A stretch of 64,000 nucleotides of DNA. Source: Gloeobacter morelensis MG652769 (GTDB lineage: Bacteria; Cyanobacteriota; Cyanobacteriia; Gloeobacterales; Gloeobacteraceae). This document shows, one piece after another, positions 1-64,000 of the stretch. The position numbers and the translations under genes are program-made. How positions within the stretch are numbered: position 1 is the stretch's first letter; each line of letters begins with the position of its first letter. The notes under the pieces are model-generated. The model saw nothing but the letters and a program-made list of their open reading frames with translations, did no database searches and had not been told where the DNA came from. The stretch lies in assembly GCF_021018745.1 (NCBI RefSeq), contig NZ_CP063845.1, positions 2,852,001 to 2,916,000 on the forward strand, written 5' to 3'.

Positions 1-1344
1 TGGCAAAAGGCGGACGGCAGCGGGGCCGTAGTCGCCGTCATCGACACGGGTGTGGCCCGTAGGCTGCCGGATATGGCCCAGACCGACTTCGTGCGCGGCT
101 ACGACTTTGTCAACGACGATGACGACGCCACCGACGATCAGGGGCACGGCTCCCACGTCGCGGGTACTATCGCCCAATCGACCGACAACGGTGAGGGGGT
201 GGCGGGAATCGCCTATCGGGCCAGGATCATGCCCGTCAAGGTGCTCGATCGCTACGGGTCCGGCTCCGCCCTCGACGTGGCCGAGGGCATCAAGTTTGCC
301 GCCGACAACGGCGCCAATGTGATTAACCTGAGCCTCGGTGGCCCAGGCGACAGCTCGGTGTTGCGCGAGGCGGTCGATTATGCCCACCGCAAGGGTGTGG
401 TGGTCGTCTGCGCCGCCGGCAACGAAAGCGCTCCCCAGGCGTCCTACCCGGCCCTGTACGCCAACTGCCTGAGTGTTTCGGCCACCGGCCCGGACGGATC
501 GCTGTCATTTTTCTCGAACTTCGGGCGCGGCGTGGATCTGAGCGCTCCCGGCGGTGACAAGAGTGCTCTGGGGGCCGACGGCGGCATCTTGCAAAACACC
601 ATCGACGAGCAGGGCAACTCCACCTACGCGAGCTACCAGGGCACCTCGATGGCCGCTCCCCACGTGGCCGGAGTGGCGGCCCTCGTCTACAGTGCCGGGG
701 TACAGGACGCAGCTGAGATCCGCAAGGTGCTGCTCAGTGCCACCCGTCCGGTGGGCCACGACTTTCAAAACCAGCACGGTGCCGGGCAACTGAACGCCCA
801 ACTTGCCCTCGACAGCCTCGAAAACCCTTACTGGTTCTTCCGGGGAGGCTTCTGGTGGTTGGTGCCGCTCGCCACCCTCGCCGTCGGTATCCTGCTGGGG
901 ACGTTGGTGATGTTGGGCAGCCGCGCCGCCGGGTTCAGTGAATTTTTCTACACCGTCGGCTTTGCAGCCACGGGACTCGGCTTTTTCCCGCTGTCGGCTT
1001 TTGGCACCCTCTGGGGACCGGAAGGGCTGTTGGCTTTACTGGCTACTCCTATCCCCAACTGGGATCTGCGCTTTTTTGAAGGCTGGCTCAACCCCGGCCT
1101 GCACACGGTTCTGGTGCCGGGACTCTTCGCGGCGCTATTTTCGGGCTCCGGCTGGGGCCGCTCGCTGGCGGTGGGAGCGTGCGTCGGGACCGCGGCCCTG
1201 CTCGCCCTGCAGGGAAGCGTCTTCTACACCCCCTTGATGTGGTTTACCGAAGAGTCCTACGCCCGCGGCTTCTTGCTGGTCAACGCCCTGCTCAGCCTGT
1301 TTTTGGGCTTTTTTATTCACCGTAGCGGCGGAGCGAACCCGTGA
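1..1344 (+). CDS. Subtilisin-like serine protease (S8) with C-terminal membrane domain, 5' end missing
   Basis: The reading frame is open from base 1, so the start lies outside the window; 447 residues are visible. The S8 triad is complete: Asp in VAVIDTGV (codon 43-45), His in HGSHVAG (145-147) and Ser in GTSMAAPHVAG (646-648). The oxyanion Asn is in CAAGNES. From about base 840 to the end the protein is strongly hydrophobic, with several likely transmembrane helices instead of the usual secreted C-terminal domain, so the protease domain is probably tethered to the membrane. The stop overlaps the GTG of the next gene by four bases, suggesting translational coupling. The substrate is not predictable. 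Confidence 0.93.
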   Translation, partial: WQKADGSGAVVAVIDTGVARRLPDMAQTDFVRGYDFVNDDDDATDDQGHGSHVAGTIAQSTDNGEGVAGIAYRARIMPVKVLDRYGSGSALDVAEGIKFAADNGANVINLSLGGPGDSSVLREAVDYAHRKGVVVVCAAGNESAPQASYPALYANCLSVSATGPDGSLSFFSNFGRGVDLSAPGGDKSALGADGGILQNTIDEQGNSTYASYQGTSMAAPHVAGVAALVYSAGVQDAAEIRKVLLSATRPVGHDFQNQHGAGQLNAQLALDSLENPYWFFRGGFWWLVPLATLAVGILLGTLVMLGSRAAGFSEFFYTVGFAATGLGFFPLSAFGTLWGPEGLLALLATPIPNWDLRFFEGWLNPGLHTVLVPGLFAALFSGSGWGRSLAVGACVGTAALLALQGSVFYTPLMWFTEESYARGFLLVNALLSLFLGFFIHRSGGANP

Positions 1345-1655
1345 ATCGGCTGGGGGCATGGGTGAGTCTGGCGCTGGCGCTGCCGTTGCTGGTGCCCATA
1401 GCCGCCTGCCAGGCCCAAGTACGCGAGGAGACCACCATGTTCACAGGGACGTTGCGCTTTATCGACATCGAGGCCGGGGTGTGGCAACTGGTCACCCCCC
1501 AGGGCAAGTACCAGTTGCGCTTCAAAAACCGGCCCGCGGATCTCAAGAGCCTCGAAGGTAAAACCGTACAAGTCAGAGGCACCGTCCGAGACGACCTGCT
1601 GACGACCACCATGGCGGGCAAAGTCCTCGAAGTCGAATCGCTCGGCGTTTCTTGA
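1341..1655 (+). CDS. Small predicted lipoprotein, OB-fold-like
   Basis: 104 residues from a GTG that overlaps the protease stop (GTGA). The N-terminus is a signal peptide ending in a lipobox (IAAC), so the mature protein is likely a lipoprotein of about 80 residues. The rest is beta-rich, with a pattern of short strands and a final GKTVQVRGTV segment like small OB-fold proteins (DUF5818-type). That resemblance is inference from pattern only. The overlap with the upstream membrane protease suggests the two work at the same membrane. No enzymatic motif is visible. Confidence 0.75.
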   Translation: MNRLGAWVSLALALPLLVPIAACQAQVREETTMFTGTLRFIDIEAGVWQLVTPQGKYQLRFKNRPADLKSLEGKTVQVRGTVRDDLLTTTMAGKVLEVESLGVS

Positions 1656-1692
1656 ACCGGGTTAGCAACCCGTCGCTGTTTGGAGACATACT

Positions 1693-3501
1693 ATGCCCCA
1701 CGAGACTGCCCTTATTTCGACGATCGCAGTGGGACTGTCGCTGGCATTTATCGGTGGTTTTATCGCTACCCGGCTGAAGCTGCCGTCGCTGGTGGGCTAT
1801 TTGTTGGCGGGGGTGCTGGTCGGTCCGTTTACACCCGGTTTTGTCGCCGATACCGAGCTGGCGCCGCAGCTGGCCGAAATCGGGGTGATTCTGCTCATGT
1901 TCGGCGTCGGAATGCATTTTTCTGTGCGCGACTTGATGGCCGTGCGCAAGATCGCCGTACCCGGGGCAATAGTACAGATCGCGGCGGCGACGGCACTTGG
2001 AGCCGCCCTCGCCAGCTTCTGGGGTTGGAGCCTCGGGGCGGGCCTGGTGCTCGGCCTGGCCCTTTCGGTCGCAAGCACGGTCGTATTGCTGCGTGCCCTC
2101 GAAGAACAGGGCACCCTCGATTCGGTCAACGGCAAGATCGCCGTCGGTTGGCTCATCGTCGAAGATCTGGTCATGGTGCTCGCCCTGGTCCTGCTGCCGG
2201 CCTTTGCCGGGTTCCTTGGCGCTGAACCGGAGAGCCTTGCAGCAAATGTCGCCGGGGAGAATTGGCTGCTTACGGTCGCTTTGACGATCGGCAAGGTGGC
2301 AGCGTTTATCGGCTTGATGCTAATTGTCGGGGTGCGCGTTTTTCCGTGGATTCTCTCCCAGGTCTCCCGCGTCGGCTCGAAGGAACTTTTCACCCTGTGC
2401 GTGGCGGCCGTCGCTCTGGGCATCGCCTATGGTTCCGCCAAACTGTTCGGCGTCTCCTTTGCGCTCGGGGCTTTTTTTGCCGGGATTGTGATTAACGAAT
2501 CGGATTTGAGCCACCGGGCAGCCGACGAGTCGCTACCTCTGCAGAATGTCTTCGCGGTGCTTTTTTTCGTCTCCGTCGGCATGTTGTTCGACCCGGCAAT
2601 CTTGATTGAGCAGCCGCTCCAGGTGCTTGCGGTCGTGGCGATCATCGTGATTGGCAAGTCGGTGGCCGCCTGCTTGATTGTGCTTGCCTTCCGCTATCCG
2701 CTGAACACGGCCTTGAGCGTCTCTGCCAGCCTGGCGCAGATAGGCGAGTTTTCCTTTATCCTGGCCGGTTTGGGGGTCAGCCTCAAACTGCTTCCTGCCG
2801 AAGGGCAAAATTTGATCCTGGCGGGTGCCTTGTTGTCGATTACCCTCAATCCGCTGATCTTCCGAGCGTTTTTGGGCATCGAGGAACGCCTACGCACCCA
2901 GCCTCAGTTGGCAAGCTTCTTCGAGGAGCGGCCTGCCGACGAGTTGTCCGAGACGCCCGTCGGCGTCGACGAGCAGCAGTTGCAGGGGCACGCCGTGCTG
3001 ATAGGCTACGGCCGTGTCGGGAGTATCATCGGCGGGGTGCTTGCCCGTCAGGGCATCCCGTACGCGGTGATCGAGCAGAACCGCGAGTATGCCGAGGAAC
3101 TGCGCAATCGAGGCGTGCCGACAATTTACGGCGACGCCACCGTTGCTGCCACCCTCGAGCACGCCCATCTAGAGTGCGCCAAGCTGCTGATCATCACCGC
3201 GCCGGATGCCTTCGAGGCCCGGCGTATCCTCGAACTCTCCCGCCAGACCAACCCGGACATCGAAGTCGTGGTCCGCACCCACAGCGACGCGGAACGGGAG
3301 TACCTTGAGCAACAGGGAGTCGGGTTGGCCCTGATGGGAGAGCGCGAACTGGCCCTCGGCATGTGCGCGCACATCCTGCGCAGCTTCGCTATCGACGCGG
3401 GAGAAATTACCGCGACCAAAGGCCGACAAGCATCGGCTCATGCCGAACCGGGTGCTGTGGGCGGCGCAGAAGATCCGCTTCTGCCCAGCACTACGGCCTA
3501 G
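1693..3501 (+). CDS. Kef/YbaL-type monovalent cation:proton antiporter (CPA2) with TrkA-N domain
   Basis: 602 residues. About 12 hydrophobic segments fill residues 1-400 (Na_H_exchanger fold of the CPA2 family). A cytoplasmic Rossmann domain starts near residue 430 with the nucleotide-binding turn GYGRVGS and an acidic end to the second strand (VIEQN), typical of TrkA-N/RCK gating domains. This architecture is that of YbaL/KefB-type K+/H+ antiporters gated by NAD(H) or another ligand. A TrkA-C domain is not obvious, and the last 40 residues look disordered. The ATG at 1693 is preceded by a GGAG sequence. The gap to the upstream lipoprotein gene is short (37 nt). Confidence 0.93.
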   Translation: MPHETALISTIAVGLSLAFIGGFIATRLKLPSLVGYLLAGVLVGPFTPGFVADTELAPQLAEIGVILLMFGVGMHFSVRDLMAVRKIAVPGAIVQIAAATALGAALASFWGWSLGAGLVLGLALSVASTVVLLRALEEQGTLDSVNGKIAVGWLIVEDLVMVLALVLLPAFAGFLGAEPESLAANVAGENWLLTVALTIGKVAAFIGLMLIVGVRVFPWILSQVSRVGSKELFTLCVAAVALGIAYGSAKLFGVSFALGAFFAGIVINESDLSHRAADESLPLQNVFAVLFFVSVGMLFDPAILIEQPLQVLAVVAIIVIGKSVAACLIVLAFRYPLNTALSVSASLAQIGEFSFILAGLGVSLKLLPAEGQNLILAGALLSITLNPLIFRAFLGIEERLRTQPQLASFFEERPADELSETPVGVDEQQLQGHAVLIGYGRVGSIIGGVLARQGIPYAVIEQNREYAEELRNRGVPTIYGDATVAATLEHAHLECAKLLIITAPDAFEARRILELSRQTNPDIEVVVRTHSDAEREYLEQQGVGLALMGERELALGMCAHILRSFAIDAGEITATKGRQASAHAEPGAVGGAEDPLLPSTTA

Positions 3502-3535
3502 CGAAGCGGCGTCAACACCGACCAGGCCGACTGCT

Positions 3536-3886
3536 TCAAGCGAAGCTACGCCCACCCAGTAGACCGACCGCCGCGTTGGCGACGGCGATGAGAATGGCGC
3601 CCAACAGCGCCGTCCAGAAGCCCGCGATCGCAAATCCGGGCACGATGGCTGCAGCCAGCAGCAGGCCCAGGGCGCTGATCACAAACGAGAAGAGGCCGAG
3701 AGTCAGGATGTTGATCGGCAGGGCGAGCAGATTGAGCACCGGCACGATGATCGCGTTGATGATACCCACCACCAGCGCGGCGATGAACGCCGCCCCGATC
3801 GTCGAGACTGTGAAGCCCGGCACGATGTAGGACACCAGAACCAGAACCGCGGCCGAAACCAGCCAGCTCAGCAAAAAAGTGATCAT
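3536..3886 (-). CDS. Phage holin family 4-like / YvlD-type small membrane protein
   Basis: About 116 residues with four hydrophobic helices and the PGF-containing loops typical of the mycobacterial phage holin 4 superfamily (YvlD-like proteins in bacteria). Most members are uncharacterised chromosomal inner-membrane proteins, not phage lysis proteins, and no phage genes are nearby. The ATG at 3886 is chosen because GGAG lies five to six bases upstream; a GTG at 3904 would add six residues but lacks this spacing. It converges on the antiporter gene with a 34-nt gap. Confidence 0.8.
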   Translation of the reverse strand: MITFLLSWLVSAAVLVLVSYIVPGFTVSTIGAAFIAALVVGIINAIIVPVLNLLALPINILTLGLFSFVISALGLLLAAAIVPGFAIAGFWTALLGAILIAVANAAVGLLGGRSFA

Positions 3887-3988
3887 TGTCAGCTCCAGGG
3901 GCACTACCCGTATCGTGGCAATTTCCTGGTTGTTTTGCCTCTATCTGGGGAATTGCATTTTGTGATCCTGTAGCTAAGCCTTCAGCAC

Positions 3989-5509
3989 TCAACTGGCCAG
4001 AGCCACTGGCCGCTCCTCGGCACCAAAGTGTTCGATAAGTAGCGCCTTGAGCACGGCGGGCAATTCGTCGCACGGTACGCCTTCGCGCACCACTTCGCCG
4101 AAACGGGCCTCCCGCCCCACCTGACCGCCCATCAGAATATCCACCGCATCGACGCTCTGGCCGGCCACTTTGGTGCGGGTGCCGATGAGGCCGATGTCGC
4201 CGATTTGCGGCTGGCCGCAGGAGTTGGGGCAGCCGGACCAGTGGATGCGCACGGGTTGGGGCAAATCCAGCTCGCTGGCAAGGACGTGGGTGAGCTTCAG
4301 GGCGCGCTCCTTGGTCTCGATGATGGCCAGGTTGCAAAACTGCGCTCCTGTGCAGGAGACCAGACCGCGCAGCAGCGGATTCGGTTCGGGAGAAAAGACC
4401 GCCAGCAGGGGCTCGGCCAGCAGGGCCTCCAGCTTCTCCTCGGCGACGTAGGGAATCAAAAAGCTCTGCTCGACGGTAAGGCGCACTTCGCTCCGGCCGT
4501 AGACCTCGGCGAGGTCAGCCGCTTCGAGCGCCTGGTGCGCCCACAGCCGGCCGATGGGCACATGCAGACCCACAAAGCAGTAGCCCGCCTGTTTCTGGGG
4601 CCAGACACCGACGTGGTCGCGCTTGTCGTAGTCGATAAATTCTTCGTGGGCGGCAGGCGGGAGCACAAAGCCCAGGTCGTCTTCGACGGCGGCCCGAAAT
4701 TTTGAGATCCCCCAGTCTTCGAGCAAGTAGATAAGCCGGGCGCGGGTGCGTGCCTCGCGCGGGCCGTGGTCGCTGTAGATGCGCAAGATGGCCCCGCACA
4801 GCGGCGCCACCTGCTCAGGAAGCACAAACGCGTCGAGCGAGAGCGCCGGGGTGGCGCGCTGGGAATTGAGTACCCCGCCCACCAGCACGTTGAAGCCGAT
4901 GCGGCCGTCGCGGCGCGCCGGGATAAAACCGATATCGTTAATTTCGGCGTGGGCCGAGTTCTCGCGGTCGCCGGTAATCGAAATATTGAACTTGCGCGGC
5001 AGGTTGCTGAAGGCAAAACTGCCCCGGCCGCCCTCGGTGATCAGATCTTGGATCTGCTGCACCAGCGGGCGCACATCGATCAGTTCGTCAGGATCGATGC
5101 CTGCCACCGGCGAGCCCACGATGTTGCGCACGTTGTCCATGCCCGATTGCACCGTAGTCAACCCCACCGCCTCAAGGCGCTCCTGGATAGCTACGCTGTC
5201 CTCGATGCGCAAGCCACGCATTTCGAGATTCTGGCGGGTGGTGATATCCAGTTGCTTGACGTCCGAGAATTCGGCAAGAATCCCCCCGACCACCCGCAAC
5301 TGCTCGCTACTCAAGATCCCCCCCGGCACGCGCAGACGCACCATCCAGCGGCCCGGCGTCTTCTTGCGGAAGAACCAGCCGACCCACTTCAGCCGCTCCA
5401 GATCGCCTTTGGAAATCGCCTCCCACCCGAGACGGGCAAATTCGATCAGCTCGGCCCTGACGGCAAGACCAGGTTTTTCATCCTTGATTTTTTCGATCGG
5501 ATTTGCCAC
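3989..5509 (-). CDS. nirA: Ferredoxin-nitrite reductase
   Basis: 506 residues. Catalyses six-electron reduction of nitrite to ammonium using reduced ferredoxin. The protein has two ferredoxin-like half-domains and siroheme-Fe4S4 domains. The cluster ligands are visible as CTGAQFC and SGCPNSCG near the C-terminus (C-x5-C and C-x3-C). A GTG at 5509 with GGAAGG about six bases upstream is preferred over the longer frame start at 5563, whose extra 18 residues are not NirA-like. It is divergent from a LysR regulator across 246 nt holding an NtcA box. Unlike the arrangement in many cyanobacteria, nirA is about 8 kb away from the nrt-narB operon. Confidence 0.96.
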   Translation of the reverse strand: MANPIEKIKDEKPGLAVRAELIEFARLGWEAISKGDLERLKWVGWFFRKKTPGRWMVRLRVPGGILSSEQLRVVGGILAEFSDVKQLDITTRQNLEMRGLRIEDSVAIQERLEAVGLTTVQSGMDNVRNIVGSPVAGIDPDELIDVRPLVQQIQDLITEGGRGSFAFSNLPRKFNISITGDRENSAHAEINDIGFIPARRDGRIGFNVLVGGVLNSQRATPALSLDAFVLPEQVAPLCGAILRIYSDHGPREARTRARLIYLLEDWGISKFRAAVEDDLGFVLPPAAHEEFIDYDKRDHVGVWPQKQAGYCFVGLHVPIGRLWAHQALEAADLAEVYGRSEVRLTVEQSFLIPYVAEEKLEALLAEPLLAVFSPEPNPLLRGLVSCTGAQFCNLAIIETKERALKLTHVLASELDLPQPVRIHWSGCPNSCGQPQIGDIGLIGTRTKVAGQSVDAVDILMGGQVGREARFGEVVREGVPCDELPAVLKALLIEHFGAEERPVALAS

Positions 5510-5556
5510 AGCACCTTCCAGACAACAACGGCAACTCCTTCCCACAGAAGCGGCCC

Positions 5557-5578
5557 TGGGCACAACAAAATGTGCCCA
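5557..5578. promoter_or_regulatory. 22-bp inverted repeat in the nirA leader
   Basis: Perfect 8-bp arms TGGGCACA and TGTGCCCA separated by six bases, about 50 bp upstream of the nirA start codon. It could be a LysR-type operator (dyad near the promoter of the divergent gene) or a leader hairpin. Which of these, and whether it is bound at all, is inference. Confidence 0.45.
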
Positions 5579-5676
5579 TTTCTACAAAAATTGCCGACCG
5601 AAAACCAACGGTTATCGACTCAATAACCTTTCAAGGGCCGGCGTCCCAGGAACGCTTTGCAGGAACTTAACGATGC

Positions 5677-5718
5677 GTAACGTCAGATACATTCGTGGCC
5701 GTGCGGGCCGGATATGGT
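5677..5718 (+). promoter_or_regulatory. NtcA-activated promoter (GTA-N8-TAC plus -10 box)
   Basis: GTA at 5677-5679 and TAC at 5688-5690 flank exactly eight bases. Exactly 22 bases further comes TATGGT (5713-5718), which fits the TAN3T -10 element of NtcA-dependent class II promoters in cyanobacteria. The promoter reads toward the LysR gene, whose TTG start is 38 bases downstream of the -10. No equally good -10 is visible at this spacing toward nirA, though the palindromic NtcA site could serve both directions. Confidence 0.75.
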
Positions 5719-5755
5719 CTGATGCACGGAGTGACTAAACGGTTGGGGTTCCGGG

Positions 5756-6703
5756 TTGGACTCAAGGCAGCTGCAGTACTTTTTGGCATTAAATCATTGT
5801 GGCAGTTTCAGGCTCGCCGCCGAGCAGTGCGGTGTGTCCCAGCCAGGTCTCAGCAAGCAGATCATGGCGCTTGAGGGCGAGCTTGGGGGACCGCTGTTCG
5901 ACCGCACCGGTCGGCGGGCATCCCTCACGCCCTTGGGCGAGTGCTTTTTGCCCTATGCCCGCCGCGCCCACAAAGAACTCGAACAGGCCCGCACCGCCAT
6001 CGGCGAATTGTTAAAGCCCGACCGAGGCGAAATCTGCATCGCCGGGCTGCACTCGGTCAACGCCTATTTGCTGCCGGCGCTGCTGGCGATTTTTCGGCAG
6101 AAGCACCCCGGTACGCAGCTGCGCCTCACCTCGCTGGGTTCTGAGCGCATTATCAAGGTGCTGCTCGACCGGCTGGTGGATGTGGCCATTTTGATGGGGC
6201 CGGTCCATTCGCCGGAACTGGTGAGCACGCCGCTCTACGAAGAAGAGCTGGTCGTGCTGCTCCCGGCGCACCACCCGCTCGCGCGCCGCCCGAGCGTGCG
6301 GCTTGCGGAGGTGGCAATTCTGCCGCAGGTGGTTTTTCGCGACGGGTACGCCATGCGCACCGCCCTGGTGCAGCACTTTCGCGCCATCGGCGCCACGGTC
6401 GATGTCGCTGTCGAACTGAATACCCTCGAAGCGTTTAAAGAAATGGTCCGCCAGGAGGTGGGGGTGGCGATCCTGCCGCTGTGCGCCGTGCAGCACCTGG
6501 GGACGGATCTGGTCATCGCCCGCCTCGAGGAGCCCTCGATCACCCGGCGCGTCGAACTGGTCTGCCGCAAGGACAACTACCAGGTGCCTGTGGTGGCGGC
6601 CTTTACGCGCCTGGTGGCCGAGCACCTGCCCACCGCCTTCGCCCGCTGGGTCCACACCGGCCCCGAACCCTGGCTGCGCGAAGCTTCGTACCTGGCGGGC
6701 TGA
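5756..6703 (+). CDS. LysR-family transcriptional regulator, probably of nitrogen assimilation
   Basis: 315 residues from a TTG start; a stop codon in frame at 5732 leaves no other start. The N-terminal winged helix-turn-helix (residues about 2-60) has the classic LysR pattern, and a periplasmic-binding-like effector domain follows (about 90-295). It sits divergently to nirA behind an NtcA box, the position taken in other cyanobacteria by the nitrite-responsive LysR activator NtcB. The HTH sequence looks more like CynR-type members, so NtcB identity is not claimed. It overlaps the next start by one base (TGATG), so the two genes are co-translated. Confidence 0.9.
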   Translation: MDSRQLQYFLALNHCGSFRLAAEQCGVSQPGLSKQIMALEGELGGPLFDRTGRRASLTPLGECFLPYARRAHKELEQARTAIGELLKPDRGEICIAGLHSVNAYLLPALLAIFRQKHPGTQLRLTSLGSERIIKVLLDRLVDVAILMGPVHSPELVSTPLYEEELVVLLPAHHPLARRPSVRLAEVAILPQVVFRDGYAMRTALVQHFRAIGATVDVAVELNTLEAFKEMVRQEVGVAILPLCAVQHLGTDLVIARLEEPSITRRVELVCRKDNYQVPVVAAFTRLVAEHLPTAFARWVHTGPEPWLREASYLAG

Positions 6704-7740
6704 TGAGCACGGCCTTTCGCGAATTCGTCAAAAAAATCGGCTCCGGTCGCCTCACCGGCCGCGACCTCACCCGTGAAGAATCCTGCCGGGCGATGCGGAT
6801 GCTGCTTTTTCAGGAGGCCAGCCCGACCCAGATCGGCGCATTTTTGATCGCCCACCGCATCAAGCGCCCGACTCCGGAGGAACTGGCGGGCATCCTGGAT
6901 GCCTTCGACCAGGTGGCAAGGCCGATGACGGTCTCGGCGGACGCCCCGCCGCCGGTAGTGCTGAGCAGCCCCTACGACGGCCAGGACCGCCTCGCCAACG
7001 CCACACCCCTCACCGCCCTCGTTGTCAGCGCCCTGGGCCAGGCGGTGGTGCTGCACGGCAGCACCGACATGCCCCCCAAACACGGCCTCACCAGCTTCGA
7101 CCTGCTGGCAGGTCTGGGGGTGGACCTGAAGCGCGACCGGCAAATCCTCAGCGAGCAGTACCGGGCGATCGGTCTGGGCTGGGTGTACCTGCCCGCCCAT
7201 TTCCCGGAAGCTTTTGCTTTGCAGGCTTTTCGCGACGAGATCGGCAAGCGCCCGCCGGTAGCCACGGCTGAACTTTTCTGGAACCCGGTCGGAACGGGCC
7301 TGCCGGTGATCGGCTACACCCACCGTGAGACAATCACGCTTGCTACCCAGACCGCACCGCTGCGGGGAATCGGTGCAATGGTTATGGTGCGGGGTCTGCA
7401 GGGCTCGGTCAACTGCACGCTGTTTCATCCCAATCTCGGGGTGCGCTGGACGGCGGCGATGGATACCCCCGAACCCTTTCGCATCCTGGCAGGCGACCAC
7501 GGCCTGGGGGACGACGATCTGGCCTTAGTGGGCGACGGCCAGGATCTCGAACGCCAGCGCGCTCTGTGCCTGGAGACCCTCCAGGGCAAGGACACCCCCC
7601 TGCGTCGGGCGACGATCTTCAACAGCGCCTTTTTGCTGGTCCAATCCGGCCACAGCGCTTCGCTTGAGACAGCAATCCCGCTTGCCGCCCGGGCGCTCGA
7701 CGAAGGGCTCGCCTGGAAGCAACTCGAAAAGCTGCGCTAG
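6703..7740 (+). CDS. Anthranilate phosphoribosyltransferase-like protein (TrpD2/YbiB type)
   Basis: 345 residues from the ATG that overlaps the LysR stop (TGATG). It has the helical N-terminal domain and glycosyltransferase-3 fold of the TrpD superfamily (HGSTDMPPKHGLTSFDLLAGLG in two pieces around the nucleotide loop region). However, the canonical TrpD phosphoribosyl pyrophosphate loops are altered, as in TrpD2/YbiB proteins, which bind nucleic acid instead of making phosphoribosyl-anthranilate. The operon position behind an NtcA promoter links it to nitrogen control rather than tryptophan synthesis. Its substrate is unknown. Confidence 0.82.
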   Translation: MSTAFREFVKKIGSGRLTGRDLTREESCRAMRMLLFQEASPTQIGAFLIAHRIKRPTPEELAGILDAFDQVARPMTVSADAPPPVVLSSPYDGQDRLANATPLTALVVSALGQAVVLHGSTDMPPKHGLTSFDLLAGLGVDLKRDRQILSEQYRAIGLGWVYLPAHFPEAFALQAFRDEIGKRPPVATAELFWNPVGTGLPVIGYTHRETITLATQTAPLRGIGAMVMVRGLQGSVNCTLFHPNLGVRWTAAMDTPEPFRILAGDHGLGDDDLALVGDGQDLERQRALCLETLQGKDTPLRRATIFNSAFLLVQSGHSASLETAIPLAARALDEGLAWKQLEKLR

Positions 7741-7786
7741 CTTCCCGACCAGGCTTTAATAGGGACAGACGTCCTGGAAGTTGTCG

Positions 7787-8566
7787 ATGACCACCGACCG
7801 GCCACCGCGGCGCTCCCTTCCCACGATGTACGATCTTCCCAGCGAAGAGGTGGGCCAGCCCGGATTGCCCGACGAATACCATCTGCGCCAGGCGCAACTT
7901 TTGACCGAGACCTTTCGGCCTGCGACCCACCCGGCTGAGCGGATCTTCACCGCCTGCGACGTCAATCTGTACTACGATCCGCTTCACACCGGCTACTACA
8001 AGCGTCCCGACTGGTACGCGGTGGTGGATGTGCCGTCGCTGTACCTGGGTCAGGATATGCGCAGAAGCTACGTGCTCTGGGACGAGCAGGTGCGTCCGCT
8101 GGTGATTGTCGAATTGCTCTCGCCCGGCACCGAGGATGAAGATCTGGGCCTCCGGCCGCGCAGGCCCGGGGAGCCTCCTACCAAGTGGGAAGCCTACGCG
8201 CAGTACGTGCGGGTGCCCTACTACGTAGTCTTCGACGGGGCGACCTGTGAATTGCGGGTGTTCCGCCCGCGCGAAGGCACCTTCGCACCTCGGCGTATCA
8301 AAGACGAGCGTGTGTGGGTGCGCGAGGTGCAGTTGTCCCTGGGCATCTGGCGCGGCGAATACTTCGGCTGCCGCCGGGCGTGGCTGCGCTGGCGCGACGG
8401 CGAAGGCAACTGGGTTCTCACCCCAGCCGAGCAAGAACGAGCACGGGCCGAGCAAGAAAAAGCGCGCGCTGAACAAGAAAAAGCGAGGGCCGACCTGGCC
8501 GAGCGGCGGGCAGCGGCGATGGCCGAGCGGTTGCGGGTGTTGGGTGTCGATCCCGACGAACTGTAA
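7787..8566 (+). CDS. Uma2 family (DUF820) protein with C-terminal coiled coil
   Basis: 259 residues. The restriction-endonuclease-like Uma2 core is recognised from the sequence RPDWYAVVDV followed by LVIVELLSPGTEDED and later VPYYVVFD, the usual PD-(D/E)xK-like pattern of this very abundant cyanobacterial family. The last 50 residues are a charged heptad-like run with repeated EQEKARAEQ units, probably a coiled coil. ATG 7787 is preferred because GGAAG lies seven bases upstream; the TTG at 7781 is too close. The in vivo role of Uma2 proteins is unknown. Confidence 0.88.
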   Translation: MTTDRPPRRSLPTMYDLPSEEVGQPGLPDEYHLRQAQLLTETFRPATHPAERIFTACDVNLYYDPLHTGYYKRPDWYAVVDVPSLYLGQDMRRSYVLWDEQVRPLVIVELLSPGTEDEDLGLRPRRPGEPPTKWEAYAQYVRVPYYVVFDGATCELRVFRPREGTFAPRRIKDERVWVREVQLSLGIWRGEYFGCRRAWLRWRDGEGNWVLTPAEQERARAEQEKARAEQEKARADLAERRAAAMAERLRVLGVDPDEL

Positions 8567-8574
8567 TCGAGCGT

Positions 8575-9147
8575 TCAGCTTTCGAAGCGGACCTCTTCGT
8601 AGACCTGGGCCATCGAGACCCGCAGATCCAGGCTGGCGAAGTAGATTTCGTGGTCTTCTTCGCTGTAGGGGTGCAGTTCCCAAATACCTGCAGGATTGCG
8701 CCTGAAGCAATCGACACCCGGTCGCTCGGCATCCACCAGGACGTATTCACTCAGTGTCTCGATGCGCCGGTAGCGGCGAAATTTGGTGCCCCGGTCGTAG
8801 GCTTCGGTGGTCGGTGAGAGTACTTCGATCACCAGCGACGGGAAGTAAATAGCCCGCACGGCGTTCCTGTCGCGCTCGTCGCAGGTGACGACGACATCGG
8901 GATACAAAAACGGTCCCTGCTCCGAGATGCCCACTTTGGCATCTGAACTAAATACGCGGCAGGGTCCACCCCTCAGGTGCAGTTTCAACGAGAAGGCCAG
9001 GTTGACGATGATGGCCGCGTGGGGAATCGTTCCGCCAGTCACCTCGAACACCTCGCCGTCGACGTACTCGTGCTTGTACTCCTGGAGCGCTTCCCACTCG
9101 AAGTACTCCTGCGGGGTTAAGCCTCTCCGCTTCGCATTGGCGACCAT
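8575..9147 (-). CDS. Uma2 family (DUF820) putative endonuclease
   Basis: 190 residues. Complete Uma2 pattern: EYVDGEVFEVTGGT near the N-terminus, then PDVVVTCDERD, LVIEVLSPTTEAYDRG, and EYVLVDAERPGVDCFRR. The ATG has AGGAG about five bases upstream. It converges with the preceding Uma2 gene, eight bases apart at their 3' ends; the two are clearly different in sequence, so this is not a recent tandem duplication. The nuclease activity is a family prediction. Confidence 0.9.
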   Translation of the reverse strand: MVANAKRRGLTPQEYFEWEALQEYKHEYVDGEVFEVTGGTIPHAAIIVNLAFSLKLHLRGGPCRVFSSDAKVGISEQGPFLYPDVVVTCDERDRNAVRAIYFPSLVIEVLSPTTEAYDRGTKFRRYRRIETLSEYVLVDAERPGVDCFRRNPAGIWELHPYSEEDHEIYFASLDLRVSMAQVYEEVRFES

Positions 9148-9196
9148 GGGATCTCCTGGGGGCGAACAGCAATAGACTGCTTTTATTGTGACCTGG

Positions 9197-10504
9197 CTAA
9201 AAGCTGCTGCCGCTGACGAAATTGAACTCGGCCACTTTGAGGGCCGGCAGCAGGCTGGGGGGCAGTTCGTTGTCGGCCGCCGCCTCGGGGCGGCTCAGAG
9301 CGAGGGTTTTGGAGAGCATTTCGAGGATGCTCTGGTTAAAGCGCAACACCTTCACCCCCTGGGTAATCTGGCCCTTTTCGATGAGAAACGTGCCGTCGCG
9401 CGTCAGGCCGGTGACCGTGGTTTCGTCGGGCTTGACGTCGCGGACGTACCAGACGTGGGTGACGAGCAATCCCCGCTCGGTGGAGCGAATCAGATCTTCG
9501 AGGCTCTTGTCCTCGCCTTCCATAGCGAGACTGTGGGGAGCAGGCACCGGCGGCCGGTTGTTTTTCTGGGCGGTAAAGCGGTCCCAGCGCATCTGCTGGA
9601 ACACGCCCCGGTCGATCCAGCTCAGTTGCGGCTGGGGTAGCCCCTCGCTGTCGAAGGGCACCGTCGGCAGACGGGTACTAGTGGGGTCGGTGCGCAGGGT
9701 GATGTTGGAGCCGACCAGTTTCTGGCCGATTTTGCCCGACAGGAACGTCACCCCGTCCAGGGTGTCGCGGGCGTCCATCTGCTCCACCAGGTGCAACAAC
9801 AGTGTGCCCACCGCCGCCGGGGCGAGGATGACCGTGTAGCGACCCGGCTCGACGGCCACGGGATTGACGCCCCGGCGGGCCTGCTCGATGGCGCTCTGGG
9901 CGATCCGCTCCGGCGACAACAGCGCCATGCGCGAGGCGACATCGCGCGCCCAGCCGGAACTGTCCGGTCCCTGCAGCGTGCAGCCGATCTGGGCATCGGT
10001 GCGCAGGTGGTAGGCGAACAGGCCGCTGGAAGCGGCCACCACCGAGACGCGCTCGCCGCTTTCGACCGTTCCGGCCGCCCGCAGGCTCGCCTTGCCGGCG
10101 GCACCCGCGATGAGGGCGGCGCGTTTGGCGCGCTCGACCGGTGTCAGGTTTGCGGTGGCCGGGTCGTAGGCATCCACCGCCAGATACTGCTGCCGGGGCA
10201 AAGGCGGCAGATATTCCGGGTCGGGCCGGGCCACCCGGGCCAGATCCTCGGCCCGGCCCACCGCCGTGCGGATCGCTTCTTCGCTCAGGCTGCTCACCCG
10301 CGCGGTGCCCCGGCGGTTCTCGAAGGCCACCTCCACCACCAACTCGGTGCCCGCATCCAGGGTGTTCTGGGTGATGGCGTTGTTGGCAAAGCGGGTGACG
10401 GCATTGCGGCGCTCGCCGAGGCGCACCAGCACGTCCTTGGCGCTCGCGGCCTTGAGGACCGTTTCGACCACCTTTTTGGCGCGCCCTTCATCGAGAAAAG
10501 CCAC
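9197..10504 (-). CDS. pmbA: TldD/PmbA family protease subunit, PmbA-like
   Basis: About 435 residues. TldD and PmbA (TldE) form a heteromeric metalloprotease that in E. coli degrades CcdA and processes microcin precursors. This partner lacks the HExxxH motif, as expected for PmbA/TldE. It lies immediately downstream of the HExxxH-bearing gene; a GTG start at 10504 falls one base after its stop. A longer frame from ATG 10564 would overlap the upstream gene by 59 nt and begin with non-PmbA-like sequence, so it is not used. Together the pair would make one heterodimer. Confidence 0.88.
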   Translation of the reverse strand: MAFLDEGRAKKVVETVLKAASAKDVLVRLGERRNAVTRFANNAITQNTLDAGTELVVEVAFENRRGTARVSSLSEEAIRTAVGRAEDLARVARPDPEYLPPLPRQQYLAVDAYDPATANLTPVERAKRAALIAGAAGKASLRAAGTVESGERVSVVAASSGLFAYHLRTDAQIGCTLQGPDSSGWARDVASRMALLSPERIAQSAIEQARRGVNPVAVEPGRYTVILAPAAVGTLLLHLVEQMDARDTLDGVTFLSGKIGQKLVGSNITLRTDPTSTRLPTVPFDSEGLPQPQLSWIDRGVFQQMRWDRFTAQKNNRPPVPAPHSLAMEGEDKSLEDLIRSTERGLLVTHVWYVRDVKPDETTVTGLTRDGTFLIEKGQITQGVKVLRFNQSILEMLSKTLALSRPEAAADNELPPSLLPALKVAEFNFVSGSSF

Positions 10505-10505
10505 G

Positions 10506-12062
10506 CTAAACCTGCCGACCGGAACCGACTTCGATCTGCCGGAAGCGGGCCGGGGCGGCTCCATGGGTCATCTGCCCCGCCTGGCCCGGCTGGCCTTTGC
10601 CGCAGTTGAGCAGCCCCCAGGGCCGCCAGTGCTCAGGACCGCACACCGCGTCGCACGCCCCCCAAAATGTGGGGGTGGTACCCCGGTAGACGACGTCTTT
10701 GAGCATCTCCGCTTTTTTGCCGCCCCGGATGCGGTAGAAAAGATCGCCGCCAAATTGAAAATTGAGCCGCTTTTGGTCGATCGAGTAGGTGCCGGTGCTC
10801 TCGATGTAGATGCCGTCTTTGGTGTCGGCGATCAAGTCCTCGGGCGATCCTGCCCCCGGGGCCAGGCCGACGTTGGCGATGCGCACAATCGGCATAAATT
10901 CCCAGCTCTCGCACCGGCAGCAGCCGTGGGAGCGCCGAAAACCCACCTGGGGAGCCACCTCCCGGTTGGTGGAGTAGCCCACCAGCCGCCCCTCGCGCAC
11001 GATGTCCCACCGCTGGGCCGCCACGCCTTCGTCGTCGTAGCCCAGCGAGGCGAGCCCCCCCGGCAGGGTGTTGTCGGCCACCAGGTTGACCTGGCGCGAG
11101 CCGTACTGCAGGCGGCCGAGCTGGTCGGGGGTAGCAAAAGTGGTGCCGGCGTAGTCGGCCTCGTAGCCCAGGGCGCGGTCCAGTTCGGTGGCGTGGCCGA
11201 CGCTCTCGTGGATGGTGAGGTGCAGATTTTCGCCATCTAGAATCAAGTCGAATGTGCCCCGCGGCGCCTCGGTGGCGGTGAGTTTTTGCTTGGCTTCACC
11301 GGCGACCCGCTCGGCGTGGGCGAGCAACTCCCCCGCCTCGATATGCTCCCAGCCCGCCTGCAGCGGATGGATTTCATAAAAGCGCGACTGCTGCTCGCCG
11401 CCGCCGGCCGCAAAGGCCGCAAGCCCAGCGTTGGTGATCAAGCTTTCGATGTGCAACAGCGCCCCTTCGCTCGACGCAAAGTACTTGTCGGTGCCAACCA
11501 ACAACATAAACCCGGTCGCCACCTTCACCTCGGGTACCTTGCGCATCTTCTCTGTGCAGGCAAGCAGCAAGTCCACTTTTTTATCCACCGGTACTGCGAA
11601 GCTCTCCACGGTGCGCGGCGAGCGGAACTGGCCGCGGTGGGCGGGTTCAAGAGCAAGCTTGACGGGTGTCTGCTGAGAAAGGGCGCTCGCTTTGGCAATC
11701 TCCACCGCCTGACGGGCGGTCTGGCGCGCGCTCGCGGGGGTGACGGCGGCGGAACTGGCAAATCCCCAGGCCCCCTTCGCCAGGCAGCGGATCCCAAACC
11801 CGTGGGTTTCCTCGTCGCTCAGTTGCGCCATCCGGTCGTTGCGTGCCTCCAGCACCTGCCGGCGCTGCCGGATGAGGCGAATGTCGGCGTAACTTGCCCC
11901 CGCCTGCCGGGCCGCTTTGATCGCTTGCGCGCACAGCTCGGCCGCGAGGCGGCCGTCGGCGGGTACCGGCTGGGCTAGCGTCCCACGCCCCGGCACCAGC
12001 AGGACGGGCGAAGCGGCCAAAAGCCGGAGCAATCGGCGACGAGGCAACAAGCATCGGGACAT
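10506..12062 (-). CDS. tldD: TldD-like metalloprotease with an N-terminal signal-like segment
   Basis: 518 residues. The zinc site HESVGH (HExxxH) is present in the segment LHLTIHESVGHATELDRA, as in TldD. Unusually the protein starts with a basic run including RRR, followed by a hydrophobic stretch and an Ala-Gln junction near residue 31, which resembles a Tat or Sec signal peptide; TldD of E. coli is cytosolic. No convincing alternative start was found between the signal-like part and the first conserved TldD residues. The PmbA partner downstream shows no such signal, so export of the complex is doubtful. Confidence 0.9.
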   Translation of the reverse strand: MSRCLLPRRRLLRLLAASPVLLVPGRGTLAQPVPADGRLAAELCAQAIKAARQAGASYADIRLIRQRRQVLEARNDRMAQLSDEETHGFGIRCLAKGAWGFASSAAVTPASARQTARQAVEIAKASALSQQTPVKLALEPAHRGQFRSPRTVESFAVPVDKKVDLLLACTEKMRKVPEVKVATGFMLLVGTDKYFASSEGALLHIESLITNAGLAAFAAGGGEQQSRFYEIHPLQAGWEHIEAGELLAHAERVAGEAKQKLTATEAPRGTFDLILDGENLHLTIHESVGHATELDRALGYEADYAGTTFATPDQLGRLQYGSRQVNLVADNTLPGGLASLGYDDEGVAAQRWDIVREGRLVGYSTNREVAPQVGFRRSHGCCRCESWEFMPIVRIANVGLAPGAGSPEDLIADTKDGIYIESTGTYSIDQKRLNFQFGGDLFYRIRGGKKAEMLKDVVYRGTTPTFWGACDAVCGPEHWRPWGLLNCGKGQPGQAGQMTHGAAPARFRQIEVGSGRQV

Positions 12063-12164
12063 CGGCTCAACCCATGCGGGCGCTCTATTTTATGCATCCT
12101 CCCCTGGCCTGCGGCAACCCTGGCGCGCTCCGGTAGGATCGCCATAGACGCGTTTGCCCGCACA

Positions 12165-12596
12165 ATGAGCTCCCTTTACAACTCCGATTTTTACGCCTGG
12201 AGCCTCAAGCAGGCCGAGTTGCTGCGCGAGCGCCAATGGGACTTGCTCGACATCGAAAACATCGCCGAGGAGATAGAAAGCTTGGCCCGCTCCGATCGCC
12301 GCGAGCTGCGCAACCGCCTGGGCGTTTTGACAGCCCATTTGCTCAAGTGGGAGTACCAGCCCGAAAAGCGCTCGCGCAGCTGGGAGATGACGCTCGTAGA
12401 GCAACGCCTGCAAATCCAGAATCTCCTGGAAGACAGCCCCAGCCTCGGTGTTCTCTTCGACGCATTGCTGCAGCAGGGTTACCGCTATGCCCTGTTGCAA
12501 GCCGAGCGGGAAACGTGTCTGCCGCGCGAGACATTTCCGACCCAATGCCCCTACACCCCTGGCGAAGTGCTTGATTCGAGGTTTTATCCCGGCTAG
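12165..12596 (+). CDS. DUF29 family protein
   Basis: 143 residues. The N-terminus (LYNSDFYAWSLKQAELLRE) and the following LDIENIAEEIESLARSDRRE are the signature of DUF29, a cyanobacteria-rich family of all-helical proteins of unknown function. The rest fits the family: LLKWEYQPEKRSRSW in the middle and a C-terminal FPTQCPYTPGEVLD segment. It is divergent from tldD across 102 bp. No Shine-Dalgarno is evident before the ATG. No function can be assigned. Confidence 0.88.
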   Translation: MSSLYNSDFYAWSLKQAELLRERQWDLLDIENIAEEIESLARSDRRELRNRLGVLTAHLLKWEYQPEKRSRSWEMTLVEQRLQIQNLLEDSPSLGVLFDALLQQGYRYALLQAERETCLPRETFPTQCPYTPGEVLDSRFYPG

Positions 12597-12720
12597 CGAA
12601 ATGGCGCCTGGTATCGGGAGATCAAGCAGAAGTGCCAGCAACTCAAGGCACCGCATCATGCCGTCAAGCTATGCGATCGAGTTTAAAATGTTCGCATCGA
12701 CTACAAATGGAGCTGGTTTG

Positions 12721-13092
12721 ATGAAGAACCCCGCGTCCTATTTTGAAATACCCGTGGTTGACCTTGATCGTGCCATGCAATTTTATTCTGCTGTTTTCGG
12801 TTATCGCTTTGAAAGAGAGCAGATACACGGCAATGAGATGGCCCTTTTGCCAATCTATGAAGGCCAAGAGGGAATCAGCGGCGCTCTTGCTCAAGGTGAG
12901 ATCTATGTACCCTCAAAAAATGGCTCTTTAATTTACCTGAACTCCTCAGATATCAACGCAACTTTAAACAAAGTGAAGTCAAACGGCGGAGATGTACTGT
13001 TACCGATGACGCCTGTTGGGGAACTTGGTTTTGTTGCTGAATTTGAAGATAGCGAAGGCAATAGAATTGCCCTTTTTCAAAACCATGAGTGA
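12721..13092 (+). CDS. VOC (glyoxalase/bleomycin-resistance fold) family protein
   Basis: 123 residues with one VOC module: the N-terminal FEIPVVDLDRAMQFYSAVFG and the C-terminal GFVAEFEDSEGNRIALFQ are diagnostic. Metal ligands cannot be assigned safely. The ATG at 12721 has GGAG eight bases upstream. The gene is visibly richer in A and T than its neighbours and sits beside a decayed gene, which suggests acquisition from elsewhere. Substrate unknown. Confidence 0.85.
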   Translation: MKNPASYFEIPVVDLDRAMQFYSAVFGYRFEREQIHGNEMALLPIYEGQEGISGALAQGEIYVPSKNGSLIYLNSSDINATLNKVKSNGGDVLLPMTPVGELGFVAEFEDSEGNRIALFQNHE

Positions 13093-13157
13093 TGATGATC
13101 CCTGCTCTATCAAAAGAATTGGGAATAATGGACTAGAGATTGCCCGTTCACCTACCC

Positions 13158-13595
13158 ATGTACTCAATCGATCATCGGGATTTCGTCACCGAGCGCAAGG
13201 ATCTGCCGCAGTCTTCGGTCGGTGCTCCCTGTCCCGCTGCCATATTTAGTGAGCATTTTCTACCTCTGGCGTACTACCCGGAAGAACGCAAAGAGGACTG
13301 GGACGGCTCAAGCGTTCACATTGCCGATGTACATTCGCAAGGGGAACCCTGCGCACTGGTCCTCTTCACCGATGCCATCGCTCATCTGTTCGGCCCGCCA
13401 AACGATGAACGTGTTCGATGCCCGTTTCTGGGCCTACTGGAATCTGAAATGCGGACGTGCCTCCGTCCCGCCCTTGCCGCTGCGTCACGGCCTGCACCCA
13501 ATATGCCCCCAACCCTGGGCGCTGAGTCCCGCGTCGTTGGCTGCCTGCGCCTGGGGATCGAGAAGTGGCGCAAATGGCGGAGCCGTCTTTCCTGA
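13158..13595 (+). pseudogene. Degraded cyanobacterial hypothetical gene (C-terminus lost)
   Basis: The first 90 or so codons (MYSIDHRDF... GAP...LAYYPEER...WDG... to FGPPNDE) look like a conserved cyanobacterial family of about 150 residues that usually starts MYSID and has an FGPPNDE motif. After FGPPNDE the frame turns into a low-complexity Ala/Arg-rich stretch without the expected Trp-Ile-Arg and HFIF-type end. Frameshift and/or deletion is the likely cause. Recognition of the family rests on memory of similar sequences, so confidence is moderate. Confidence 0.45.
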
Positions 13596-13773
13596 GGCGG
13601 GCTATTCAGCATAACGCCAGCCGGGCGCGGCCCTTCCCGCTTTTGCGCACTAAAGCTTTTCCAGCAAGACGCATCTTTGTGCCTCCAGCCGCCAAGCAGG
13701 GCCGACATCCCTGACGGGCATTCCATGTGGTTATTGGTTTGATAACAAATGTTGCGATCCTGGGATTTTGTGT

Positions 13774-13816
13774 ATCAGAAAACACGATTAGGGCGCGGTA
13801 CAGCGTGTTTCCTGAT
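13774..13816. promoter_or_regulatory. Imperfect 13-bp inverted repeat upstream of nrtA
   Basis: Arms at 13774-13786 (ATCAGAAAACACG) and 13804-13816 (CGTGTTTCCTGAT) match at 12 of 13 positions, with 17 bases between. The repeat ends 31 bp before the nrtA ATG. It is not followed by a T-run, so it is not an ordinary terminator; an operator for a dimeric regulator or a leader hairpin controlling the nitrate operon are the main options. Confidence 0.6.
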
Positions 13817-13847
13817 GTAAACAAAGGCCAGATTGCAGACTTCCGCC

Positions 13848-15131
13848 ATGCCCGAAGATTCCACCCAGTTCACGCTCACCCGCCGCGGCTTGCTCCAGGC
13901 AGCCGGGGCAGCCACGGTCGGTTCGCTGCTGACCCCCGGTTACGTAGGGGCGGCCGACGCCCCTGAGACTACCAAGGCCCGGCTTGGATTTATTTCGCTC
14001 AGCGACTGCGCGCCGCTGGTGATCGCCAAAGAAAAAGGTCTGTTCGACAAATACGGCATGAAGGACGTCGAGGTCGCCAAGCAGGCGTCGTGGGGGGTGA
14101 CCCGCGACAACCTCGAACTGGGTGCCGGGGGCGGCGGTATCGACGGTGCCCATATCCTCACGCCGATGGTTTATCTGATTGCCAACGGCAACATCACCAA
14201 GGGCAGTAAGAAAGTGCCGATGTTCATCCTGGCGAGACTCAACGTCAACGGCCAGGGCATCTCGGTGGCCAACAAATATAAGCCCCTCAAGGTGGGCCTC
14301 GACGCCGCGCCGATGAAGGCAGAAGCGCTCAAGGCCAAAGCCAACGGCGATCCGATTACCGTCGCCCAGACTTTTCCGGGGGGTACCCACTGGGCGTGGC
14401 TGCGCTACTGGCTCGCCGCCGGCGGCATCGACCCGGAAACGGACGTCAAGATGATCACCGTGCCGCCTCCACAGATGGTGGCCAACATGAAGACCGGCGT
14501 CACCGACGCTTTTTGCGTGGGCGAGCCGTGGCACCAGCAGCTCATCAACCAGCAAATCGGCTATACGGCGGTGACCACCGGCCAAATCTGGAACCGCCAC
14601 CCGGAAAAATCCTTTGCCCTGCGCGCCGACTACGTCGAGAAATATCCGAAAGCGACAAAAGCGCTGTTGATGGCGGTGCAGGAGGCCCAGATCTGGGCTG
14701 ACAAGGCCGAGAACAAGGACGAACTGGCCCAAATCGTCAGCAAGCGCAGCTGGATAGGTGCCCCGGTCTCCGACATCGTGGCGCGCTACAAGGGCATCAT
14801 CGACTACGGCGACGGTCGGCCGGTGGAGCGCAACAGCCCCCACATCATGCAGTTCTGGAAAGATTTTGCTTCTTACCCTTATCAGAGCCACGATCTGTGG
14901 TTTTTGACCGAGGACATCCGCTGGGGCGTCCTGAGCGCGACCACCGACACCAAAAAGCTGGTGGCGGCGGTCAACCGCGAGGATCTCTGGCGCGAGGCAG
15001 CCAAGGCCCTGGGCCAGCCGACTCCCAAGGGCACCTCCCGGGGTGTCGAAAAATTCTTCGACGGCGTCTCCTTCGACCCGGCCAAGCCGGAAGCATACCT
15101 CAAGAGCGTCAAGCTCAAGAAACTGGCCTGA
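13848..15131 (+). CDS. nrtA: Nitrate ABC transporter substrate-binding protein
   Basis: 427 residues, the periplasmic nitrate/nitrite receptor of the NrtABCD transporter. It opens with a twin-arginine signal (TRRGLLQAAG) followed by a hydrophobic stretch. There is no lipobox cysteine, so it looks like a soluble exported protein, whereas NrtA of well-studied cyanobacteria is a lipoprotein. NrtA/SsuA-type motifs follow (LGFISLSDCAPLVIAKEKG, PPPQMVANMKTG, FCVGEPWHQQ). ATG 13848 is used; an in-frame TTG at 13833 is not needed. First gene of a six-gene run. Confidence 0.95.
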   Translation: MPEDSTQFTLTRRGLLQAAGAATVGSLLTPGYVGAADAPETTKARLGFISLSDCAPLVIAKEKGLFDKYGMKDVEVAKQASWGVTRDNLELGAGGGGIDGAHILTPMVYLIANGNITKGSKKVPMFILARLNVNGQGISVANKYKPLKVGLDAAPMKAEALKAKANGDPITVAQTFPGGTHWAWLRYWLAAGGIDPETDVKMITVPPPQMVANMKTGVTDAFCVGEPWHQQLINQQIGYTAVTTGQIWNRHPEKSFALRADYVEKYPKATKALLMAVQEAQIWADKAENKDELAQIVSKRSWIGAPVSDIVARYKGIIDYGDGRPVERNSPHIMQFWKDFASYPYQSHDLWFLTEDIRWGVLSATTDTKKLVAAVNREDLWREAAKALGQPTPKGTSRGVEKFFDGVSFDPAKPEAYLKSVKLKKLA

Positions 15132-15163
15132 AGGACCGGGCCTCTCACTAGCGGGAACAATTC

Positions 15164-16009
15164 ATGACGACGACAAACGAGACGGCCATCGCCCCGGCGC
15201 GGGGCGAAGCAGCCGGAACCAGTCCCCAGATGAAAGCTTTGCTGGAGCGCAGCAGCACCGTAGTACTGCCGCTCATCGCGGTGGCGGTATTTTTGGGCCT
15301 CTGGCAGGCCCTCAGCGCCGGAGGGCTCACCGGCACGCTGCCGGGGCCGCTGCAGGTGGTCCAGGACGTGCAGCCGCTGATTATAGGCTTTTTTAACAAC
15401 AGCGAGAACGACGTCGGTATTGCCTGGCAACTGGCTGCCTCGTTGCAGCGCGTGGCGATTGGCTACACCCTCGCCGCGGTGGTCGGTGTCTCAGTGGGCA
15501 TTTTGATGGGCTCGATGCGGCCCTTCCAGCTGGCCCTCGACCCGATCTTTCAGGTGTTGCGCACGATCCCGCCCCTGGCGTGGCTGCCGATTGCCCTGGC
15601 GGCCCTCAGCCAGGCGAACCCGAGCGCGATTTTCGTCATCTTCATCACCGCCGTCTGGCCGATTATCATCAACACCGCCGTCGGCGTGCGCTCGACCCCC
15701 CAGGACTACCGCAACGTCGCGAGCGTCCTGAAGCTTTCCAAATTCACTTACTTCTTTCAGATCCTGCTACCTTCGGCGGCTTCCTATATCTTCACGGGCC
15801 TGCGCATCGCCGTCGGTCTCGCCTGGCTGGCGATCGTCGCCGCCGAGATGCTCACCGGCGGCGTCGGCATCGGCTTTTTTATCTGGGATTCTTATAACAG
15901 CTCGCGCATGGCCGACATCATCCTGGCGGTGCTGTGCGTCGGGCTGGTGGGCTTTGTCCTGGATCGGATGATCTACTACGCCGGCCGTCTGCTGGTCGCT
16001 TCGGAGTAA
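15164..16009 (+). CDS. nrtB: Nitrate ABC transporter permease
   Basis: 281 residues with six or so transmembrane segments. Near residue 190 is the permease EAA-like loop typical of the taurine/nitrate importer family (VASVLKLSKFTYFFQILLPS). It forms the membrane channel for nitrate and nitrite with NrtC and NrtD. The start is 32 nt after nrtA, and nrtC begins six nt after its stop, so the genes are one transcription unit. Confidence 0.95.
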   Translation: MTTTNETAIAPARGEAAGTSPQMKALLERSSTVVLPLIAVAVFLGLWQALSAGGLTGTLPGPLQVVQDVQPLIIGFFNNSENDVGIAWQLAASLQRVAIGYTLAAVVGVSVGILMGSMRPFQLALDPIFQVLRTIPPLAWLPIALAALSQANPSAIFVIFITAVWPIIINTAVGVRSTPQDYRNVASVLKLSKFTYFFQILLPSAASYIFTGLRIAVGLAWLAIVAAEMLTGGVGIGFFIWDSYNSSRMADIILAVLCVGLVGFVLDRMIYYAGRLLVASE

Positions 16010-16015
16010 ACACAA

Positions 16016-17986
16016 ATGGCCTTTCTTGAAGTTCAGAACGCGGGCAAGACCTTTACCGCCCGGGACGGCTCGCCCTACGAAGCGCTCAAAAACGTCAATC
16101 TGCAGATCCAGCAGGGCGAATTCGTTTCGATTATCGGTCACTCGGGCTGCGGCAAATCGACCCTGCTGAACTTGATCGCCGGGTTGGGGCTGGTCACCGC
16201 CGGCCGGGTGGTGGTGGACGGCGTGGCGGTGAGCGGCCCCGGACCGGACCGGATGGTCGCCTTTCAGAACCATTCGCTGTTGCCGTGGCTCACCGTGCGC
16301 CAGAATATCGCCCTTGCCGTCAAGGCCGTGCACAAACAGCTCGACGAAGCCGCCCGCGCCCAGATTGTCAAAGAGCACCTGGAGATGGTGAACCTGGGCG
16401 CCGCCGCCGACAAAAAGCCCGGCCAGATCTCGGGCGGCATGCGCCAGCGGGTCGGGATCGCCCGGGCGCTCGCCACCCGGCCGAAGGTGTTGCTGCTCGA
16501 TGAACCCTTCGGGGCCCTCGACGCGCTGACGCGCGGACGGTTGCAGGAGCAGCTGCTCAAGATCTGGGAAGCCCACCGGATCACGGTGGTGATGGTCACC
16601 CACGACGTCGAAGAAGCGCTCCTGCTCTCCGATCGAATCGTGATGATGAGCAACGGTCCGGCGGCGAAAGTCGCCGAGGTGATGACGGTCGAATTGCCCC
16701 GGCCGCGCACGCGCATGGAGGTGATCAACAATCCCCACTACTACCGCCAGCGCAACGAGCTTCTGTATTTTCTCAACAAGGCCAAAAAAGCGGCCCAGAC
16801 AGTACCCGCCAGAACTCCCGCCACTGCATCACCGAGCGGCAATCTGGAGAAGACCGCCCTCGCGGTCGGTTTCGTGCCCCTTTCTGACTGTGCGCCGCTG
16901 GTGATTGCCCAGGAGAAGGGCTTTTTTGCCCGCCACGGCCTGGCAGTGACCCTCTCGCGCGAGCCCAGTTGGAAGGCCATCCTCGAAGGACTGGTCGAAG
17001 AACGCCTCGATGCCGCCCAGATCGTCGCCCCGATGGCCTTCGCCGGGCTGCTGGGCGGCGCCGGTGGTGTGCCCCTGGTCGCTTCACTGGACCTCACCCG
17101 CAACGGCAACGCCGTCACCCTGCACCGCCGCTACTGGGAGCAGGGCGTGCGCAACCGCGAGGACTTCGCCCGCCTGGTCAAAACCGGGGGGGATGGGCGG
17201 CGTCCCGTGCTGGGCGTCGTCCACGCCACCTCGATGCACAACTTACTGTTGCGCCACTGGCTTGCGGAAGTGGGCATCGACCCGGACAAGGACGTGGATC
17301 TGATTGTCATCCCACCGCCGCAGATGGTGGCCAATCTGCAGGCGGGCAACATCGACGGCTACTGCACGGGCGAGCCGTGGAACGCCCGCGCCGTCCACGA
17401 GGGGCTCGGCTTTGTGCCCGCCACCAGCCTCGATCTGTGGTCCGGCCACCTCGAAAAAGTGCTGGGCGTGCGCGAAGCCTGGGCCGCGGCCCACCCGAAG
17501 ACGCACCTGGCGCTGGTCAAAGCCCTCATCGAAGCCTGCCGCTACGCGGCGGACCCGGCCCACCGCGAGGAGGTCATCCGCCTGGTCTGCGCTAAAAATT
17601 ACGTCAACGCCGACCCTGCCTACGCCGCGATGGGGCTTTCGGGCCACTACGACCGCGGCTTCGGGGCACCGGAGCGCCTCGAAGCATTCAACCGCTTCGA
17701 CGGCTGGAGCGCCAATTCCACCGAAAGGCTGTGGATCCTCACCCAGTTGGCCCGCTGGGGACTGCTCACCTCCTTGCCGGCCAACTGGCGCACCGCCATC
17801 GACCGCGTCTGGCGCGACGAGCCCGCCCGCGAAGCCTGCGCCCAACTGGGAATCGCCGCGCCGCCCGAACCGGTCTACCGGCCCCTGACCCTGCCCGGGG
17901 GCGACACCCTCGATCCCGACGACCCGACTGCCTATATCGAACGCTTCGCCATTCGCAAGTCCGCCCGAACCCTCAACGCCGTCTAA
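16016..17986 (+). CDS. nrtC: Nitrate ABC transporter ATPase fused to an NrtA-like domain
   Basis: 656 residues. Residues 1-260 are an ABC ATPase: Walker [10 protein letters not shown], signature ISGGMRQRVG, Walker [12 protein letters not shown]. After a short linker (about 262-278) comes an NrtA-like binding domain (AVGFVPLSDCAPLVIAQEKG onward, with PPPQMVANLQAG and CTGEPWNAR). This cytoplasmic domain is known in NrtC to mediate inhibition of nitrate uptake by ammonium. Full length with both halves intact, so post-translational ammonium control is expected to be retained. Confidence 0.96.
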   Translation: MAFLEVQNAGKTFTARDGSPYEALKNVNLQIQQGEFVSIIGHSGCGKSTLLNLIAGLGLVTAGRVVVDGVAVSGPGPDRMVAFQNHSLLPWLTVRQNIALAVKAVHKQLDEAARAQIVKEHLEMVNLGAAADKKPGQISGGMRQRVGIARALATRPKVLLLDEPFGALDALTRGRLQEQLLKIWEAHRITVVMVTHDVEEALLLSDRIVMMSNGPAAKVAEVMTVELPRPRTRMEVINNPHYYRQRNELLYFLNKAKKAAQTVPARTPATASPSGNLEKTALAVGFVPLSDCAPLVIAQEKGFFARHGLAVTLSREPSWKAILEGLVEERLDAAQIVAPMAFAGLLGGAGGVPLVASLDLTRNGNAVTLHRRYWEQGVRNREDFARLVKTGGDGRRPVLGVVHATSMHNLLLRHWLAEVGIDPDKDVDLIVIPPPQMVANLQAGNIDGYCTGEPWNARAVHEGLGFVPATSLDLWSGHLEKVLGVREAWAAAHPKTHLALVKALIEACRYAADPAHREEVIRLVCAKNYVNADPAYAAMGLSGHYDRGFGAPERLEAFNRFDGWSANSTERLWILTQLARWGLLTSLPANWRTAIDRVWRDEPAREACAQLGIAAPPEPVYRPLTLPGGDTLDPDDPTAYIERFAIRKSARTLNAV

Positions 17987-18002
17987 CCCCACCCGCCCCA
18001 CC

Positions 18003-18800
18003 ATGATTCAGCCCTTTCTCGAACTGAGCTATATCTCGAAGATTTTCCCGACGCCCAAGGGGCCGTTCGTGGCCCTCAAAGACGTCGCCCTCAAAATCCG
18101 CAAAGGCGAATTTATTGCCCTGTTGGGCCACTCCGGCTGCGGCAAATCGACCCTGCTCAATATCGTGGCGGGTCTCAGCAAGGCCAGCGCGGGCGGGGTG
18201 ATCCTCGAAGGCAAAGAAACCGACGAACCCGGCCCCGACCGGATGGTCGTCTTTCAGAACTACGCGCTGCTGCCGTGGCTCACCGCCTACGAGAACGTCC
18301 ATCTGGCGGTGCGCTCGACGATGCCCGGCGCGCCCGAAAGCGAAAGGCGTTCGGTGGCCGAGCGCTACTTGGCCCTGGTCGGGCTCGCCGCCAAGGCCGA
18401 CAAGCGCCCGGGGGAAATTTCGGGCGGCCAGAAGCAGCGCGTCGCCATCGCCCGGGCGCTGGCCACCCGGCCGAAGGTGCTGCTTTTGGATGAACCGTTC
18501 GGGGCCCTCGACGCGCTGACGCGCGAGGAGATGCAGGAGGAGGTGCTCAAGATCTGGGAAGCCGACCGCACCACCGTGCTGATGGTCACCCACGAGATCG
18601 ACGAGGCGATCTTGATGGCCGACCGGATCGTCATGATGACCAACGGCCCCGCCGCCACGATCGGCGAAGTTTTCGAAGTTCCCTTCGCCCGGCCGCGCTC
18701 GCGCGCTGAGATCCTCGAAGACCCGGCTTACTACACCCTCAGAAACCGCATCCTCGAATTTCTCTACGACCGCTTTGGAGAACCCGTCCTTGCCGACTGA
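18003..18800 (+). CDS. nrtD: Nitrate ABC transporter ATPase
   Basis: 265 residues, a single ABC ATPase with Walker [10 protein letters not shown], signature ISGGQKQRV, Walker [12 protein letters not shown] and H-loop VTHEIDEAI. It pairs with NrtC to energise NrtB. It lies 16 nt after nrtC and its 3' end overlaps the start of narB. Confidence 0.96.
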
Positions 18801-20868
18801 CACCCTGGCCAAAACTCTATGTCCTTACTGCGGTGTCGGCTGTGGCCTGGAGGTGAGCGCAGCTGGGCGCGTGCGCGGCGACCGCGCCCATCCCTCCACC
18901 CTGGGCATGGTCTGCGTCAAAGGGGCGACGGTGCTCGAATCGATTCCCAAGGACCGCCTGCTCTACCCGATGGTGCGCGCTCGCCTCGATGAACCTTTCA
19001 GGCAAGCCAGTTGGGAGGAAGCGCTCGCTCTGGTGGTCGGGAGGTTGCGCGCCGCTTCCCCGGAGAGCCTGTGCTTCTACGGCTCCGGGCAGTTTGTCAC
19101 AGAAGACTATTACGTCGCCCAGAAGCTCTTCAAAGGCTGCCTGGGCAGCAATCATATCGACGCCAACTCGCGACTTTGCATGTCCTCGGCGGTGTCGGGT
19201 TACTTGCAGAGCCTGGGCAGCGACGGCCCGCCCGCCTGCTACGACGATCTCGATCTGGCCGATTGCGCCTTTTTGGTGGGCACCAATACCGCCGAGTGCC
19301 ACCCGGTGCTCTTCAACCGTTTACTTAAACATCGCAAGCAAGATCTCAATTCCCGGCTGGTGGTGGTCGATCCGCGCGCCACCCCCACCGCCAAGGCGGC
19401 GGATCTGCACCTGGCCATCCGGCCGGGCAGCGACATCGAGCTATTCAACGGCATCGCCCACCTGATCTTGCAGTGGGATCGCGCCGACCAGCGCTTTATC
19501 GACGCCCACACCCAGGGATTTGCGGCAATGGCCGAGGTGGTGCGCCACTACCCGCCCGAGGCGGTCGCCCGCCGCTGCGGGATCACCACCGCCGCTCTGG
19601 AACTGGCCGCCCGCCTGTGGGTAAATTCGGCGCGCGTCCTTTCGCTCTGGTCGATGGGCATCAACCAGTCGATCGAAGGCACCGCCAAGGTGCGCGCCCT
19701 CATCAACTTGCACCTGCTCACCGCTCAGATCGGTCGGCCTGGATCGGGACCCTTCTCGCTCACCGGCCAGCCCAACGCCATGGGCGGGCGCGAGGCCGGC
19801 GGATTGTCGCACTTGCTGCCGGGTTACCGCAGTGTCGCAGACCCCGATCACCGCCGGCAAGTCGAAGCACACTGGCGCTTGCCGCCCAGCAGCATCGCGG
19901 CGCGGCCGGGGCGCACCGCCTGGGAGATGATCGAGGCGCTGGAGGCGGGAGCAGTCGAAGTCTTCTGGATCGCCGCCACCAACCCGGCGGTGAGCCTGCC
20001 GGATCTGGAGCGCACCAAAGCTGCCCTGCTGCGCTCGCCCTTTACGGTCTACCAGGATTGCTACTATCCGACCGAGACGGCCCGCTACGCCCACGTGTTG
20101 CTGCCTGCCACCCAGTGGAGCGAAAAGACCGGCACGATGACCAATTCCGAGCGCCGCGTCACCCTCTGTCCGGCTTTTCATCCTCCCCCGGGCGAGGCGC
20201 GCGACGACTGGCAAATTTTTGCCGAGGTCGGCCGCCGTCTGGGTTTTGCCGAGCAGTTCGCCTTTGCCGACGCCGCGGCGGTGTTCGCCGAATTTGCCGC
20301 CCTTACCCGGGGGCGCCCCTGCGAGATGACCGGTATCTCCCACACCCGCCTGGAGCGCGAGGGACCGTTGCAGTGGCCCTGCCCGGCCGGTTCGGCGGGC
20401 ACAGCGCGGCTTTACACCGATGGGCGCTTTGCGACACCCGACGGTCGCGCCCGCTTCGCCGCCTGCCACGCCCGGGGCCTCGCCGAACCTCCCGACCCCG
20501 AGTACCCCTTTGTGCTCATCAACGGTCGCCTCTACGGCCACTGGCACACCCTGACGCGCACCGGCCGCATCGAGAAACTGCGCAATCTCTACCCCGAGCC
20601 GTTCGTCGAGATCCACCCCCGCGACGCGGGCAAACTCGGCCTCGCCGAGGGCGATTGGGTGGAGGTGCGCTCGCGCCGGGGTGCTATGCGCCTGCCGGCT
20701 CGCCTCACCCTGGCGGTGGCGCCGGGGACGGTCTTTGTGCCCATGCACTGGGGAGCGCTCTGGGCGGAGGCGGCCGAGGTCAACGCCCTCACCCACCCCG
20801 AATCGGATCCGATTTCGGGCCAACCGGAAGTCAAAAGCTGTGCGGTACAGCTTTCGGCGCTGCCTTGA
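18790..20868 (+). CDS. narB: Ferredoxin-nitrate reductase (molybdenum bis-MGD type)
   Basis: 692 residues. Reduces nitrate to nitrite in the cytoplasm with reduced ferredoxin. The N-terminal 4Fe-4S site is C-x2-C-x3-C (CPYCGVGCG) with the fourth Cys in GMVCVKG. The molybdopterin oxidoreductase and molydopterin dinucleotide-binding domains follow (for example [14 protein letters not shown]-like [15 protein letters not shown] and GTNTAECHP). The start is a TTG: 18790 has GGAG nine bases upstream; TTG 18775 is possible. It overlaps nrtD by 11 nt, consistent with co-translation of uptake and first reduction step. Confidence 0.96.
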
Positions 20869-20904
20869 CGAAGTGATGTCGAGTTATTGATGGAGGTAAC
20901 CGCG

Positions 20905-21312
20905 ATGGCCTTGCAGGTGAAGTTGTTGGAACAGAGTTTTGAGGGCGTCAAACCAAACGCCGGCGCCTTTGCCGCCAGCTTTTACGACACTCTTTTTTCG
21001 GATTTTCCGCAGACGCAAGCACTGTTTGCCCACAGCGATATGCAAGCCCAGCAGCAGAAATTGCTCACCTCGCTGGTGCTGGTGGTCGAAAACCTGCGCC
21101 AACCCCAGGTGCTCAGCGAAGCCTTGCAGAGTCTGGGCAATCGCCACGCGGGCTACGGCATCGTTCCCGAGCACTACCCGATGGTGGGCACTGCACTGCT
21201 CAAGACCTTCGAGACTTACCTGGGCGACGCCTGGACCCCCGAGGTCAAACAAGCCTGGACGGATGCTTATGGTGCCATCACCGGGCTGATGCTCGCCGGG
21301 GCCGAAAGCTGA
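20905..21312 (+). CDS. Single-domain globin, flavohaemoglobin-like
   Basis: 135 residues, globin domain only. The proximal His is in GNRHAGYG (residue 81), Tyr27 in FYDTLF fits position B10, and a Gln near residue 50 fits E7. The Tyr-B10/Gln-E7 pair is typical of bacterial NO-dioxygenase-type globins. There is no reductase domain. A perfect GGAGG lies eight bases before ATG 20905, which decides the start. It follows narB by 36 nt and is likely in the nitrate operon, where NO made from nitrite is the obvious substrate; that role is inference. Confidence 0.9.
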   Translation: MALQVKLLEQSFEGVKPNAGAFAASFYDTLFSDFPQTQALFAHSDMQAQQQKLLTSLVLVVENLRQPQVLSEALQSLGNRHAGYGIVPEHYPMVGTALLKTFETYLGDAWTPEVKQAWTDAYGAITGLMLAGAES

Positions 21313-21327
21313 GTTGCAAGACGGGAT

Positions 21328-21744
21328 CTAAAGAATGCGGACGAACGGCTGCTTACGGTAGCGCCGGTAGATATCGAAGTCGCTATCGAGGCTTGCAACG
21401 GCAGCGATATCCAGCCGCTCAGAGATCGCAACCAGCGACAAATCGGCAAAATCCCCAGGCAGATCCGCGTACTGGGCATTCAACTCGGCGATGCGAACAA
21501 AGTCTTGGGGAAGCAGGGGAACACACTCGTAGACTTCGCGGGCCAGATCCAGTAAAAACTCGTTCTGGGTTCGCCAGTTGCGGCTGAGCAACCAGTTCAC
21601 CTCCGTCACACAGCTGGGGGTAGTTAGCAGCCGACTTGTACAATTTGCAAAAAACCGCACCACCCGACTGTGATGAGTATCGGTGTTGCTGTAGAAAGCA
21701 AACAGGACGCCGCTGTCGACCAGGACGAGTGGGTGGTGGCTCAC
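21328..21744 (-). CDS. PIN-domain protein, VapC-like toxin
   Basis: 138 residues. PIN-domain acidic residues are visible: Asp in VLVDSGVLFA, Glu in SCVTEVNWLL, Asp in LPGDFADLSLV and Asp in SLDSDFD. PIN toxins are ribonucleases acting on tRNA or rRNA. The GTG start overlaps the stop of the upstream antitoxin gene by three bases (GTGA), the usual coupling of VapBC modules. Its target cannot be read from the sequence. Confidence 0.88.
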   Translation of the reverse strand: MSHHPLVLVDSGVLFAFYSNTDTHHSRVVRFFANCTSRLLTTPSCVTEVNWLLSRNWRTQNEFLLDLAREVYECVPLLPQDFVRIAELNAQYADLPGDFADLSLVAISERLDIAAVASLDSDFDIYRRYRKQPFVRIL

Positions 21745-21995
21745 CGTTGCCGCTGGCGCAAGTACTCTGAAATTGCTTGCTTGCGGTTTTCGCGCTCCGA
21801 CAAATCTGGAGGGGCATCCTGCAATGGATGGCGAGGAAGACCACCGCGACGTTCGAGAATGGATTTGCCGGCTTGCAGGCTTAGCCAGCGCTCATGGATT
21901 AATTGCCGGACCAGTTCGCTTCTGTCGGTCTGTTCGTGAGCCAGGATATCCGCCAGTTGGCGTTCGGTTTCGTCGTCGACTTGAACGGTATGCAT
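21741..21995 (-). CDS. Ribbon-helix-helix-like antitoxin of the PIN toxin
   Basis: 84 residues. The N-terminus (MHTVQVDDETERQLADILA) is a ribbon-helix-helix-type opening, with HEQTDRSELVRQLIHERW as the following helices. The C-terminal half is charged and presumably wraps the toxin. It is directly upstream of and overlapping the PIN gene, which supports a VapBC-like toxin-antitoxin pair that autoregulates. Confidence 0.82.
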   Translation of the reverse strand: MHTVQVDDETERQLADILAHEQTDRSELVRQLIHERWLSLQAGKSILERRGGLPRHPLQDAPPDLSERENRKQAISEYLRQRQR

Positions 21996-22001
21996 GGCTT
22001 T

Positions 22002-22244
22002 TCAAAGGTAAATATACTTAGGTTTCGCTTTCCAGGGGTAGCCTCGCAGTTGAATCCAGAAGTGCTCCCAGGGGTCGACGGCGTAGACGTCGTAGCCGTA
22101 AATTAAAAACAGCAGCCGTCGGGAAGATTTACTCGTAAAAACATTGACCAAAACTAGAAGGGCGACAAAAAACTTCGCCGGATCTCCTTTGAGCAGCCCC
22201 AGTACCAAATCGACCCTACCAGCACTATCCAAAAACGACTTCAC
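22002..22244 (-). CDS. Small hypothetical protein upstream of the antitoxin
   Basis: 80 residues from a GTG preceded by GAGGA eight bases upstream. One hydrophobic segment (FFVALLVLVNVF) and an aromatic C-terminus (DPWEHFWIQLRGYPW). It ends six bases before the antitoxin start and could be a third member of that operon. The DNA is richer in A and T than its surroundings. No family is recognised, and it could be non-coding. Confidence 0.4.
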   Translation of the reverse strand: MKSFLDSAGRVDLVLGLLKGDPAKFFVALLVLVNVFTSKSSRRLLFLIYGYDVYAVDPWEHFWIQLRGYPWKAKPKYIYL

Positions 22245-22273
22245 TTTTTGGTCCTCTTTTTTTCGATTCTAAA

Positions 22274-22861
22274 CTACCGCTGCTTTGACTCCTGCTCAGA
22301 CGACGTTCTCATAAACAGAGAACGCACCGGACAGCAAAAGTCGCTCAGCAAGGGCGATTGCAAGCTGTCCGACTCGTAGAGTGTTGCTGCCGATACGAGC
22401 GTGGCTTGCTCGCGGCGAAACACCTCGACGCGGCGCTGCTGCCAATCGGCAATCCAGTACTCCTCGACACCGCGGCGGGCGTAGAGCTTGAGTTTGGTCT
22501 GGCGGTCGCGCCGTTCGTTTTGCGACCCTGGCGAGAGCACTTCGATCACCAGTTCCGGAGCGGCGTGGAGGTGACCGTCCTCCTGCAGGGCGACCGCAAG
22601 GCGCACAAAGCTGATCCAGACCACATCGGGAGCAACATCTTCGTCCTCGGCAAAGATAATGCCCGGGGCCGCGTTCGCCATGCCCAGACTGCTGCGCTCG
22701 CTCCATTCGTCGAGAAACCGGCTCAGGCGCACGCAGGTGTACTGGTGCCGCCAGTCGGGCTGCCTCGACACGTACAACTCCCCGTCGATGAGTTCGTAGC
22801 GCTTGCCGTCTTCGGGCAGACATTCGAGATCCGCAGAAGTCAGCCGTGGTGCCGTATCCAT
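22274..22861 (-). CDS. Uma2 family (DUF820) putative endonuclease
   Basis: 195 residues. Pattern LPEDGKRYELIDGELYVSRQP, then VAPDVVWISF, APELVIEVLSPGSQNERRDRQ and EYWIADWQQRRVEVFR. ATG 22861 is chosen because GAGG sits six bases upstream and the next residues look like the usual Uma2 opening. ATG 22909 would extend it over the end of the HEAT-repeat gene. Confidence 0.9.
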   Translation of the reverse strand: MDTAPRLTSADLECLPEDGKRYELIDGELYVSRQPDWRHQYTCVRLSRFLDEWSERSSLGMANAAPGIIFAEDEDVAPDVVWISFVRLAVALQEDGHLHAAPELVIEVLSPGSQNERRDRQTKLKLYARRGVEEYWIADWQQRRVEVFRREQATLVSAATLYESDSLQSPLLSDFCCPVRSLFMRTSSEQESKQR

Positions 22862-22889
22862 CTTTGCCTCGCGCACCGGTGCCGACAGT

Positions 22890-23585
22890 CTAACGCTCAC
22901 CTTCGCCATCGGCCAGGTTGGTGTCGGCGGGCAACCGTTGCAGGGCGTGGGCGGCGGCCTCGGTCACCTTGGGGTCGCTGTCCCTGGCCAGATATGTGAG
23001 GGCGGAGCGGACGGCCGGATCGCCCAGCCGACCCAGGGCGTGGGCCAGGCGGCGGCGCACCTCCGCCTGCGGGTGGCCGACAAAAGGCAGCAGCCGCTCG
23101 ACGGCCAGGGGATTGGCCAGAGCGCCCAGGGCGGTGATCGCGGCGTCGCGGGTCATTTCTTCGGAGCTGGCGAGGGCGTCGCACAGCACGTCGAAGGCGC
23201 GCGCCTCGCCCAGTTGGCCCAGGGCGACGACGGCGCTGTAGCGCACGATCCAGTCGGTATCTTCGCGGTAGACCCGCTCCAGCACCTCGAAGGCGCGCGC
23301 CTCGCCCAGGGCTCCGAGCGATCCGGCCGCCTCGGCGCGCACCGAGCCCACCGCGTCGAGCGCAGCCATGTCTGCCAGGGTCTCGAAGCAGCCGGGGGCT
23401 TTTTGTTTACCCAGGCCCACCGCCGCGTAGACGCGCACCAGCGAGGAAGAATCTTGTGCCGCCTGCTGCAACAATGGCACCGCCTCCTCGGGCGCCAGAA
23501 AGCGCAAATCGAGGGCAGCGGCGATCCGCTCGCCGACGACGTCACTGGCAAGCCGGGCGCGCAACTGATCCGCCGAATTTTCCAT
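22890..23585 (-). CDS. HEAT-repeat protein (CpcE/NblB-like)
   Basis: 231 residues made of repeated 30-residue helical hairpins of the HEAT/PBS-lyase type (for example LVRVYAAVGLGKQKAPGCF and IVRYSAVVALGQLGEARAF). Proteins of this shape in cyanobacteria include bilin lyases of the E/F family and the phycobilisome degradation protein NblB. Which one this is cannot be told from the repeats alone. ATG 23585 has GGAG four to five bases upstream. It is divergent from a DUF3598 gene across about 100 bp. Confidence 0.85.
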   Translation of the reverse strand: MENSADQLRARLASDVVGERIAAALDLRFLAPEEAVPLLQQAAQDSSSLVRVYAAVGLGKQKAPGCFETLADMAALDAVGSVRAEAAGSLGALGEARAFEVLERVYREDTDWIVRYSAVVALGQLGEARAFDVLCDALASSEEMTRDAAITALGALANPLAVERLLPFVGHPQAEVRRRLAHALGRLGDPAVRSALTYLARDSDPKVTEAAAHALQRLPADTNLADGEGER

Positions 23586-23687
23586 AGGCTCCGTCCCAAC
23601 CGGGGAGCGCAGTATGCGGGCAATGCTATCACGCACCGCGCGGCCGGGATCACGTGGGACAATGGGGGCGCCCGGTTGGTGCAAGCC

Positions 23688-24521
23688 ATGAGCGATTCGA
23701 CCGCTTCCCAGTGGGACCGTCTGCTGAAGAACCTCGGAGCCTGGAGGGGTTCTTTTACGCGCCTCTCGCCCACCGGCGAACAACTGGACGATCTGCCCAG
23801 TCTGGTAAGCCTGGAGGGCCTCGACGAGCACCGCACCATCCACCAGATCGTCCGGCTCACCTCGCCGGTCGATGGTGCGGTGGTCAGTGAAAAATCTTTC
23901 CGCTATAGCTCTTTGAATCAAAACATCCAATTTTTTCCGGACGGCGCCTTTTGCCAGGGCTCGGTGCAAATTGCCCCCTTTGGCGATTTTGGGGCCGAGT
24001 TCGGCCTGATTGCAGGCAACCGGCGATTGCGGCTGGTACAACTTTACGACAACGAGCACCGCCTGTCGCGGCTCACGCTCATCCGCGAGCACCGCGAAGA
24101 CCGCCCTGAACCGGAATCGCCGCCCCTGACCGTCGAAGCGCTCGAAGGCACGTGGCAGGGTGAATCGCTGAGCCTGTATCCCGATTTCCAACCGCCTTCT
24201 GTGGCAAAGACCTTCCTCACCGTCGAGCGCCGGGGGGACCAGCTGGTGCAACAGTTGCGCTCGGACCATTTCGAATGGAGTTCCACCGCCCGGATCGATG
24301 GGGCGCGCCTGCTGTTTGAGGAAGGTTCCCAGCCGGTGCAGGTGCTGCTGATGGCGGGTGGCGCCTCCTGCACCGGCCCCCTCGTCCACACCTGGGGCAA
24401 GCCGGTGTTTATGGAGGTGGGCTGGCTGGTGGAGCCGGGGCTGCGCCAGCGGATGATCCGCCGCTTCGCTGCCAAGGGCGAGTGGGTAAGCCTGACACTG
24501 GTTACCGAGCGCCGGGTTTAG
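23688..24521 (+). CDS. DUF3598 family protein (predicted lipocalin-like)
   Basis: 277 residues. The opening SQWDRLLKNLGAWRGSFTRL and the motif GTWQGESLSLYPDF are those of the DUF3598 family, which has two lipocalin-type barrels and is found across cyanobacteria and plastids. Some relatives are bilin- or pigment-related, but no function is proven for this group. The neighbour on the other side of the shared promoter region is a HEAT-repeat gene of a kind often tied to phycobilisomes. Confidence 0.86.
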   Translation: MSDSTASQWDRLLKNLGAWRGSFTRLSPTGEQLDDLPSLVSLEGLDEHRTIHQIVRLTSPVDGAVVSEKSFRYSSLNQNIQFFPDGAFCQGSVQIAPFGDFGAEFGLIAGNRRLRLVQLYDNEHRLSRLTLIREHREDRPEPESPPLTVEALEGTWQGESLSLYPDFQPPSVAKTFLTVERRGDQLVQQLRSDHFEWSSTARIDGARLLFEEGSQPVQVLLMAGGASCTGPLVHTWGKPVFMEVGWLVEPGLRQRMIRRFAAKGEWVSLTLVTERRV

Positions 24522-24546
24522 CAATCAAAGCGCCCTGGAGCCCGTC

Positions 24547-24672
24547 ATGACGGCGCAACTGACTCCCCGCGCTTCGCAGCCCGAAGCACGGGCCCGCCAT
24601 CACCAGACTTTCAGCCGCACCGCCGAGCAACTGCGCCCAATGGCAGAGCAGAACCAACTCCATTGCTGTTAG
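24547..24672 (+). CDS. Possible small protein of 41 residues
   Basis: ATG 24547 has GGAG seven bases upstream, and the frame runs to TAG at 24670-24672. The product is hydrophilic and Gln-, Arg- and Ala-rich and ends in HCC. It lies 25 nt after the DUF3598 gene, with its last bases overlapping the 3' end of the membrane-protein gene on the other strand. The ribosome-binding site is the only support, so it may be chance. Confidence 0.35.
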   Translation: MTAQLTPRASQPEARARHHQTFSRTAEQLRPMAEQNQLHCC

Positions 24673-25139
24673 CGGCCGACGCGGATGGCCCGCCAGAACA
24701 TGCCCATCGCCCCGCCCACCACAAAGACGATGTCGAAGAGCAACCGCGCGGTGTTGCCGATAAATTCACCGACAAATTGAACGGCTTCGCCCGCCTCCGC
24801 CGAGAGACCGAGTAGAGCAGGCAGGTTCTGCAGCGCCGTTCCCAGTGCCCAACCGACGGGAAAGGCGGTGAGCGAGACGGTGAGCACCAGCGCCCAACCG
24901 ATGCCGTTGTCGATCGTCTGCTGTGAGAACAGACGGCTGAAGATCACCCGGGCGAGCACCCCTCCTGCCACACCGCACAGGAGCGGCACGCCGACACCGA
25001 CCAAGGTCGTGCGCAGCGGGCCGGGGGTGGCGAAGAACACCACCACCAGCAGCGGACAGATCACCAAAAGCCCGAGATCGGCGAGCACGACGCTCCAGGC
25101 GATCTCGGGCCAGGGTAGAAGCTTAATGCGTTGCAGCAT
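24669..25139 (-). CDS. Predicted integral membrane protein, unknown function
   Basis: 156 residues with four clear hydrophobic helices (around 12-35, 45-68, 80-103 and 130-148) and short basic loops. No family motif recognised. It lies 23 nt downstream of sucrose synthase on the same strand and may share its transcript. Confidence 0.75.
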   Translation of the reverse strand: MLQRIKLLPWPEIAWSVVLADLGLLVICPLLVVVFFATPGPLRTTLVGVGVPLLCGVAGGVLARVIFSRLFSQQTIDNGIGWALVLTVSLTAFPVGWALGTALQNLPALLGLSAEAGEAVQFVGEFIGNTARLLFDIVFVVGGAMGMFWRAIRVGR

Positions 25140-25162
25140 GGCATCGGGTGCGAAGGTCTGCC

Positions 25163-27589
25163 TTATTCTATCGAATCGCGCTGGGAGTGCCGCTCCAGCA
25201 ACTTCTGCGCCCGCGGCCTAAAGAGCAGATAAAAGAGCATCTCGACGTAGCGGAGCAGGTCTTCGCGGTTCTCCTGGGAGCCGTAGTTCCAGAAGCCGTA
25301 GACCCGCGCCAGGGTGAGCAGCCGGGTGGTGTGGATTTTCCAGGTGTAGGTGCTGTAGACCCGGTGGACGGCCCGCTCGGAGATCTGCTGCCAGTAGCTG
25401 GGATTGGCCTCGCACTTGCCCACAAATTCGAGCAGCTTCTCCGCCGTCTCCTCGAGCGCATTCGGATTAATCAAAAATCCGTTGACGCCGTCCTGAATGA
25501 TTTCGAGCGGCCCGCCAAAGCGCGTCGCAAAGGTAGGTAAACCCGAGATCATCGCCTCAAGAATCGTCAGACCAAACGCCTCAAAAAGGGCCGGCTGCAC
25601 GAAGACCCCCTGGCGATCGGCGATCACCCGGTAGATTTCACCGGAATCGACCTTGGCCAGGCGCACCCCCAGCCAGCGAATTTTGCCCTCCAGGCGATAG
25701 CGGTCGATGAGCTCGTAAAGCCGGTTGATCTCGGCGATTTCCTCGCGGTCAGTAGAATCTTCAGCGCGCAATTTGCCCGCCACCAAGATCAAGTTGCAGT
25801 GCTCCTGCAGGGCGGGGCTGCGGCCGAAGCACTCCGCCAGTCCGGTCAGGTTCTTGATTCGATCGAGGCGAGCCATCGAAAAGAGCGGGCGCTTGCCGGG
25901 ATCGTCGAGGTGGCCGTAGGCCTGGTCGGGATCGTCGAGGCTAAAGAGCAGTTGTTCGAGCCTCTCGCGGTCGCCCGGGGTGCGGTCCTCGGTGCGGGTG
26001 TAAGGAAAATAGATATTTTCATTGACCCCCGGCGGCACGACGTTGAACTTCGGATTGAACAGGTCGATCCCCGAGACGACATGGTACAAATCGGGCATCG
26101 TGAAGGTGCGGTGCGACTCGTACTGCCCGACGCTGTCGGCGGTGCCCGCGATCTCCTGGTAGGTGCTGGTGACGATGAAGTTGGCGGCGTTCATCGCGAT
26201 CAGATCGGCGGTAAATTGCAGCGAGAAATGGTACTGATCGTCGAGTTCCTCCCACTGCAGATTTGAGTAAGAGTATTTTGATTTTTCGAGGGCGTGGGCG
26301 ATGATGCACTGGGTCACCCCGAGCCGCCGCGCCAGCAAAAAGGCCACCAGGTTGCCGTCGGAGTAGTTGCCGACGATCAAATCGGGTCGTCCCCGCAGTT
26401 CGGCCATCAGTTCTTTTTCAGAGTCGATGGCGAACGATTCAAGGTAGGGCCAGATCTCGAAGCGGGAAATCCAGTTCTGGGTCACCGCCGGGTTAAATTC
26501 GCGCAGGGGCACCCGCAAAATCCAGACGTTGTCGGTGCCGTAGACTTTTTCGAGCCGCTGGTTGGAGCGGGTGCCATCGTTGTTGGGGATGAGGCGGGTG
26601 AGGATGACCACTTTGGGGTTCGGTTCCAGACCGGCCAGGGTGTGATCTTCGATGAGCTGCTTTTCTAGACTGCGCGCCTGATCGAGCACGTAGACCACCT
26701 GGCCGCCGGTGTCGGGGCGGCCCAGCACGCCTTCCTGGCCGAACCAGCCGTGGGGAGAGACGAGCACCACCCGAAAAACCATCGGGATGCGCGAGATGAA
26801 TGCTTCGAGCGTCTCGTGGTCGGGCGAATCGAGCAGCGCGTCTAGAATTTCGAGCGTCTCGCGCACGCGGGCGGCGGTGTTGCCCCAGCCCGGCTCGAAG
26901 CCGAGCGATTGCAGGTCGAAGCGGAAATTGGCGTAGGGCTCCTCCGGGCGGCGGGCGCTTACAAAGGCGATGACGCGCTTGAGCTGCGCGCTCAGCTGGC
27001 TGAGCGTCTGGAGGCGCTCGTTGATGAGCAGTTGGCTGCCGTTGTGGCGGTGCAGCCGGAGAAATTGAAACAGCCGCTGCTGCCACTTGCCTGGATCTTG
27101 AAAGAGTTTGCTCGACAGAAAGCGGTTGAGAAACTGTACCCCTTTGCCGATGTTTTTGGAGTCGCGGATGCTCGGTGAAAAATCATAAAACGGCTGAAAG
27201 TCCAGTTCGAGCACATCGCCGTCCTGGGGCCGAAAGCGGCCGGTGGTCTGATCGCACAGATCGAGGTACTCCTGGATGCTGAGCGGTTCGACGCGCAGAT
27301 CCTCGCGATTGACCCGGAAGTACTCCTGTCGGGCGATCACCGGCCGCAACACCAGGCACAGACTCTCGTTTTCGAGAATAAATTCTTGGGTAAAGTAAAT
27401 GAGCTGACCGAGGAGCGATCCCGAGAAAAAGCTGTCTTCTTTTTCGGCCTGGGAGCAGTATTCCGAGAAGACTCGCAGAATATCGCTTCGCAATAAGTAA
27501 CGCTTTTCTTGCTGGTAGAGTAAGCCGATAAACTGGCGCAGGTCGGCCTTTTCCTCGCTGTCGATGACCGTCTGAATCAGGTCGGACAT
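25163..27589 (-). CDS. susA: Sucrose synthase
   Basis: 808 residues, the usual sucrose synthase length. It reversibly cleaves sucrose with UDP or ADP to fructose and nucleotide sugar. N-terminal regulatory domain (1-270), then the GT-B catalytic part with SPHGWFGQEGVLGRPDTGG, the HALEKSKY motif, the MARLDRIKN motif, and the acidic QPALFEAFGLTILEAM loop that binds the nucleotide sugar (E-x7-E). ATG 27589 with GAGGAG closely upstream gives the correct N-terminus. Complete and undamaged. Confidence 0.97.
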   Translation of the reverse strand: MSDLIQTVIDSEEKADLRQFIGLLYQQEKRYLLRSDILRVFSEYCSQAEKEDSFFSGSLLGQLIYFTQEFILENESLCLVLRPVIARQEYFRVNREDLRVEPLSIQEYLDLCDQTTGRFRPQDGDVLELDFQPFYDFSPSIRDSKNIGKGVQFLNRFLSSKLFQDPGKWQQRLFQFLRLHRHNGSQLLINERLQTLSQLSAQLKRVIAFVSARRPEEPYANFRFDLQSLGFEPGWGNTAARVRETLEILDALLDSPDHETLEAFISRIPMVFRVVLVSPHGWFGQEGVLGRPDTGGQVVYVLDQARSLEKQLIEDHTLAGLEPNPKVVILTRLIPNNDGTRSNQRLEKVYGTDNVWILRVPLREFNPAVTQNWISRFEIWPYLESFAIDSEKELMAELRGRPDLIVGNYSDGNLVAFLLARRLGVTQCIIAHALEKSKYSYSNLQWEELDDQYHFSLQFTADLIAMNAANFIVTSTYQEIAGTADSVGQYESHRTFTMPDLYHVVSGIDLFNPKFNVVPPGVNENIYFPYTRTEDRTPGDRERLEQLLFSLDDPDQAYGHLDDPGKRPLFSMARLDRIKNLTGLAECFGRSPALQEHCNLILVAGKLRAEDSTDREEIAEINRLYELIDRYRLEGKIRWLGVRLAKVDSGEIYRVIADRQGVFVQPALFEAFGLTILEAMISGLPTFATRFGGPLEIIQDGVNGFLINPNALEETAEKLLEFVGKCEANPSYWQQISERAVHRVYSTYTWKIHTTRLLTLARVYGFWNYGSQENREDLLRYVEMLFYLLFRPRAQKLLERHSQRDSIE

Positions 27590-27689
27590 ACAATCTCCTC
27601 TTATTGTCCCATGTACCGATGTTAAGGCAGCGACGGCAGAAGATGCTTTACGCTGGATCGATATCAGCCCTACGGAATACTTCCCCAGT

Positions 27690-28577
27690 ATGCTCACCAG
27701 ACGCCAACTACTGTGCGGGGGTCTTGCGGCCATAGGCGGCAGCGCTGTCGCCCTGCCCGCCTGGGCGCTGCACGAGGCCGATTCGTTGCAGCTTGAGCGG
27801 GTGCGGGTGCAGGTGCGCGGCCTCGGCCGGCCGCTCAAAGTGGCGCAGTTGAGCGATATTCACTGGGATCACGCCAATGTGCCCTGGCGGTCGATCGAGC
27901 GGGCGGTGGAGATGGTCAATGCCCTCGATGTCGATCTGGTGGCCCTCACGGGCGACTATGTCACCCACCATCCCCGGCCCATCCACGAACTAGCCCCGGC
28001 CCTGGGCCGACTGCGCTCCCGCCACGGCAGCTTCGCGGTATTGGGCAACCACGACAACGTCCGCTACGACTCGCGGCGCAAGATCAAAAAAGCGCTGGAG
28101 CGCGCCGGGATCGGTGTACTCGAAAACCGCTGGACCGCACTGGGCGACTTGGCGGTAGGCGGCACGGGAGATCTGTGGTTCGGCCCCTACGACCCGGCGG
28201 CCGCGCTCACCTCGCTGCGGGGCCGCCGGCCGACGCTGCTGCTGTCGCACAACCCCGACACCTTCTGGCGGCTGGGTGATTTTCGCATCGATTTGCAGCT
28301 TTCGGGCCACACCCACGGCGGGCAGGTGCGGCTGCCGGGTCTCGGCCCGGTGCTCGCCTTGAACAATCGCTTCAGCCAGAAAGTCAAGCACTACCTGCCG
28401 GCACTAGCCGCCGCCTGGCCCTACAAAGGCTGGGTGATCAAATCGAGCGCCTGGGCGGGGCTGTACCGCCAGGCGGACAACCAGCTCTACGTCTCGCGGG
28501 GCATGGGCCGCTTCAAGCGCCTGAGTATCGGCTGCCCGCCGGAGGTGACGCTCATCGATCTGCTGCCTGTGGCCTGA
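27690..28577 (+). CDS. Twin-arginine-exported metallophosphoesterase (YaeI/YkuE-like)
   Basis: 295 residues. Starts MLTRRQLLCGG, a Tat-type signal, then a calcineurin-like core: LSDIHWDH, TGDYVTHHP, LGNHDNVRYD, LLLSHNPD and SGHTHGGQ, the five metal-binding blocks. YkuE and YaeI are related phosphodiesterases acting outside the cytoplasm; YkuE is a known Tat substrate. The physiological substrate is not known. It is divergent from sucrose synthase. Confidence 0.93.
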   Translation: MLTRRQLLCGGLAAIGGSAVALPAWALHEADSLQLERVRVQVRGLGRPLKVAQLSDIHWDHANVPWRSIERAVEMVNALDVDLVALTGDYVTHHPRPIHELAPALGRLRSRHGSFAVLGNHDNVRYDSRRKIKKALERAGIGVLENRWTALGDLAVGGTGDLWFGPYDPAAALTSLRGRRPTLLLSHNPDTFWRLGDFRIDLQLSGHTHGGQVRLPGLGPVLALNNRFSQKVKHYLPALAAAWPYKGWVIKSSAWAGLYRQADNQLYVSRGMGRFKRLSIGCPPEVTLIDLLPVA

Positions 28578-28651
28578 GCAGCGGTGGTGTGCGAAAACGG
28601 CCAGACACCGGCTTTTGGGTCGATTCCTCCGATTGCGATCGTCGTGCCCTG

Positions 28652-29140
28652 CTAGGGGGTGATCGGCTCAGACGGCAGCCCGCAAAGTTGTGATCGCCGC
28701 TGTGCTTCGATCAGCGAGTCCCCGGAGCCCGCCTGCTCGACGGTAAAGCTCACTTGCTGACCAAAGGACAATTCCAGCGTGTGGCCGTCGGGGTCAGCCA
28801 GAAACGCCCAGTAGCCTACCGGCGGGCCGTAATCGTCCGGGCCGTTGCGCAGGCAGCCTTCGCTCCGGGCCTGGGCGCAGAGGCGATCCACCTCCTCCCG
28901 GCTCTCGCAGGCCACCCCCAGGTGGGCGGGCGGCAGCAACCGGTGTTCGAGCGCGGGTTTTTGCAACAGCACTATCACAAACGGCCGCGTCTGATCGCCT
29001 ATCCAGGCCACCTCATCGCCGCTTTTGGCGTCGCGGCGGCGGTGGACCACCTGCATGCGGGCGTAGCGCCCATAAAAATCGATGGTGGCATCGAGGTTGC
29101 TGACCGGCAGCGCAACGTGGGTCAAGCCTAGGTCGCTCAT
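28652..29140 (-). CDS. VOC family (glyoxalase-fold) protein
   Basis: 162 residues. The opening LTHVALPVSNLDATIDFYGRY, then the His-containing LLPPAHLGVACES and the final FLADPDGHTLELSFGQQV give both beta-alpha-beta-beta-beta modules of the vicinal oxygen chelate fold. Candidate metal ligands are the His of LTHVA, the His of PAHLG and the Glu of TLELS. ATG 29140 has AGGAG a few bases upstream. Reaction unknown. Confidence 0.88.
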   Translation of the reverse strand: MSDLGLTHVALPVSNLDATIDFYGRYARMQVVHRRRDAKSGDEVAWIGDQTRPFVIVLLQKPALEHRLLPPAHLGVACESREEVDRLCAQARSEGCLRNGPDDYGPPVGYWAFLADPDGHTLELSFGQQVSFTVEQAGSGDSLIEAQRRSQLCGLPSEPITP

Positions 29141-29226
29141 CGGTTCTCCTGAGGGTACGCAGTTTGCTGGAACCACTATCCACCCATCCACCCCCATCAG
29201 GTTCCACCGGCAGGCAGAATCGCCGC

Positions 29227-30006
29227 CTAACTGGAAGCGCTGGTGTAGTACCGCAAGGCAAAGCGCCAAAACAATCCCGAAGCCACAAGCAAGCCCGCCG
29301 CGAGCGCTCCGGCGGCAAACAGCCAGCCGATTTCGCCGCGACCCAGGAGTGCTTCTGCCGGAATGGTCGTCAAAAACGCCACCGGGATCACGAAGGTAAA
29401 AAAGAAGCGGTAGGCGACCGGGTAGGCCACCATCGGATAGCGGCCCGCTTCCAGGAGCCCGTTGAGCACCTCGGTGACGTTGTAGATTTTCACAAACCAG
29501 ATGCTCGTCGCCCCGAGCATAAACCAGAGGCTGTAGAGAATTGCAAAACCGCAGGCCAGCGGCACCGCCGCAAGCAGGTAGTCGAGCGACTGGATGCCCA
29601 GTTGGGCGCCCGCGTAGAAAATCAAGAGCATCCCAAACAAGAGATCCGGCAACCCCCAGGGCGAGACTGTGCGCGCCGAGAGCCAGAACTGGCTGCTGAT
29701 GGGCTTAAGCAGCACAAAATCGAGGGTGCCCTGCTGCACCTGCTGCACGATGCGATTGAGATTGGGGCTCAAAAAAGTCGCCGAAAAGCCCTGGAAGACG
29801 GTGAAGATGCCCAGCACCACCAGCGCCTCCTCCCAGCGCCAACCGGCGAAGGTGTAGTCGGCCCGATAGAACAGAAACAGCCCAAACAGACTTCCGGCCA
29901 GATTGCCGAGGCTGTTGACGGCGGCGAGCAAAAAGTTGGCACGGTACTCCGCCTCGGCGGCGATGGCCGTGGACCAAAATAACTGCAACACGCGAACGTA
30001 GCGCAC
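29227..30006 (-). CDS. ABC-2 type exporter permease subunit
   Basis: About 259 residues, six hydrophobic segments. The sequence RVLQLFWSTAIAAEAEYRANFLLA and the QQVQQGTLDFVLLKPIS loop mark the ABC-2 (DUF990) permease family, which works as a pair of unlike permeases plus one ATPase. Those partners are found in this window at 34516-35304 and 35354-36340, about 4.5 kb away on the same strand. GTG 30006 gives a family-like N-terminus; ATG 30060 would add 18 residues. Cargo unknown. Confidence 0.85.
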   Translation of the reverse strand: MRYVRVLQLFWSTAIAAEAEYRANFLLAAVNSLGNLAGSLFGLFLFYRADYTFAGWRWEEALVVLGIFTVFQGFSATFLSPNLNRIVQQVQQGTLDFVLLKPISSQFWLSARTVSPWGLPDLLFGMLLIFYAGAQLGIQSLDYLLAAVPLACGFAILYSLWFMLGATSIWFVKIYNVTEVLNGLLEAGRYPMVAYPVAYRFFFTFVIPVAFLTTIPAEALLGRGEIGWLFAAGALAAGLLVASGLFWRFALRYYTSASS

Positions 30007-30168
30007 ACGCCAATTATGGCGGAGTCGAGGAGCAAAATCCGACAGCTCTATAACCGCCATGCCATGCCACCCGAATATTCATTTTCACTGCACGTGCAAG
30101 AGAACACACGACTATTTGGAATATGTCAGGTATGCTTCTGTCACCTTTTTAGTGAGGCCGGTGTTGCC

Positions 30169-32430
<2,262 letters not shown>

Positions 32431-32432
32431 GC

Positions 32433-32476
32433 CAGGTGCCAGGTGTCAGGGGGAACTCACCGACACCTGGCACCTG
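32433..32476. terminator. Perfect 15-bp inverted repeat between convergent genes
   Basis: Arms 32433-32447 (CAGGTGCCAGGTGTC) and 32462-32476 are exact reverse complements with a 14-base loop. It lies between the stops of the FG-GAP gene and rsgA, which run toward each other. No T-run follows. The arm carries the CAGGTGYCAGG motif that also begins the roughly 300-bp repeat copies at 48384 and 54539. Confidence 0.65.
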
Positions 32477-32477
32477 C

Positions 32478-33536
32478 TCAAGTCTTCCGCCGCTCGCGCT
32501 GGGCTTTGTGGATGCGCTTCCAGCGCTCCTTCTCGACCTGGGCGGCGCTGCGCTCTTGCCTGCGCGCTTCGAAGGCGACTTCGCGCTGGAGTTTGCGGTA
32601 GCTTTCAAGCCGCGCCGTCTCCAGCGCACCCGCCTGCAGGGCGGATTGCACCGCGCAGCCGGGCTCGTCGGTGTGGCCGCAATCGCGAAAGCGGCAGCGG
32701 CGGGCAAGCGCTTCGATATCGGCAAAAGCCGTCTCCAGAGAGTCCTCTCCCGCCAGCAACTGCAACTCGCGCATGCCGGGGGTGTCGATGAGCAATGCCC
32801 CACCGGGTAGTTGCAGCAACTGGCGCGAAGTGGTCGTGTGCCTTCCGCGGCTGTCGTCCTCGCGCACGGCTCCCACTGCCTGGGCCGGATTGCCCAAAAG
32901 CCGGTTGGCGATGGTCGATTTGCCGACGCCGCTGGAGCCCAACAGGGCCACCGTCCGGCCGGGGGCAAGCCACGGAGCAAGACCGTCCAGTTCGCCTCCA
33001 GCGGCGCTCACCGCCACCACCGGCACCCCCGGCGCCACCCGCTCTACCGCCCGCACGCGCTCCTCAAGCTCGCCGCACACATCGGCCTTGTTGAGGACGA
33101 CCACCGGGTTGGCACCGGATTCCCAGGCGAGCACCAGATAGCGCTCGATGCGCCGCACGTTGAAATCGCCGTCCAGGCCACTCACCAGAAACAGCACATC
33201 GACGTTGGCCGCCACCAGTTGCGCCTCGCTCGGCCCGCCCGCCGCCCGCCGGGCGAAGCGGCTCTTTCTGGGAAGCACCGCCTGAATCAGACCGCGCTCG
33301 GGCAATTCCCGGCGGGTCAGCACCACCCAATCGCCCACCGCCGGAAAATCCGCCGGCCCGCGCACCGCGTGGCGCAAGCGTCCGGAGACCGCCGCCGACA
33401 CTTCCCCCGTTTCTGTGGTCACCCCGTAGCCGCCGCGGTGCTCGGCAATCACCCGACCTGGGGCGCACTCGTTCTCGGGATAGCCCGCGAAAGTTTGCGC
33501 GAAAAAACCATCCCAACCAAAAAGATTCAAGTTCAT
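32478..33536 (-). CDS. rsgA: Ribosome small subunit-dependent GTPase A
   Basis: 352 residues. Circularly permuted GTPase: G4 NKAD comes before G1 GSSGVGKST and G3 DTPG. An OB-fold precedes it, and a C-terminal zinc finger follows with C-x4-C-x-H-x5-C (CRFRDCGHTDEPGC). RsgA assists late 30S ribosome maturation. ATG 33536 has GAGGA five bases upstream. C-terminal basic tail is rich in Arg and Lys. Confidence 0.95.
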   Translation of the reverse strand: MNLNLFGWDGFFAQTFAGYPENECAPGRVIAEHRGGYGVTTETGEVSAAVSGRLRHAVRGPADFPAVGDWVVLTRRELPERGLIQAVLPRKSRFARRAAGGPSEAQLVAANVDVLFLVSGLDGDFNVRRIERYLVLAWESGANPVVVLNKADVCGELEERVRAVERVAPGVPVVAVSAAGGELDGLAPWLAPGRTVALLGSSGVGKSTIANRLLGNPAQAVGAVREDDSRGRHTTTSRQLLQLPGGALLIDTPGMRELQLLAGEDSLETAFADIEALARRCRFRDCGHTDEPGCAVQSALQAGALETARLESYRKLQREVAFEARRQERSAAQVEKERWKRIHKAQRERRKT

Positions 33537-33903
33537 GATGTTCCTCAAAGCGAATCTTGCAACCGCAGCAAGATCGCAGAGGAAGCCGACGCATTCCGAT
33601 GGCTACGAATGAGTGACAGAAACCCCTGCGGCTTACCGCCCGTCAGAGTGACCCACAGTCCCCATTTGCACAATTCCAGCCACGTACTTTCCTCCTATTG
33701 CCGGTGTCAGGCTATCCACACAAACTATACGCTCACATCGAAAAGAAGAGATCACTGACCGCAGGTCTCGGCCGGTCGCAAGTCACTGCTCGCGCACCCG
33801 GCAGCGGGTTTGGGCGCCAGGAATCGGTCAGGACACCGGGTTTTGTCGCAGCAGCGGATTTGCTAAACTCATAAAAACGCCTATCCAGTAGGATTCGCGA
33901 GCG
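33537..33903. other. Intergenic region without a recognised gene
   Basis: Holds the divergent promoters of rsgA and the Uma2 gene. No ORF with a plausible ribosome-binding site, no RNA gene and no strong hairpin was seen. Confidence 0.6.
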
Positions 33904-34467
33904 ATGAATGCTTCGACGATTGGGTCGATCGCGCTGGAAGCATTTCTGGAGCTTCCAGAAACAAAGCCTGCCAGTGAATACATAGACGGCGAGATCATCC
34001 GCAAACCAATGCCCAAAGGAAGACACAGCCGTCTGCAGGGCAAGCTCTGTGCGGCCGTCAATCAAGCGGCAGAAGGGCAGAGGATTGCTTACGCCTTTCC
34101 CGAGTTGAGATGCAGCTTTGGCGGACGCTCGACTGTCCCTGATATCGCGATTTTTCTGTGGCAGCGCATCCCCTTCACCGCCACAGACGAAGTGCCCGAC
34201 GATTTTGAACTGCCGCCGGATTGGACGATTGAAATTCTTTCTCCAGAACAAAACGTCAACAAAGTGATCGGCAACATCCTCCACTGCCTGAATCACGGCA
34301 GCCGTCTTGGCTGGTTCGTCGATCCGGACAGCCTGAGCATTCTGGCGTTCGCACGCGATCGACAACCTGTACTGCTTCGGGGAAGCGAAATTCTACCTGT
34401 TTTGCCGGAAATTGGGCTGACCCTGACGGCCAATCAAGTTTTTGGCTGGCTCAAGATGAGTGGTTAA
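33904..34467 (+). CDS. Uma2 family (DUF820) putative endonuclease
   Basis: 187 residues. ASEYIDGEIIRKPMPKGRHSRLQGKL at the N-terminus (shown in two parts in other family members), TVPDIAIFLWQRIPF, DWTIEILSPEQNVNKV and LGWFVDPD fit the Uma2 core. It is the fourth Uma2 gene in the window. Confidence 0.9.
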   Translation: MNASTIGSIALEAFLELPETKPASEYIDGEIIRKPMPKGRHSRLQGKLCAAVNQAAEGQRIAYAFPELRCSFGGRSTVPDIAIFLWQRIPFTATDEVPDDFELPPDWTIEILSPEQNVNKVIGNILHCLNHGSRLGWFVDPDSLSILAFARDRQPVLLRGSEILPVLPEIGLTLTANQVFGWLKMSG

Positions 34468-34515
34468 AGAGAGTGGCGATCCAGCAATTGGCTCGTCTCC
34501 ATCACCATACTTGCC

Positions 34516-35304
34516 TCAAGCGCCCATCCCCGAGTACTGCTTGAGCCCGCGCCGCCATAGCCAGCGGTTGAGTACAAAGAACAGTCCTCCCCAGACGGCC
34601 ATCACCAACAAGCCGCGCGGCAAATCCACCGGCAGGCCGACCAGGAGGCTGGCTGGAAAGTGCACCAGATACGGAAAAGGCGTCCACAGCGCCACCTCCC
34701 GCACCAGCGGCGGAAAGACTTCTAAAGGCGCGATGAGCCCCGACAGAAACAAGTAGCACAAAAACCACAGTTCCTCGATCGCCGAGGCCCGTTCTGTCCA
34801 AAAGGCCAAAAGCGCCAGGGTGTATTGAATCAAAAAGCGCAGCGCGAACACCAGAGCTACCAAACCGACGAACAACAGCGCGTCGGTCCAGCGGGGCAGC
34901 CAGAACGCCTGGGGGTAAAGCAAGAAAAATAAACCGACCAAGAGCACGATGAAGGGCATGCGGGCGAATCTTTCGCTGATGTGACCGGCCACATGGCGCC
35001 AGACCGGGTCGATGGGCTGCAGCAGCAGCGGCGAGAGTCTGCCCTCCACCACCTCGCGCTCGAACTCCCAGATCACCCAGACGACCGTGAGTTGGCGGAC
35101 GACGAATACCGCCAAAAAGTAGCGGGCAAAGTCGAGGGGACCCAGGCCGAAGCGACCCCCCTGGGCCGCCTGGATCCACACCCCCATCAAGATGATGGGC
35201 AGCGACCCCGAAAGCGCCCACAGCAACAGCTCCGCCCGGTATTCGAGCATGTAGGCGTACTGCACCGCAAGCAAGGTGCGGGCTTTGACGAAGAGATCAT
35301 GCAT
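34516..35304 (-). CDS. ABC-2 type exporter permease subunit
   Basis: 262 residues, six hydrophobic segments. The EFEREVVEGRLSPLLLQPIDP loop is the counterpart of the QQGTLDFVLLKPIS loop of the other permease in the window. It sits directly downstream of the ATPase gene on the same strand (49 nt), so these two are an operon. The third subunit is 4.5 kb further. Confidence 0.88.
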   Translation of the reverse strand: MHDLFVKARTLLAVQYAYMLEYRAELLLWALSGSLPIILMGVWIQAAQGGRFGLGPLDFARYFLAVFVVRQLTVVWVIWEFEREVVEGRLSPLLLQPIDPVWRHVAGHISERFARMPFIVLLVGLFFLLYPQAFWLPRWTDALLFVGLVALVFALRFLIQYTLALLAFWTERASAIEELWFLCYLFLSGLIAPLEVFPPLVREVALWTPFPYLVHFPASLLVGLPVDLPRGLLVMAVWGGLFFVLNRWLWRRGLKQYSGMGA

Positions 35305-35353
35305 GCCGGTCCCCTGAGCGCATCGGGTTCGATCTTCTCTGTTTGCATGGCAC

Positions 35354-36340
35354 CTAGGCCACGGAGCCTGTCAAAAACACCTTGCCGATCACCTCTTCGA
35401 TGGGCGGATCGCTCACTTCGAGGTCCACCACCTGCAATTCAGCGAGCATCCGGCCGACGGTGTGCACCAGTTCGTCGCGCTCGACCAAAAAGCGCCCTTC
35501 GCACTCGGCCAGCATTTCGACTTCGCCGTAGGGGGCCAACTCCTCCCGGCTATAAGCGCGGCCAAATTCGGCGCGTACTTCCCGGTATGGCGCGAAGCGG
35601 TTGAGCAAGCCGTCCAGGCTGCCGTCGTAGATGAGTCTGCCGCGGTGAATGAGCAGCACCCGCTCGCACAGGGCGGTGATGTCGGCCATATAGTGGCTGG
35701 TGAGCAACACCGTCGCTCCGTAGCGGGTGTTGTACTCTTTCAAGAACGCCCGCACCGCTGTCTGGGCGTTGACATCGAGGCCGAGAGTCGGCTCGTCGAG
35801 AAACAGAACCTGCGGCCGGTGCAAAAGCGCGGCGAGTAACTCCGCCTTCATCCGCTCGCCCAGCGAGAGCTTGCGCACCGGCTGGTTGAGCTTGTCGCCC
35901 AGGGCAAGCATCTCGGCCAATTCGCCCACGCGCCGCGTCGCCTCAGCGACGCTGAGGCCGTAGACGGCGGCGTTGACCCGCAGCGAATCGAGGGCGGGCA
36001 GATCCCAGATGAGCTGCTGCTTCTGGCCCATCACCAGGGTAATCTTGCCCAAAAAAGCCCGCTCCCGGCGAAAAGGCACGAACCCTGCCACCTCCACCGT
36101 TCCTGCCGAAGGGTAAATCAGCCCCGTGAGCATCTTGAGGGTAGTGGTCTTGCCGGCACCGTTGGCGCCCAAAAAACCGACCACCGCCCCCGGCTCGATC
36201 TCAAAGGAGACCTGCTGGACCGCTTCGATGAGCTTGTACTGGCGGCGGAAAAAATGGCGCAGCGTCCCGGCCAGACCCGGCTCCTTGTCGGCAACCGGAT
36301 AGACCTTGCTGAGATTCTGGACTCGAATGACAGGCAGCAT
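35354..36340 (-). CDS. ABC-2 type exporter ATPase
   Basis: 328 residues. Walker A GANGAGKTT, signature LSLGERMKAEL, Walker B VLFLDEPTLGLD and switch LLTSHYMADI. Of the NatA/CcmA-like class that drives ABC-2 exporters. ATG 36340 with GGAG close upstream is used rather than the frame start at 36421. Confidence 0.92.
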   Translation of the reverse strand: MLPVIRVQNLSKVYPVADKEPGLAGTLRHFFRRQYKLIEAVQQVSFEIEPGAVVGFLGANGAGKTTTLKMLTGLIYPSAGTVEVAGFVPFRRERAFLGKITLVMGQKQQLIWDLPALDSLRVNAAVYGLSVAEATRRVGELAEMLALGDKLNQPVRKLSLGERMKAELLAALLHRPQVLFLDEPTLGLDVNAQTAVRAFLKEYNTRYGATVLLTSHYMADITALCERVLLIHRGRLIYDGSLDGLLNRFAPYREVRAEFGRAYSREELAPYGEVEMLAECEGRFLVERDELVHTVGRMLAELQVVDLEVSDPPIEEVIGKVFLTGSVA

Positions 36341-36444
36341 ACTCTCCACTGTAGCCCTTCGCCTCCAAGGCTCTGTGCAGGCGGATTCGCCGATCTGATT
36401 GCATAAAATAGTCAACCCCATCCTTAATTGAAGTCAGGGAGCCG

Positions 36445-36463
36445 CCCATGTACTTGACATGGG
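36445..36463. promoter_or_regulatory. Short inverted repeat upstream of the sigma-factor gene
   Basis: Perfect 7-bp arms CCCATGT and ACATGGG with a 5-base loop, about 60 bp upstream of the sigma-factor start. It could be an operator or a leader hairpin; the arms also contain an ATG that is out of the gene's main start context. Confidence 0.4.
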
Positions 36464-36521
36464 ACAAGGACAAGAACAGGCAGGCTCTCTGGAGTGGATC
36501 GACCGTACAGGCGGAGTATGG

Positions 36522-37382
36522 ATGAATAATGCCGCACCGCTGTTTTCCCTGATGGGAAGCAGACTTTCGCTCGCCGATGTCACCCAGGCTCTGGCGCTGC
36601 GGCTGCAGCCGATCTTGCGCGAACGGCAGCGCCTGTGCGCGGATACAGCTATCGACACCGAACGCCGCAGTCGGCACCTGCGCGTTCTGGAGCGCGATGC
36701 CCAGCGCCAGGGTCTGGTGCAGCTGCACCAGCGCCTCGCGCTGATTTGCCGCAACTACGCGGCACGCAAGGGCACCGGCGACTCTGAGCGCTTCGATATC
36801 GAATCGTTTATCGAAGAAGTGGTCCTGCTCACCCACGCGCGCCTGCCGGAATTCGACCCGGACAAGGCCCGTTTTTCCACCTGGTTCGGCTCCCATATTC
36901 TCCGGCAGGTCTATACCGACATGCAGCGCCGCATCGATCCGAGCTGGCAGCGCCCCGAGCCGACGACGGCGGCGGGCCGGGCCGAACGTCAGGTCGCCCG
37001 CCGCATCGCTCGTCCCGACTCCCTCGACCGCCCGGTGCGCCTGGGCGCGGGGGGCGAAGAATCGACCAGCCAGGCCGAGCTGATCAATGTCTCCGTCTCC
37101 TATCCTTCTGCGGAGAACAGCCTGATCGAAGAAGACTGCCGCGACCGCTTCGTCGAAGCCCTTGCACAACTTGGCGAGGCCGACAAAGTCTTGCTCACCC
37201 GCCTTTATTTGCTGGGTGAGACCCAAAAGGAGATTGCCGCTTCGCTGGGGCGCACCCCGGCGCGCATTTGCCAAAGACTGCGCCTGATCTGCACCCGGCT
37301 TGCGGCGGTACTGGGAAGCGGCTTTGAGGCGGACTGCATCGATACCCAGTTTTGCGAAGCCCTGCGGAGGTGTGTGTCGTGA
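36522..37382 (+). CDS. Sigma-70 family RNA polymerase sigma factor (group 3-like)
   Basis: 286 residues. Region 2 is seen in EFDPDKARFSTWFGSHILRQ and region 4 near the C-terminus as EADKVLLTRLYLLGETQKEIAASLGR, a helix-turn-helix. The N-terminal region 1 is not the long form of housekeeping sigma factors. ATG 36522 has GGAG six bases upstream. Its stop overlaps the start of the next gene (GTGA), the usual arrangement of an alternative sigma factor and its regulator. Confidence 0.85.
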   Translation: MNNAAPLFSLMGSRLSLADVTQALALRLQPILRERQRLCADTAIDTERRSRHLRVLERDAQRQGLVQLHQRLALICRNYAARKGTGDSERFDIESFIEEVVLLTHARLPEFDPDKARFSTWFGSHILRQVYTDMQRRIDPSWQRPEPTTAAGRAERQVARRIARPDSLDRPVRLGAGGEESTSQAELINVSVSYPSAENSLIEEDCRDRFVEALAQLGEADKVLLTRLYLLGETQKEIAASLGRTPARICQRLRLICTRLAAVLGSGFEADCIDTQFCEALRRCVS

Positions 37383-38248
37383 TCGATCCTGAGCGCCTGG
37401 AGCGAACCCTGGGCGAGCTGATCCGCCGCTCCGGCTGGCCGGGAGCGGCAGGACCGCTCCCGGTGGCGGCCCCGCCTGAGGAGGAACGGCTGTGGCAGGA
37501 GGCGATGGCCGGTCCGGACCTGCGCCGGCAGTGGTCCCCCTGGCTTCTGGGAACTTCAGCCCTGGCCGTTGCCGCCGCAGTACTCGTCATGTTTGCAAGT
37601 ACCCGCCTGCTGCGGGAGCGCCCCCCTTCCCAAACCTCCCCCGGCAACTCCGACCCGGTGGCCATCACCGCAGCAAAGCCCCGCGAAGCACCCGCACCAC
37701 CCCGACCGGCGGCGCAGCCCCAAACTGCTTCTCCCCCCCCATCCCCCCGTCCAACGGTTTCAATCCCGGCAACTCCGCTCCCTGCCAAGCCGCGCCGACT
37801 TGCGGCACCTCCCCCCCTGCCACCGACTCTGCTCGCCGATGCCCCTCCCACCCCCCAACCGGGCTCCCCGCCGGTGCTCACCCGCAGTGGCGAACCCGGC
37901 CGCAGCGCCCCTGCCTCTGCACAGGCGAACGCCTCTGAACTGTATGCGTCCAGCCTTTGCTTCGCGCTCAGCAACCTCATCGACTTCCCAGAACAAGACA
38001 CAGGCCTGTCTATTTTCGAGGTGGCTCTTACCGTCGAAGGCGGGCGCGCTTCACTCAAAGAGCCGCCCCAGACCATCACCTCCGGTGGCGAAGCCCTCGA
38101 CGCGGCAGCCCGCACCGCCCTCGAAGCGCGGCCATTGCCCGGTTGGCCGCACCCCGAAAGCCTGTCCGCCCGCTACCTGCTGGTCTTCGATGTCGAACAG
38201 CAAAAGGTGACCTGCAAACAGACCCGCCCTTACCCTGACCCGCCCTAA
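37379..38248 (+). CDS. Membrane protein, probable anti-sigma factor with TonB-like C-terminal domain
   Basis: 289 residues. An N-terminal 50-residue acidic/basic cytoplasmic part, one transmembrane helix (about 53-74), a Pro/Ala/Ser-rich linker (about 80-185), and a C-terminal domain with Cys residues and a beta pattern resembling a TonB C-terminal fold (ALDAAARTALEARPLPGWP). The position directly behind and overlapping a sigma factor gene supports an anti-sigma role. The GTG has GGAGG eight bases upstream. No known anti-sigma motif is visible, so the role is inference. Confidence 0.7.
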   Translation: MIDPERLERTLGELIRRSGWPGAAGPLPVAAPPEEERLWQEAMAGPDLRRQWSPWLLGTSALAVAAAVLVMFASTRLLRERPPSQTSPGNSDPVAITAAKPREAPAPPRPAAQPQTASPPPSPRPTVSIPATPLPAKPRRLAAPPPLPPTLLADAPPTPQPGSPPVLTRSGEPGRSAPASAQANASELYASSLCFALSNLIDFPEQDTGLSIFEVALTVEGGRASLKEPPQTITSGGEALDAAARTALEARPLPGWPHPESLSARYLLVFDVEQQKVTCKQTRPYPDPP

Positions 38249-38258
38249 GCCAGTCCAT

Positions 38259-38293
38259 AAAAAAGCCCCCGGACGACCGCCGGGGGCTTTTTT
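38259..38293. terminator. Bidirectional rho-independent terminator
   Basis: A 14-bp perfect stem (38259-38272 with 38280-38293), core GCCCCCGG/CCGGGGGC, with A-run and T-run on the two sides. It ends transcription of the sigma/anti-sigma pair on the plus strand and of psaAB on the minus strand. Confidence 0.93.
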
Positions 38294-38308
38294 GTTGTTG
38301 GGAGGAAA

Positions 38309-40927
38309 TCAGCTGACCGGGACCACTTCGGTCTTGATCAAGATCTCCACCCGGCGGTTCTGCTGACGACCTTCGGGGTTGTCCGAACCGTCCGGCTTGG
38401 CGTTGGCGGCAACTGGCTTGGTCTCGCCGTACCCCTTCGCCGTCAGCCGCTCGGCCTCGATGCCTTTTTTCTCAAAGAAGGCCTTCACAGCGTTGGCCCG
38501 ATCTTCAGAGAGTTTCTGGTTGTAGGCATCTTCACCAAGGCTGTCGGTGTGCCCCAGGATTTCGACCGGCTCGCTGCCGTAGAACTGGATGACTCCAGCC
38601 ACCCGGTTTAGAGCCGGGTCGGCATCCAACTTGACATTGGATTTGTCGAAGTCAAAGACAATGTTCTCCGGCAACAGCAGCATCACCCCACCGGGCACCG
38701 GCTTGGCCTTGAACTCCGAAAGCACGCCTTTAGCCTGCTCCGCAGAGATAGCCGGGGTAAAAGCCGCCGGACCATTCGGATAGAGCGCCGCCGTCGAAGC
38801 GATCAAGAACGCCGCATAGGTCAGGATGTACCCAATCGTAAAGTGAGCCAGACCGACTAGACGGCCCTGGACGATCGACATCGCCACGGGCTTATCTTTC
38901 CAGCGCACCAGGTTGGCCAGGGGCGTGCGCTCGTGCGCCCACACCAGCGTTTCGATCAGTTCCTGCCAGTAGCCGCGCCAGGCGATGAGGAACATAAAGC
39001 CCGTCGCCCACACCAGGTGGCCGAACAGGAACATCCAGGCCCACACCGACAGGGCGTTGGTGCCGCCCGAGGGCGAGTAACCGCCGATCAAGGGCGCCGA
39101 GTTGGCCCACAGATAATCGCGCAACCATCCCATCAGGTAGGTGGAACTGGCGTTGAACTGGGCGACGTTGTCCCCCCAGATCGAAATCCACTTCCAGTGC
39201 CAGTAGAAGGTCACCCAACCGATCGTGTTGAGCATCCAGAAGACCGCCAGGTAAAAGGCGTCCCAGGCGGAGATGTCGCAGGTGCCGCCACGGCCGGGGC
39301 CGTCGCACGGGAAGGCAAAGCCGAAGTCCTTTTTGTCGGGCATCAGCTTGGAGCCGCGCGCGTCGAGCGCCCCTTTGACCAGGATGAGCGTGGTGGTGTG
39401 CAGACCCAGGGCGATGGCGTGGTGCACCAGGAAGTCGCCGGGGCCGATGGGCAGAAAGATGGGCGAGTTGTTGGCGTTGACCGAACCCAACCAGCCGGTC
39501 AGGAACTCACCCGGAGCGGTGACACCGGGGCCGCCGAACAAGGCCGGAATGCCCTCGATGATCTTGCCCGACTGCACCTGGACGAACTGGGCGAAGACCG
39601 GTTCGATGAGCAACTGGTCCTCAGGCCGACCGAAGGCGAGCATCACGTCGTTGTGGACGTAAAGACCCAGGGTGTGGAAGCCCAAAAACAGCGACACCCA
39701 GCTCAGGTGCGAGATGAGCGCCTCTTTGTGCTCGAGCATGCGCGCCAGCACATTGTTCTCGTTCGCCTTCGGGTCGTAGTCGCGCACGAAGAAGATCGCA
39801 CCGTGGGCAAAGGCGCCGACCATCAAAAATCCAGCGATGTACTGGTGATGGGTGTAGAGCGCCGCCATCGTGGTGTGATCTTGCGGCATGTAGAAGTACG
39901 CCGGCAGGGCGTAGGTGTGCTGCGCCACCAGTGAGGTGACCACACCCAGGCTGGCCAGGGCCAGACCGAGCTGGAAGTGCAGCGAGTTGTTGATCGTGTC
40001 GTAGAGGCCGCGGTGCCCTTCACCGGTGAGCGGACCTTTGTGGGCATCGAGGATCTCTTTGATCGAGTGGCCGATGCCGAAGTTGGTCCGGTACATGTGG
40101 CCCGCGATGATGAAGATCACCGCGATGGCCAGATGGTGGTGGGCGATGTCCGTGAGCCAGAGCGTTCCCGTGGCCGGGTTGAGGCCGCCGATAAACGTCA
40201 GAATCGGCGGACCCGCCTCCGGGTCGGCGTACACTCCCCAGTTGCCGGTGAAAAAGGGCGCCAGACCCGCCGGGTGGGGAAGGGTGTTCAGGAAGTTGCT
40301 CCAGTCGACGCGCTGGCCGCGGGCGGCCGGGATGGCGACGTGGATCATGTGGCCCGCGAAGGCCAGCGAGGAGACCCCAAACAGCGCCGAGAGGTGGTGG
40401 TTGAGGCGCGACTCGGCGTTCTTGAACCAGGCGAGGGACGGCCGGAAGCGGGGCTGCAAATGCAGCCAGCCCGCGATCAAGAAGACGGTCGCCAGCACCA
40501 TCAAGAAGATCGAACCCTGGTAGAGGTCCGAATTGAAGCGCATCCCGAGGGTGTAGTAGAGGTAATACAGCCCCGAGTAGGCAGCGTTGACCGGGCCTGC
40601 GCCCCCTTCGGGGGTGAAGGCTTCGACTGCGCCCTTGCCGAAGTGGGGATCCCAGATGGCGTGGGCGATGGGCACCACACCGGTGGGGTTGGCGACCCAC
40701 TGCTCGAAGTTGCCCTGCCAGGCGATGTGAAACAGGTTGCCCGAGGACCACAAAAAGATGATCGCCAGGTGGCCGAAGTGGGTGGCGAAGAGTTTCTGGT
40801 AGAGAGACTCTTCGGTCATCCCGTCGTGACTTTCAAAGTCGTGGGCGGTGGCGATACCGTACCAGATCCGGCGCGTGGTCGGGTCCTGTGCGAGGTCCTG
40901 GCTGAATTTTGGAAAACGAGTTGCCAT
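38309..40927 (-). CDS. psaB: Photosystem I core protein PsaB with C-terminal OmpA-like extension
   Basis: 872 residues. About 713 N-terminal residues are PsaB, with 11 transmembrane helices and the FX iron-sulfur ligand loop [12 protein letters not shown]. From about residue 717 comes an extra domain of roughly 155 residues. It has an OmpA C-terminal signature: [48 protein letters not shown] and RQQNRRVEI. OmpA-like domains bind peptidoglycan. The C-terminus of PsaB faces the lumen, which here equals the periplasm, so the tail could anchor photosystem I to the cell wall. Such an extension is reported for Gloeobacter violaceus PsaB. ATG 40927 has GGGAG upstream, 12 nt after psaA. Confidence 0.98.
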
Positions 40928-40939
40928 TGCTGTCACTCC

Positions 40940-43291
40940 CTATGGCAAGGCCAGGAATCGGGCCAGGAAGAACGACCAGGTCGTGGCGATCCCTCCTAGC
41001 AGGTAGTGGGCCACACCCACCGCCCGACCCTGGGTGATGCTCAGGGCGCGCGGTTGAATGGCGGGGGCTACCTTCAGCTTGTTGTGGGCCCAGACGATCG
41101 ACTCGATCAGTTCCTGCCAGTAGCCGCGGCCGCTAAACAGAAACATCAGCGAGAAGGCCCAGATGAAGTGGGCGCCCAGGAACATCAAACCGTAGGCCGA
41201 GAGCGGTCCACCGTAGGAGTTGATGACCGCCGAGGACTGCGCCCACAAAAAGTCGCGCAGCCAGCCGTTGATGTTGATGGCACTGGCGGCGTACTGCGAG
41301 AGGGCCACCGTCTGGCCGCCGAGCAACACGTCGGTATTGCCGATGATGTGGTTGACCGCTCCGGTGGAGCGATCGACCGTTCCCCAGACGTCGGATTGCA
41401 TTTTCCAGCTGAAGTGGAAGATCACCACCGAGATGGTGTTGTACATCCAGAACAGACCGAGAAACACATGATCCCAGGCGGAGGACTGGCAGGTGCCGCC
41501 GCGGCCGGGGCCGTCGCAGGGGAAGCGAAAACCGAGGTTGGCTTTGTCGGGAATGAGCCGCGAGGAGCGGGCAAACAGCACGCCCTTCAGCAAAATCAGC
41601 ACCGTGACGTGGATGCACAGGGCAAAGATGTGGTGGACCATGAAGTCCGCCGTGCCCAGGTGAATCGGCGAAATTGAGATTTTGTCGTTGGCCAGAGCCA
41701 ACACCTGATTCGCCTGAAGCGTCGCAGCGCTCGAGAGCGCGCCGGCGTACCAGGTGGGGCTGGTGCCGCCTACCCAGGGAGCGGTCGCACCGCCGGGGGC
41801 CGCCGCGTGGATGTTCTGGATCCACTGGGCGAACACCGGCTGCAGCGGAATCGCGAAGTCGGCGAACATGTCGCGCGGGCGACCGAGGGCCTGCATCGTG
41901 TCGTTGTGGACGTAGAGTCCGAACGAATGGAAACCCAGAAAGAGCGTCACCCAGTTGAGGTGCGAGATGATCGCGTCGCGGTGGCGCAGCACCCGGTCCA
42001 GCAGGTTGTTCTGGTTGGTGACCGGGTCGTAGTCGCGGACCATGAAAATCGCCGCGTGGGCACCGGCGCCCACAATCAAGAAGCCGCCGATCCACATGTG
42101 GTGCGTGAACAGCGAAATCTGGGTCGCGTAGTCCGTGCCCATGTAGGGGTACGGGTTCATCGCGTACATGTGGTGGGCGACGATGATCGTGATCGAACCG
42201 GCCATCGCCAGGTTGATCGCCAGTTGGGCGTGCCAGGAGGTGGTGAGCACCTCGTAGAGGCCGCGGTGACCCTCGCCGGTGAGCGGACCTTTGTGGGCTT
42301 CGAGCATCTCTTTGATCGAGTGGCCGATGCCCCAGTTGGTCCGGTACATGTGGCCCGCGATGATGAACAGCGTCGCGATAGCCAAATGGTGATGGGCGAT
42401 GTCGGTGAGGTACAGCGCACCGGTGGCCGGTTCCAGACCGCCTTTAAAGGTCAAAAAGTCGGTGAACTGGCCCCAGTTGAGGGTAAAGAACGCCCCGAGG
42501 CCGCCGTTGGGGCCGAAGCCCTTCGGGAAGAACTCGCCCATCTTCGCGTAGTCGAGGCCCGCAAACGCGTTGACCTGCTCCGGGGCGATCCCGGCATCGA
42601 GCTGCGCTTTAACCGGCAAGGCCACGTGGATGAGGTGGCCGGTCCAGAACAAAGAGCCCAGACCGAAGAGCCCCGCCAGGTGGTGGTTGAGCATCGACTC
42701 GACGTTCTGGAACCACTCGAGCTTGGGAGCGCGCTTGTGGTAGTGGAACCAACCCGCAAACAAAAACAGCGCCGCGATAATAAGCATCGCGATCGACATG
42801 GAGGCCAGCTGGCCGGTGGTCGTAAACCCGACCGCGCGCCACAGATGAAAAAGCCCCGAGGTGATCACGATACCGCCCTGCTCGAAGCCCTTGGCGACGG
42901 TAGCCGGATCGTTGAGCACCTCCTGGCCGAAGACCGGCCAGACGGTCTGGGCACTCGGTTTGAGTGCCAGCGGTTTTTCCATCCAGGCGGCGAAATTCGA
43001 GAAGTACGCGCCGTGCCAGAACATGCCGCTCAACCACACGCAGACCACCGCGAGGTGGCCGAAGTGGGCCGAGAAGATTTTGCGGGAGATTTCTTCTTTG
43101 TCGGAGGTATGGGTTTCAAAGTCATGGGCCAGAGCGTGCAGATCCCAGATCCAGGTGGTCGTCTTGGGACCGCGCGCCAGGTTCCGCTCGAACCAGCCCG
43201 GCTTGCCCCACTTTTCGGTGGAAGTCGGAACTGGATCGTTGTCTACGAGAACCCTGACGGGCTTCTCTCGCTCCTGCGGCGTTGTAGACAT
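40940..43291 (-). CDS. psaA: Photosystem I core protein PsaA
   Basis: 783 residues, slightly longer than usual (about 750). FX ligand loop [12 protein letters not shown] is present, and the family pattern of 11 helices and many His chlorophyll ligands is intact. PsaA and PsaB form the reaction-centre heterodimer carrying P700, A0, A1 and FX. ATG 43291 with AAGGAG seven bases upstream is chosen; the longer frame start at 43420 is not PsaA-like. It is co-transcribed with psaB. Confidence 0.98.
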
Positions 43292-43660
43292 TGAGGATCT
43301 CCTTGCTGACGCACCGCCGACGGAGTCGTCGATGCTCGGTTTCGGAACGAGAACCACGACGTACGCTCTCTCGGTATCTGATGAAGCAGATGATGATGGC
43401 GGAAATCCACCCAAGAGCATACGCAGTTACGCTGCATTATAGGTCAGCCCGAGGGCGCAAACGGCGCACTTAACAATTTTTAAAAAGCCTGAAATCATTA
43501 CTGGATCTGGATTTGAGCGTTATGGTCTCCGACCGGTTCGTCACGGTGGGTTGCCGATAATTGCAAAACCGTTGCTTTCGCCCGCCGAGGGACGTACCCC
43601 CGAGGGAGGGAGCGGTTTCGGTTGGAGTGATATGATACGGAAGTTTTGAGGAACCTCCCG
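43292..43660. promoter_or_regulatory. Upstream region of psaAB and the divergent periplasmic-protein gene
   Basis: No gene seen. On the minus strand a perfect TATAAT lies at 43436-43441, about 145 bp before the psaA start, which implies a long untranslated leader. An A+T-rich stretch (about 43470-43497) lies behind it. On the plus strand, TATGAT near 43631 may serve the next gene. Confidence 0.5.
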
Positions 43661-44239
43661 ATGCGTAGATTCTCCCAGGTGGGGACGTGCTTGGCGGTTT
43701 TGACCCTGCTGACGGCAGCGGGTGCGGGAGCGCAGCAGGCAGGCCCTCTCAAGCAGAACCCGACTACGACTACCGCTTCGGAGCCGACCGCCCCGGTGAT
43801 CCCCGACGCTTCTAAATATCGGCAGCTGGAGCAGGAGAATAGCGTCCTGAGCATCGCCGGGACCGATCAGATGCTCAAAGCGGCCCAGCAAATGGCTAAG
43901 GACGGCAAATTCGTCGAAGCGGTCGCCCGCAACCAGGAGGCGATCACGATGCTCAACCAGATGTCTACGCTGCACTCGCAGCTGTCTAAAGCGTTTGCCG
44001 GCATCGACAACCGCATCGCCGATCAAGAGAAGCAAGTGGCGCTGCAGGCGGCCATCCGCCGCGACGAAGCGACCTATCAACTGGCACTCATTCACCGCGC
44101 CCAGGGCAAACCCGAACTGGCGGTGCCGCTGCTGGTGCGCATCACCACCAGCCAGAACCCGACGCGGGATCTAGGCCAAAAGGCTTACCAGCAGCTCTTT
44201 GAAATCGGTTTCGTCAAGAGCCAGTATCCAAGGCAGTAG
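43661..44239 (+). CDS. Periplasmic protein of unknown function, helical repeat-like
   Basis: 192 residues with a signal peptide cut near GAGAQQ. After a Pro/Thr-rich linker the rest is helical (residues 50-190) with TPR-like spacing (MLKAAQQMAKDGKFVEAVARN, ALIHRAQGKPELAVPLL). ATG 43661 has GAGGA close upstream. No known family member is identified. Confidence 0.8.
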   Translation: MRRFSQVGTCLAVLTLLTAAGAGAQQAGPLKQNPTTTTASEPTAPVIPDASKYRQLEQENSVLSIAGTDQMLKAAQQMAKDGKFVEAVARNQEAITMLNQMSTLHSQLSKAFAGIDNRIADQEKQVALQAAIRRDEATYQLALIHRAQGKPELAVPLLVRITTSQNPTRDLGQKAYQQLFEIGFVKSQYPRQ

Positions 44240-44256
44240 ATCCCCCCTGGCCCCCC

Positions 44257-47160
44257 TTAGTAGTAAGGGAGGAGCGTTGCCGAGAGCGCTTCCACCAGGT
44301 GTCTGGCCTGCCTGCCGGTGGCGTGGGCGATCTGTTGGCGGCAGGAGACACCGTCCGCGACCAGGACCGTTTCGGGAGCCGACTTTTCAATCGCCGGAAA
44401 CAGACGCTGGGAACCGATCACCAGCGACAGGTCGTAGTGTTCCTGCTCGTAACCGAAGGCACCAGCCATCCCGCAGCAGCCGGAGGGGATCTCGTGGGCG
44501 TCGAAGGCGAGTTTCAGCAATTCCAGCGTCGGCCGGGTGCCCACCATCGCCTTCTGGTGGCAGTGGCCGTGCAGCAGCGCCGGGAGCGCCGATTTGGCAA
44601 ATTCGAGGTTGAGTTCGCCCCGCCGGTGTAGATCGAATAGAAATTCATCGATGGTGAGGCTATGGGCGGCCACGTCCTTGGCGTCACCGCCGCAAACTAG
44701 ATCCAGGTACTCGTCGCGCAGGGTGAGGATGCAACTGGGCTCGCAGCCCAGAATCGGTATACCCGCCCGGGCGTAGGGTAACAGCTGCTCGACGTTGTAG
44801 CGGGCATTGGCCTGGGCCTCGGCCAGCAGCCCTTTTGAGATCATCGGCCGACCGCAGCAGCGCCGGGTGGGCAGGATCACTTCGTAGCCCAGCTGTTCTA
44901 ATAACTTCACCGCCGCCCGGCCAATCTCGGGGGTGTTGTACTCCATATAGGTGTCGTGGAAGAGCACCACCGGACCCCGGCGGCCCGCACCCACGGGCTT
45001 TGAGGAGCGGGCGGCAAACCAGCGGCTGAAAGTCTGGGGAGCAAACGCGGGCAGGGTGCGCTCCGGGGCAAAACCCAACAGGCGTTTACCCAGCGATCCC
45101 AGGGGACTTTTGAGCAACCAGTTCGAAAGTGGAGCGGTAGCCGCGCCGAGGCGGTTGACCAGCGCGATGTGACCGACTACCCGGTCGCGCCAGGGCGTGC
45201 CGTGCTCGCGGTGGTAATGGCTCAAAAATTCCGCTTTGAGCTTAGCCATGTTGACGCTGGAGGGGCACTCGGTCTGGCAGGCCTTGCACGAAAGACAGAG
45301 GTCCATTACCTCGTAAAGACCCCTACCCGTGAAATTTTCCGAGCCCGCCTGGCCTGCCAGCACCGAGCGCAGGGCGTTGGCCCGGCCGCGGGTGGAGTGC
45401 TTTTCATCAAGCGTTGCCTGGTAGGAAGGACACATCGTGCCCACGTCCTGCTTGCGGCAGTTGCCGTTACCGTTGCACATCTCGGCGGCGCGGGCAAAGC
45501 CGAATTCGCGGCTGAAGTCGAAGGTGGTGGTCAGTTCCTGGGTGCGGTAGCCAAGGCCGTAGCGCAGGTGAGCGTCCGGCGGCGGCCCGTCGACCACTTT
45601 GCCGGGGTTCATGCGGTTCTCGAAGTCGAAGGTGCGCTTGACCGTTTGAAAAGCGCCGTACAGCCGGGGGCCGAACATCTTTTCGTTGAGCCAACTGCGC
45701 GCCAGACCGTCGCCGTGCTCGCCGCTCATCGAACCACCCAAAGCGCGGGTCAGGTCGCTGACTTCATGGAGCATGGCGTTCAGGCGCTCGATGTCGCCAG
45801 GATCTTTGAGGTTGAGGGCGGGGCGAATGTGCAGGCAGCCCACCGAGGCGTGGCCGTAGTAACCGGCGTGGGTGCCGTGGGCAGCGACGATGCGCTGAAA
45901 TTCGCGCACAAATTCGCCCAGCCGCTCGACCGGTACGGCCGGGTCTTCGACGAAGGCGAGGGGTTTGCGCTCGGCGCGGGTGCTCATCAGCATCCCCAAC
46001 CCGGCCTTGCGCAGATTCCAGACATTCGCCTGGGCGGTCTGATCGCGCACACTCACCATGGCGTAGCCCAGGTGCGCTCGCACCAGGCGGTCGCCCAGGG
46101 CCTCCAGCCGCTCCGCCACCTCGCGTTCGTTCTCGCCGTGAAATTCGACCAGGAGCACAGCGCGCGGGTCACCCTCGATAAACCCGACCCGATCTTGAAA
46201 GGCCCGCGCGCGCATCGCCGGAGCGAGGATCTGATCGTCGACCAGTTCGACTGCAGCTGGAGCGAGTTCGAGAATCGTCTCCACCGCGTCGATGGCGGCG
46301 TTGAGAGCGGCAAAGTGCACCACGCCCACGGCCGTTGCCCTGGGCAGCGGGATAAGCCGCACCTTCAAGGCGCTCAGCACCGCCAATGTCCCTTCCGAAC
46401 CGACCAGCAACTTGGCCAGGTTAAAGCGGCGATCCGGGTCCGGAAGGGGCGAGGGATCCGGATAATCGCCGAGCAGCGCGTCGAGGTTGTAACCGCTCAC
46501 CCGCCGCAGCAAACGCGGGAAGCCGTTTAATATGTCCTCGCGGTGCTGGGCAATCAGGCGCGGGATCTGCCGGTAGAGCTGGGCTTCGAGGCTGCTGCCC
46601 TGGGCTTTTGCCACCAGTTCGGTCTCGTTGAGCGGTCCGAAGTGGCACACCGAACCGTCCGCGAGCACAGCCCGGCATTCGAGGATGTGATCGACGGTTT
46701 TGCCGTAGAGAATCGAGCGCGCCCCGGCGGAGTTGTTGGCGGCCATGCCCCCCAGGGTGGCGCGGCTCGCCGTGGCGGTCTCCGGACCAAATTGCAGACC
46801 GTGGGGCCGCAAGCGCTGCTTAAAAACATCCTGCACCACCCCCGGTTCGACCCAGGCGGTGCCCTCCTCGGGGTTGATCTCGATGACCCGGTGCATATAC
46901 TTCGAAAAATCGAGCACCACCGCCGCGCCCACCGCCTGGCCCGAGACGCTCGTGCCGCCGCCGCGCGCCAGCACCGGCAATTTTGCCTGCCGCGTCGCCT
47001 GCACGGTCGCCACCACATCGGCCTGCGAGCGCGGGATCACCACACCGATAGGCGGGATGCGGTAGAAACTGGCATCGGTACTATAGAGGGCGCGGTCGAT
47101 CTCGCTAAAACGTATCTCACCTTCGATCTGCCGGGCGAGATCCTGTACGAACGTTTTCAC
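44257..47160 (-). CDS. FAD-linked dehydrogenase fused to Fe-S and CCG domains (YdiJ-like)
   Basis: 967 residues. N-terminal FAD-binding domain of the PCMH type (residues about 40-220, with LARGGGTSVSGQAVG), then the oxidase C-terminal domain (about 280-540), then ferredoxin-type Cys motifs (CLSCKACQTECP and an upstream C-x5-C segment), then two CCG modules (CCGRPMIS and CCGMAGAF). This is the D-lactate/D-2-hydroxyglutarate dehydrogenase-like YdiJ layout, where the enzyme oxidises a 2-hydroxy acid and passes electrons on. Substrate uncertain. The start is a GTG with AGGAT upstream. Confidence 0.9.
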   Translation of the reverse strand: MKTFVQDLARQIEGEIRFSEIDRALYSTDASFYRIPPIGVVIPRSQADVVATVQATRQAKLPVLARGGGTSVSGQAVGAAVVLDFSKYMHRVIEINPEEGTAWVEPGVVQDVFKQRLRPHGLQFGPETATASRATLGGMAANNSAGARSILYGKTVDHILECRAVLADGSVCHFGPLNETELVAKAQGSSLEAQLYRQIPRLIAQHREDILNGFPRLLRRVSGYNLDALLGDYPDPSPLPDPDRRFNLAKLLVGSEGTLAVLSALKVRLIPLPRATAVGVVHFAALNAAIDAVETILELAPAAVELVDDQILAPAMRARAFQDRVGFIEGDPRAVLLVEFHGENEREVAERLEALGDRLVRAHLGYAMVSVRDQTAQANVWNLRKAGLGMLMSTRAERKPLAFVEDPAVPVERLGEFVREFQRIVAAHGTHAGYYGHASVGCLHIRPALNLKDPGDIERLNAMLHEVSDLTRALGGSMSGEHGDGLARSWLNEKMFGPRLYGAFQTVKRTFDFENRMNPGKVVDGPPPDAHLRYGLGYRTQELTTTFDFSREFGFARAAEMCNGNGNCRKQDVGTMCPSYQATLDEKHSTRGRANALRSVLAGQAGSENFTGRGLYEVMDLCLSCKACQTECPSSVNMAKLKAEFLSHYHREHGTPWRDRVVGHIALVNRLGAATAPLSNWLLKSPLGSLGKRLLGFAPERTLPAFAPQTFSRWFAARSSKPVGAGRRGPVVLFHDTYMEYNTPEIGRAAVKLLEQLGYEVILPTRRCCGRPMISKGLLAEAQANARYNVEQLLPYARAGIPILGCEPSCILTLRDEYLDLVCGGDAKDVAAHSLTIDEFLFDLHRRGELNLEFAKSALPALLHGHCHQKAMVGTRPTLELLKLAFDAHEIPSGCCGMAGAFGYEQEHYDLSLVIGSQRLFPAIEKSAPETVLVADGVSCRQQIAHATGRQARHLVEALSATLLPYY

Positions 47161-47273
47161 CGGGTCGCATCCTGAACGGGCTTTCTATATTTCCACTGTA
47201 CGCCCGCCCAAAGCGGTCGCAGGTGAGTCGGCCGCGGGGCATCTAGACTGGGAGCGCACGCGGAGTGACACCC

Positions 47274-48383
47274 ATGACCACGTTCGAGAAAGCCCGCCTC
47301 CAGTCCAGCGAACGCACCCTGCCGGGCCGTTATTGCACCGACCCTGCGATCTTTGATCGAGAGCAATGCGAAATCTTTGCGCGCCGATGGGTTTGTGTCG
47401 GGCGCGCCGAGCAGGCGGGCGGTCCCGGAGAATACTTCCTAGCACAGGTAGCAGGCGAGAGTCTGATGGTCATCCGCGACCACCAGGGCGTGCTGCGGGC
47501 GTTTTATAACCTCTGTCGCCACCGGGGAACCCGGCTATGCAGCGCAACAGCGGGCCGCTTCACCGCTCTGGTGCGCTGCCCCTACCACGCCTGGAGCTAT
47601 CGCCCGGACGGCAGCCTGGCTGCTGCCCCCAACATGGAGCAATCCCCGGACTTCAACCCGGCGGACTATCCGCTCCACCGCTGCCACCTTGCCGAGTGGG
47701 AGGGCTTTGTCTGGCTCAACCTGGCTTCCCAACCGACACCTTTCGAGTCGGTCTTCGCTCCGCTCATCGGCCGCTTCGGTGCCTGGCAACTTTCGGCCCT
47801 CAGGCTTGGGGCGCGCGTCACCTACGACCTGCGCGCCAACTGGAAGCTGATTTTCGAGAACTACAACGAGTGTTATCACTGCCCACCCATCCACCCGCGC
47901 CTGGCGCAGCTGTCCCCCTCCGACAGCGGCCGAAACGACCTGATGGAAGGGCCGTTTCTGGGGGGCTACATGGGCATCCATCCGGGCATGGCTCTGACTG
48001 TCAGCGGCAGCCGTTCGCGCCCGCCCCTGGGCAGCGTCGCAGGCGAGGACCTGCAGCGCGCCTACTACTACACACTCTTTCCCAACCTGCTATTCAGCCT
48101 CCACCCCGACTACGCGATGGTGCATTTTCTGGTACCCCTGGCCCCGGATTCTACCCGGATTGTCTGCGAGTGGTACTTTGACCCGACCCAAATCGCCCAG
48201 CCCGGCTTCGACCCGACCGACGCAGTGGCCCTGTGGGACGAAATCAACCGCCAGGACTGGCAGGTCTGCGAATGGACCCAACAGGGCGTAGCTTCCCGAG
48301 CCTACACCCCCGGCCCCTACGCCCACTCCGAGGGCCTGTGCGCCGCCTTTGACCGGGAATATTTGAAAGCATTGGGTTGTTGA
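47274..48383 (+). CDS. Rieske-type non-haem iron oxygenase, alpha subunit
   Basis: 369 residues. Rieske cluster C-x-H-x17-C-x2-H (CRHRGTRLC... ending RCPYHAW) and the mononuclear iron site in NYNECYHCPPIHP. The family includes choline monooxygenase, carnitine and aromatic ring-hydroxylating oxygenases; the substrate cannot be read here. ATG 47274 has GGAG eight bases upstream. The repeat copy starts directly after its stop codon. It is divergent from the YdiJ-like gene. Confidence 0.9.
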   Translation: MTTFEKARLQSSERTLPGRYCTDPAIFDREQCEIFARRWVCVGRAEQAGGPGEYFLAQVAGESLMVIRDHQGVLRAFYNLCRHRGTRLCSATAGRFTALVRCPYHAWSYRPDGSLAAAPNMEQSPDFNPADYPLHRCHLAEWEGFVWLNLASQPTPFESVFAPLIGRFGAWQLSALRLGARVTYDLRANWKLIFENYNECYHCPPIHPRLAQLSPSDSGRNDLMEGPFLGGYMGIHPGMALTVSGSRSRPPLGSVAGEDLQRAYYYTLFPNLLFSLHPDYAMVHFLVPLAPDSTRIVCEWYFDPTQIAQPGFDPTDAVALWDEINRQDWQVCEWTQQGVASRAYTPGPYAHSEGLCAAFDREYLKALGC

Positions 48384-48684
48384 CAGGTGCCAGGGAAGAC
48401 CGCTGCTTATCAAAATTATGTACAGCGTTCGAATTGCCTTACTTTCAAAGACCTCTGCAACCCAACAACAAGCCATCCCCTTCGTCGCAGTCGACACGCG
48501 TCGTGCAGGCCCTGGAAGAATCAACCGATCCCACCCACACAGTCTCATTCTCACCCTGCCCTAAGTCCGGGGGGTGTCGGGGGGGTGGCACCCCCTCGAC
48601 GCGGGGAGGGGGAGAGCGCGAGAGGGGAACCCGAAGGGGGTGCCGCCTCTCGCCCACAAACTCTCGGGCTAAGCCAACCACCAG
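48384..48684 (+). repeat. About 300-bp dispersed repeat, copy 1
   Basis: Aligns by eye along its full length with the reverse complement of 54238-54539. It begins CAGGTGCCAGGGAA directly after the stop of the Rieske gene and ends GCCAACCACCAG. Two hairpin cores lie inside: GCGAGAGG/CCTCTCGC (48618-48625 with 48646-48653) and a GGGGGTGGCACCCCC palindrome near 48580-48595. No coding frame is convincing. Confidence 0.8.
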
Positions 48685-48943
48685 CGGCGTACCGTCCGAC
48701 TGAACGAGCACCAGATCTCCATCGTCAGCAACCTTGGGCTGGTCCAATCGAGCATGTCCTGCACGCCTGCCATCGCTCCGTCTCGACGCCCAAAACCAGC
48801 CAACTCCCCGCAATCGGAATCATAAATGAAGTGGCGCACTTGGGAAGATATCAGGTGCCAGGGTTCAGGTGTCAAGGAAAAAACGTTGCCTTGAGCTGCC
48901 CCACAGCCGACCGCTAGCCGGGCAAACCCGAGTCCAACAGCGC

Positions 48944-50863
48944 TCAGGCAGCCGAACGACCATGGATAGCCGCATGGAGCGCAAGGAGCAACTCAGGCAG
49001 GGTGAACGGCTTGGTCAAAAAAGCCCGCAGGGCAGGGTGATGGGCTCTGGGCCGCTCGGCGTGGGCAATGCCGCTCATCGCAACCACCGGCAGGTACGGG
49101 TCGATGTCCTGCAGAGCAAAAATTGCCGCCGGGCCGTCCATAGCGGGCATCATCATGTCCATCAGCACCGCGCGCACCGCTCCGCGGTGTCGGCTGACCG
49201 CGGCAATCGCCTCCAGACCGTTGCAGGCACCCACCACCCGGTAGTTGTGGCTTTCGAGCGCCGTGCGGATCACCTCCAGAATGGCCACCTCGTCGTCGAC
49301 TACCAGTACCAGTTCGCCGCAGCCCTCGGGCAGTTCCGCTTGCGCCTCCGGCTCGACTGCGCTCCCCGCCGCCGCCGGCAGGTGCACCCGAAATTCGGTG
49401 CCCCGGCCCGGTTCGCTGTAGACACCGACAAAACCGCCGTGGTGCTTGACGATGCCCAGCACCGTCGAAAGCCCGAGGCCGGTACCCTTGCCCAACTCCT
49501 TGGTGGTAAAAAACGGTTCAAAAATCTTCTCGACAATTTCAGGCGTGATGCCCGTGCCCGTGTCACCGACCGCAACCACCACGTAGGCCCCGGCCACAGC
49601 ATCCGGGATGAGGCGGGCGTAATGCTCGTCTACGATCAAGTTACGGGCGGTGAGGGTGAGCACGCCGCCTGCGGGCATTGCATCGCGGGCATTCACGCAC
49701 AGATTCATCAACACCTGGTACATCTGGGTGGCATCCGCCTGGATAGTCCAGAGATCTTGCTCCGACGCATCGATGCGAATCTCGATCGACTTGGGGAACG
49801 TCTGCCGGACAATCTGCCCCACCTCTCCAAGCAGGTGACGAATCTGTAAAATCGTGCGCCGACCCTCCATACCCCGGGCAAACGAGAGAATCTGGGTGAC
49901 CAGATGGCTGCCGCGGCGCGAATTTTCTTCGAGCATTCTAAGCAGGCGCAAATCCTGCTGGTCGAGGTCCGTCAGCCGCAAAGGCAGCAGTTGGGCCGCT
50001 GCGACGATGGGCGTCAGGATGTTGTTGAGATCGTGGGCGATGCCGCCCGCGAGGGTGCCCAGGCTCTCCAGGCGCTGGGCGCGCAGGAATTTTGCCTCGA
50101 GCTGGTTTTTCTCGGTGATGTCGGTATCGACGGTGAGAATCGACTTGGGACGGCCCTGCTCGTCGCGTACCAGCGTCCAGCGGCTCTGGGTAATCAGTTT
50201 TTTGCCCGAGCGGGTGAATTTGGTCAACTCGCCCTGCCATTCACCGCGCACCACGACGGTTGCGAAGACCTCCTCAGCAGCCAGCCGGGCGTCATCGGCT
50301 CCGGCCCAATGCCCGTAGAGAAGATCGGCCGCGGTTTGGCCCGACGCCTCCACAGCACTCCAGCCGTAGAGGTGCTCCGCCCCTTTGTTCCAGAAGATGA
50401 TCCGGTTATTGAGATTTCTCAGCAAAATCGCGTCGGTGGCAACATCGAGCAGGGCCGCCTGCTCGTGGATCTTTTGCTCGGCGCGCTGTCTTTCGATGGC
50501 GTAGCGGATCGAGCGCACCAATAGTGACCCGGTCACCTGCCCTTTGACCAGATAGTCCTGGGCCCCCAGTTGCATCGCCCCGGTGGCGAGGGTCTCGTCG
50601 TCGAAGCCGGTGAGCACGACAATCGGCAAGGCGGCGGCAAAGGGCTTGAGGGCGATAAGACTGTCGAGGCCGCGGCTGTCCGGCAGCGAGAGATCGAGCA
50701 ACACCACATCGAAGTGCCCGTGGGCCAAGGCGGCGACGGCCTCCTGAAGCCGCCCGGCCTCGTGCCACTCGAAGCGCGCGGCCGGGGCGTCCTTTAAGAT
50801 TTCGCGCAGCAGCCGCATGTCGCCGGGGTTGTCTTCGACCAACAGAATTTTGATCGCCGCCAT
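48944..50863 (-). CDS. Hybrid sensor histidine kinase, REC-PAS-HisKA-HATPase-REC
   Basis: 639 residues. REC domain at the N-terminus ([12 protein letters not shown], phosphorylatable Asp in VVLLDLSLPD), then PAS, then HisKA with GIAHDLNNILTPI, HATPase with DTGTGITPEIVEKIFEPFF and GKGTGLGLS, and a second REC (VLVVDDEVAILEV, VLMDMMMPAMDG). The H-box and G-boxes match the NtrB-like class. ATG 50863 lies five bases after the stop of the upstream response regulator. The arrangement suggests a phosphorelay with that regulator and the kinase further upstream. Confidence 0.93.
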   Translation of the reverse strand: MAAIKILLVEDNPGDMRLLREILKDAPAARFEWHEAGRLQEAVAALAHGHFDVVLLDLSLPDSRGLDSLIALKPFAAALPIVVLTGFDDETLATGAMQLGAQDYLVKGQVTGSLLVRSIRYAIERQRAEQKIHEQAALLDVATDAILLRNLNNRIIFWNKGAEHLYGWSAVEASGQTAADLLYGHWAGADDARLAAEEVFATVVVRGEWQGELTKFTRSGKKLITQSRWTLVRDEQGRPKSILTVDTDITEKNQLEAKFLRAQRLESLGTLAGGIAHDLNNILTPIVAAAQLLPLRLTDLDQQDLRLLRMLEENSRRGSHLVTQILSFARGMEGRRTILQIRHLLGEVGQIVRQTFPKSIEIRIDASEQDLWTIQADATQMYQVLMNLCVNARDAMPAGGVLTLTARNLIVDEHYARLIPDAVAGAYVVVAVGDTGTGITPEIVEKIFEPFFTTKELGKGTGLGLSTVLGIVKHHGGFVGVYSEPGRGTEFRVHLPAAAGSAVEPEAQAELPEGCGELVLVVDDEVAILEVIRTALESHNYRVVGACNGLEAIAAVSRHRGAVRAVLMDMMMPAMDGPAAIFALQDIDPYLPVVAMSGIAHAERPRAHHPALRAFLTKPFTLPELLLALHAAIHGRSAA

Positions 50864-50868
50864 CGCCC

Positions 50869-51318
50869 TCACCTCGGCGGCAGTGTGACGACTGTGAACC
50901 AAAAATCTTCGATCGACCGCACGATCTTAAGAAATGCACCGAAATCGACGGGCTTAGTAATGTAGCAGTTGGCCGCGTCGTTGTAGGCTCTGAGGATATC
51001 CTCCTCCGCCTGGGAAGTGGTGAGGATCACCACCGGAATGCACCTGAGGGAGGTGTTGGATTTGATCTGGGCGAGCACCTCCCGGCCATCTTTTTTGGGC
51101 AGATTCAAATCGAGCAATACCAGGTCCGGACGGCGGGCGCGGACGTACTTGCCCCGCTTCTCGAGGTACGCCAGGGCCTCGGCACCGTCCTCGACGACCT
51201 GCAGACGCACGGGGATCAGACCTTCTGCGAGGGCAATGCGGGTCAAGCGCACATCGCCGGGATTATCCTCGACCAGCAGCACTTCGATGGGACGGTTCGG
51301 GGCGGCGGCACTGCTCAT
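50869..51318 (-). CDS. Single-domain response regulator (Rcp1/CheY-like)
   Basis: 149 residues, one REC domain: acidic pocket [10 protein letters not shown], phosphorylation site [14 protein letters not shown], and the conserved Thr and Lys ([18 protein letters not shown]). The C-terminal pattern ([16 protein letters not shown]) is that of Rcp1, the response regulator of cyanobacterial phytochrome kinases. Its ATG overlaps the upstream kinase stop (ATGA), so it is the direct partner of the kinase. Confidence 0.94.
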
Positions 51319-52952
51319 AGATCACCCGTGGGCTCCGGAAGAGTAAAGAAAAACGTCGATCCGCGGCCGGGCTGCGACTCGACCCAGATGCGCCCGCCGT
51401 GGCGCTCGACAATTTTTTTGCAGATGGCGAGGCCGATGCCGGTGCCGATGTAATCGCCGCGGGGGTGCAGCCGCCGAAAGACGGCAAAGATGCGCTCGCA
51501 GTAGGGCGCTTCGATGCCGATACCGTTGTCGGCCACCGAGAAGACCCACTCCCCTGCGGCGCGGCGCACGCCGATATCGACCTGCGGCGGCTCGGGGCTA
51601 TGGAACTTGAGGGCATTGCCCACCAGATTCTGGAAGACCTGGGCGAGCTGGGTGGCATCGGCGATCACCTTGGGCAGCGCTGCGCGGCTGACGGTGGCGC
51701 CACTTTTTTCGATGGTCGGTTTTAAGTTGGTCAGGGCGTGGTCGAGGGCGGCATCTGCGTCGATGCGGCCGAGCCGCTCGGTGCGGGTGCCGACGCGCGA
51801 GTAGGCCAGCAGATCGTTGATGAGCGTCTGCATCCAGCGCGCCCCATCGACGGCGTAGCCGATAAATTCTTGGGCGTCCGGGTCGAGCTTGTCCTGGTAG
51901 CGCTGCTCCAACAGTTGCAGGTAGCTGCCGATCATCCGCAGGGGCTCCTGCAGATCGTGGGAGGCGACGTAGGCGAACTGCTCAAGGTCGGTGTTGGAGC
52001 GGGCCAGCTCCCGGCGCTGCTGGGTCTCTTGCTCCAACAGTTGCGCCTGGGCGAGGGCGATGCCCATCTGGTCGGCCAACTGCAACAGCAACTCCGTCTC
52101 AAAAGTGCTCCACTGGCGGGGGGCGCTGCACTGGTGGGCGATGAGCAGACCCCACAGTTGCTCGCGCTGCAAAATGGGCACCACCAGATTGGCGCGCACC
52201 GCGAAGCGCCGCAAAAAATCGGCATGGCAGGGCTGGATGGGCGCTGTCTCGATGTCGGCGATGGCGCCGATGCGCCCCTGGCGGTACTGCTCCTGGTAGC
52301 CGTTTCGAAAGCACGGATCGAGGATGTTCTGCCCGAGTGCCACCGGCCAGCCCCCCAGCACCGCCTCCTGCACCACCTGGCCGGTACCGTCCGCCCACAG
52401 CCGGAAGATGAGCACCCGATCGGCAGCCAGCAGCTTTTGCACCTCGTCGACGGACGTGCGCAGGATGGCCTCCAGTTGTAAAGACTGACGAATTTTCAGG
52501 GCAATGTCCGAGAAAAGGCGAATGCGCTGGTTCTGCCGCTGCAACTGCGCCTCGGTCCGCCGTCGCTCGGTGATGTCCGCCACGATGCCCAGCATCCGCA
52601 CCACCGCACCGTCGTCGCCCAGGACCGGCCGGCCTTGGGCTTTCAGCCAGCGCACTTCACCTCCCGGACGGACGACCCGAAATTCGCCGCGCAGCTCCCG
52701 CTTTTGGGCCAGAACTTCGGCAATCTCAGCCGCGACAGGAGCGCGATCTTCTGGGTGCACGCAGGCAAGCAAGGCTTCGCAGGTGCCCGCAAATGTGCCC
52801 GCAGCCAGACCCAATAGCTGCTCCATATTATCGGACCAATACACCCTATTTCCCAGGGCATTCCAATCCCAAGTACCCAGGTGGGCGGCTTCGAGCGCAA
52901 AGTGCAGATGCTTCGTATTCAGGCACATTTGCTCTTTAGATTCCTGGTTCAT
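51315..52952 (-). CDS. PAS-GAF histidine kinase with a DXCF cyanobacteriochrome GAF domain
   Basis: 545 residues. PAS (about 10-130), GAF (about 145-320), HisKA with [11 protein letters not shown], HATPase with [14 protein letters not shown] and [13 protein letters not shown]. The GAF contains DPCF (Cys214), the DXCF motif, and a Cys-His pair (Cys242-His243) followed by [15 protein letters not shown] and [10 protein letters not shown]. In DXCF cyanobacteriochromes the second Cys of the Cys-His site carries the bilin and the DXCF Cys makes a second thioether bond. A blue-absorbing photoreceptor kinase is therefore predicted. The start (52952) is chosen; the region before it is not PAS-like, but ATG 52928 is possible. 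Confidence 0.9.
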
Positions 52953-53529
52953 CCTCGACTCTGTCAGTTGTGCGCAATGGATCTCCAGAGGCAGCCCCAG
53001 GTGCAAAACACGCCCCAATATCAATCAGACAAATACGATTCCGTTGGGAGCCTTCAGCTTACCGTAACTTTTTGCTGTCAGCCACGCCGATAGCCTGGTC
53101 TAGAGGTCACTTCACCATCCATCCAAAAACGTGGGCAGGCAGGCCGCGGCAACATTTTGCTATGTCGGGGATACTTTTGTCGGCATCGGCACCCTGTTAA
53201 TCAAATACATGCGGCCTGAATCGCGCCGTCTCCACGCATTTTTCAACGGTGATTATGGATCATCCTCGCCGAGGATTCCCTCGATAAGGATACAGATGCT
53301 GCCTTTGGGTTCCGAATTCGCAACATTGTTCGAGTCTCCCCCCCCGGCGCGGTCTGGCGCAGCAACGCAAAAACGATTATCGTTCTTGATCCTGGGGCAT
53401 GCCAACGGGGGGATCGTCGCCTGGCGCGTGCCCGGCGAAGGACGCAGCTTCGGGCTGCGGCGCTCAAACAAATACTTGAGCAATCGTTTGTTTTTAAGTA
53501 CGATGGGACCATCCCAATCGAGAGTAGCG
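52953..53529. other. Intergenic region between the kinase operon and smtA
   Basis: No gene recognised. It holds the promoter of the kinase operon and, next to smtA, a candidate metal-responsive operator. A frame open from 53131 into smtA exists but shows no protein-like character. Confidence 0.6.
53466..53493. promoter_or_regulatory. Candidate SmtB operator upstream of smtA
   Basis: Inverted repeat AAACAAA ... TTTGTTT (7-bp arms, 14 bases apart) about 36 bp before the smtA ATG. A second dyad TACTT/AAGTA overlaps it (53473-53477 and 53496-53500). SmtB binds imperfect dyads at this place in other cyanobacteria. The exact match to the SmtB consensus is not strong, so this is a candidate only. 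Confidence 0.4.
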
Positions 53530-53694
53530 ATGACCACCGTGACCCAGATGAAATGTGCCTGTGACGCTTGCCTGTGCGTCGTCAACCTGAGTGAATCGAT
53601 CCAGAAGGACGGCAAGTATTTTTGCAGCGACCCGTGCGCCAACGGCCACCCGGACGGTTCCGGCTGCGGGCACACGGGCTGCGAATGCCAGTGA
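53530..53694 (+). CDS. smtA: Cyanobacterial metallothionein SmtA-like
   Basis: 54 residues with nine cysteines: CACDACLC, FCSDPC, and CGHTGCEC. The spacing and the central GKYFCSDPCANGHP match the bacterial metallothionein SmtA, which binds zinc and cadmium. ATG 53530 has GAGAG upstream. It precedes smtB on the same strand, unlike the divergent order in Synechococcus. Confidence 0.95.
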   Translation: MTTVTQMKCACDACLCVVNLSESIQKDGKYFCSDPCANGHPDGSGCGHTGCECQ

Positions 53695-53726
53695 TGCAGT
53701 TGCAGTAGATCGTTCCATCAAGCATT

Positions 53727-53753
53727 CCCCGGTTCCAACTTTGCGAGCCGGGG
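53727..53753 (+). terminator. Weak hairpin after smtA
   Basis: CCCCGG at 53727-53732 pairs with CCGGGG at 53748-53753, followed by TTTG. A possible partial terminator or attenuator between smtA and smtB. Confidence 0.35.
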
Positions 53754-53834
53754 TTTGTCGGCAGAAGCGCTTTAGAATATCCGCGCGGCCACCGCGCTGA
53801 GCTGCTATGGAAGTCGCCAAAGGGTTCAACACCG

Positions 53835-54212
53835 ATGGAAATCTCAAAAATCAACGCCGAGGGTGATGAGACCTGCGAGCACCTTGGATTGCACCCGGAG
53901 GCGGTGGCGCGGGCGGCGCAGCGCGTCGGCGCACTGGCGCACATCGATGCACTGGCGCAGCTATTTGCAGCCTTTGGCGATCCGACCCGACTGCGCATCC
54001 TCACGGCACTGCGCGACGGCGATCTGTGCGTGTGCGATCTGACGGCGGTGCTCGGGATGACCGCCTCGGCAGTTTCCCACCAGTTGCGGCTGTTGCGCAA
54101 TTTGCGGCTGGTGCGCTCGCGCAAAGCCGGCCGGGTTGTTTACTACCGCCTCGATGACGAACACGTCCTTAATTTGCTCGCCCAAGGTGAAGCCCACGTT
54201 CAGCACTACTGA
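53835..54212 (+). CDS. smtB: ArsR/SmtB family metal-sensing repressor
   Basis: 125 residues. N-terminal CEHLGLHPEAV, winged helix with DLCVCDLTAVLGMTASAVSHQL, and a C-terminal helix DDEHVLNLLAQGEAHVQHY carrying the Asp, His and Glu/His residues of the SmtB zinc site (alpha-5). An ArsR-type CVCD pair is also in the recognition region. It lies 140 nt after smtA and presumably represses it until zinc or a similar metal is bound. Confidence 0.93.
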   Translation: MEISKINAEGDETCEHLGLHPEAVARAAQRVGALAHIDALAQLFAAFGDPTRLRILTALRDGDLCVCDLTAVLGMTASAVSHQLRLLRNLRLVRSRKAGRVVYYRLDDEHVLNLLAQGEAHVQHY

Positions 54213-54237
54213 TGCGGTTTCTGCTGAATTTTGAGAT

Positions 54238-54539
54238 CTGGCGGTTGGCTTTGCACGACAATCTGTGGAGCGAGAGGCGGAACCCCCTTCGGGTTCCCCT
54301 CTCGTGCTCTCCCCCTCCCCGCGTCCGGGGCGTGCCACCCCCCGACACCCCCCGGACTTCATGGCACCGCCGGGTACGAGATTTTGTGGGTGGGATCGGT
54401 TCACTCTTATAGGGCCTGCACGATGCGTGTCGACTGCGGCACAGGGGCTTGCTTGTCATTGAGCTGCAAAAGTATCAGGAAGCGAAGCAGTTTAAATACC
54501 ACAACAATTTGATGGACAGCCGGTTTTCCCTGACACCTG
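54238..54539 (-). repeat. About 300-bp dispersed repeat, copy 2 (inverted)
   Basis: Reads on the minus strand from CAGGTGTCAGGGAA at 54539 to GCCAACCGCCAG at 54238, aligning with copy 1. The stem GCGAGAGG/CCTCTCG (54270-54277 with 54298-54304) is extended by GGAACCC/GGGTTCC, and GTCCGGGG/CCCCGGAC forms a second stem. It starts about 26 bp after the smtB stop. Confidence 0.8.
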
Positions 54540-54636
54540 ATTGCAAAGCAAAATACAAATCGAATCAATTACTATTATTCACAATTTCAATTGGTAATTC
54601 TGTGTTTAAATAAATTGACCCGACTGGAGAATAACC

Positions 54637-54795
54637 ATGGATAGCTACGATCCGGTGGCTCTATCTCGGCAAAAGCTGATTCAACAATATCTGGGAAATC
54701 AGCCCCAAGAGACAACGCGAGAAACTACCGAAACCGAATCGGCTCACAAGGAATCCCCCGAGACAAAGCAACAGATCAAAAAGCGTAACCAGTAA
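54637..54795 (+). CDS. Small hydrophilic protein of 52 residues
   Basis: ATG 54637 has GGAG six bases upstream and a clean stop at 54793-54795. The product starts MDSYDPVALSRQKLIQQYLG and ends with a Lys/Gln-rich charged tail. An A+T-rich promoter-like region precedes it. No family is recognised. It lies between the repeat copy and the IS element. Confidence 0.6.
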   Translation: MDSYDPVALSRQKLIQQYLGNQPQETTRETTETESAHKESPETKQQIKKRNQ

Positions 54796-54905
54796 TCCCA
54801 AGTGTGGGCAAATCAATCTCCGGTCACTCTTTGTCTGTTCAAGGGGTGACAGAGTAGCTCACAAACCGGACTGGACAAGCATTCCAGGCATCGCTACATA
54901 GGAAA

Positions 54906-54933
54906 ATGGACTTGGGATGTCGCCCAAGTCCAT
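54906..54933 (+). promoter_or_regulatory. Hairpin in the transposase leader
   Basis: ATGGACTTGGG (54906-54916) pairs perfectly with CCCAAGTCCAT (54923-54933) across a 6-base loop. The first in-frame ATG lies inside it; the likely start at 54945 lies just downstream. IS elements of the IS4 group use such structures to stop read-through transcripts from making transposase. Confidence 0.6.
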
Positions 54934-54944
54934 CCAAAAAAACA

Positions 54945-56096
54945 ATGATGCCTGCATTCTACCAGACCTTCTTCGCACACCTGCTCACTGCGCGACAGTC
55001 TCTGTTTTTGCATTTGCTTGTCGCCACTTTGCAAACCCACAAACAGCTCGCCTTGGGCAAACTCTCCCAGGCACTGCCGCTGCCGATCACTGCCGACAGT
55101 CGCAAGCGCGCTCTCCAACGCTTTCTCACCCTCGACAAACTCAATATTTTCGAGGCTTGGTTCCCATTGGTTTTGTACCTGGTACTGACCCACTTTTCCA
55201 AGACAACCACACTCAAACTGGCGATCGACCGCACCGACTGGTGGCACTACAACGTGCTGACAGTGGCCCTGGTGTGGCATAGACATGCCTTGCCACTCAA
55301 TTGGACCTTGCTCGACCATCCTGGCAACAGTAACCTCGAAGACCAACAACTGTTACTCTCACCGGTTCTGTCTCTACTTTCTGCCTATCGCGTCGTGGTG
55401 TTGGGGGACAGAGAGTTTTGCAGTGTCAAGCTGGCCAATTGGTTGCGCAGTCGAAAGGCCGGCTTTTGCTTGAGATTAAAAATCAGTGAATATATTCGAC
55501 AACAAGGTGCAGACTTTCGCTCGCTAAAGTCTTTGGAACTACAACCTGGAATGTCGATGTTTCTTGGCGGAGTGCGCGTCACCAAAAATCGTAAAAACAA
55601 GGGATTCGAGCCGTTCAATATTGCTTGTATCTGGAAACGAAAAATCCGGAATATGCAACCGGGTGAAGGCTGGTATATTTTGACAGACCGGCCAAAGTTA
55701 CACGAAGCACTTGAGCTGTATGCTGACCGTTGGGGAATCGAAGTTTGGCACAAAGACGTCAAATCCTGTGGCTACCATCTTGAAGAAGTACGCGTCAGTC
55801 AGGAACGGATGATGCGGGTACTGTTGTTAGCATCGATTGCCTGGAGTGCAGCGATGCTCAACGGTCTGCAACTGGAGCGAATAGGGGTGGACAAGTACAC
55901 CGGCAGGGTTCAAGAAAAGCAGCGACGCTTGCGGCGTCACAGCCCTTTTCGGGTTGGCCAGTACGCTTGGCACTGGGCACAGGCGGTGCTGGGTTTGGGT
56001 GACTGGCTCGACAATTTGATAGACACCTGTAGGAACAAAGCCCGGGACTATCGACGCGGGTTGCGGGCTGCAAGGTTGATGCTGAGCGTCACGTAG
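54945..56096 (+). CDS. IS4-family transposase (DDE)
   Basis: 383 residues from the MMPAF start. Catalytic residues: Asp in LAIDRTDW, Asp in VLGDREFCS, and Glu in the YREK motif (YADRWGIEVWHKDVK, Y-x2-R-x3-E-x6-K), the hallmark of IS4. No frameshift or internal stop, so it looks active. A 13-residue longer start at 54906 is inside the hairpin and unlikely. Confidence 0.95.
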   Translation: MMPAFYQTFFAHLLTARQSLFLHLLVATLQTHKQLALGKLSQALPLPITADSRKRALQRFLTLDKLNIFEAWFPLVLYLVLTHFSKTTTLKLAIDRTDWWHYNVLTVALVWHRHALPLNWTLLDHPGNSNLEDQQLLLSPVLSLLSAYRVVVLGDREFCSVKLANWLRSRKAGFCLRLKISEYIRQQGADFRSLKSLELQPGMSMFLGGVRVTKNRKNKGFEPFNIACIWKRKIRNMQPGEGWYILTDRPKLHEALELYADRWGIEVWHKDVKSCGYHLEEVRVSQERMMRVLLLASIAWSAAMLNGLQLERIGVDKYTGRVQEKQRRLRRHSPFRVGQYAWHWAQAVLGLGDWLDNLIDTCRNKARDYRRGLRAARLMLSVT

Positions 56097-56156
56097 CCTT
56101 GTCTGTCACCCCTTGAACTTTGTCTGGACATGTTTTTACACAATTGACTCAGATAT

Positions 56157-56606
56157 TTAGTCAATCCGTTTGTTGAGCAAGATGCGCCCCTGATCTTCGT
56201 AACCGGCTTTGCGGTATAGAGTCTGGGCTTCGTGGTTGCCTTTTTCCACTTCAAGGTGCAGTGCCCGCACGCCGAGATTGCGGCAAAAGGTTTCCAGAAA
56301 TTTCAGCGTTTTGGTGCCGATGCCCTGGCGGCGGTAAGCGGGACGAATGTAAAGTTCGTCCACAAACGCATCTTTTCCGCGGTACTCCAGGCTAAAACCC
56401 AGAGTCAATAGCGCGTAGCCGAGGATGTGCTGGTCGTTGCTGATCAACCACACGCTTCCCATCACCGGATTGGTCAGTAATTCGATGAGGGCAGTTTCGA
56501 TCGCCGTTGCATCGAAAGGGTGCTGATCGGCAATGCAAAATTCTTCCACCAGCGTCAACAGCATCGGCAGATCGGTGGTCTGTGCGGATATCCATTGAAT
56601 ATTCAA
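56157..56606 (-). CDS. GNAT-family N-acetyltransferase
   Basis: 149 residues. The acetyl-CoA-binding motif RRQGIGTKTLKFLE and flanking strands FVDELYIRPAY and LHLEVEKGNHEAQTLYRKAGY are typical. The start is a TTG giving the usual N-terminus; it overlaps the stop of the upstream ubiA-like gene by four bases. Acceptor substrate unknown. Confidence 0.9.
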   Translation of the reverse strand: MNIQWISAQTTDLPMLLTLVEEFCIADQHPFDATAIETALIELLTNPVMGSVWLISNDQHILGYALLTLGFSLEYRGKDAFVDELYIRPAYRRQGIGTKTLKFLETFCRNLGVRALHLEVEKGNHEAQTLYRKAGYEDQGRILLNKRID

Positions 56607-57481
56607 ATCAATGTCCCGCCGATAATTCCTGCCAGGATGATGAAGCCTACGGTGACGTTTTCATTAAAAATGCGGGCGTAGCGGGCCGAATCGCTGCTAC
56701 TTACCAGCGAGCGGTACTCGCGCCACCAGAAGAGGGTAGCGACGATCAAACACACATAAAAAATCGATCCCAGTTCCAGCTGGTAGCCTACCACCGCCAG
56801 GCACAGAGCGGCCCCGGCAAAAAAAGCGGCGATCGCCTCGGGGGTGAAGCGGCCAAAAAAGATAGCGCTCGAGTGGATCCCGATTTTGAGATCGTCCTCG
56901 CGGTCCGAAAGGGCATAGACCGTGTCAAAGCCAAGGGTCCACAGCACCGTCGCTCCCCATAGCCACCAGGCAGGGGTCTCCAGGCCGCCGGTTACTGCTG
57001 ACCAGGAAATAAGCGCGGCAAACCCCCAGGCCAGCGAGAGGACCAGTTGCGGCACCGGGAAGACGCGCTTGGCCCCCGGATAGAGGGCAATCACCGGCAC
57101 GGCAGCAACGCACAGCCAGAAGGTGAAGGGGTTGAGAAAAAAGGTCAGCCCCCAGGCGCACAGCAGCGAGACCGCGAAAGTGACCACCGCCACCGGCACG
57201 GCCAGTTCGCGGCTGGCGAGGGGCCGAGCGCGGGTGCGCTCGACGAGCGGATCGATGTCGCGGTCCCACAGATCGTTGATGACGCAACCGGCGGCGCTGG
57301 TGGCAATGGTACCCACCACCATCACCATCACCAGCAGCGGCGGCGGCGAACCCTGGGCGGCGGCGAACACCCCCCAGAGCGCGGGGATCATCAAGATAAG
57401 CCGGCCGGCCGGTTTGTCCCAGCGCAACAGGCGGAAGACGGCGTCGGCTTTGGCGCGCCAGTCGGTGGGGGCGGTACTCAT
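56603..57481 (-). CDS. ubiA: 4-hydroxybenzoate polyprenyltransferase (UbiA family)
   Basis: 292 residues with about nine transmembrane segments. Both Asp-rich motifs are present: NDLWDRDID (N-D-x2-D-x3-D) and YALSDREDDLKIG. Cyanobacterial UbiA prenylates 4-hydroxybenzoate for plastoquinone synthesis. ATG 57481 overlaps the upstream stop (ATGA). Confidence 0.94.
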   Translation of the reverse strand: MSTAPTDWRAKADAVFRLLRWDKPAGRLILMIPALWGVFAAAQGSPPPLLVMVMVVGTIATSAAGCVINDLWDRDIDPLVERTRARPLASRELAVPVAVVTFAVSLLCAWGLTFFLNPFTFWLCVAAVPVIALYPGAKRVFPVPQLVLSLAWGFAALISWSAVTGGLETPAWWLWGATVLWTLGFDTVYALSDREDDLKIGIHSSAIFFGRFTPEAIAAFFAGAALCLAVVGYQLELGSIFYVCLIVATLFWWREYRSLVSSSDSARYARIFNENVTVGFIILAGIIGGTLI

Positions 57482-60400
57482 GGTGTCGAGGCGGGGCGCT
57501 CTTCGATGGGTACCGGTTCGTCGACCCAACGCAAATCGCGCAGCGAGCCGGTCTGGTTGATGGGTCCCGCCACCTCGAAAGCAAAGAGGCTGCGGCCGTT
57601 GCCGCCACCCGGGCGGCGCGGCGGGTTCTGCCCGTTGGTGCGCTCAAATTCACCCTGCACCTGGAGGTTGGCGGTGCGATCGAGCAGCACCAAGCTGCCG
57701 ACCGGGCGCAACTGTATCCCCGAAGAGAGATACACCATGTTTTCGGTGGTCGCGGTGCCGCCTGCGAGGTTAAAGCTACCCTCCAACCGGTCGAAGCGGC
57801 CGGTCGTCAGGGCGCGCACCGCCCCGGCCGCCCCGGCGAAGTTGCCCCCCGCCGCCCCAAAAAGCGGCCCGAGCAAGTCGTTGGCGGCCAGGCGGCCATT
57901 TTGGACCAGCAGCGTTCCATTGCCGGAGAGCGCCCCCAAAAAAGCGTCTGGGTTGGCGCCCTGGGATTGGAATTTGACCTGCAAGTCCCCTTCGCCAAAG
58001 ATCTGGTCCCCCAGACCCAGAAGCACCGTGGCCAGCAGGTTGATGTCGGTGCCTCGAAAAGCGAGATCGCCGCTGAACTGGGGAATGGTCGAACGCACAT
58101 CGGCCCCGAGGGTGCCCGTCATCCGCCCACCCGCAGCGGCAAGACTCATCTGCGAGAGGTTCCACAAACCGCGCTCGAGCCGCGCCCGGGCGCTGAGGTC
58201 CGCAAAGGTCAGCCGGCTGAGCAGGCCTCTGTCGATCTGGACTGTCCCCTCGCCGCGCAGACCCTTCAGCAAGCTCTCGCCCTCGGTCGCAGCGCTCGAG
58301 GCGACCAGTTCGTCGAGGTCGAGCCGGTCGAAGCGCGCCTCAAAATCGAGCCGCGGGTCGCGAAAATCGGTGAGCGACCCGCCGATGCGGCCGGTGGCGG
58401 CGCTGCCCAGGCGAAAGTTCATCCCCGGTGTGCTCACCCGGTTGCCGTCGAAGTTGAGCGGGCCGCTCAGATCTTCGATACCCCCCAGCAGGTTCGGCAG
58501 GTTCACCCCGGCCAGTTCCAGATTGCCGCGCAGCCCGGGGGCGCTGACGGGACCCACCAGGGCCAGATCGAAGCTGCCGATCGAACCGGCGGTGGCCCCG
58601 AGGTTGGCAAACGGCACCACGTAGCGGCCGAGTTCGGCCATCGTCATCGGCGCGTCGGAGCGCACCCGCAGGTCGTAGCGCTGGCTTTTGGCATCGAGGT
58701 TGCCGAGCGAGCCCGCCAGATTCAAAGTGCGCTCGCCCTCCAGCCTGGACGCCTCGCCCACCAGCAGCGATCTGGGGGTGAGGGTGCTCACCAGCACCAG
58801 GCGGCGGGCCGGGGCCAGGCGCAGGAGATTGCCGAGGGTGAGTTCTGAGACTGCCGTCAGATCGGCGCTCAACTGCAAAGCGCGCGCCTGGGGGCCGCCG
58901 GTGAGTGTAAAACTGAGCGGCGCGCTGCCGGTGGCGCGCACGCCGTCGCGGCTACCTGCGGGTACCAGCGAGAGCGCCCGGGGAAAGTTGAGGGTACCGT
59001 TGCCGCTCAGCTGCATTTCGCCGTCGCGGCCGACGGTTCCTTTGAGGTTGACGGGGGAGCCCGCCGCAACGGCGCGCAGCTGCTCGATGGTGGTCCCCCG
59101 CTCGCCCAGGGCCACAGTACCGACGGCCTCTTCGAGCGGAGCGGCCAGGCCCACCAGGGCGAGCGTGGCGCCGCGCAGGTCGATGGTGCCGGTGGCCAGG
59201 GTGCCGTCGACCTTCAGCTCGACGCCCGCATTGCCCGCAAGCCCCCTGAAAGTCGAGCGCAAGGCCCTGCGAAAGCCGCCTTCAAACAGGTCCGAGACCA
59301 GAATCGGATAGGCGGCCTTGAGGTCGAGGCCGCTGCTGCTGATGGTCAGTTGCGGGTTGGGGGCAGCGCTGCCGTAGCCTTCGAGCACCCCATCGACGCT
59401 CAACGAGGAATTGCCCAGATCCGCCTCCAGGTTGGCCAGGGTGATCTTGGTCGCTTCGAAGACGACCTCGCCGCGCAGGTTCTTGAGCGGCTGCACCCAG
59501 CCCTCGCGCAGCAGCGAAGCACCCACCAGTTCGGCCCGGCCCAGAATTTGGGGGGCATCGAGGGTGCCGGTGAAGGTGAGGTCGACATCGCCCCGACCGC
59601 TCAGCAGCCCCAGCCGTCCTCCCCCCAGGTTGCTGAAGATGCTCAGATCGCCGCCGGTGCCCACGGCCTTGAGATCGATGGGTCCCTCGGGGCGACGGGC
59701 GATGGTGCCGGTGAAGGTCGTCTGTTGGCCGGGAGCACCGACGCGCAGATCCTCGAGCGCCAGTGCGGCTTCGCTGAGCACCAGCCTGCCGTTGAGCGCG
59801 TCGACCGGACTGCGCAGGCGCGGGTTGCTCAATTTGAAGTTCTGAAATTCGAAGCTGCCGCCGGTGGTTGCCGTGTCGAGGGGACCGCGTACCACCAGCT
59901 CGGTGCGCAGCCGGCCGCTGCCTTTGCTGGTGGCGATCCACTCGCGCCAGGGTTCGGCGACCAGTTGCAAAGGCGCATTGGTGCGCACGGCGAACGGGTC
60001 GATAAAGCCGGTTTTGACCGTCAGATCCAACAAGGGACTTGGCGACTCGCCGGTCGGACGCCGGACGCTGCCCTGGATATCGGCGTCGAAGCCCTCGCCG
60101 CTCAGGCGAAGCCGCTCGGCCCGCACCCCGGCGCTACTGACGCCCATGGCCGTGTCGACTTTGACTTTGCGCGCCAGCCACGGCTGGCCGCCAAACAGCA
60201 GCGGCCAATCCCAGCGCAACAGTCGCGTGTTGCAGGTGCCCTCCAGGCGAGATTCGCCCCCCAGCGCGCCCTTCCAGACAAAATCGAGGTCAAAAACCCC
60301 CGTGAGCCCCGCCAGGCTCGGGATATCGCGGGTGTAGGCCGACAGATAGCGCGGCCGAAATTTTTCGGCCAGAATGCGCAGATTGCCGGTCAGTTTTTGC

Positions 60401-61110
60401 CAGTCGCCATCCTCGGGCCAGGCCAGGGTGCCGTCGAGGGTGAGCGCCGTCGCCACCGGTTTGTCGCGCAGGGCGTTGACGATACGGCCCTGCAGATTGA
60501 TGGGCAACTCGGCGCGGTCGAACTTTTGTATTTTCAAGCTCAGTGCGCTCGCCAGGAAGCGCTGGGGGGGCTGCACCCCTTCATCGTCGAAGCGCACAGT
60601 GCTGTCAAAGAGCGTCAGCCCGGTACCCGCAAGATTGACCGGCCCCTCACCGGCGCCCTGCCCGTCGCCCAAATCCGCAACGTTCCAGCGCCCGTCGCGA
60701 AAGCGCTTCAGATAGATTTCCGCACCGTCTATCTCGATATTGCGCACTTCGATCTGGCGGACCAACAGCGGCAGCAGCGCCAGTTCGACGAAGGCGCCCC
60801 GCGCCTGTAGTTCGCTGGTGCCCTCGCGGTTGACCACGCGCACCTGCTCGGTGCGCAGACCAATGCCCCCCAGGGTGCGCAACTCGACGCGCCCGAGGAG
60901 CACATCGCGGCCCAGTGAGCGTGAAAGCGCTTCCTGCAGGGGCTTGCGAAAGCTCTCGCCATCGACAAACAGCGGCACGAGGGCCAGCCCCGCGAAGCTC
61001 GCCAGCCCCACGCCGGCCGCACCGATGAGCGTGCGCTGCAGCCACAGCGGTAGCGCAAACCTGGGTGGGGGGGGTGAGCTTTTGCCGGGGGCAGGGACAG
61101 CTTCAGACAT
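57478..61110 (-). CDS. Large AsmA/TamB-like protein
   Basis: About 1210 residues. One N-terminal transmembrane helix (residues about 30-50), then an AsmA-like N-terminal module (GRDVLLGRVELRTLGGIGLRTEQVRV) and long beta-rich repeats typical of AsmA/TamB/YhdP bridge proteins, which carry lipids between inner and outer membranes. ATG 61110 is used; TTG 61128 is also possible. Gene order with ubiA is compatible with membrane biogenesis. Confidence 0.85.
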   Translation of the reverse strand: MSEAVPAPGKSSPPPPRFALPLWLQRTLIGAAGVGLASFAGLALVPLFVDGESFRKPLQEALSRSLGRDVLLGRVELRTLGGIGLRTEQVRVVNREGTSELQARGAFVELALLPLLVRQIEVRNIEIDGAEIYLKRFRDGRWNVADLGDGQGAGEGPVNLAGTGLTLFDSTVRFDDEGVQPPQRFLASALSLKIQKFDRAELPINLQGRIVNALRDKPVATALTLDGTLAWPEDGDWQKLTGNLRILAEKFRPRYLSAYTRDIPSLAGLTGVFDLDFVWKGALGGESRLEGTCNTRLLRWDWPLLFGGQPWLARKVKVDTAMGVSSAGVRAERLRLSGEGFDADIQGSVRRPTGESPSPLLDLTVKTGFIDPFAVRTNAPLQLVAEPWREWIATSKGSGRLRTELVVRGPLDTATTGGSFEFQNFKLSNPRLRSPVDALNGRLVLSEAALALEDLRVGAPGQQTTFTGTIARRPEGPIDLKAVGTGGDLSIFSNLGGGRLGLLSGRGDVDLTFTGTLDAPQILGRAELVGASLLREGWVQPLKNLRGEVVFEATKITLANLEADLGNSSLSVDGVLEGYGSAAPNPQLTISSSGLDLKAAYPILVSDLFEGGFRRALRSTFRGLAGNAGVELKVDGTLATGTIDLRGATLALVGLAAPLEEAVGTVALGERGTTIEQLRAVAAGSPVNLKGTVGRDGEMQLSGNGTLNFPRALSLVPAGSRDGVRATGSAPLSFTLTGGPQARALQLSADLTAVSELTLGNLLRLAPARRLVLVSTLTPRSLLVGEASRLEGERTLNLAGSLGNLDAKSQRYDLRVRSDAPMTMAELGRYVVPFANLGATAGSIGSFDLALVGPVSAPGLRGNLELAGVNLPNLLGGIEDLSGPLNFDGNRVSTPGMNFRLGSAATGRIGGSLTDFRDPRLDFEARFDRLDLDELVASSAATEGESLLKGLRGEGTVQIDRGLLSRLTFADLSARARLERGLWNLSQMSLAAAGGRMTGTLGADVRSTIPQFSGDLAFRGTDINLLATVLLGLGDQIFGEGDLQVKFQSQGANPDAFLGALSGNGTLLVQNGRLAANDLLGPLFGAAGGNFAGAAGAVRALTTGRFDRLEGSFNLAGGTATTENMVYLSSGIQLRPVGSLVLLDRTANLQVQGEFERTNGQNPPRRPGGGNGRSLFAFEVAGPINQTGSLRDLRWVDEPVPIEERPASTP

Positions 61111-61160
61111 GCCCGGACCACTCGCCAAGAGAGGTTCTCAGCCAGTGTATCAGCCGCGAC

Positions 61161-61766
61161 TTACTGCCGTTTGGCATCGAGCAGCGTGCGGTTCTGGCTG
61201 TGGACGATCTGGGCGCCGAGGCGGGCGGTCTCGTTGGTGCCATCCAGGCCCTTGGCAATCGCCACGTAGTCCTGGGCGGTGCCGCCCTCGCCGCTGGCCG
61301 CTCCAGACGGCACCAGCACATCGCCCTCGGGATTGAAGACACTGGCGTGGCCGGCGGTGGCAAAGTTCCAGCGCGCCCCGGCGGTCCCCTGGCCGACGGA
61401 GATACCGAGAATCTGCTGGAACTCGGTCTGCTCCTGTTCGGTGTTGGGGGTGGCCGGATTGCCCAGGTCGGTTTCAGAAGTGATGTAGTCGGTCTTCTTG
61501 GCCGGCACGCGGGTCTGGCCGGCCGCGGTGGGCTGGCCGATCGTCACAAATTCACCCGGATGCTTGAAGTTGTATTCGGCCTGGCCGTTTTTGATGCTGG
61601 CGAGCACCGCCGTCGCCTCGGTGGTGCGGGCCTTGTCCGTCTGGCCGATCAGGTTCGGCGCCGCGACGGCGGCCAGAATGCCCACGATCACTACGACCAC
61701 CAGCAGTTCGATGAGCGTAAAACCTTTTGCGGCGCCCACCTGCCGACGCCCTGTCCAATTACCCAT
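61161..61766 (-). CDS. Type IV pilin-like protein
   Basis: 201 residues. The prepilin leader ends in KG with FTLIELLVVVVIVGILAAVA (Phe+1 and Glu+5) right after it, the peptidase cleavage/methylation site. ATG 61766 has GGAAGGGAATG-type upstream purines. The mature part lacks a clear Cys pair. Probably a minor pilin or pseudopilin. Confidence 0.93.
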   Translation of the reverse strand: MGNWTGRRQVGAAKGFTLIELLVVVVIVGILAAVAAPNLIGQTDKARTTEATAVLASIKNGQAEYNFKHPGEFVTIGQPTAAGQTRVPAKKTDYITSETDLGNPATPNTEQEQTEFQQILGISVGQGTAGARWNFATAGHASVFNPEGDVLVPSGAASGEGGTAQDYVAIAKGLDGTNETARLGAQIVHSQNRTLLDAKRQ

Positions 61767-61864
61767 ACGACATTCCCTTCCCAAGCGCAAAAACGATGCC
61801 ATCATGACGTACTTGCGCCGCGCCGGGTGCCCGGCTCCCGGAGCGCCGACTTCTGCGGTTTACC

Positions 61865-61900
61865 CTAGCACATCGAAGCGCCGGCGCTTCGATGTGCTAG
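61865..61900. promoter_or_regulatory. 36-bp perfect palindrome between divergent genes
   Basis: CTAGCACATCGAAGCGCC followed directly by its exact reverse complement, with no spacer. It lies 34 bp before the PBP2 start and about 100 bp before the pilin start. Possible roles: operator, cruciform, or a mobile-element scar. Confidence 0.8.
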
Positions 61901-61934
61901 AAGTGCACCAGAATCCGCAAGGGGAGCAACTCTC

Positions 61935-63728
61935 GTGCAACTGCAGGCAGAGCGGCGCGACAAGCGCACCAGCGGCGGCGACAACCGGGGCTTGGTGCTG
62001 GCGGGGGTGGCGGCCCTGCTGTTGGGGGGTGTCGGGTTGCGGCTGACCTATTTGCAGGTCATCCAGGGTTCGCATCACCGCGAACTGGCCGAGAACAACC
62101 GCATCCGCCTGTTGCCCATTCGCCCGCCCCGCGGCCGCATCCTCGATCGCTACGGTCGGGTGCTCGCCACCAACCGGCTTTCTTTTTCGGTGTTCCTAGA
62201 ACCGATGCAGCTCAAGCCCAAGGAATGGCCCGCCGCGCTGGCGCGTTTGAGCCTTTTTATCAAAGTGCCCGCCGACAAGCTCGAAGCAAAGCTCAAAGCC
62301 GCCGGGTACAACTCACCCTATCCCGTGCGCGTCCTGCAAAATGTCGAGCCGCAGCTGGTGACCGTGTTGCGCGAGCACATTCAGGAGTTGCCGGGGGTCA
62401 AAGTCGACGTCGAGTGGATGCGCTTCTACCCGAACGGTCCAGTCGCAAGCCATCTATTAGGCTATACCGGCGAGATTTCGGAGCAGCAGCTGGCCGAACG
62501 CAAGGAGCAGGGCTACCGCCTCGGGGACATCATCGGCAAAGCCGGTGTCGAACGGCTGCTGGAGGAGAAATTGCACGGCGAGTGGGGCGGCGAACAGGTC
62601 GAGGTGGACGCCGCCGGACAGGTGGTGCGCGTCATCGGCGAAGTGCAGCCCAAAGCCGGGCAGGACGTGCGCCTTTCGATCGACCTGGCGCTGCAAAAGA
62701 CCGCCGAGGCCGCCCTCAACTCCCGCAAAAATCGCGGAGCGGTGGTGGCGATGGACCCGCGCAACGGCCAGGTCCTCGCCATCGCCTCCGCCCCCTCCTA
62801 CGACGCCAACATTCTTTCTGGCCGGATTTCCGAGCAGGACTGGCGGCGGTTGCAGACCCCCGATCGGCCCCTGCTCAACCGGGCGGTGCGGCCCTACCCG
62901 ACGGCGAGCACCTTCAAGATCATCATGACCGCAGCCGGCCTCGAAAGCGGCAAGTTCAACCCGAACAGCCGCCTGGCCACCTTCGGGGGCCTGCGCATCG
63001 GCGGGCGGGTCTTTCGCGATCACAACGGCCGCGGCTTCGGCACGATCGGTTTTGTCCGTGCTCTCTCCCAAAGCAGCGACACGTTTTACTATCAGGTGGG
63101 CCTGCGCATCGGTCCCGACGAGATTGCCAAGTGGTCGCGCAATTTTGGCTTCGGCAGCCGCACCGACATCGGCCTGCAAAGCGAATCGCGCGGCCTGGTG
63201 CCCACCCCCGAGTGGCTGAAGCGCCGCTTCGGGCGCCAGTGGTTCGGGGGGGACACCGCCAACACCTCGATCGGCCAGGGTATGGTGCTCTCGACCCCGC
63301 TGCAAAACGCGATCATGGTCGGCGCCATCGCCAACGGCGGCTTCCGCGTGCAGCCCCATCTGGTGCTCGAAAGCCGCCCGGGGCTCTCGCCGGTGGGTCT
63401 TGCACCTTCCACCCTGGCCACCATTCGCCAGGGCCTCAGTGAAGTGGTCCGCAGCGGCACCGCCCGCCGCGCTCTGTCGATGCCCGATTTGCCCAACGCC
63501 GGCAAGACCGGCACCGCCGAACATGGTGCGCGCAAGGGCGGCCGTACCCACGCCCTCTACGTCGGCTACGCCCCCACCCCCGCCCCTGAGATTGCTGTAT
63601 CCGTTTTGCTTGAGAACGGCGGCCATGGCGGCTCCGACGCCGCCCCGATTGCAAAGAAAATTTACCAGACTTACTTCGCCGCCAGGGGTAAAAAAAGTGC
63701 TGCGCTCTCTCCAAAGCATGTAGAATAA
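61935..63728 (+). CDS. mrdA: Penicillin-binding protein 2 (class B transpeptidase)
   Basis: 597 residues. A single N-terminal membrane helix (about 20-42), PBP dimerisation domain with RGRILDRYGRVLATN, and transpeptidase motifs STFK (Ser nucleophile), SSD and KTGT. It crosslinks lateral-wall peptidoglycan with RodA. GTG 61935 has GGGAG eight bases upstream. The C-terminus is full. Confidence 0.95.
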   Translation: MQLQAERRDKRTSGGDNRGLVLAGVAALLLGGVGLRLTYLQVIQGSHHRELAENNRIRLLPIRPPRGRILDRYGRVLATNRLSFSVFLEPMQLKPKEWPAALARLSLFIKVPADKLEAKLKAAGYNSPYPVRVLQNVEPQLVTVLREHIQELPGVKVDVEWMRFYPNGPVASHLLGYTGEISEQQLAERKEQGYRLGDIIGKAGVERLLEEKLHGEWGGEQVEVDAAGQVVRVIGEVQPKAGQDVRLSIDLALQKTAEAALNSRKNRGAVVAMDPRNGQVLAIASAPSYDANILSGRISEQDWRRLQTPDRPLLNRAVRPYPTASTFKIIMTAAGLESGKFNPNSRLATFGGLRIGGRVFRDHNGRGFGTIGFVRALSQSSDTFYYQVGLRIGPDEIAKWSRNFGFGSRTDIGLQSESRGLVPTPEWLKRRFGRQWFGGDTANTSIGQGMVLSTPLQNAIMVGAIANGGFRVQPHLVLESRPGLSPVGLAPSTLATIRQGLSEVVRSGTARRALSMPDLPNAGKTGTAEHGARKGGRTHALYVGYAPTPAPEIAVSVLLENGGHGGSDAAPIAKKIYQTYFAARGKKSAALSPKHVE

Positions 63729-63811
63729 GCGATTGAAATTCAGGCCCAAAGGCACTTCCAGCGATTCGCCCACCTGCTTTTGGACCTGATATTGCACGGT
63801 GAGGAGTTTTT

Positions 63812-64000
63812 ATGAACAAAGGTGAATTAGTGGACGCCGTCGCCAAGAAAGCCAAGCTGGCCAAAAAGGACGTCGATGCGATCGTGGGTGCGGCCTTCGA
63901 TGTGATTGTCGAAGCGGTCTCGCGGGGCGACAAAGTCACCCTGGTGGGTTTCGGTTCGTTTGAACCGCGCAAGCGCGCCGCCCGCGAAGGCCGCAATCCC
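63812..64000 (+). CDS. HU-family DNA-binding protein, 3' end outside the window
   Basis: First 63 residues visible: MNKGELVDAVAKKAKLAKKD, then VTLVGFGSFEPRKRAAREGRNP, the HU/IHF signature. HU is a small histone-like protein that bends DNA. ATG 63812 has GGTGAGGAG upstream. It follows PBP2 by 83 nt. Confidence 0.95.
   Translation, partial: MNKGELVDAVAKKAKLAKKDVDAIVGAAFDVIVEAVSRGDKVTLVGFGSFEPRKRAAREGRNP

Follow-up and report, generated by a model that had tools for sequence, protein, structure and literature searches.

The closest known design to the sigma factor family described here is that of IutY from Pseudomonas putida (ECF243), a fused sigma/anti-sigma protein of the FecI-FecR type which, in the relevant passages of PMC8999054, is activated by Prc and RseP. 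IutY is described there as a single polypeptide, made up of an N-terminal sigma domain, one membrane-spanning segment and a periplasmic portion, and as responding to an envelope signal, as we propose for the Gloeobacter family. However, FecR is missing from both the family and the genome, the tail has a predicted TolA/TonB fold, and no receptor adjoins the genes; furthermore, the copy described here consists of two genes, the one-protein form being found in 10 of 18 family members. The actinobacterial groups ECF52 (SCO4117), ECF48, and ECF53 also combine a sigma factor with a C-terminal transmembrane extension, which in ECF52 includes a periplasmic Pro-rich stretch, according to the sections of PMC8999054 that treat them, but these proteins carry a zinc finger, and ECF52 also a carbohydrate-binding domain, whereas the Gloeobacter proteins differ in their sigma factor and carry a TolA/TonB-like domain instead. 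The parts of PMC10028731 dealing with type III-E CRISPR systems describe how the TPR-CHAT protease Csx29, which is encoded with Csx30 and CASP-sigma, cleaves an inhibitor of a sigma factor; this arrangement resembles the Gloeobacter gene neighborhoods except that the Gloeobacter CHAT protein looks exported and its putative substrate is a membrane tether. TolA and TonB themselves share with the Gloeobacter membrane protein the helix, the Pro-rich arm and the predicted C-terminal fold; unlike them, the Gloeobacter protein lacks the helix His and any Pfam TonB match and is coupled to a sigma factor. Finally, passages of PMC8195603 describe cyanobacterial neighborhoods of sigma, DUF1822, and caspase-type proteins, in which a sigma gene is likewise followed by a second gene and a CHAT or caspase gene is sometimes near, but DUF1822 is a different protein and the sigma factors are only distantly alike (E values of 1e-12 to 1e-5).

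The window is a stretch of 64,000 nucleotides from Gloeobacter morelensis MG652769 (NZ_CP063845.1, positions 2,852,001 to 2,916,000, forward strand). A preliminary description had reported a sigma gene that overlaps a second gene by GTGA, the latter encoding a one-helix membrane protein with a Pro-rich linker, and this arrangement was borne out. The gene for a 286-residue sigma-70 family protein occupies positions 36522 to 37382 on the plus strand (start ATG at 36522, stop TGA at 37380 to 37382) and shares the four bases GTGA at 37379 to 37382 with the gene for its 289-residue membrane partner (37379 to 38248, plus strand, start GTG at 37379, stop TAA at 38246 to 38248). The overlap gives the partner the co-transcription layout with a sigma gene that is taken as a mark of membrane anti-sigma factors. 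Orthologs of the pair in two other genomes keep this layout, with dN/dS values of 0.22 to 0.25 for the sigma factor, 0.32 to 0.50 for the partner, and 0.71 to 1.14 for the partner linker. Because of the conserved layout and these values, which indicate purifying selection, the partner gene is not a chance open reading frame. A terminator-like hairpin flanked by runs of A and T (38260 to 38294) separates the sigma operon from psaB, which is convergent with the pair (38309 to 40936, minus strand). The psaB product carries an OmpA-family domain after its photosystem I domain (residues 761 to 850, Pfam OmpA E value of 2.9e-19). This C-terminal extension is presumably a known feature of Gloeobacter, and a literature search returned no paper on it.

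Membership of the first gene product in the sigma-70 family is supported by the NCBIfam model TIGR02937, whose cutoff of 42.9 bits it exceeds with 59.3 bits over a core at residues 75 to 260 (36744 to 37301, plus strand), and by the sigma fold predicted for a fused paralog. The region 4 helix-turn-helix (residues 208 to 260, 37143 to 37301, plus strand) matches the Pfam region 4 model slightly below its cutoff. With regard to group 3 or ECF (group 4) affiliation, PDB profile and fold matches were a mixture of WhiG/FliA and ECF sigma factors, and a region 3 match was obtained for 2 of the 18 family members, with a best E value of only 0.043. The protein ends in a family-specific tail, F268-x3-C272-x2-T275-x-F277-C278 (37323 to 37355, plus strand), in which F268, C272, and F277 are invariant and T275 is nearly invariant among 18 aligned sequences; the motif sits where the fused paralogs read on into the membrane part. 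A second invariant cysteine, C206, precedes region 4 and together with the tail motif could form a metal or redox site.

The membrane partner can be divided into four segments. Its predicted cytoplasmic segment (37379 to 37534, plus strand) contains an IRRSGW motif, in which S18 and W20 are invariant in an alignment of 15 partners, and two helices in the AlphaFold2 model (residues 4 to 18 and 33 to 43), and is a candidate for sigma binding. That alignment covers 15 of the 18 partners, the others being L011, which is cut by a contig end, and L005 and L022, whose tails differ. A single hydrophobic helix follows (about residues 56 to 74, 37544 to 37600, plus strand, mean hydropathy of 2.14). Helices of TonB and TolA carry an S-x3-H motif, which is also present in the genome's own TonB; His was absent from the helices of all 18 family members, the one in the window included, and this helix is therefore probably not energized. 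The Pro-rich periplasmic linker (residues 81 to 178, 37619 to 37912, plus strand) is disordered in the model, and the Pro content is about 22% across the 150 residues after the helix. The C-terminal domain (residues 179 to 289, 37913 to 38245, plus strand) contains Cys194 and Cys279, which are nearly invariant in the 15 aligned partners.

The TonB C-terminal-like domain claimed in the preliminary description was upheld by structure prediction, although the 289-residue partner has no Pfam match and none of the 15 partners tested matched a Pfam TonB model, TonB_C included. The AlphaFold2 model, built from a 4-row alignment, had a mean pLDDT of 63 over the whole protein and block values of 71 to 90 from residue 181 on, with a last block of 65. 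A VIA-align 2 search with the predicted tail ranked TolA domain III first (4g7x_B, Z of 9.7, root mean square deviation [RMSD] of 3.4 over 97 residues), and the first 19 rows were all TolA, TonB, or the TonB homolog FusB, the first unrelated row following at a Z of 4.3. Foldseek alone matched the tail to 4g7x_B with an E value of 7e-3 and a probability of 1.00. In hhalign comparisons, the probability was 4% against the genome's own TonB and 79%, over 48 columns, against the tail of a distantly related sixth pair. Since sequence homology to the genome's own TonB is this weak, it is the predicted fold, that of TolA domain III and the TonB C-terminal domain, from which we argue that the tail is TolA/TonB-like.

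A protein search identified 18 full-length homologs of the sigma factor in five of six Gloeobacteraceae genomes, and six-frame reading showed the membrane partner to be present at every one of these loci. In 10 of the 18, sigma factor and partner form one reading frame of 564 to 641 residues (L002, L003, and L004 in the window's genome; L017 and L021 in G001; L015 in G002, the metagenome-assembled genome [MAG] of Aphanocapsa lilacina HA4352-LM1; L012, L016, and L020 in G003; and L014 in G005, the MAG of Gloeobacterales cyanobacterium ES-bin-313), which is strong evidence of a functional link. The remaining eight are separate overlapping genes, six with 4-base GTGA or ATGA overlaps (the window pair, L008, L009, L010, L011, and L013) and two, L005 and L022, with an overlap of 14 bases and a different partner tail. 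Fused and split copies thus coexist in one genome. Across species, the fusions had dN/dS values of 0.25 and 0.36, and the junction had values of 0.25 and 0.43, as expected if the fusion is kept under purifying selection and the joined stretch is constrained. A tree grouped 9 of the 10 fused copies (support of 85/89), and a single origin of all ten was not rejected (AU P value of 0.097). In the model of a fused paralog (6-row alignment, mean pLDDT of 58), the N-terminal half had a sigma fold (7lq4_A, WhiG, E value of 8.5e-4). A match to 1or7_B (Z of 8.8) had an RMSD of 16.6 Å over 163 residues, so that the sigma domains would be in different relative positions. The TonB C-terminal domain of 6sly matched into the tail (Z of 7.5, RMSD of 3.2 over 95 residues), approximately, because the aligned range begins far upstream.

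The count of 18 leaves out five weak matches (L006, L018, L019, L023, and L024) which belong to a sixth, distantly related sigma type with an overlapping membrane partner of its own (e.g., G000:C1:1147500-1149000, minus strand). The tail of this partner has a Pfam TonB_2 match below the cutoff (E value of 0.0047), and in the searches made the type was found only in Gloeobacteraceae. At L024 the partner frame was first picked as the sigma gene, and the partner tail was read later; at L019 an in-frame TAG lies inside the sigma match.

Fusions and a recurrent protease neighbor had both escaped the preliminary description because they lie outside the window. An all-against-all comparison of the surroundings of 13 sigma loci showed proteins of about 950 residues, members of a single recurrent family, to be encoded next to 10 of them, and overall a CHAT neighbor stands at 13 of the 18 sigma loci, including all ten fused ones. 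In this count L011 (L096), where the contig ends about 870 bases after the sigma gene, is entered as a miss, and a 28% match in L087 is excluded because this TPR frame is kinase-like and lacks CHAT motifs. A Pfam scan of 5 of the 13 neighbors identified in each a CHAT domain (E values of 7e-84 to 2.5e-94) together with TPR repeats, and the catalytic His/Cys pair is intact in all 13 linked and both unlinked proteins. Their N termini resemble signal peptides, and the proteases are probably exported; these signal peptides, as well as the start codons and hence the gaps between genes, were assigned by eye. Seven of the 13 CHAT genes lie on the same strand as the sigma gene within about 110 bases of it, in either order, two share its strand at a distance of about 1.5 kb, and four are on the opposite strand. 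At L081 a frame for an exported-looking protein that by eye resembles SGNH/GDSL hydrolases (9195 to 10238, plus strand) stands between the fused sigma gene and the CHAT neighbor. Of the six CHAT matches in the window's genome, four lie 1.1 to 6.7 kb from sigma genes, at four of five sigma loci. Random placement reached four of five in 2 of 2,000,000 trials, a figure that is to be read with a radius of 8 kb chosen after the stretches had been seen and with random placement as a simple null model. Neither the window pair nor its two close orthologs have a CHAT gene less than about 8 kb away; the nearest match is 639 kb from the window pair, and any protease at this locus would therefore act in trans or be a different one. 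The next relative of the pair, L010, has a CHAT gene directly downstream.

The preliminary description had suggested looking for the gene pair in other cyanobacteria. The pairing is conserved at all 18 sigma loci, but full-length homologs were found in Gloeobacterales only. At an E value of 1e-10, 1 of 194 genomes matched, the window's own, with no relative outside Gloeobacterales. A profile of the family sigma factors matched 134 of 386 genomes at an E value of 1e-6. Among the profile matches listed, full-length ones were confined to the window's genome, and nearly all of the others covered region 4 and the linker only, starting at about position 120, with one starting at position 75. A scan of genome contigs with two short peptide patterns returned three loci, all from Gloeobacterales, and a search of plasmids found no homolog of the sigma factor. 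Beyond Gloeobacterales, then, the resemblance to other sigma factors in the searches made is only of the region 4 type. A sigma-like frame directly precedes DUF1822 in 10 of 20 cyanobacterial loci fetched with flanks of 1.5 kb only and gives a weak match to the family profile. In the DUF1822 loci (L102 to L121 and L124) this frame is about 400 residues long and ends near the DUF1822 start, with a CHAT frame near some. It is possible that the Gloeobacter family is an offshoot of the sigma-DUF1822 pattern that has gained a new membrane arm. In the open-access literature searched, subscription papers being outside it, neither a fusion of a sigma factor with a TolA/TonB-like protein nor the Gloeobacter pairs themselves were seen to be described. 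PMC11119718, which surveys the domain layouts of cyanobacterial sigma factors, uses neither "transmembrane" nor "TonB" in its main text, and the passages of PMC2758279 that describe the sigG/sapG pair contain nothing like the sigma-TolA/TonB layout.

We hypothesize, with a probability of about one half, that Gloeobacterales possess a family of sigma factors which are tethered to the membrane and freed by cleavage of the tether upon an envelope signal, and that the window pair represents the two-gene form of this family. The sigma factor would be sequestered at the inner membrane by its one-helix partner or, in the fused paralogs, by its own C-terminal half. The Pro-rich arm and TolA/TonB-like domain would cross the periplasm and touch a component of the envelope or outer membrane; a change in this contact would lead to cutting of the tether in the periplasm or the membrane, and the released sigma factor would then bind RNA polymerase. 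The label of a sensing anti-sigma factor, used in the preliminary description, fits the split copies, and the fused copies are better named membrane-tethered sigma factors. At most of the paralogous loci the TPR-CHAT caspase-like protease encoded nearby, which appears to be exported, is a plausible candidate for making the first cut. We advance only tentatively the proposal that this protease cuts the periplasmic TolA/TonB-like arm, making a one-protein relay from the outer envelope to RNA polymerase and an envelope counterpart of the Csx29/Csx30 switch.

The linkage of CHAT and sigma genes could also exist because the sigma factor turns on the protease gene, the protease being a target or effector, in envelope stress or cell death, and not an activator. 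The close, same-strand order at several loci, in both orders, is consistent with this, as is the interpretation of sigma, DUF1822, and caspase neighborhoods as stress or death systems in passages of PMC8195603. However, the protease looks exported while the sigma factor is inside, and, judging the N termini by eye, it is the putative substrate arm that shares the compartment of the CHAT protein; we regard the effector role as doubtful too, though nearly as likely as the cutting role. Alternatively, the full-length tethered protein may act at the membrane and never be released, either in membrane-localized transcription or as a decoy that blocks RNA polymerase. A fused form of this kind would have no need of a separate inhibitor, but IutY, the fused sigma factor that has been investigated to date, is activated by proteolysis in the account given in passages of PMC8999054, and we consider permanent tethering unlikely.

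The nature of the envelope signal raises further alternatives. Cell surface signaling, in which the tail would dock on TonB-dependent receptors and report their loading to the sigma factor, replacing both FecR and the receptor signaling domain, would suit a genome with 38 matches to TonB-dependent receptor barrels. FecR was matched in none of 15 partners and nowhere in the genome at an E value of 0.01, which rules out an anti-sigma factor of the FecR type, and the STN signaling domain is absent from the receptor list, all five STN matches (E value of 0.01) falling in other frames. The predicted fold of the tail is, moreover, a receptor-binding fold. Yet a radius of 15 kb around each of the five sigma loci in this genome contains no receptor match, so that pairing of sigma factors with receptors by neighborhood is unsupported, and the best fold matches are to TolA domain III, not TonB, in a fold that has other binding partners too; docking on receptors is thus a possibility to which we give somewhat less weight than to either role of the CHAT protein. 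The N-terminal helix, the Pro-rich arm, and the TolA/TonB fold, along with three ExbB matches in the genome, might also suggest an energized transducer of the TonB/TolA type that pulls on the sigma factor via ExbB/ExbD. That is quite improbable given that the His present in the TonB helices of this genome is missing from all 18 helices of the family and that 0 of 15 partners match TonB_C. The genome encodes three full TonB proteins and one longer TonB_C protein over the cutoff. The TonB and ExbB places at L056/L057 and L061/L062 score identically, as if a transport operon had been duplicated almost unchanged.

Release of a tethered sigma factor by cleavage remains our preferred reading, and this model is directly testable because fused and split copies share one genome. 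We place the family among the transmembrane sigma/anti-sigma switches already known, as an apparently undescribed variant: it is lineage specific, its sigma factor and TolA/TonB-like arm form a single polypeptide in most copies, and it has a recurrent caspase-like neighbor. Gloeobacter is an early-branching genus, sister to all other cyanobacteria, which lacks thylakoids and whose inner membrane also carries photosynthesis. The repeated CHAT linkage offers a concrete candidate substrate for the little-studied bacterial relatives of caspases. Together, the family and this linkage suggest an undescribed route from an envelope signal to transcription; if this is true, integration of a sigma factor into a trans-periplasmic TolA/TonB-like protein, or its coupling to one, would be a new envelope-to-transcription layout.
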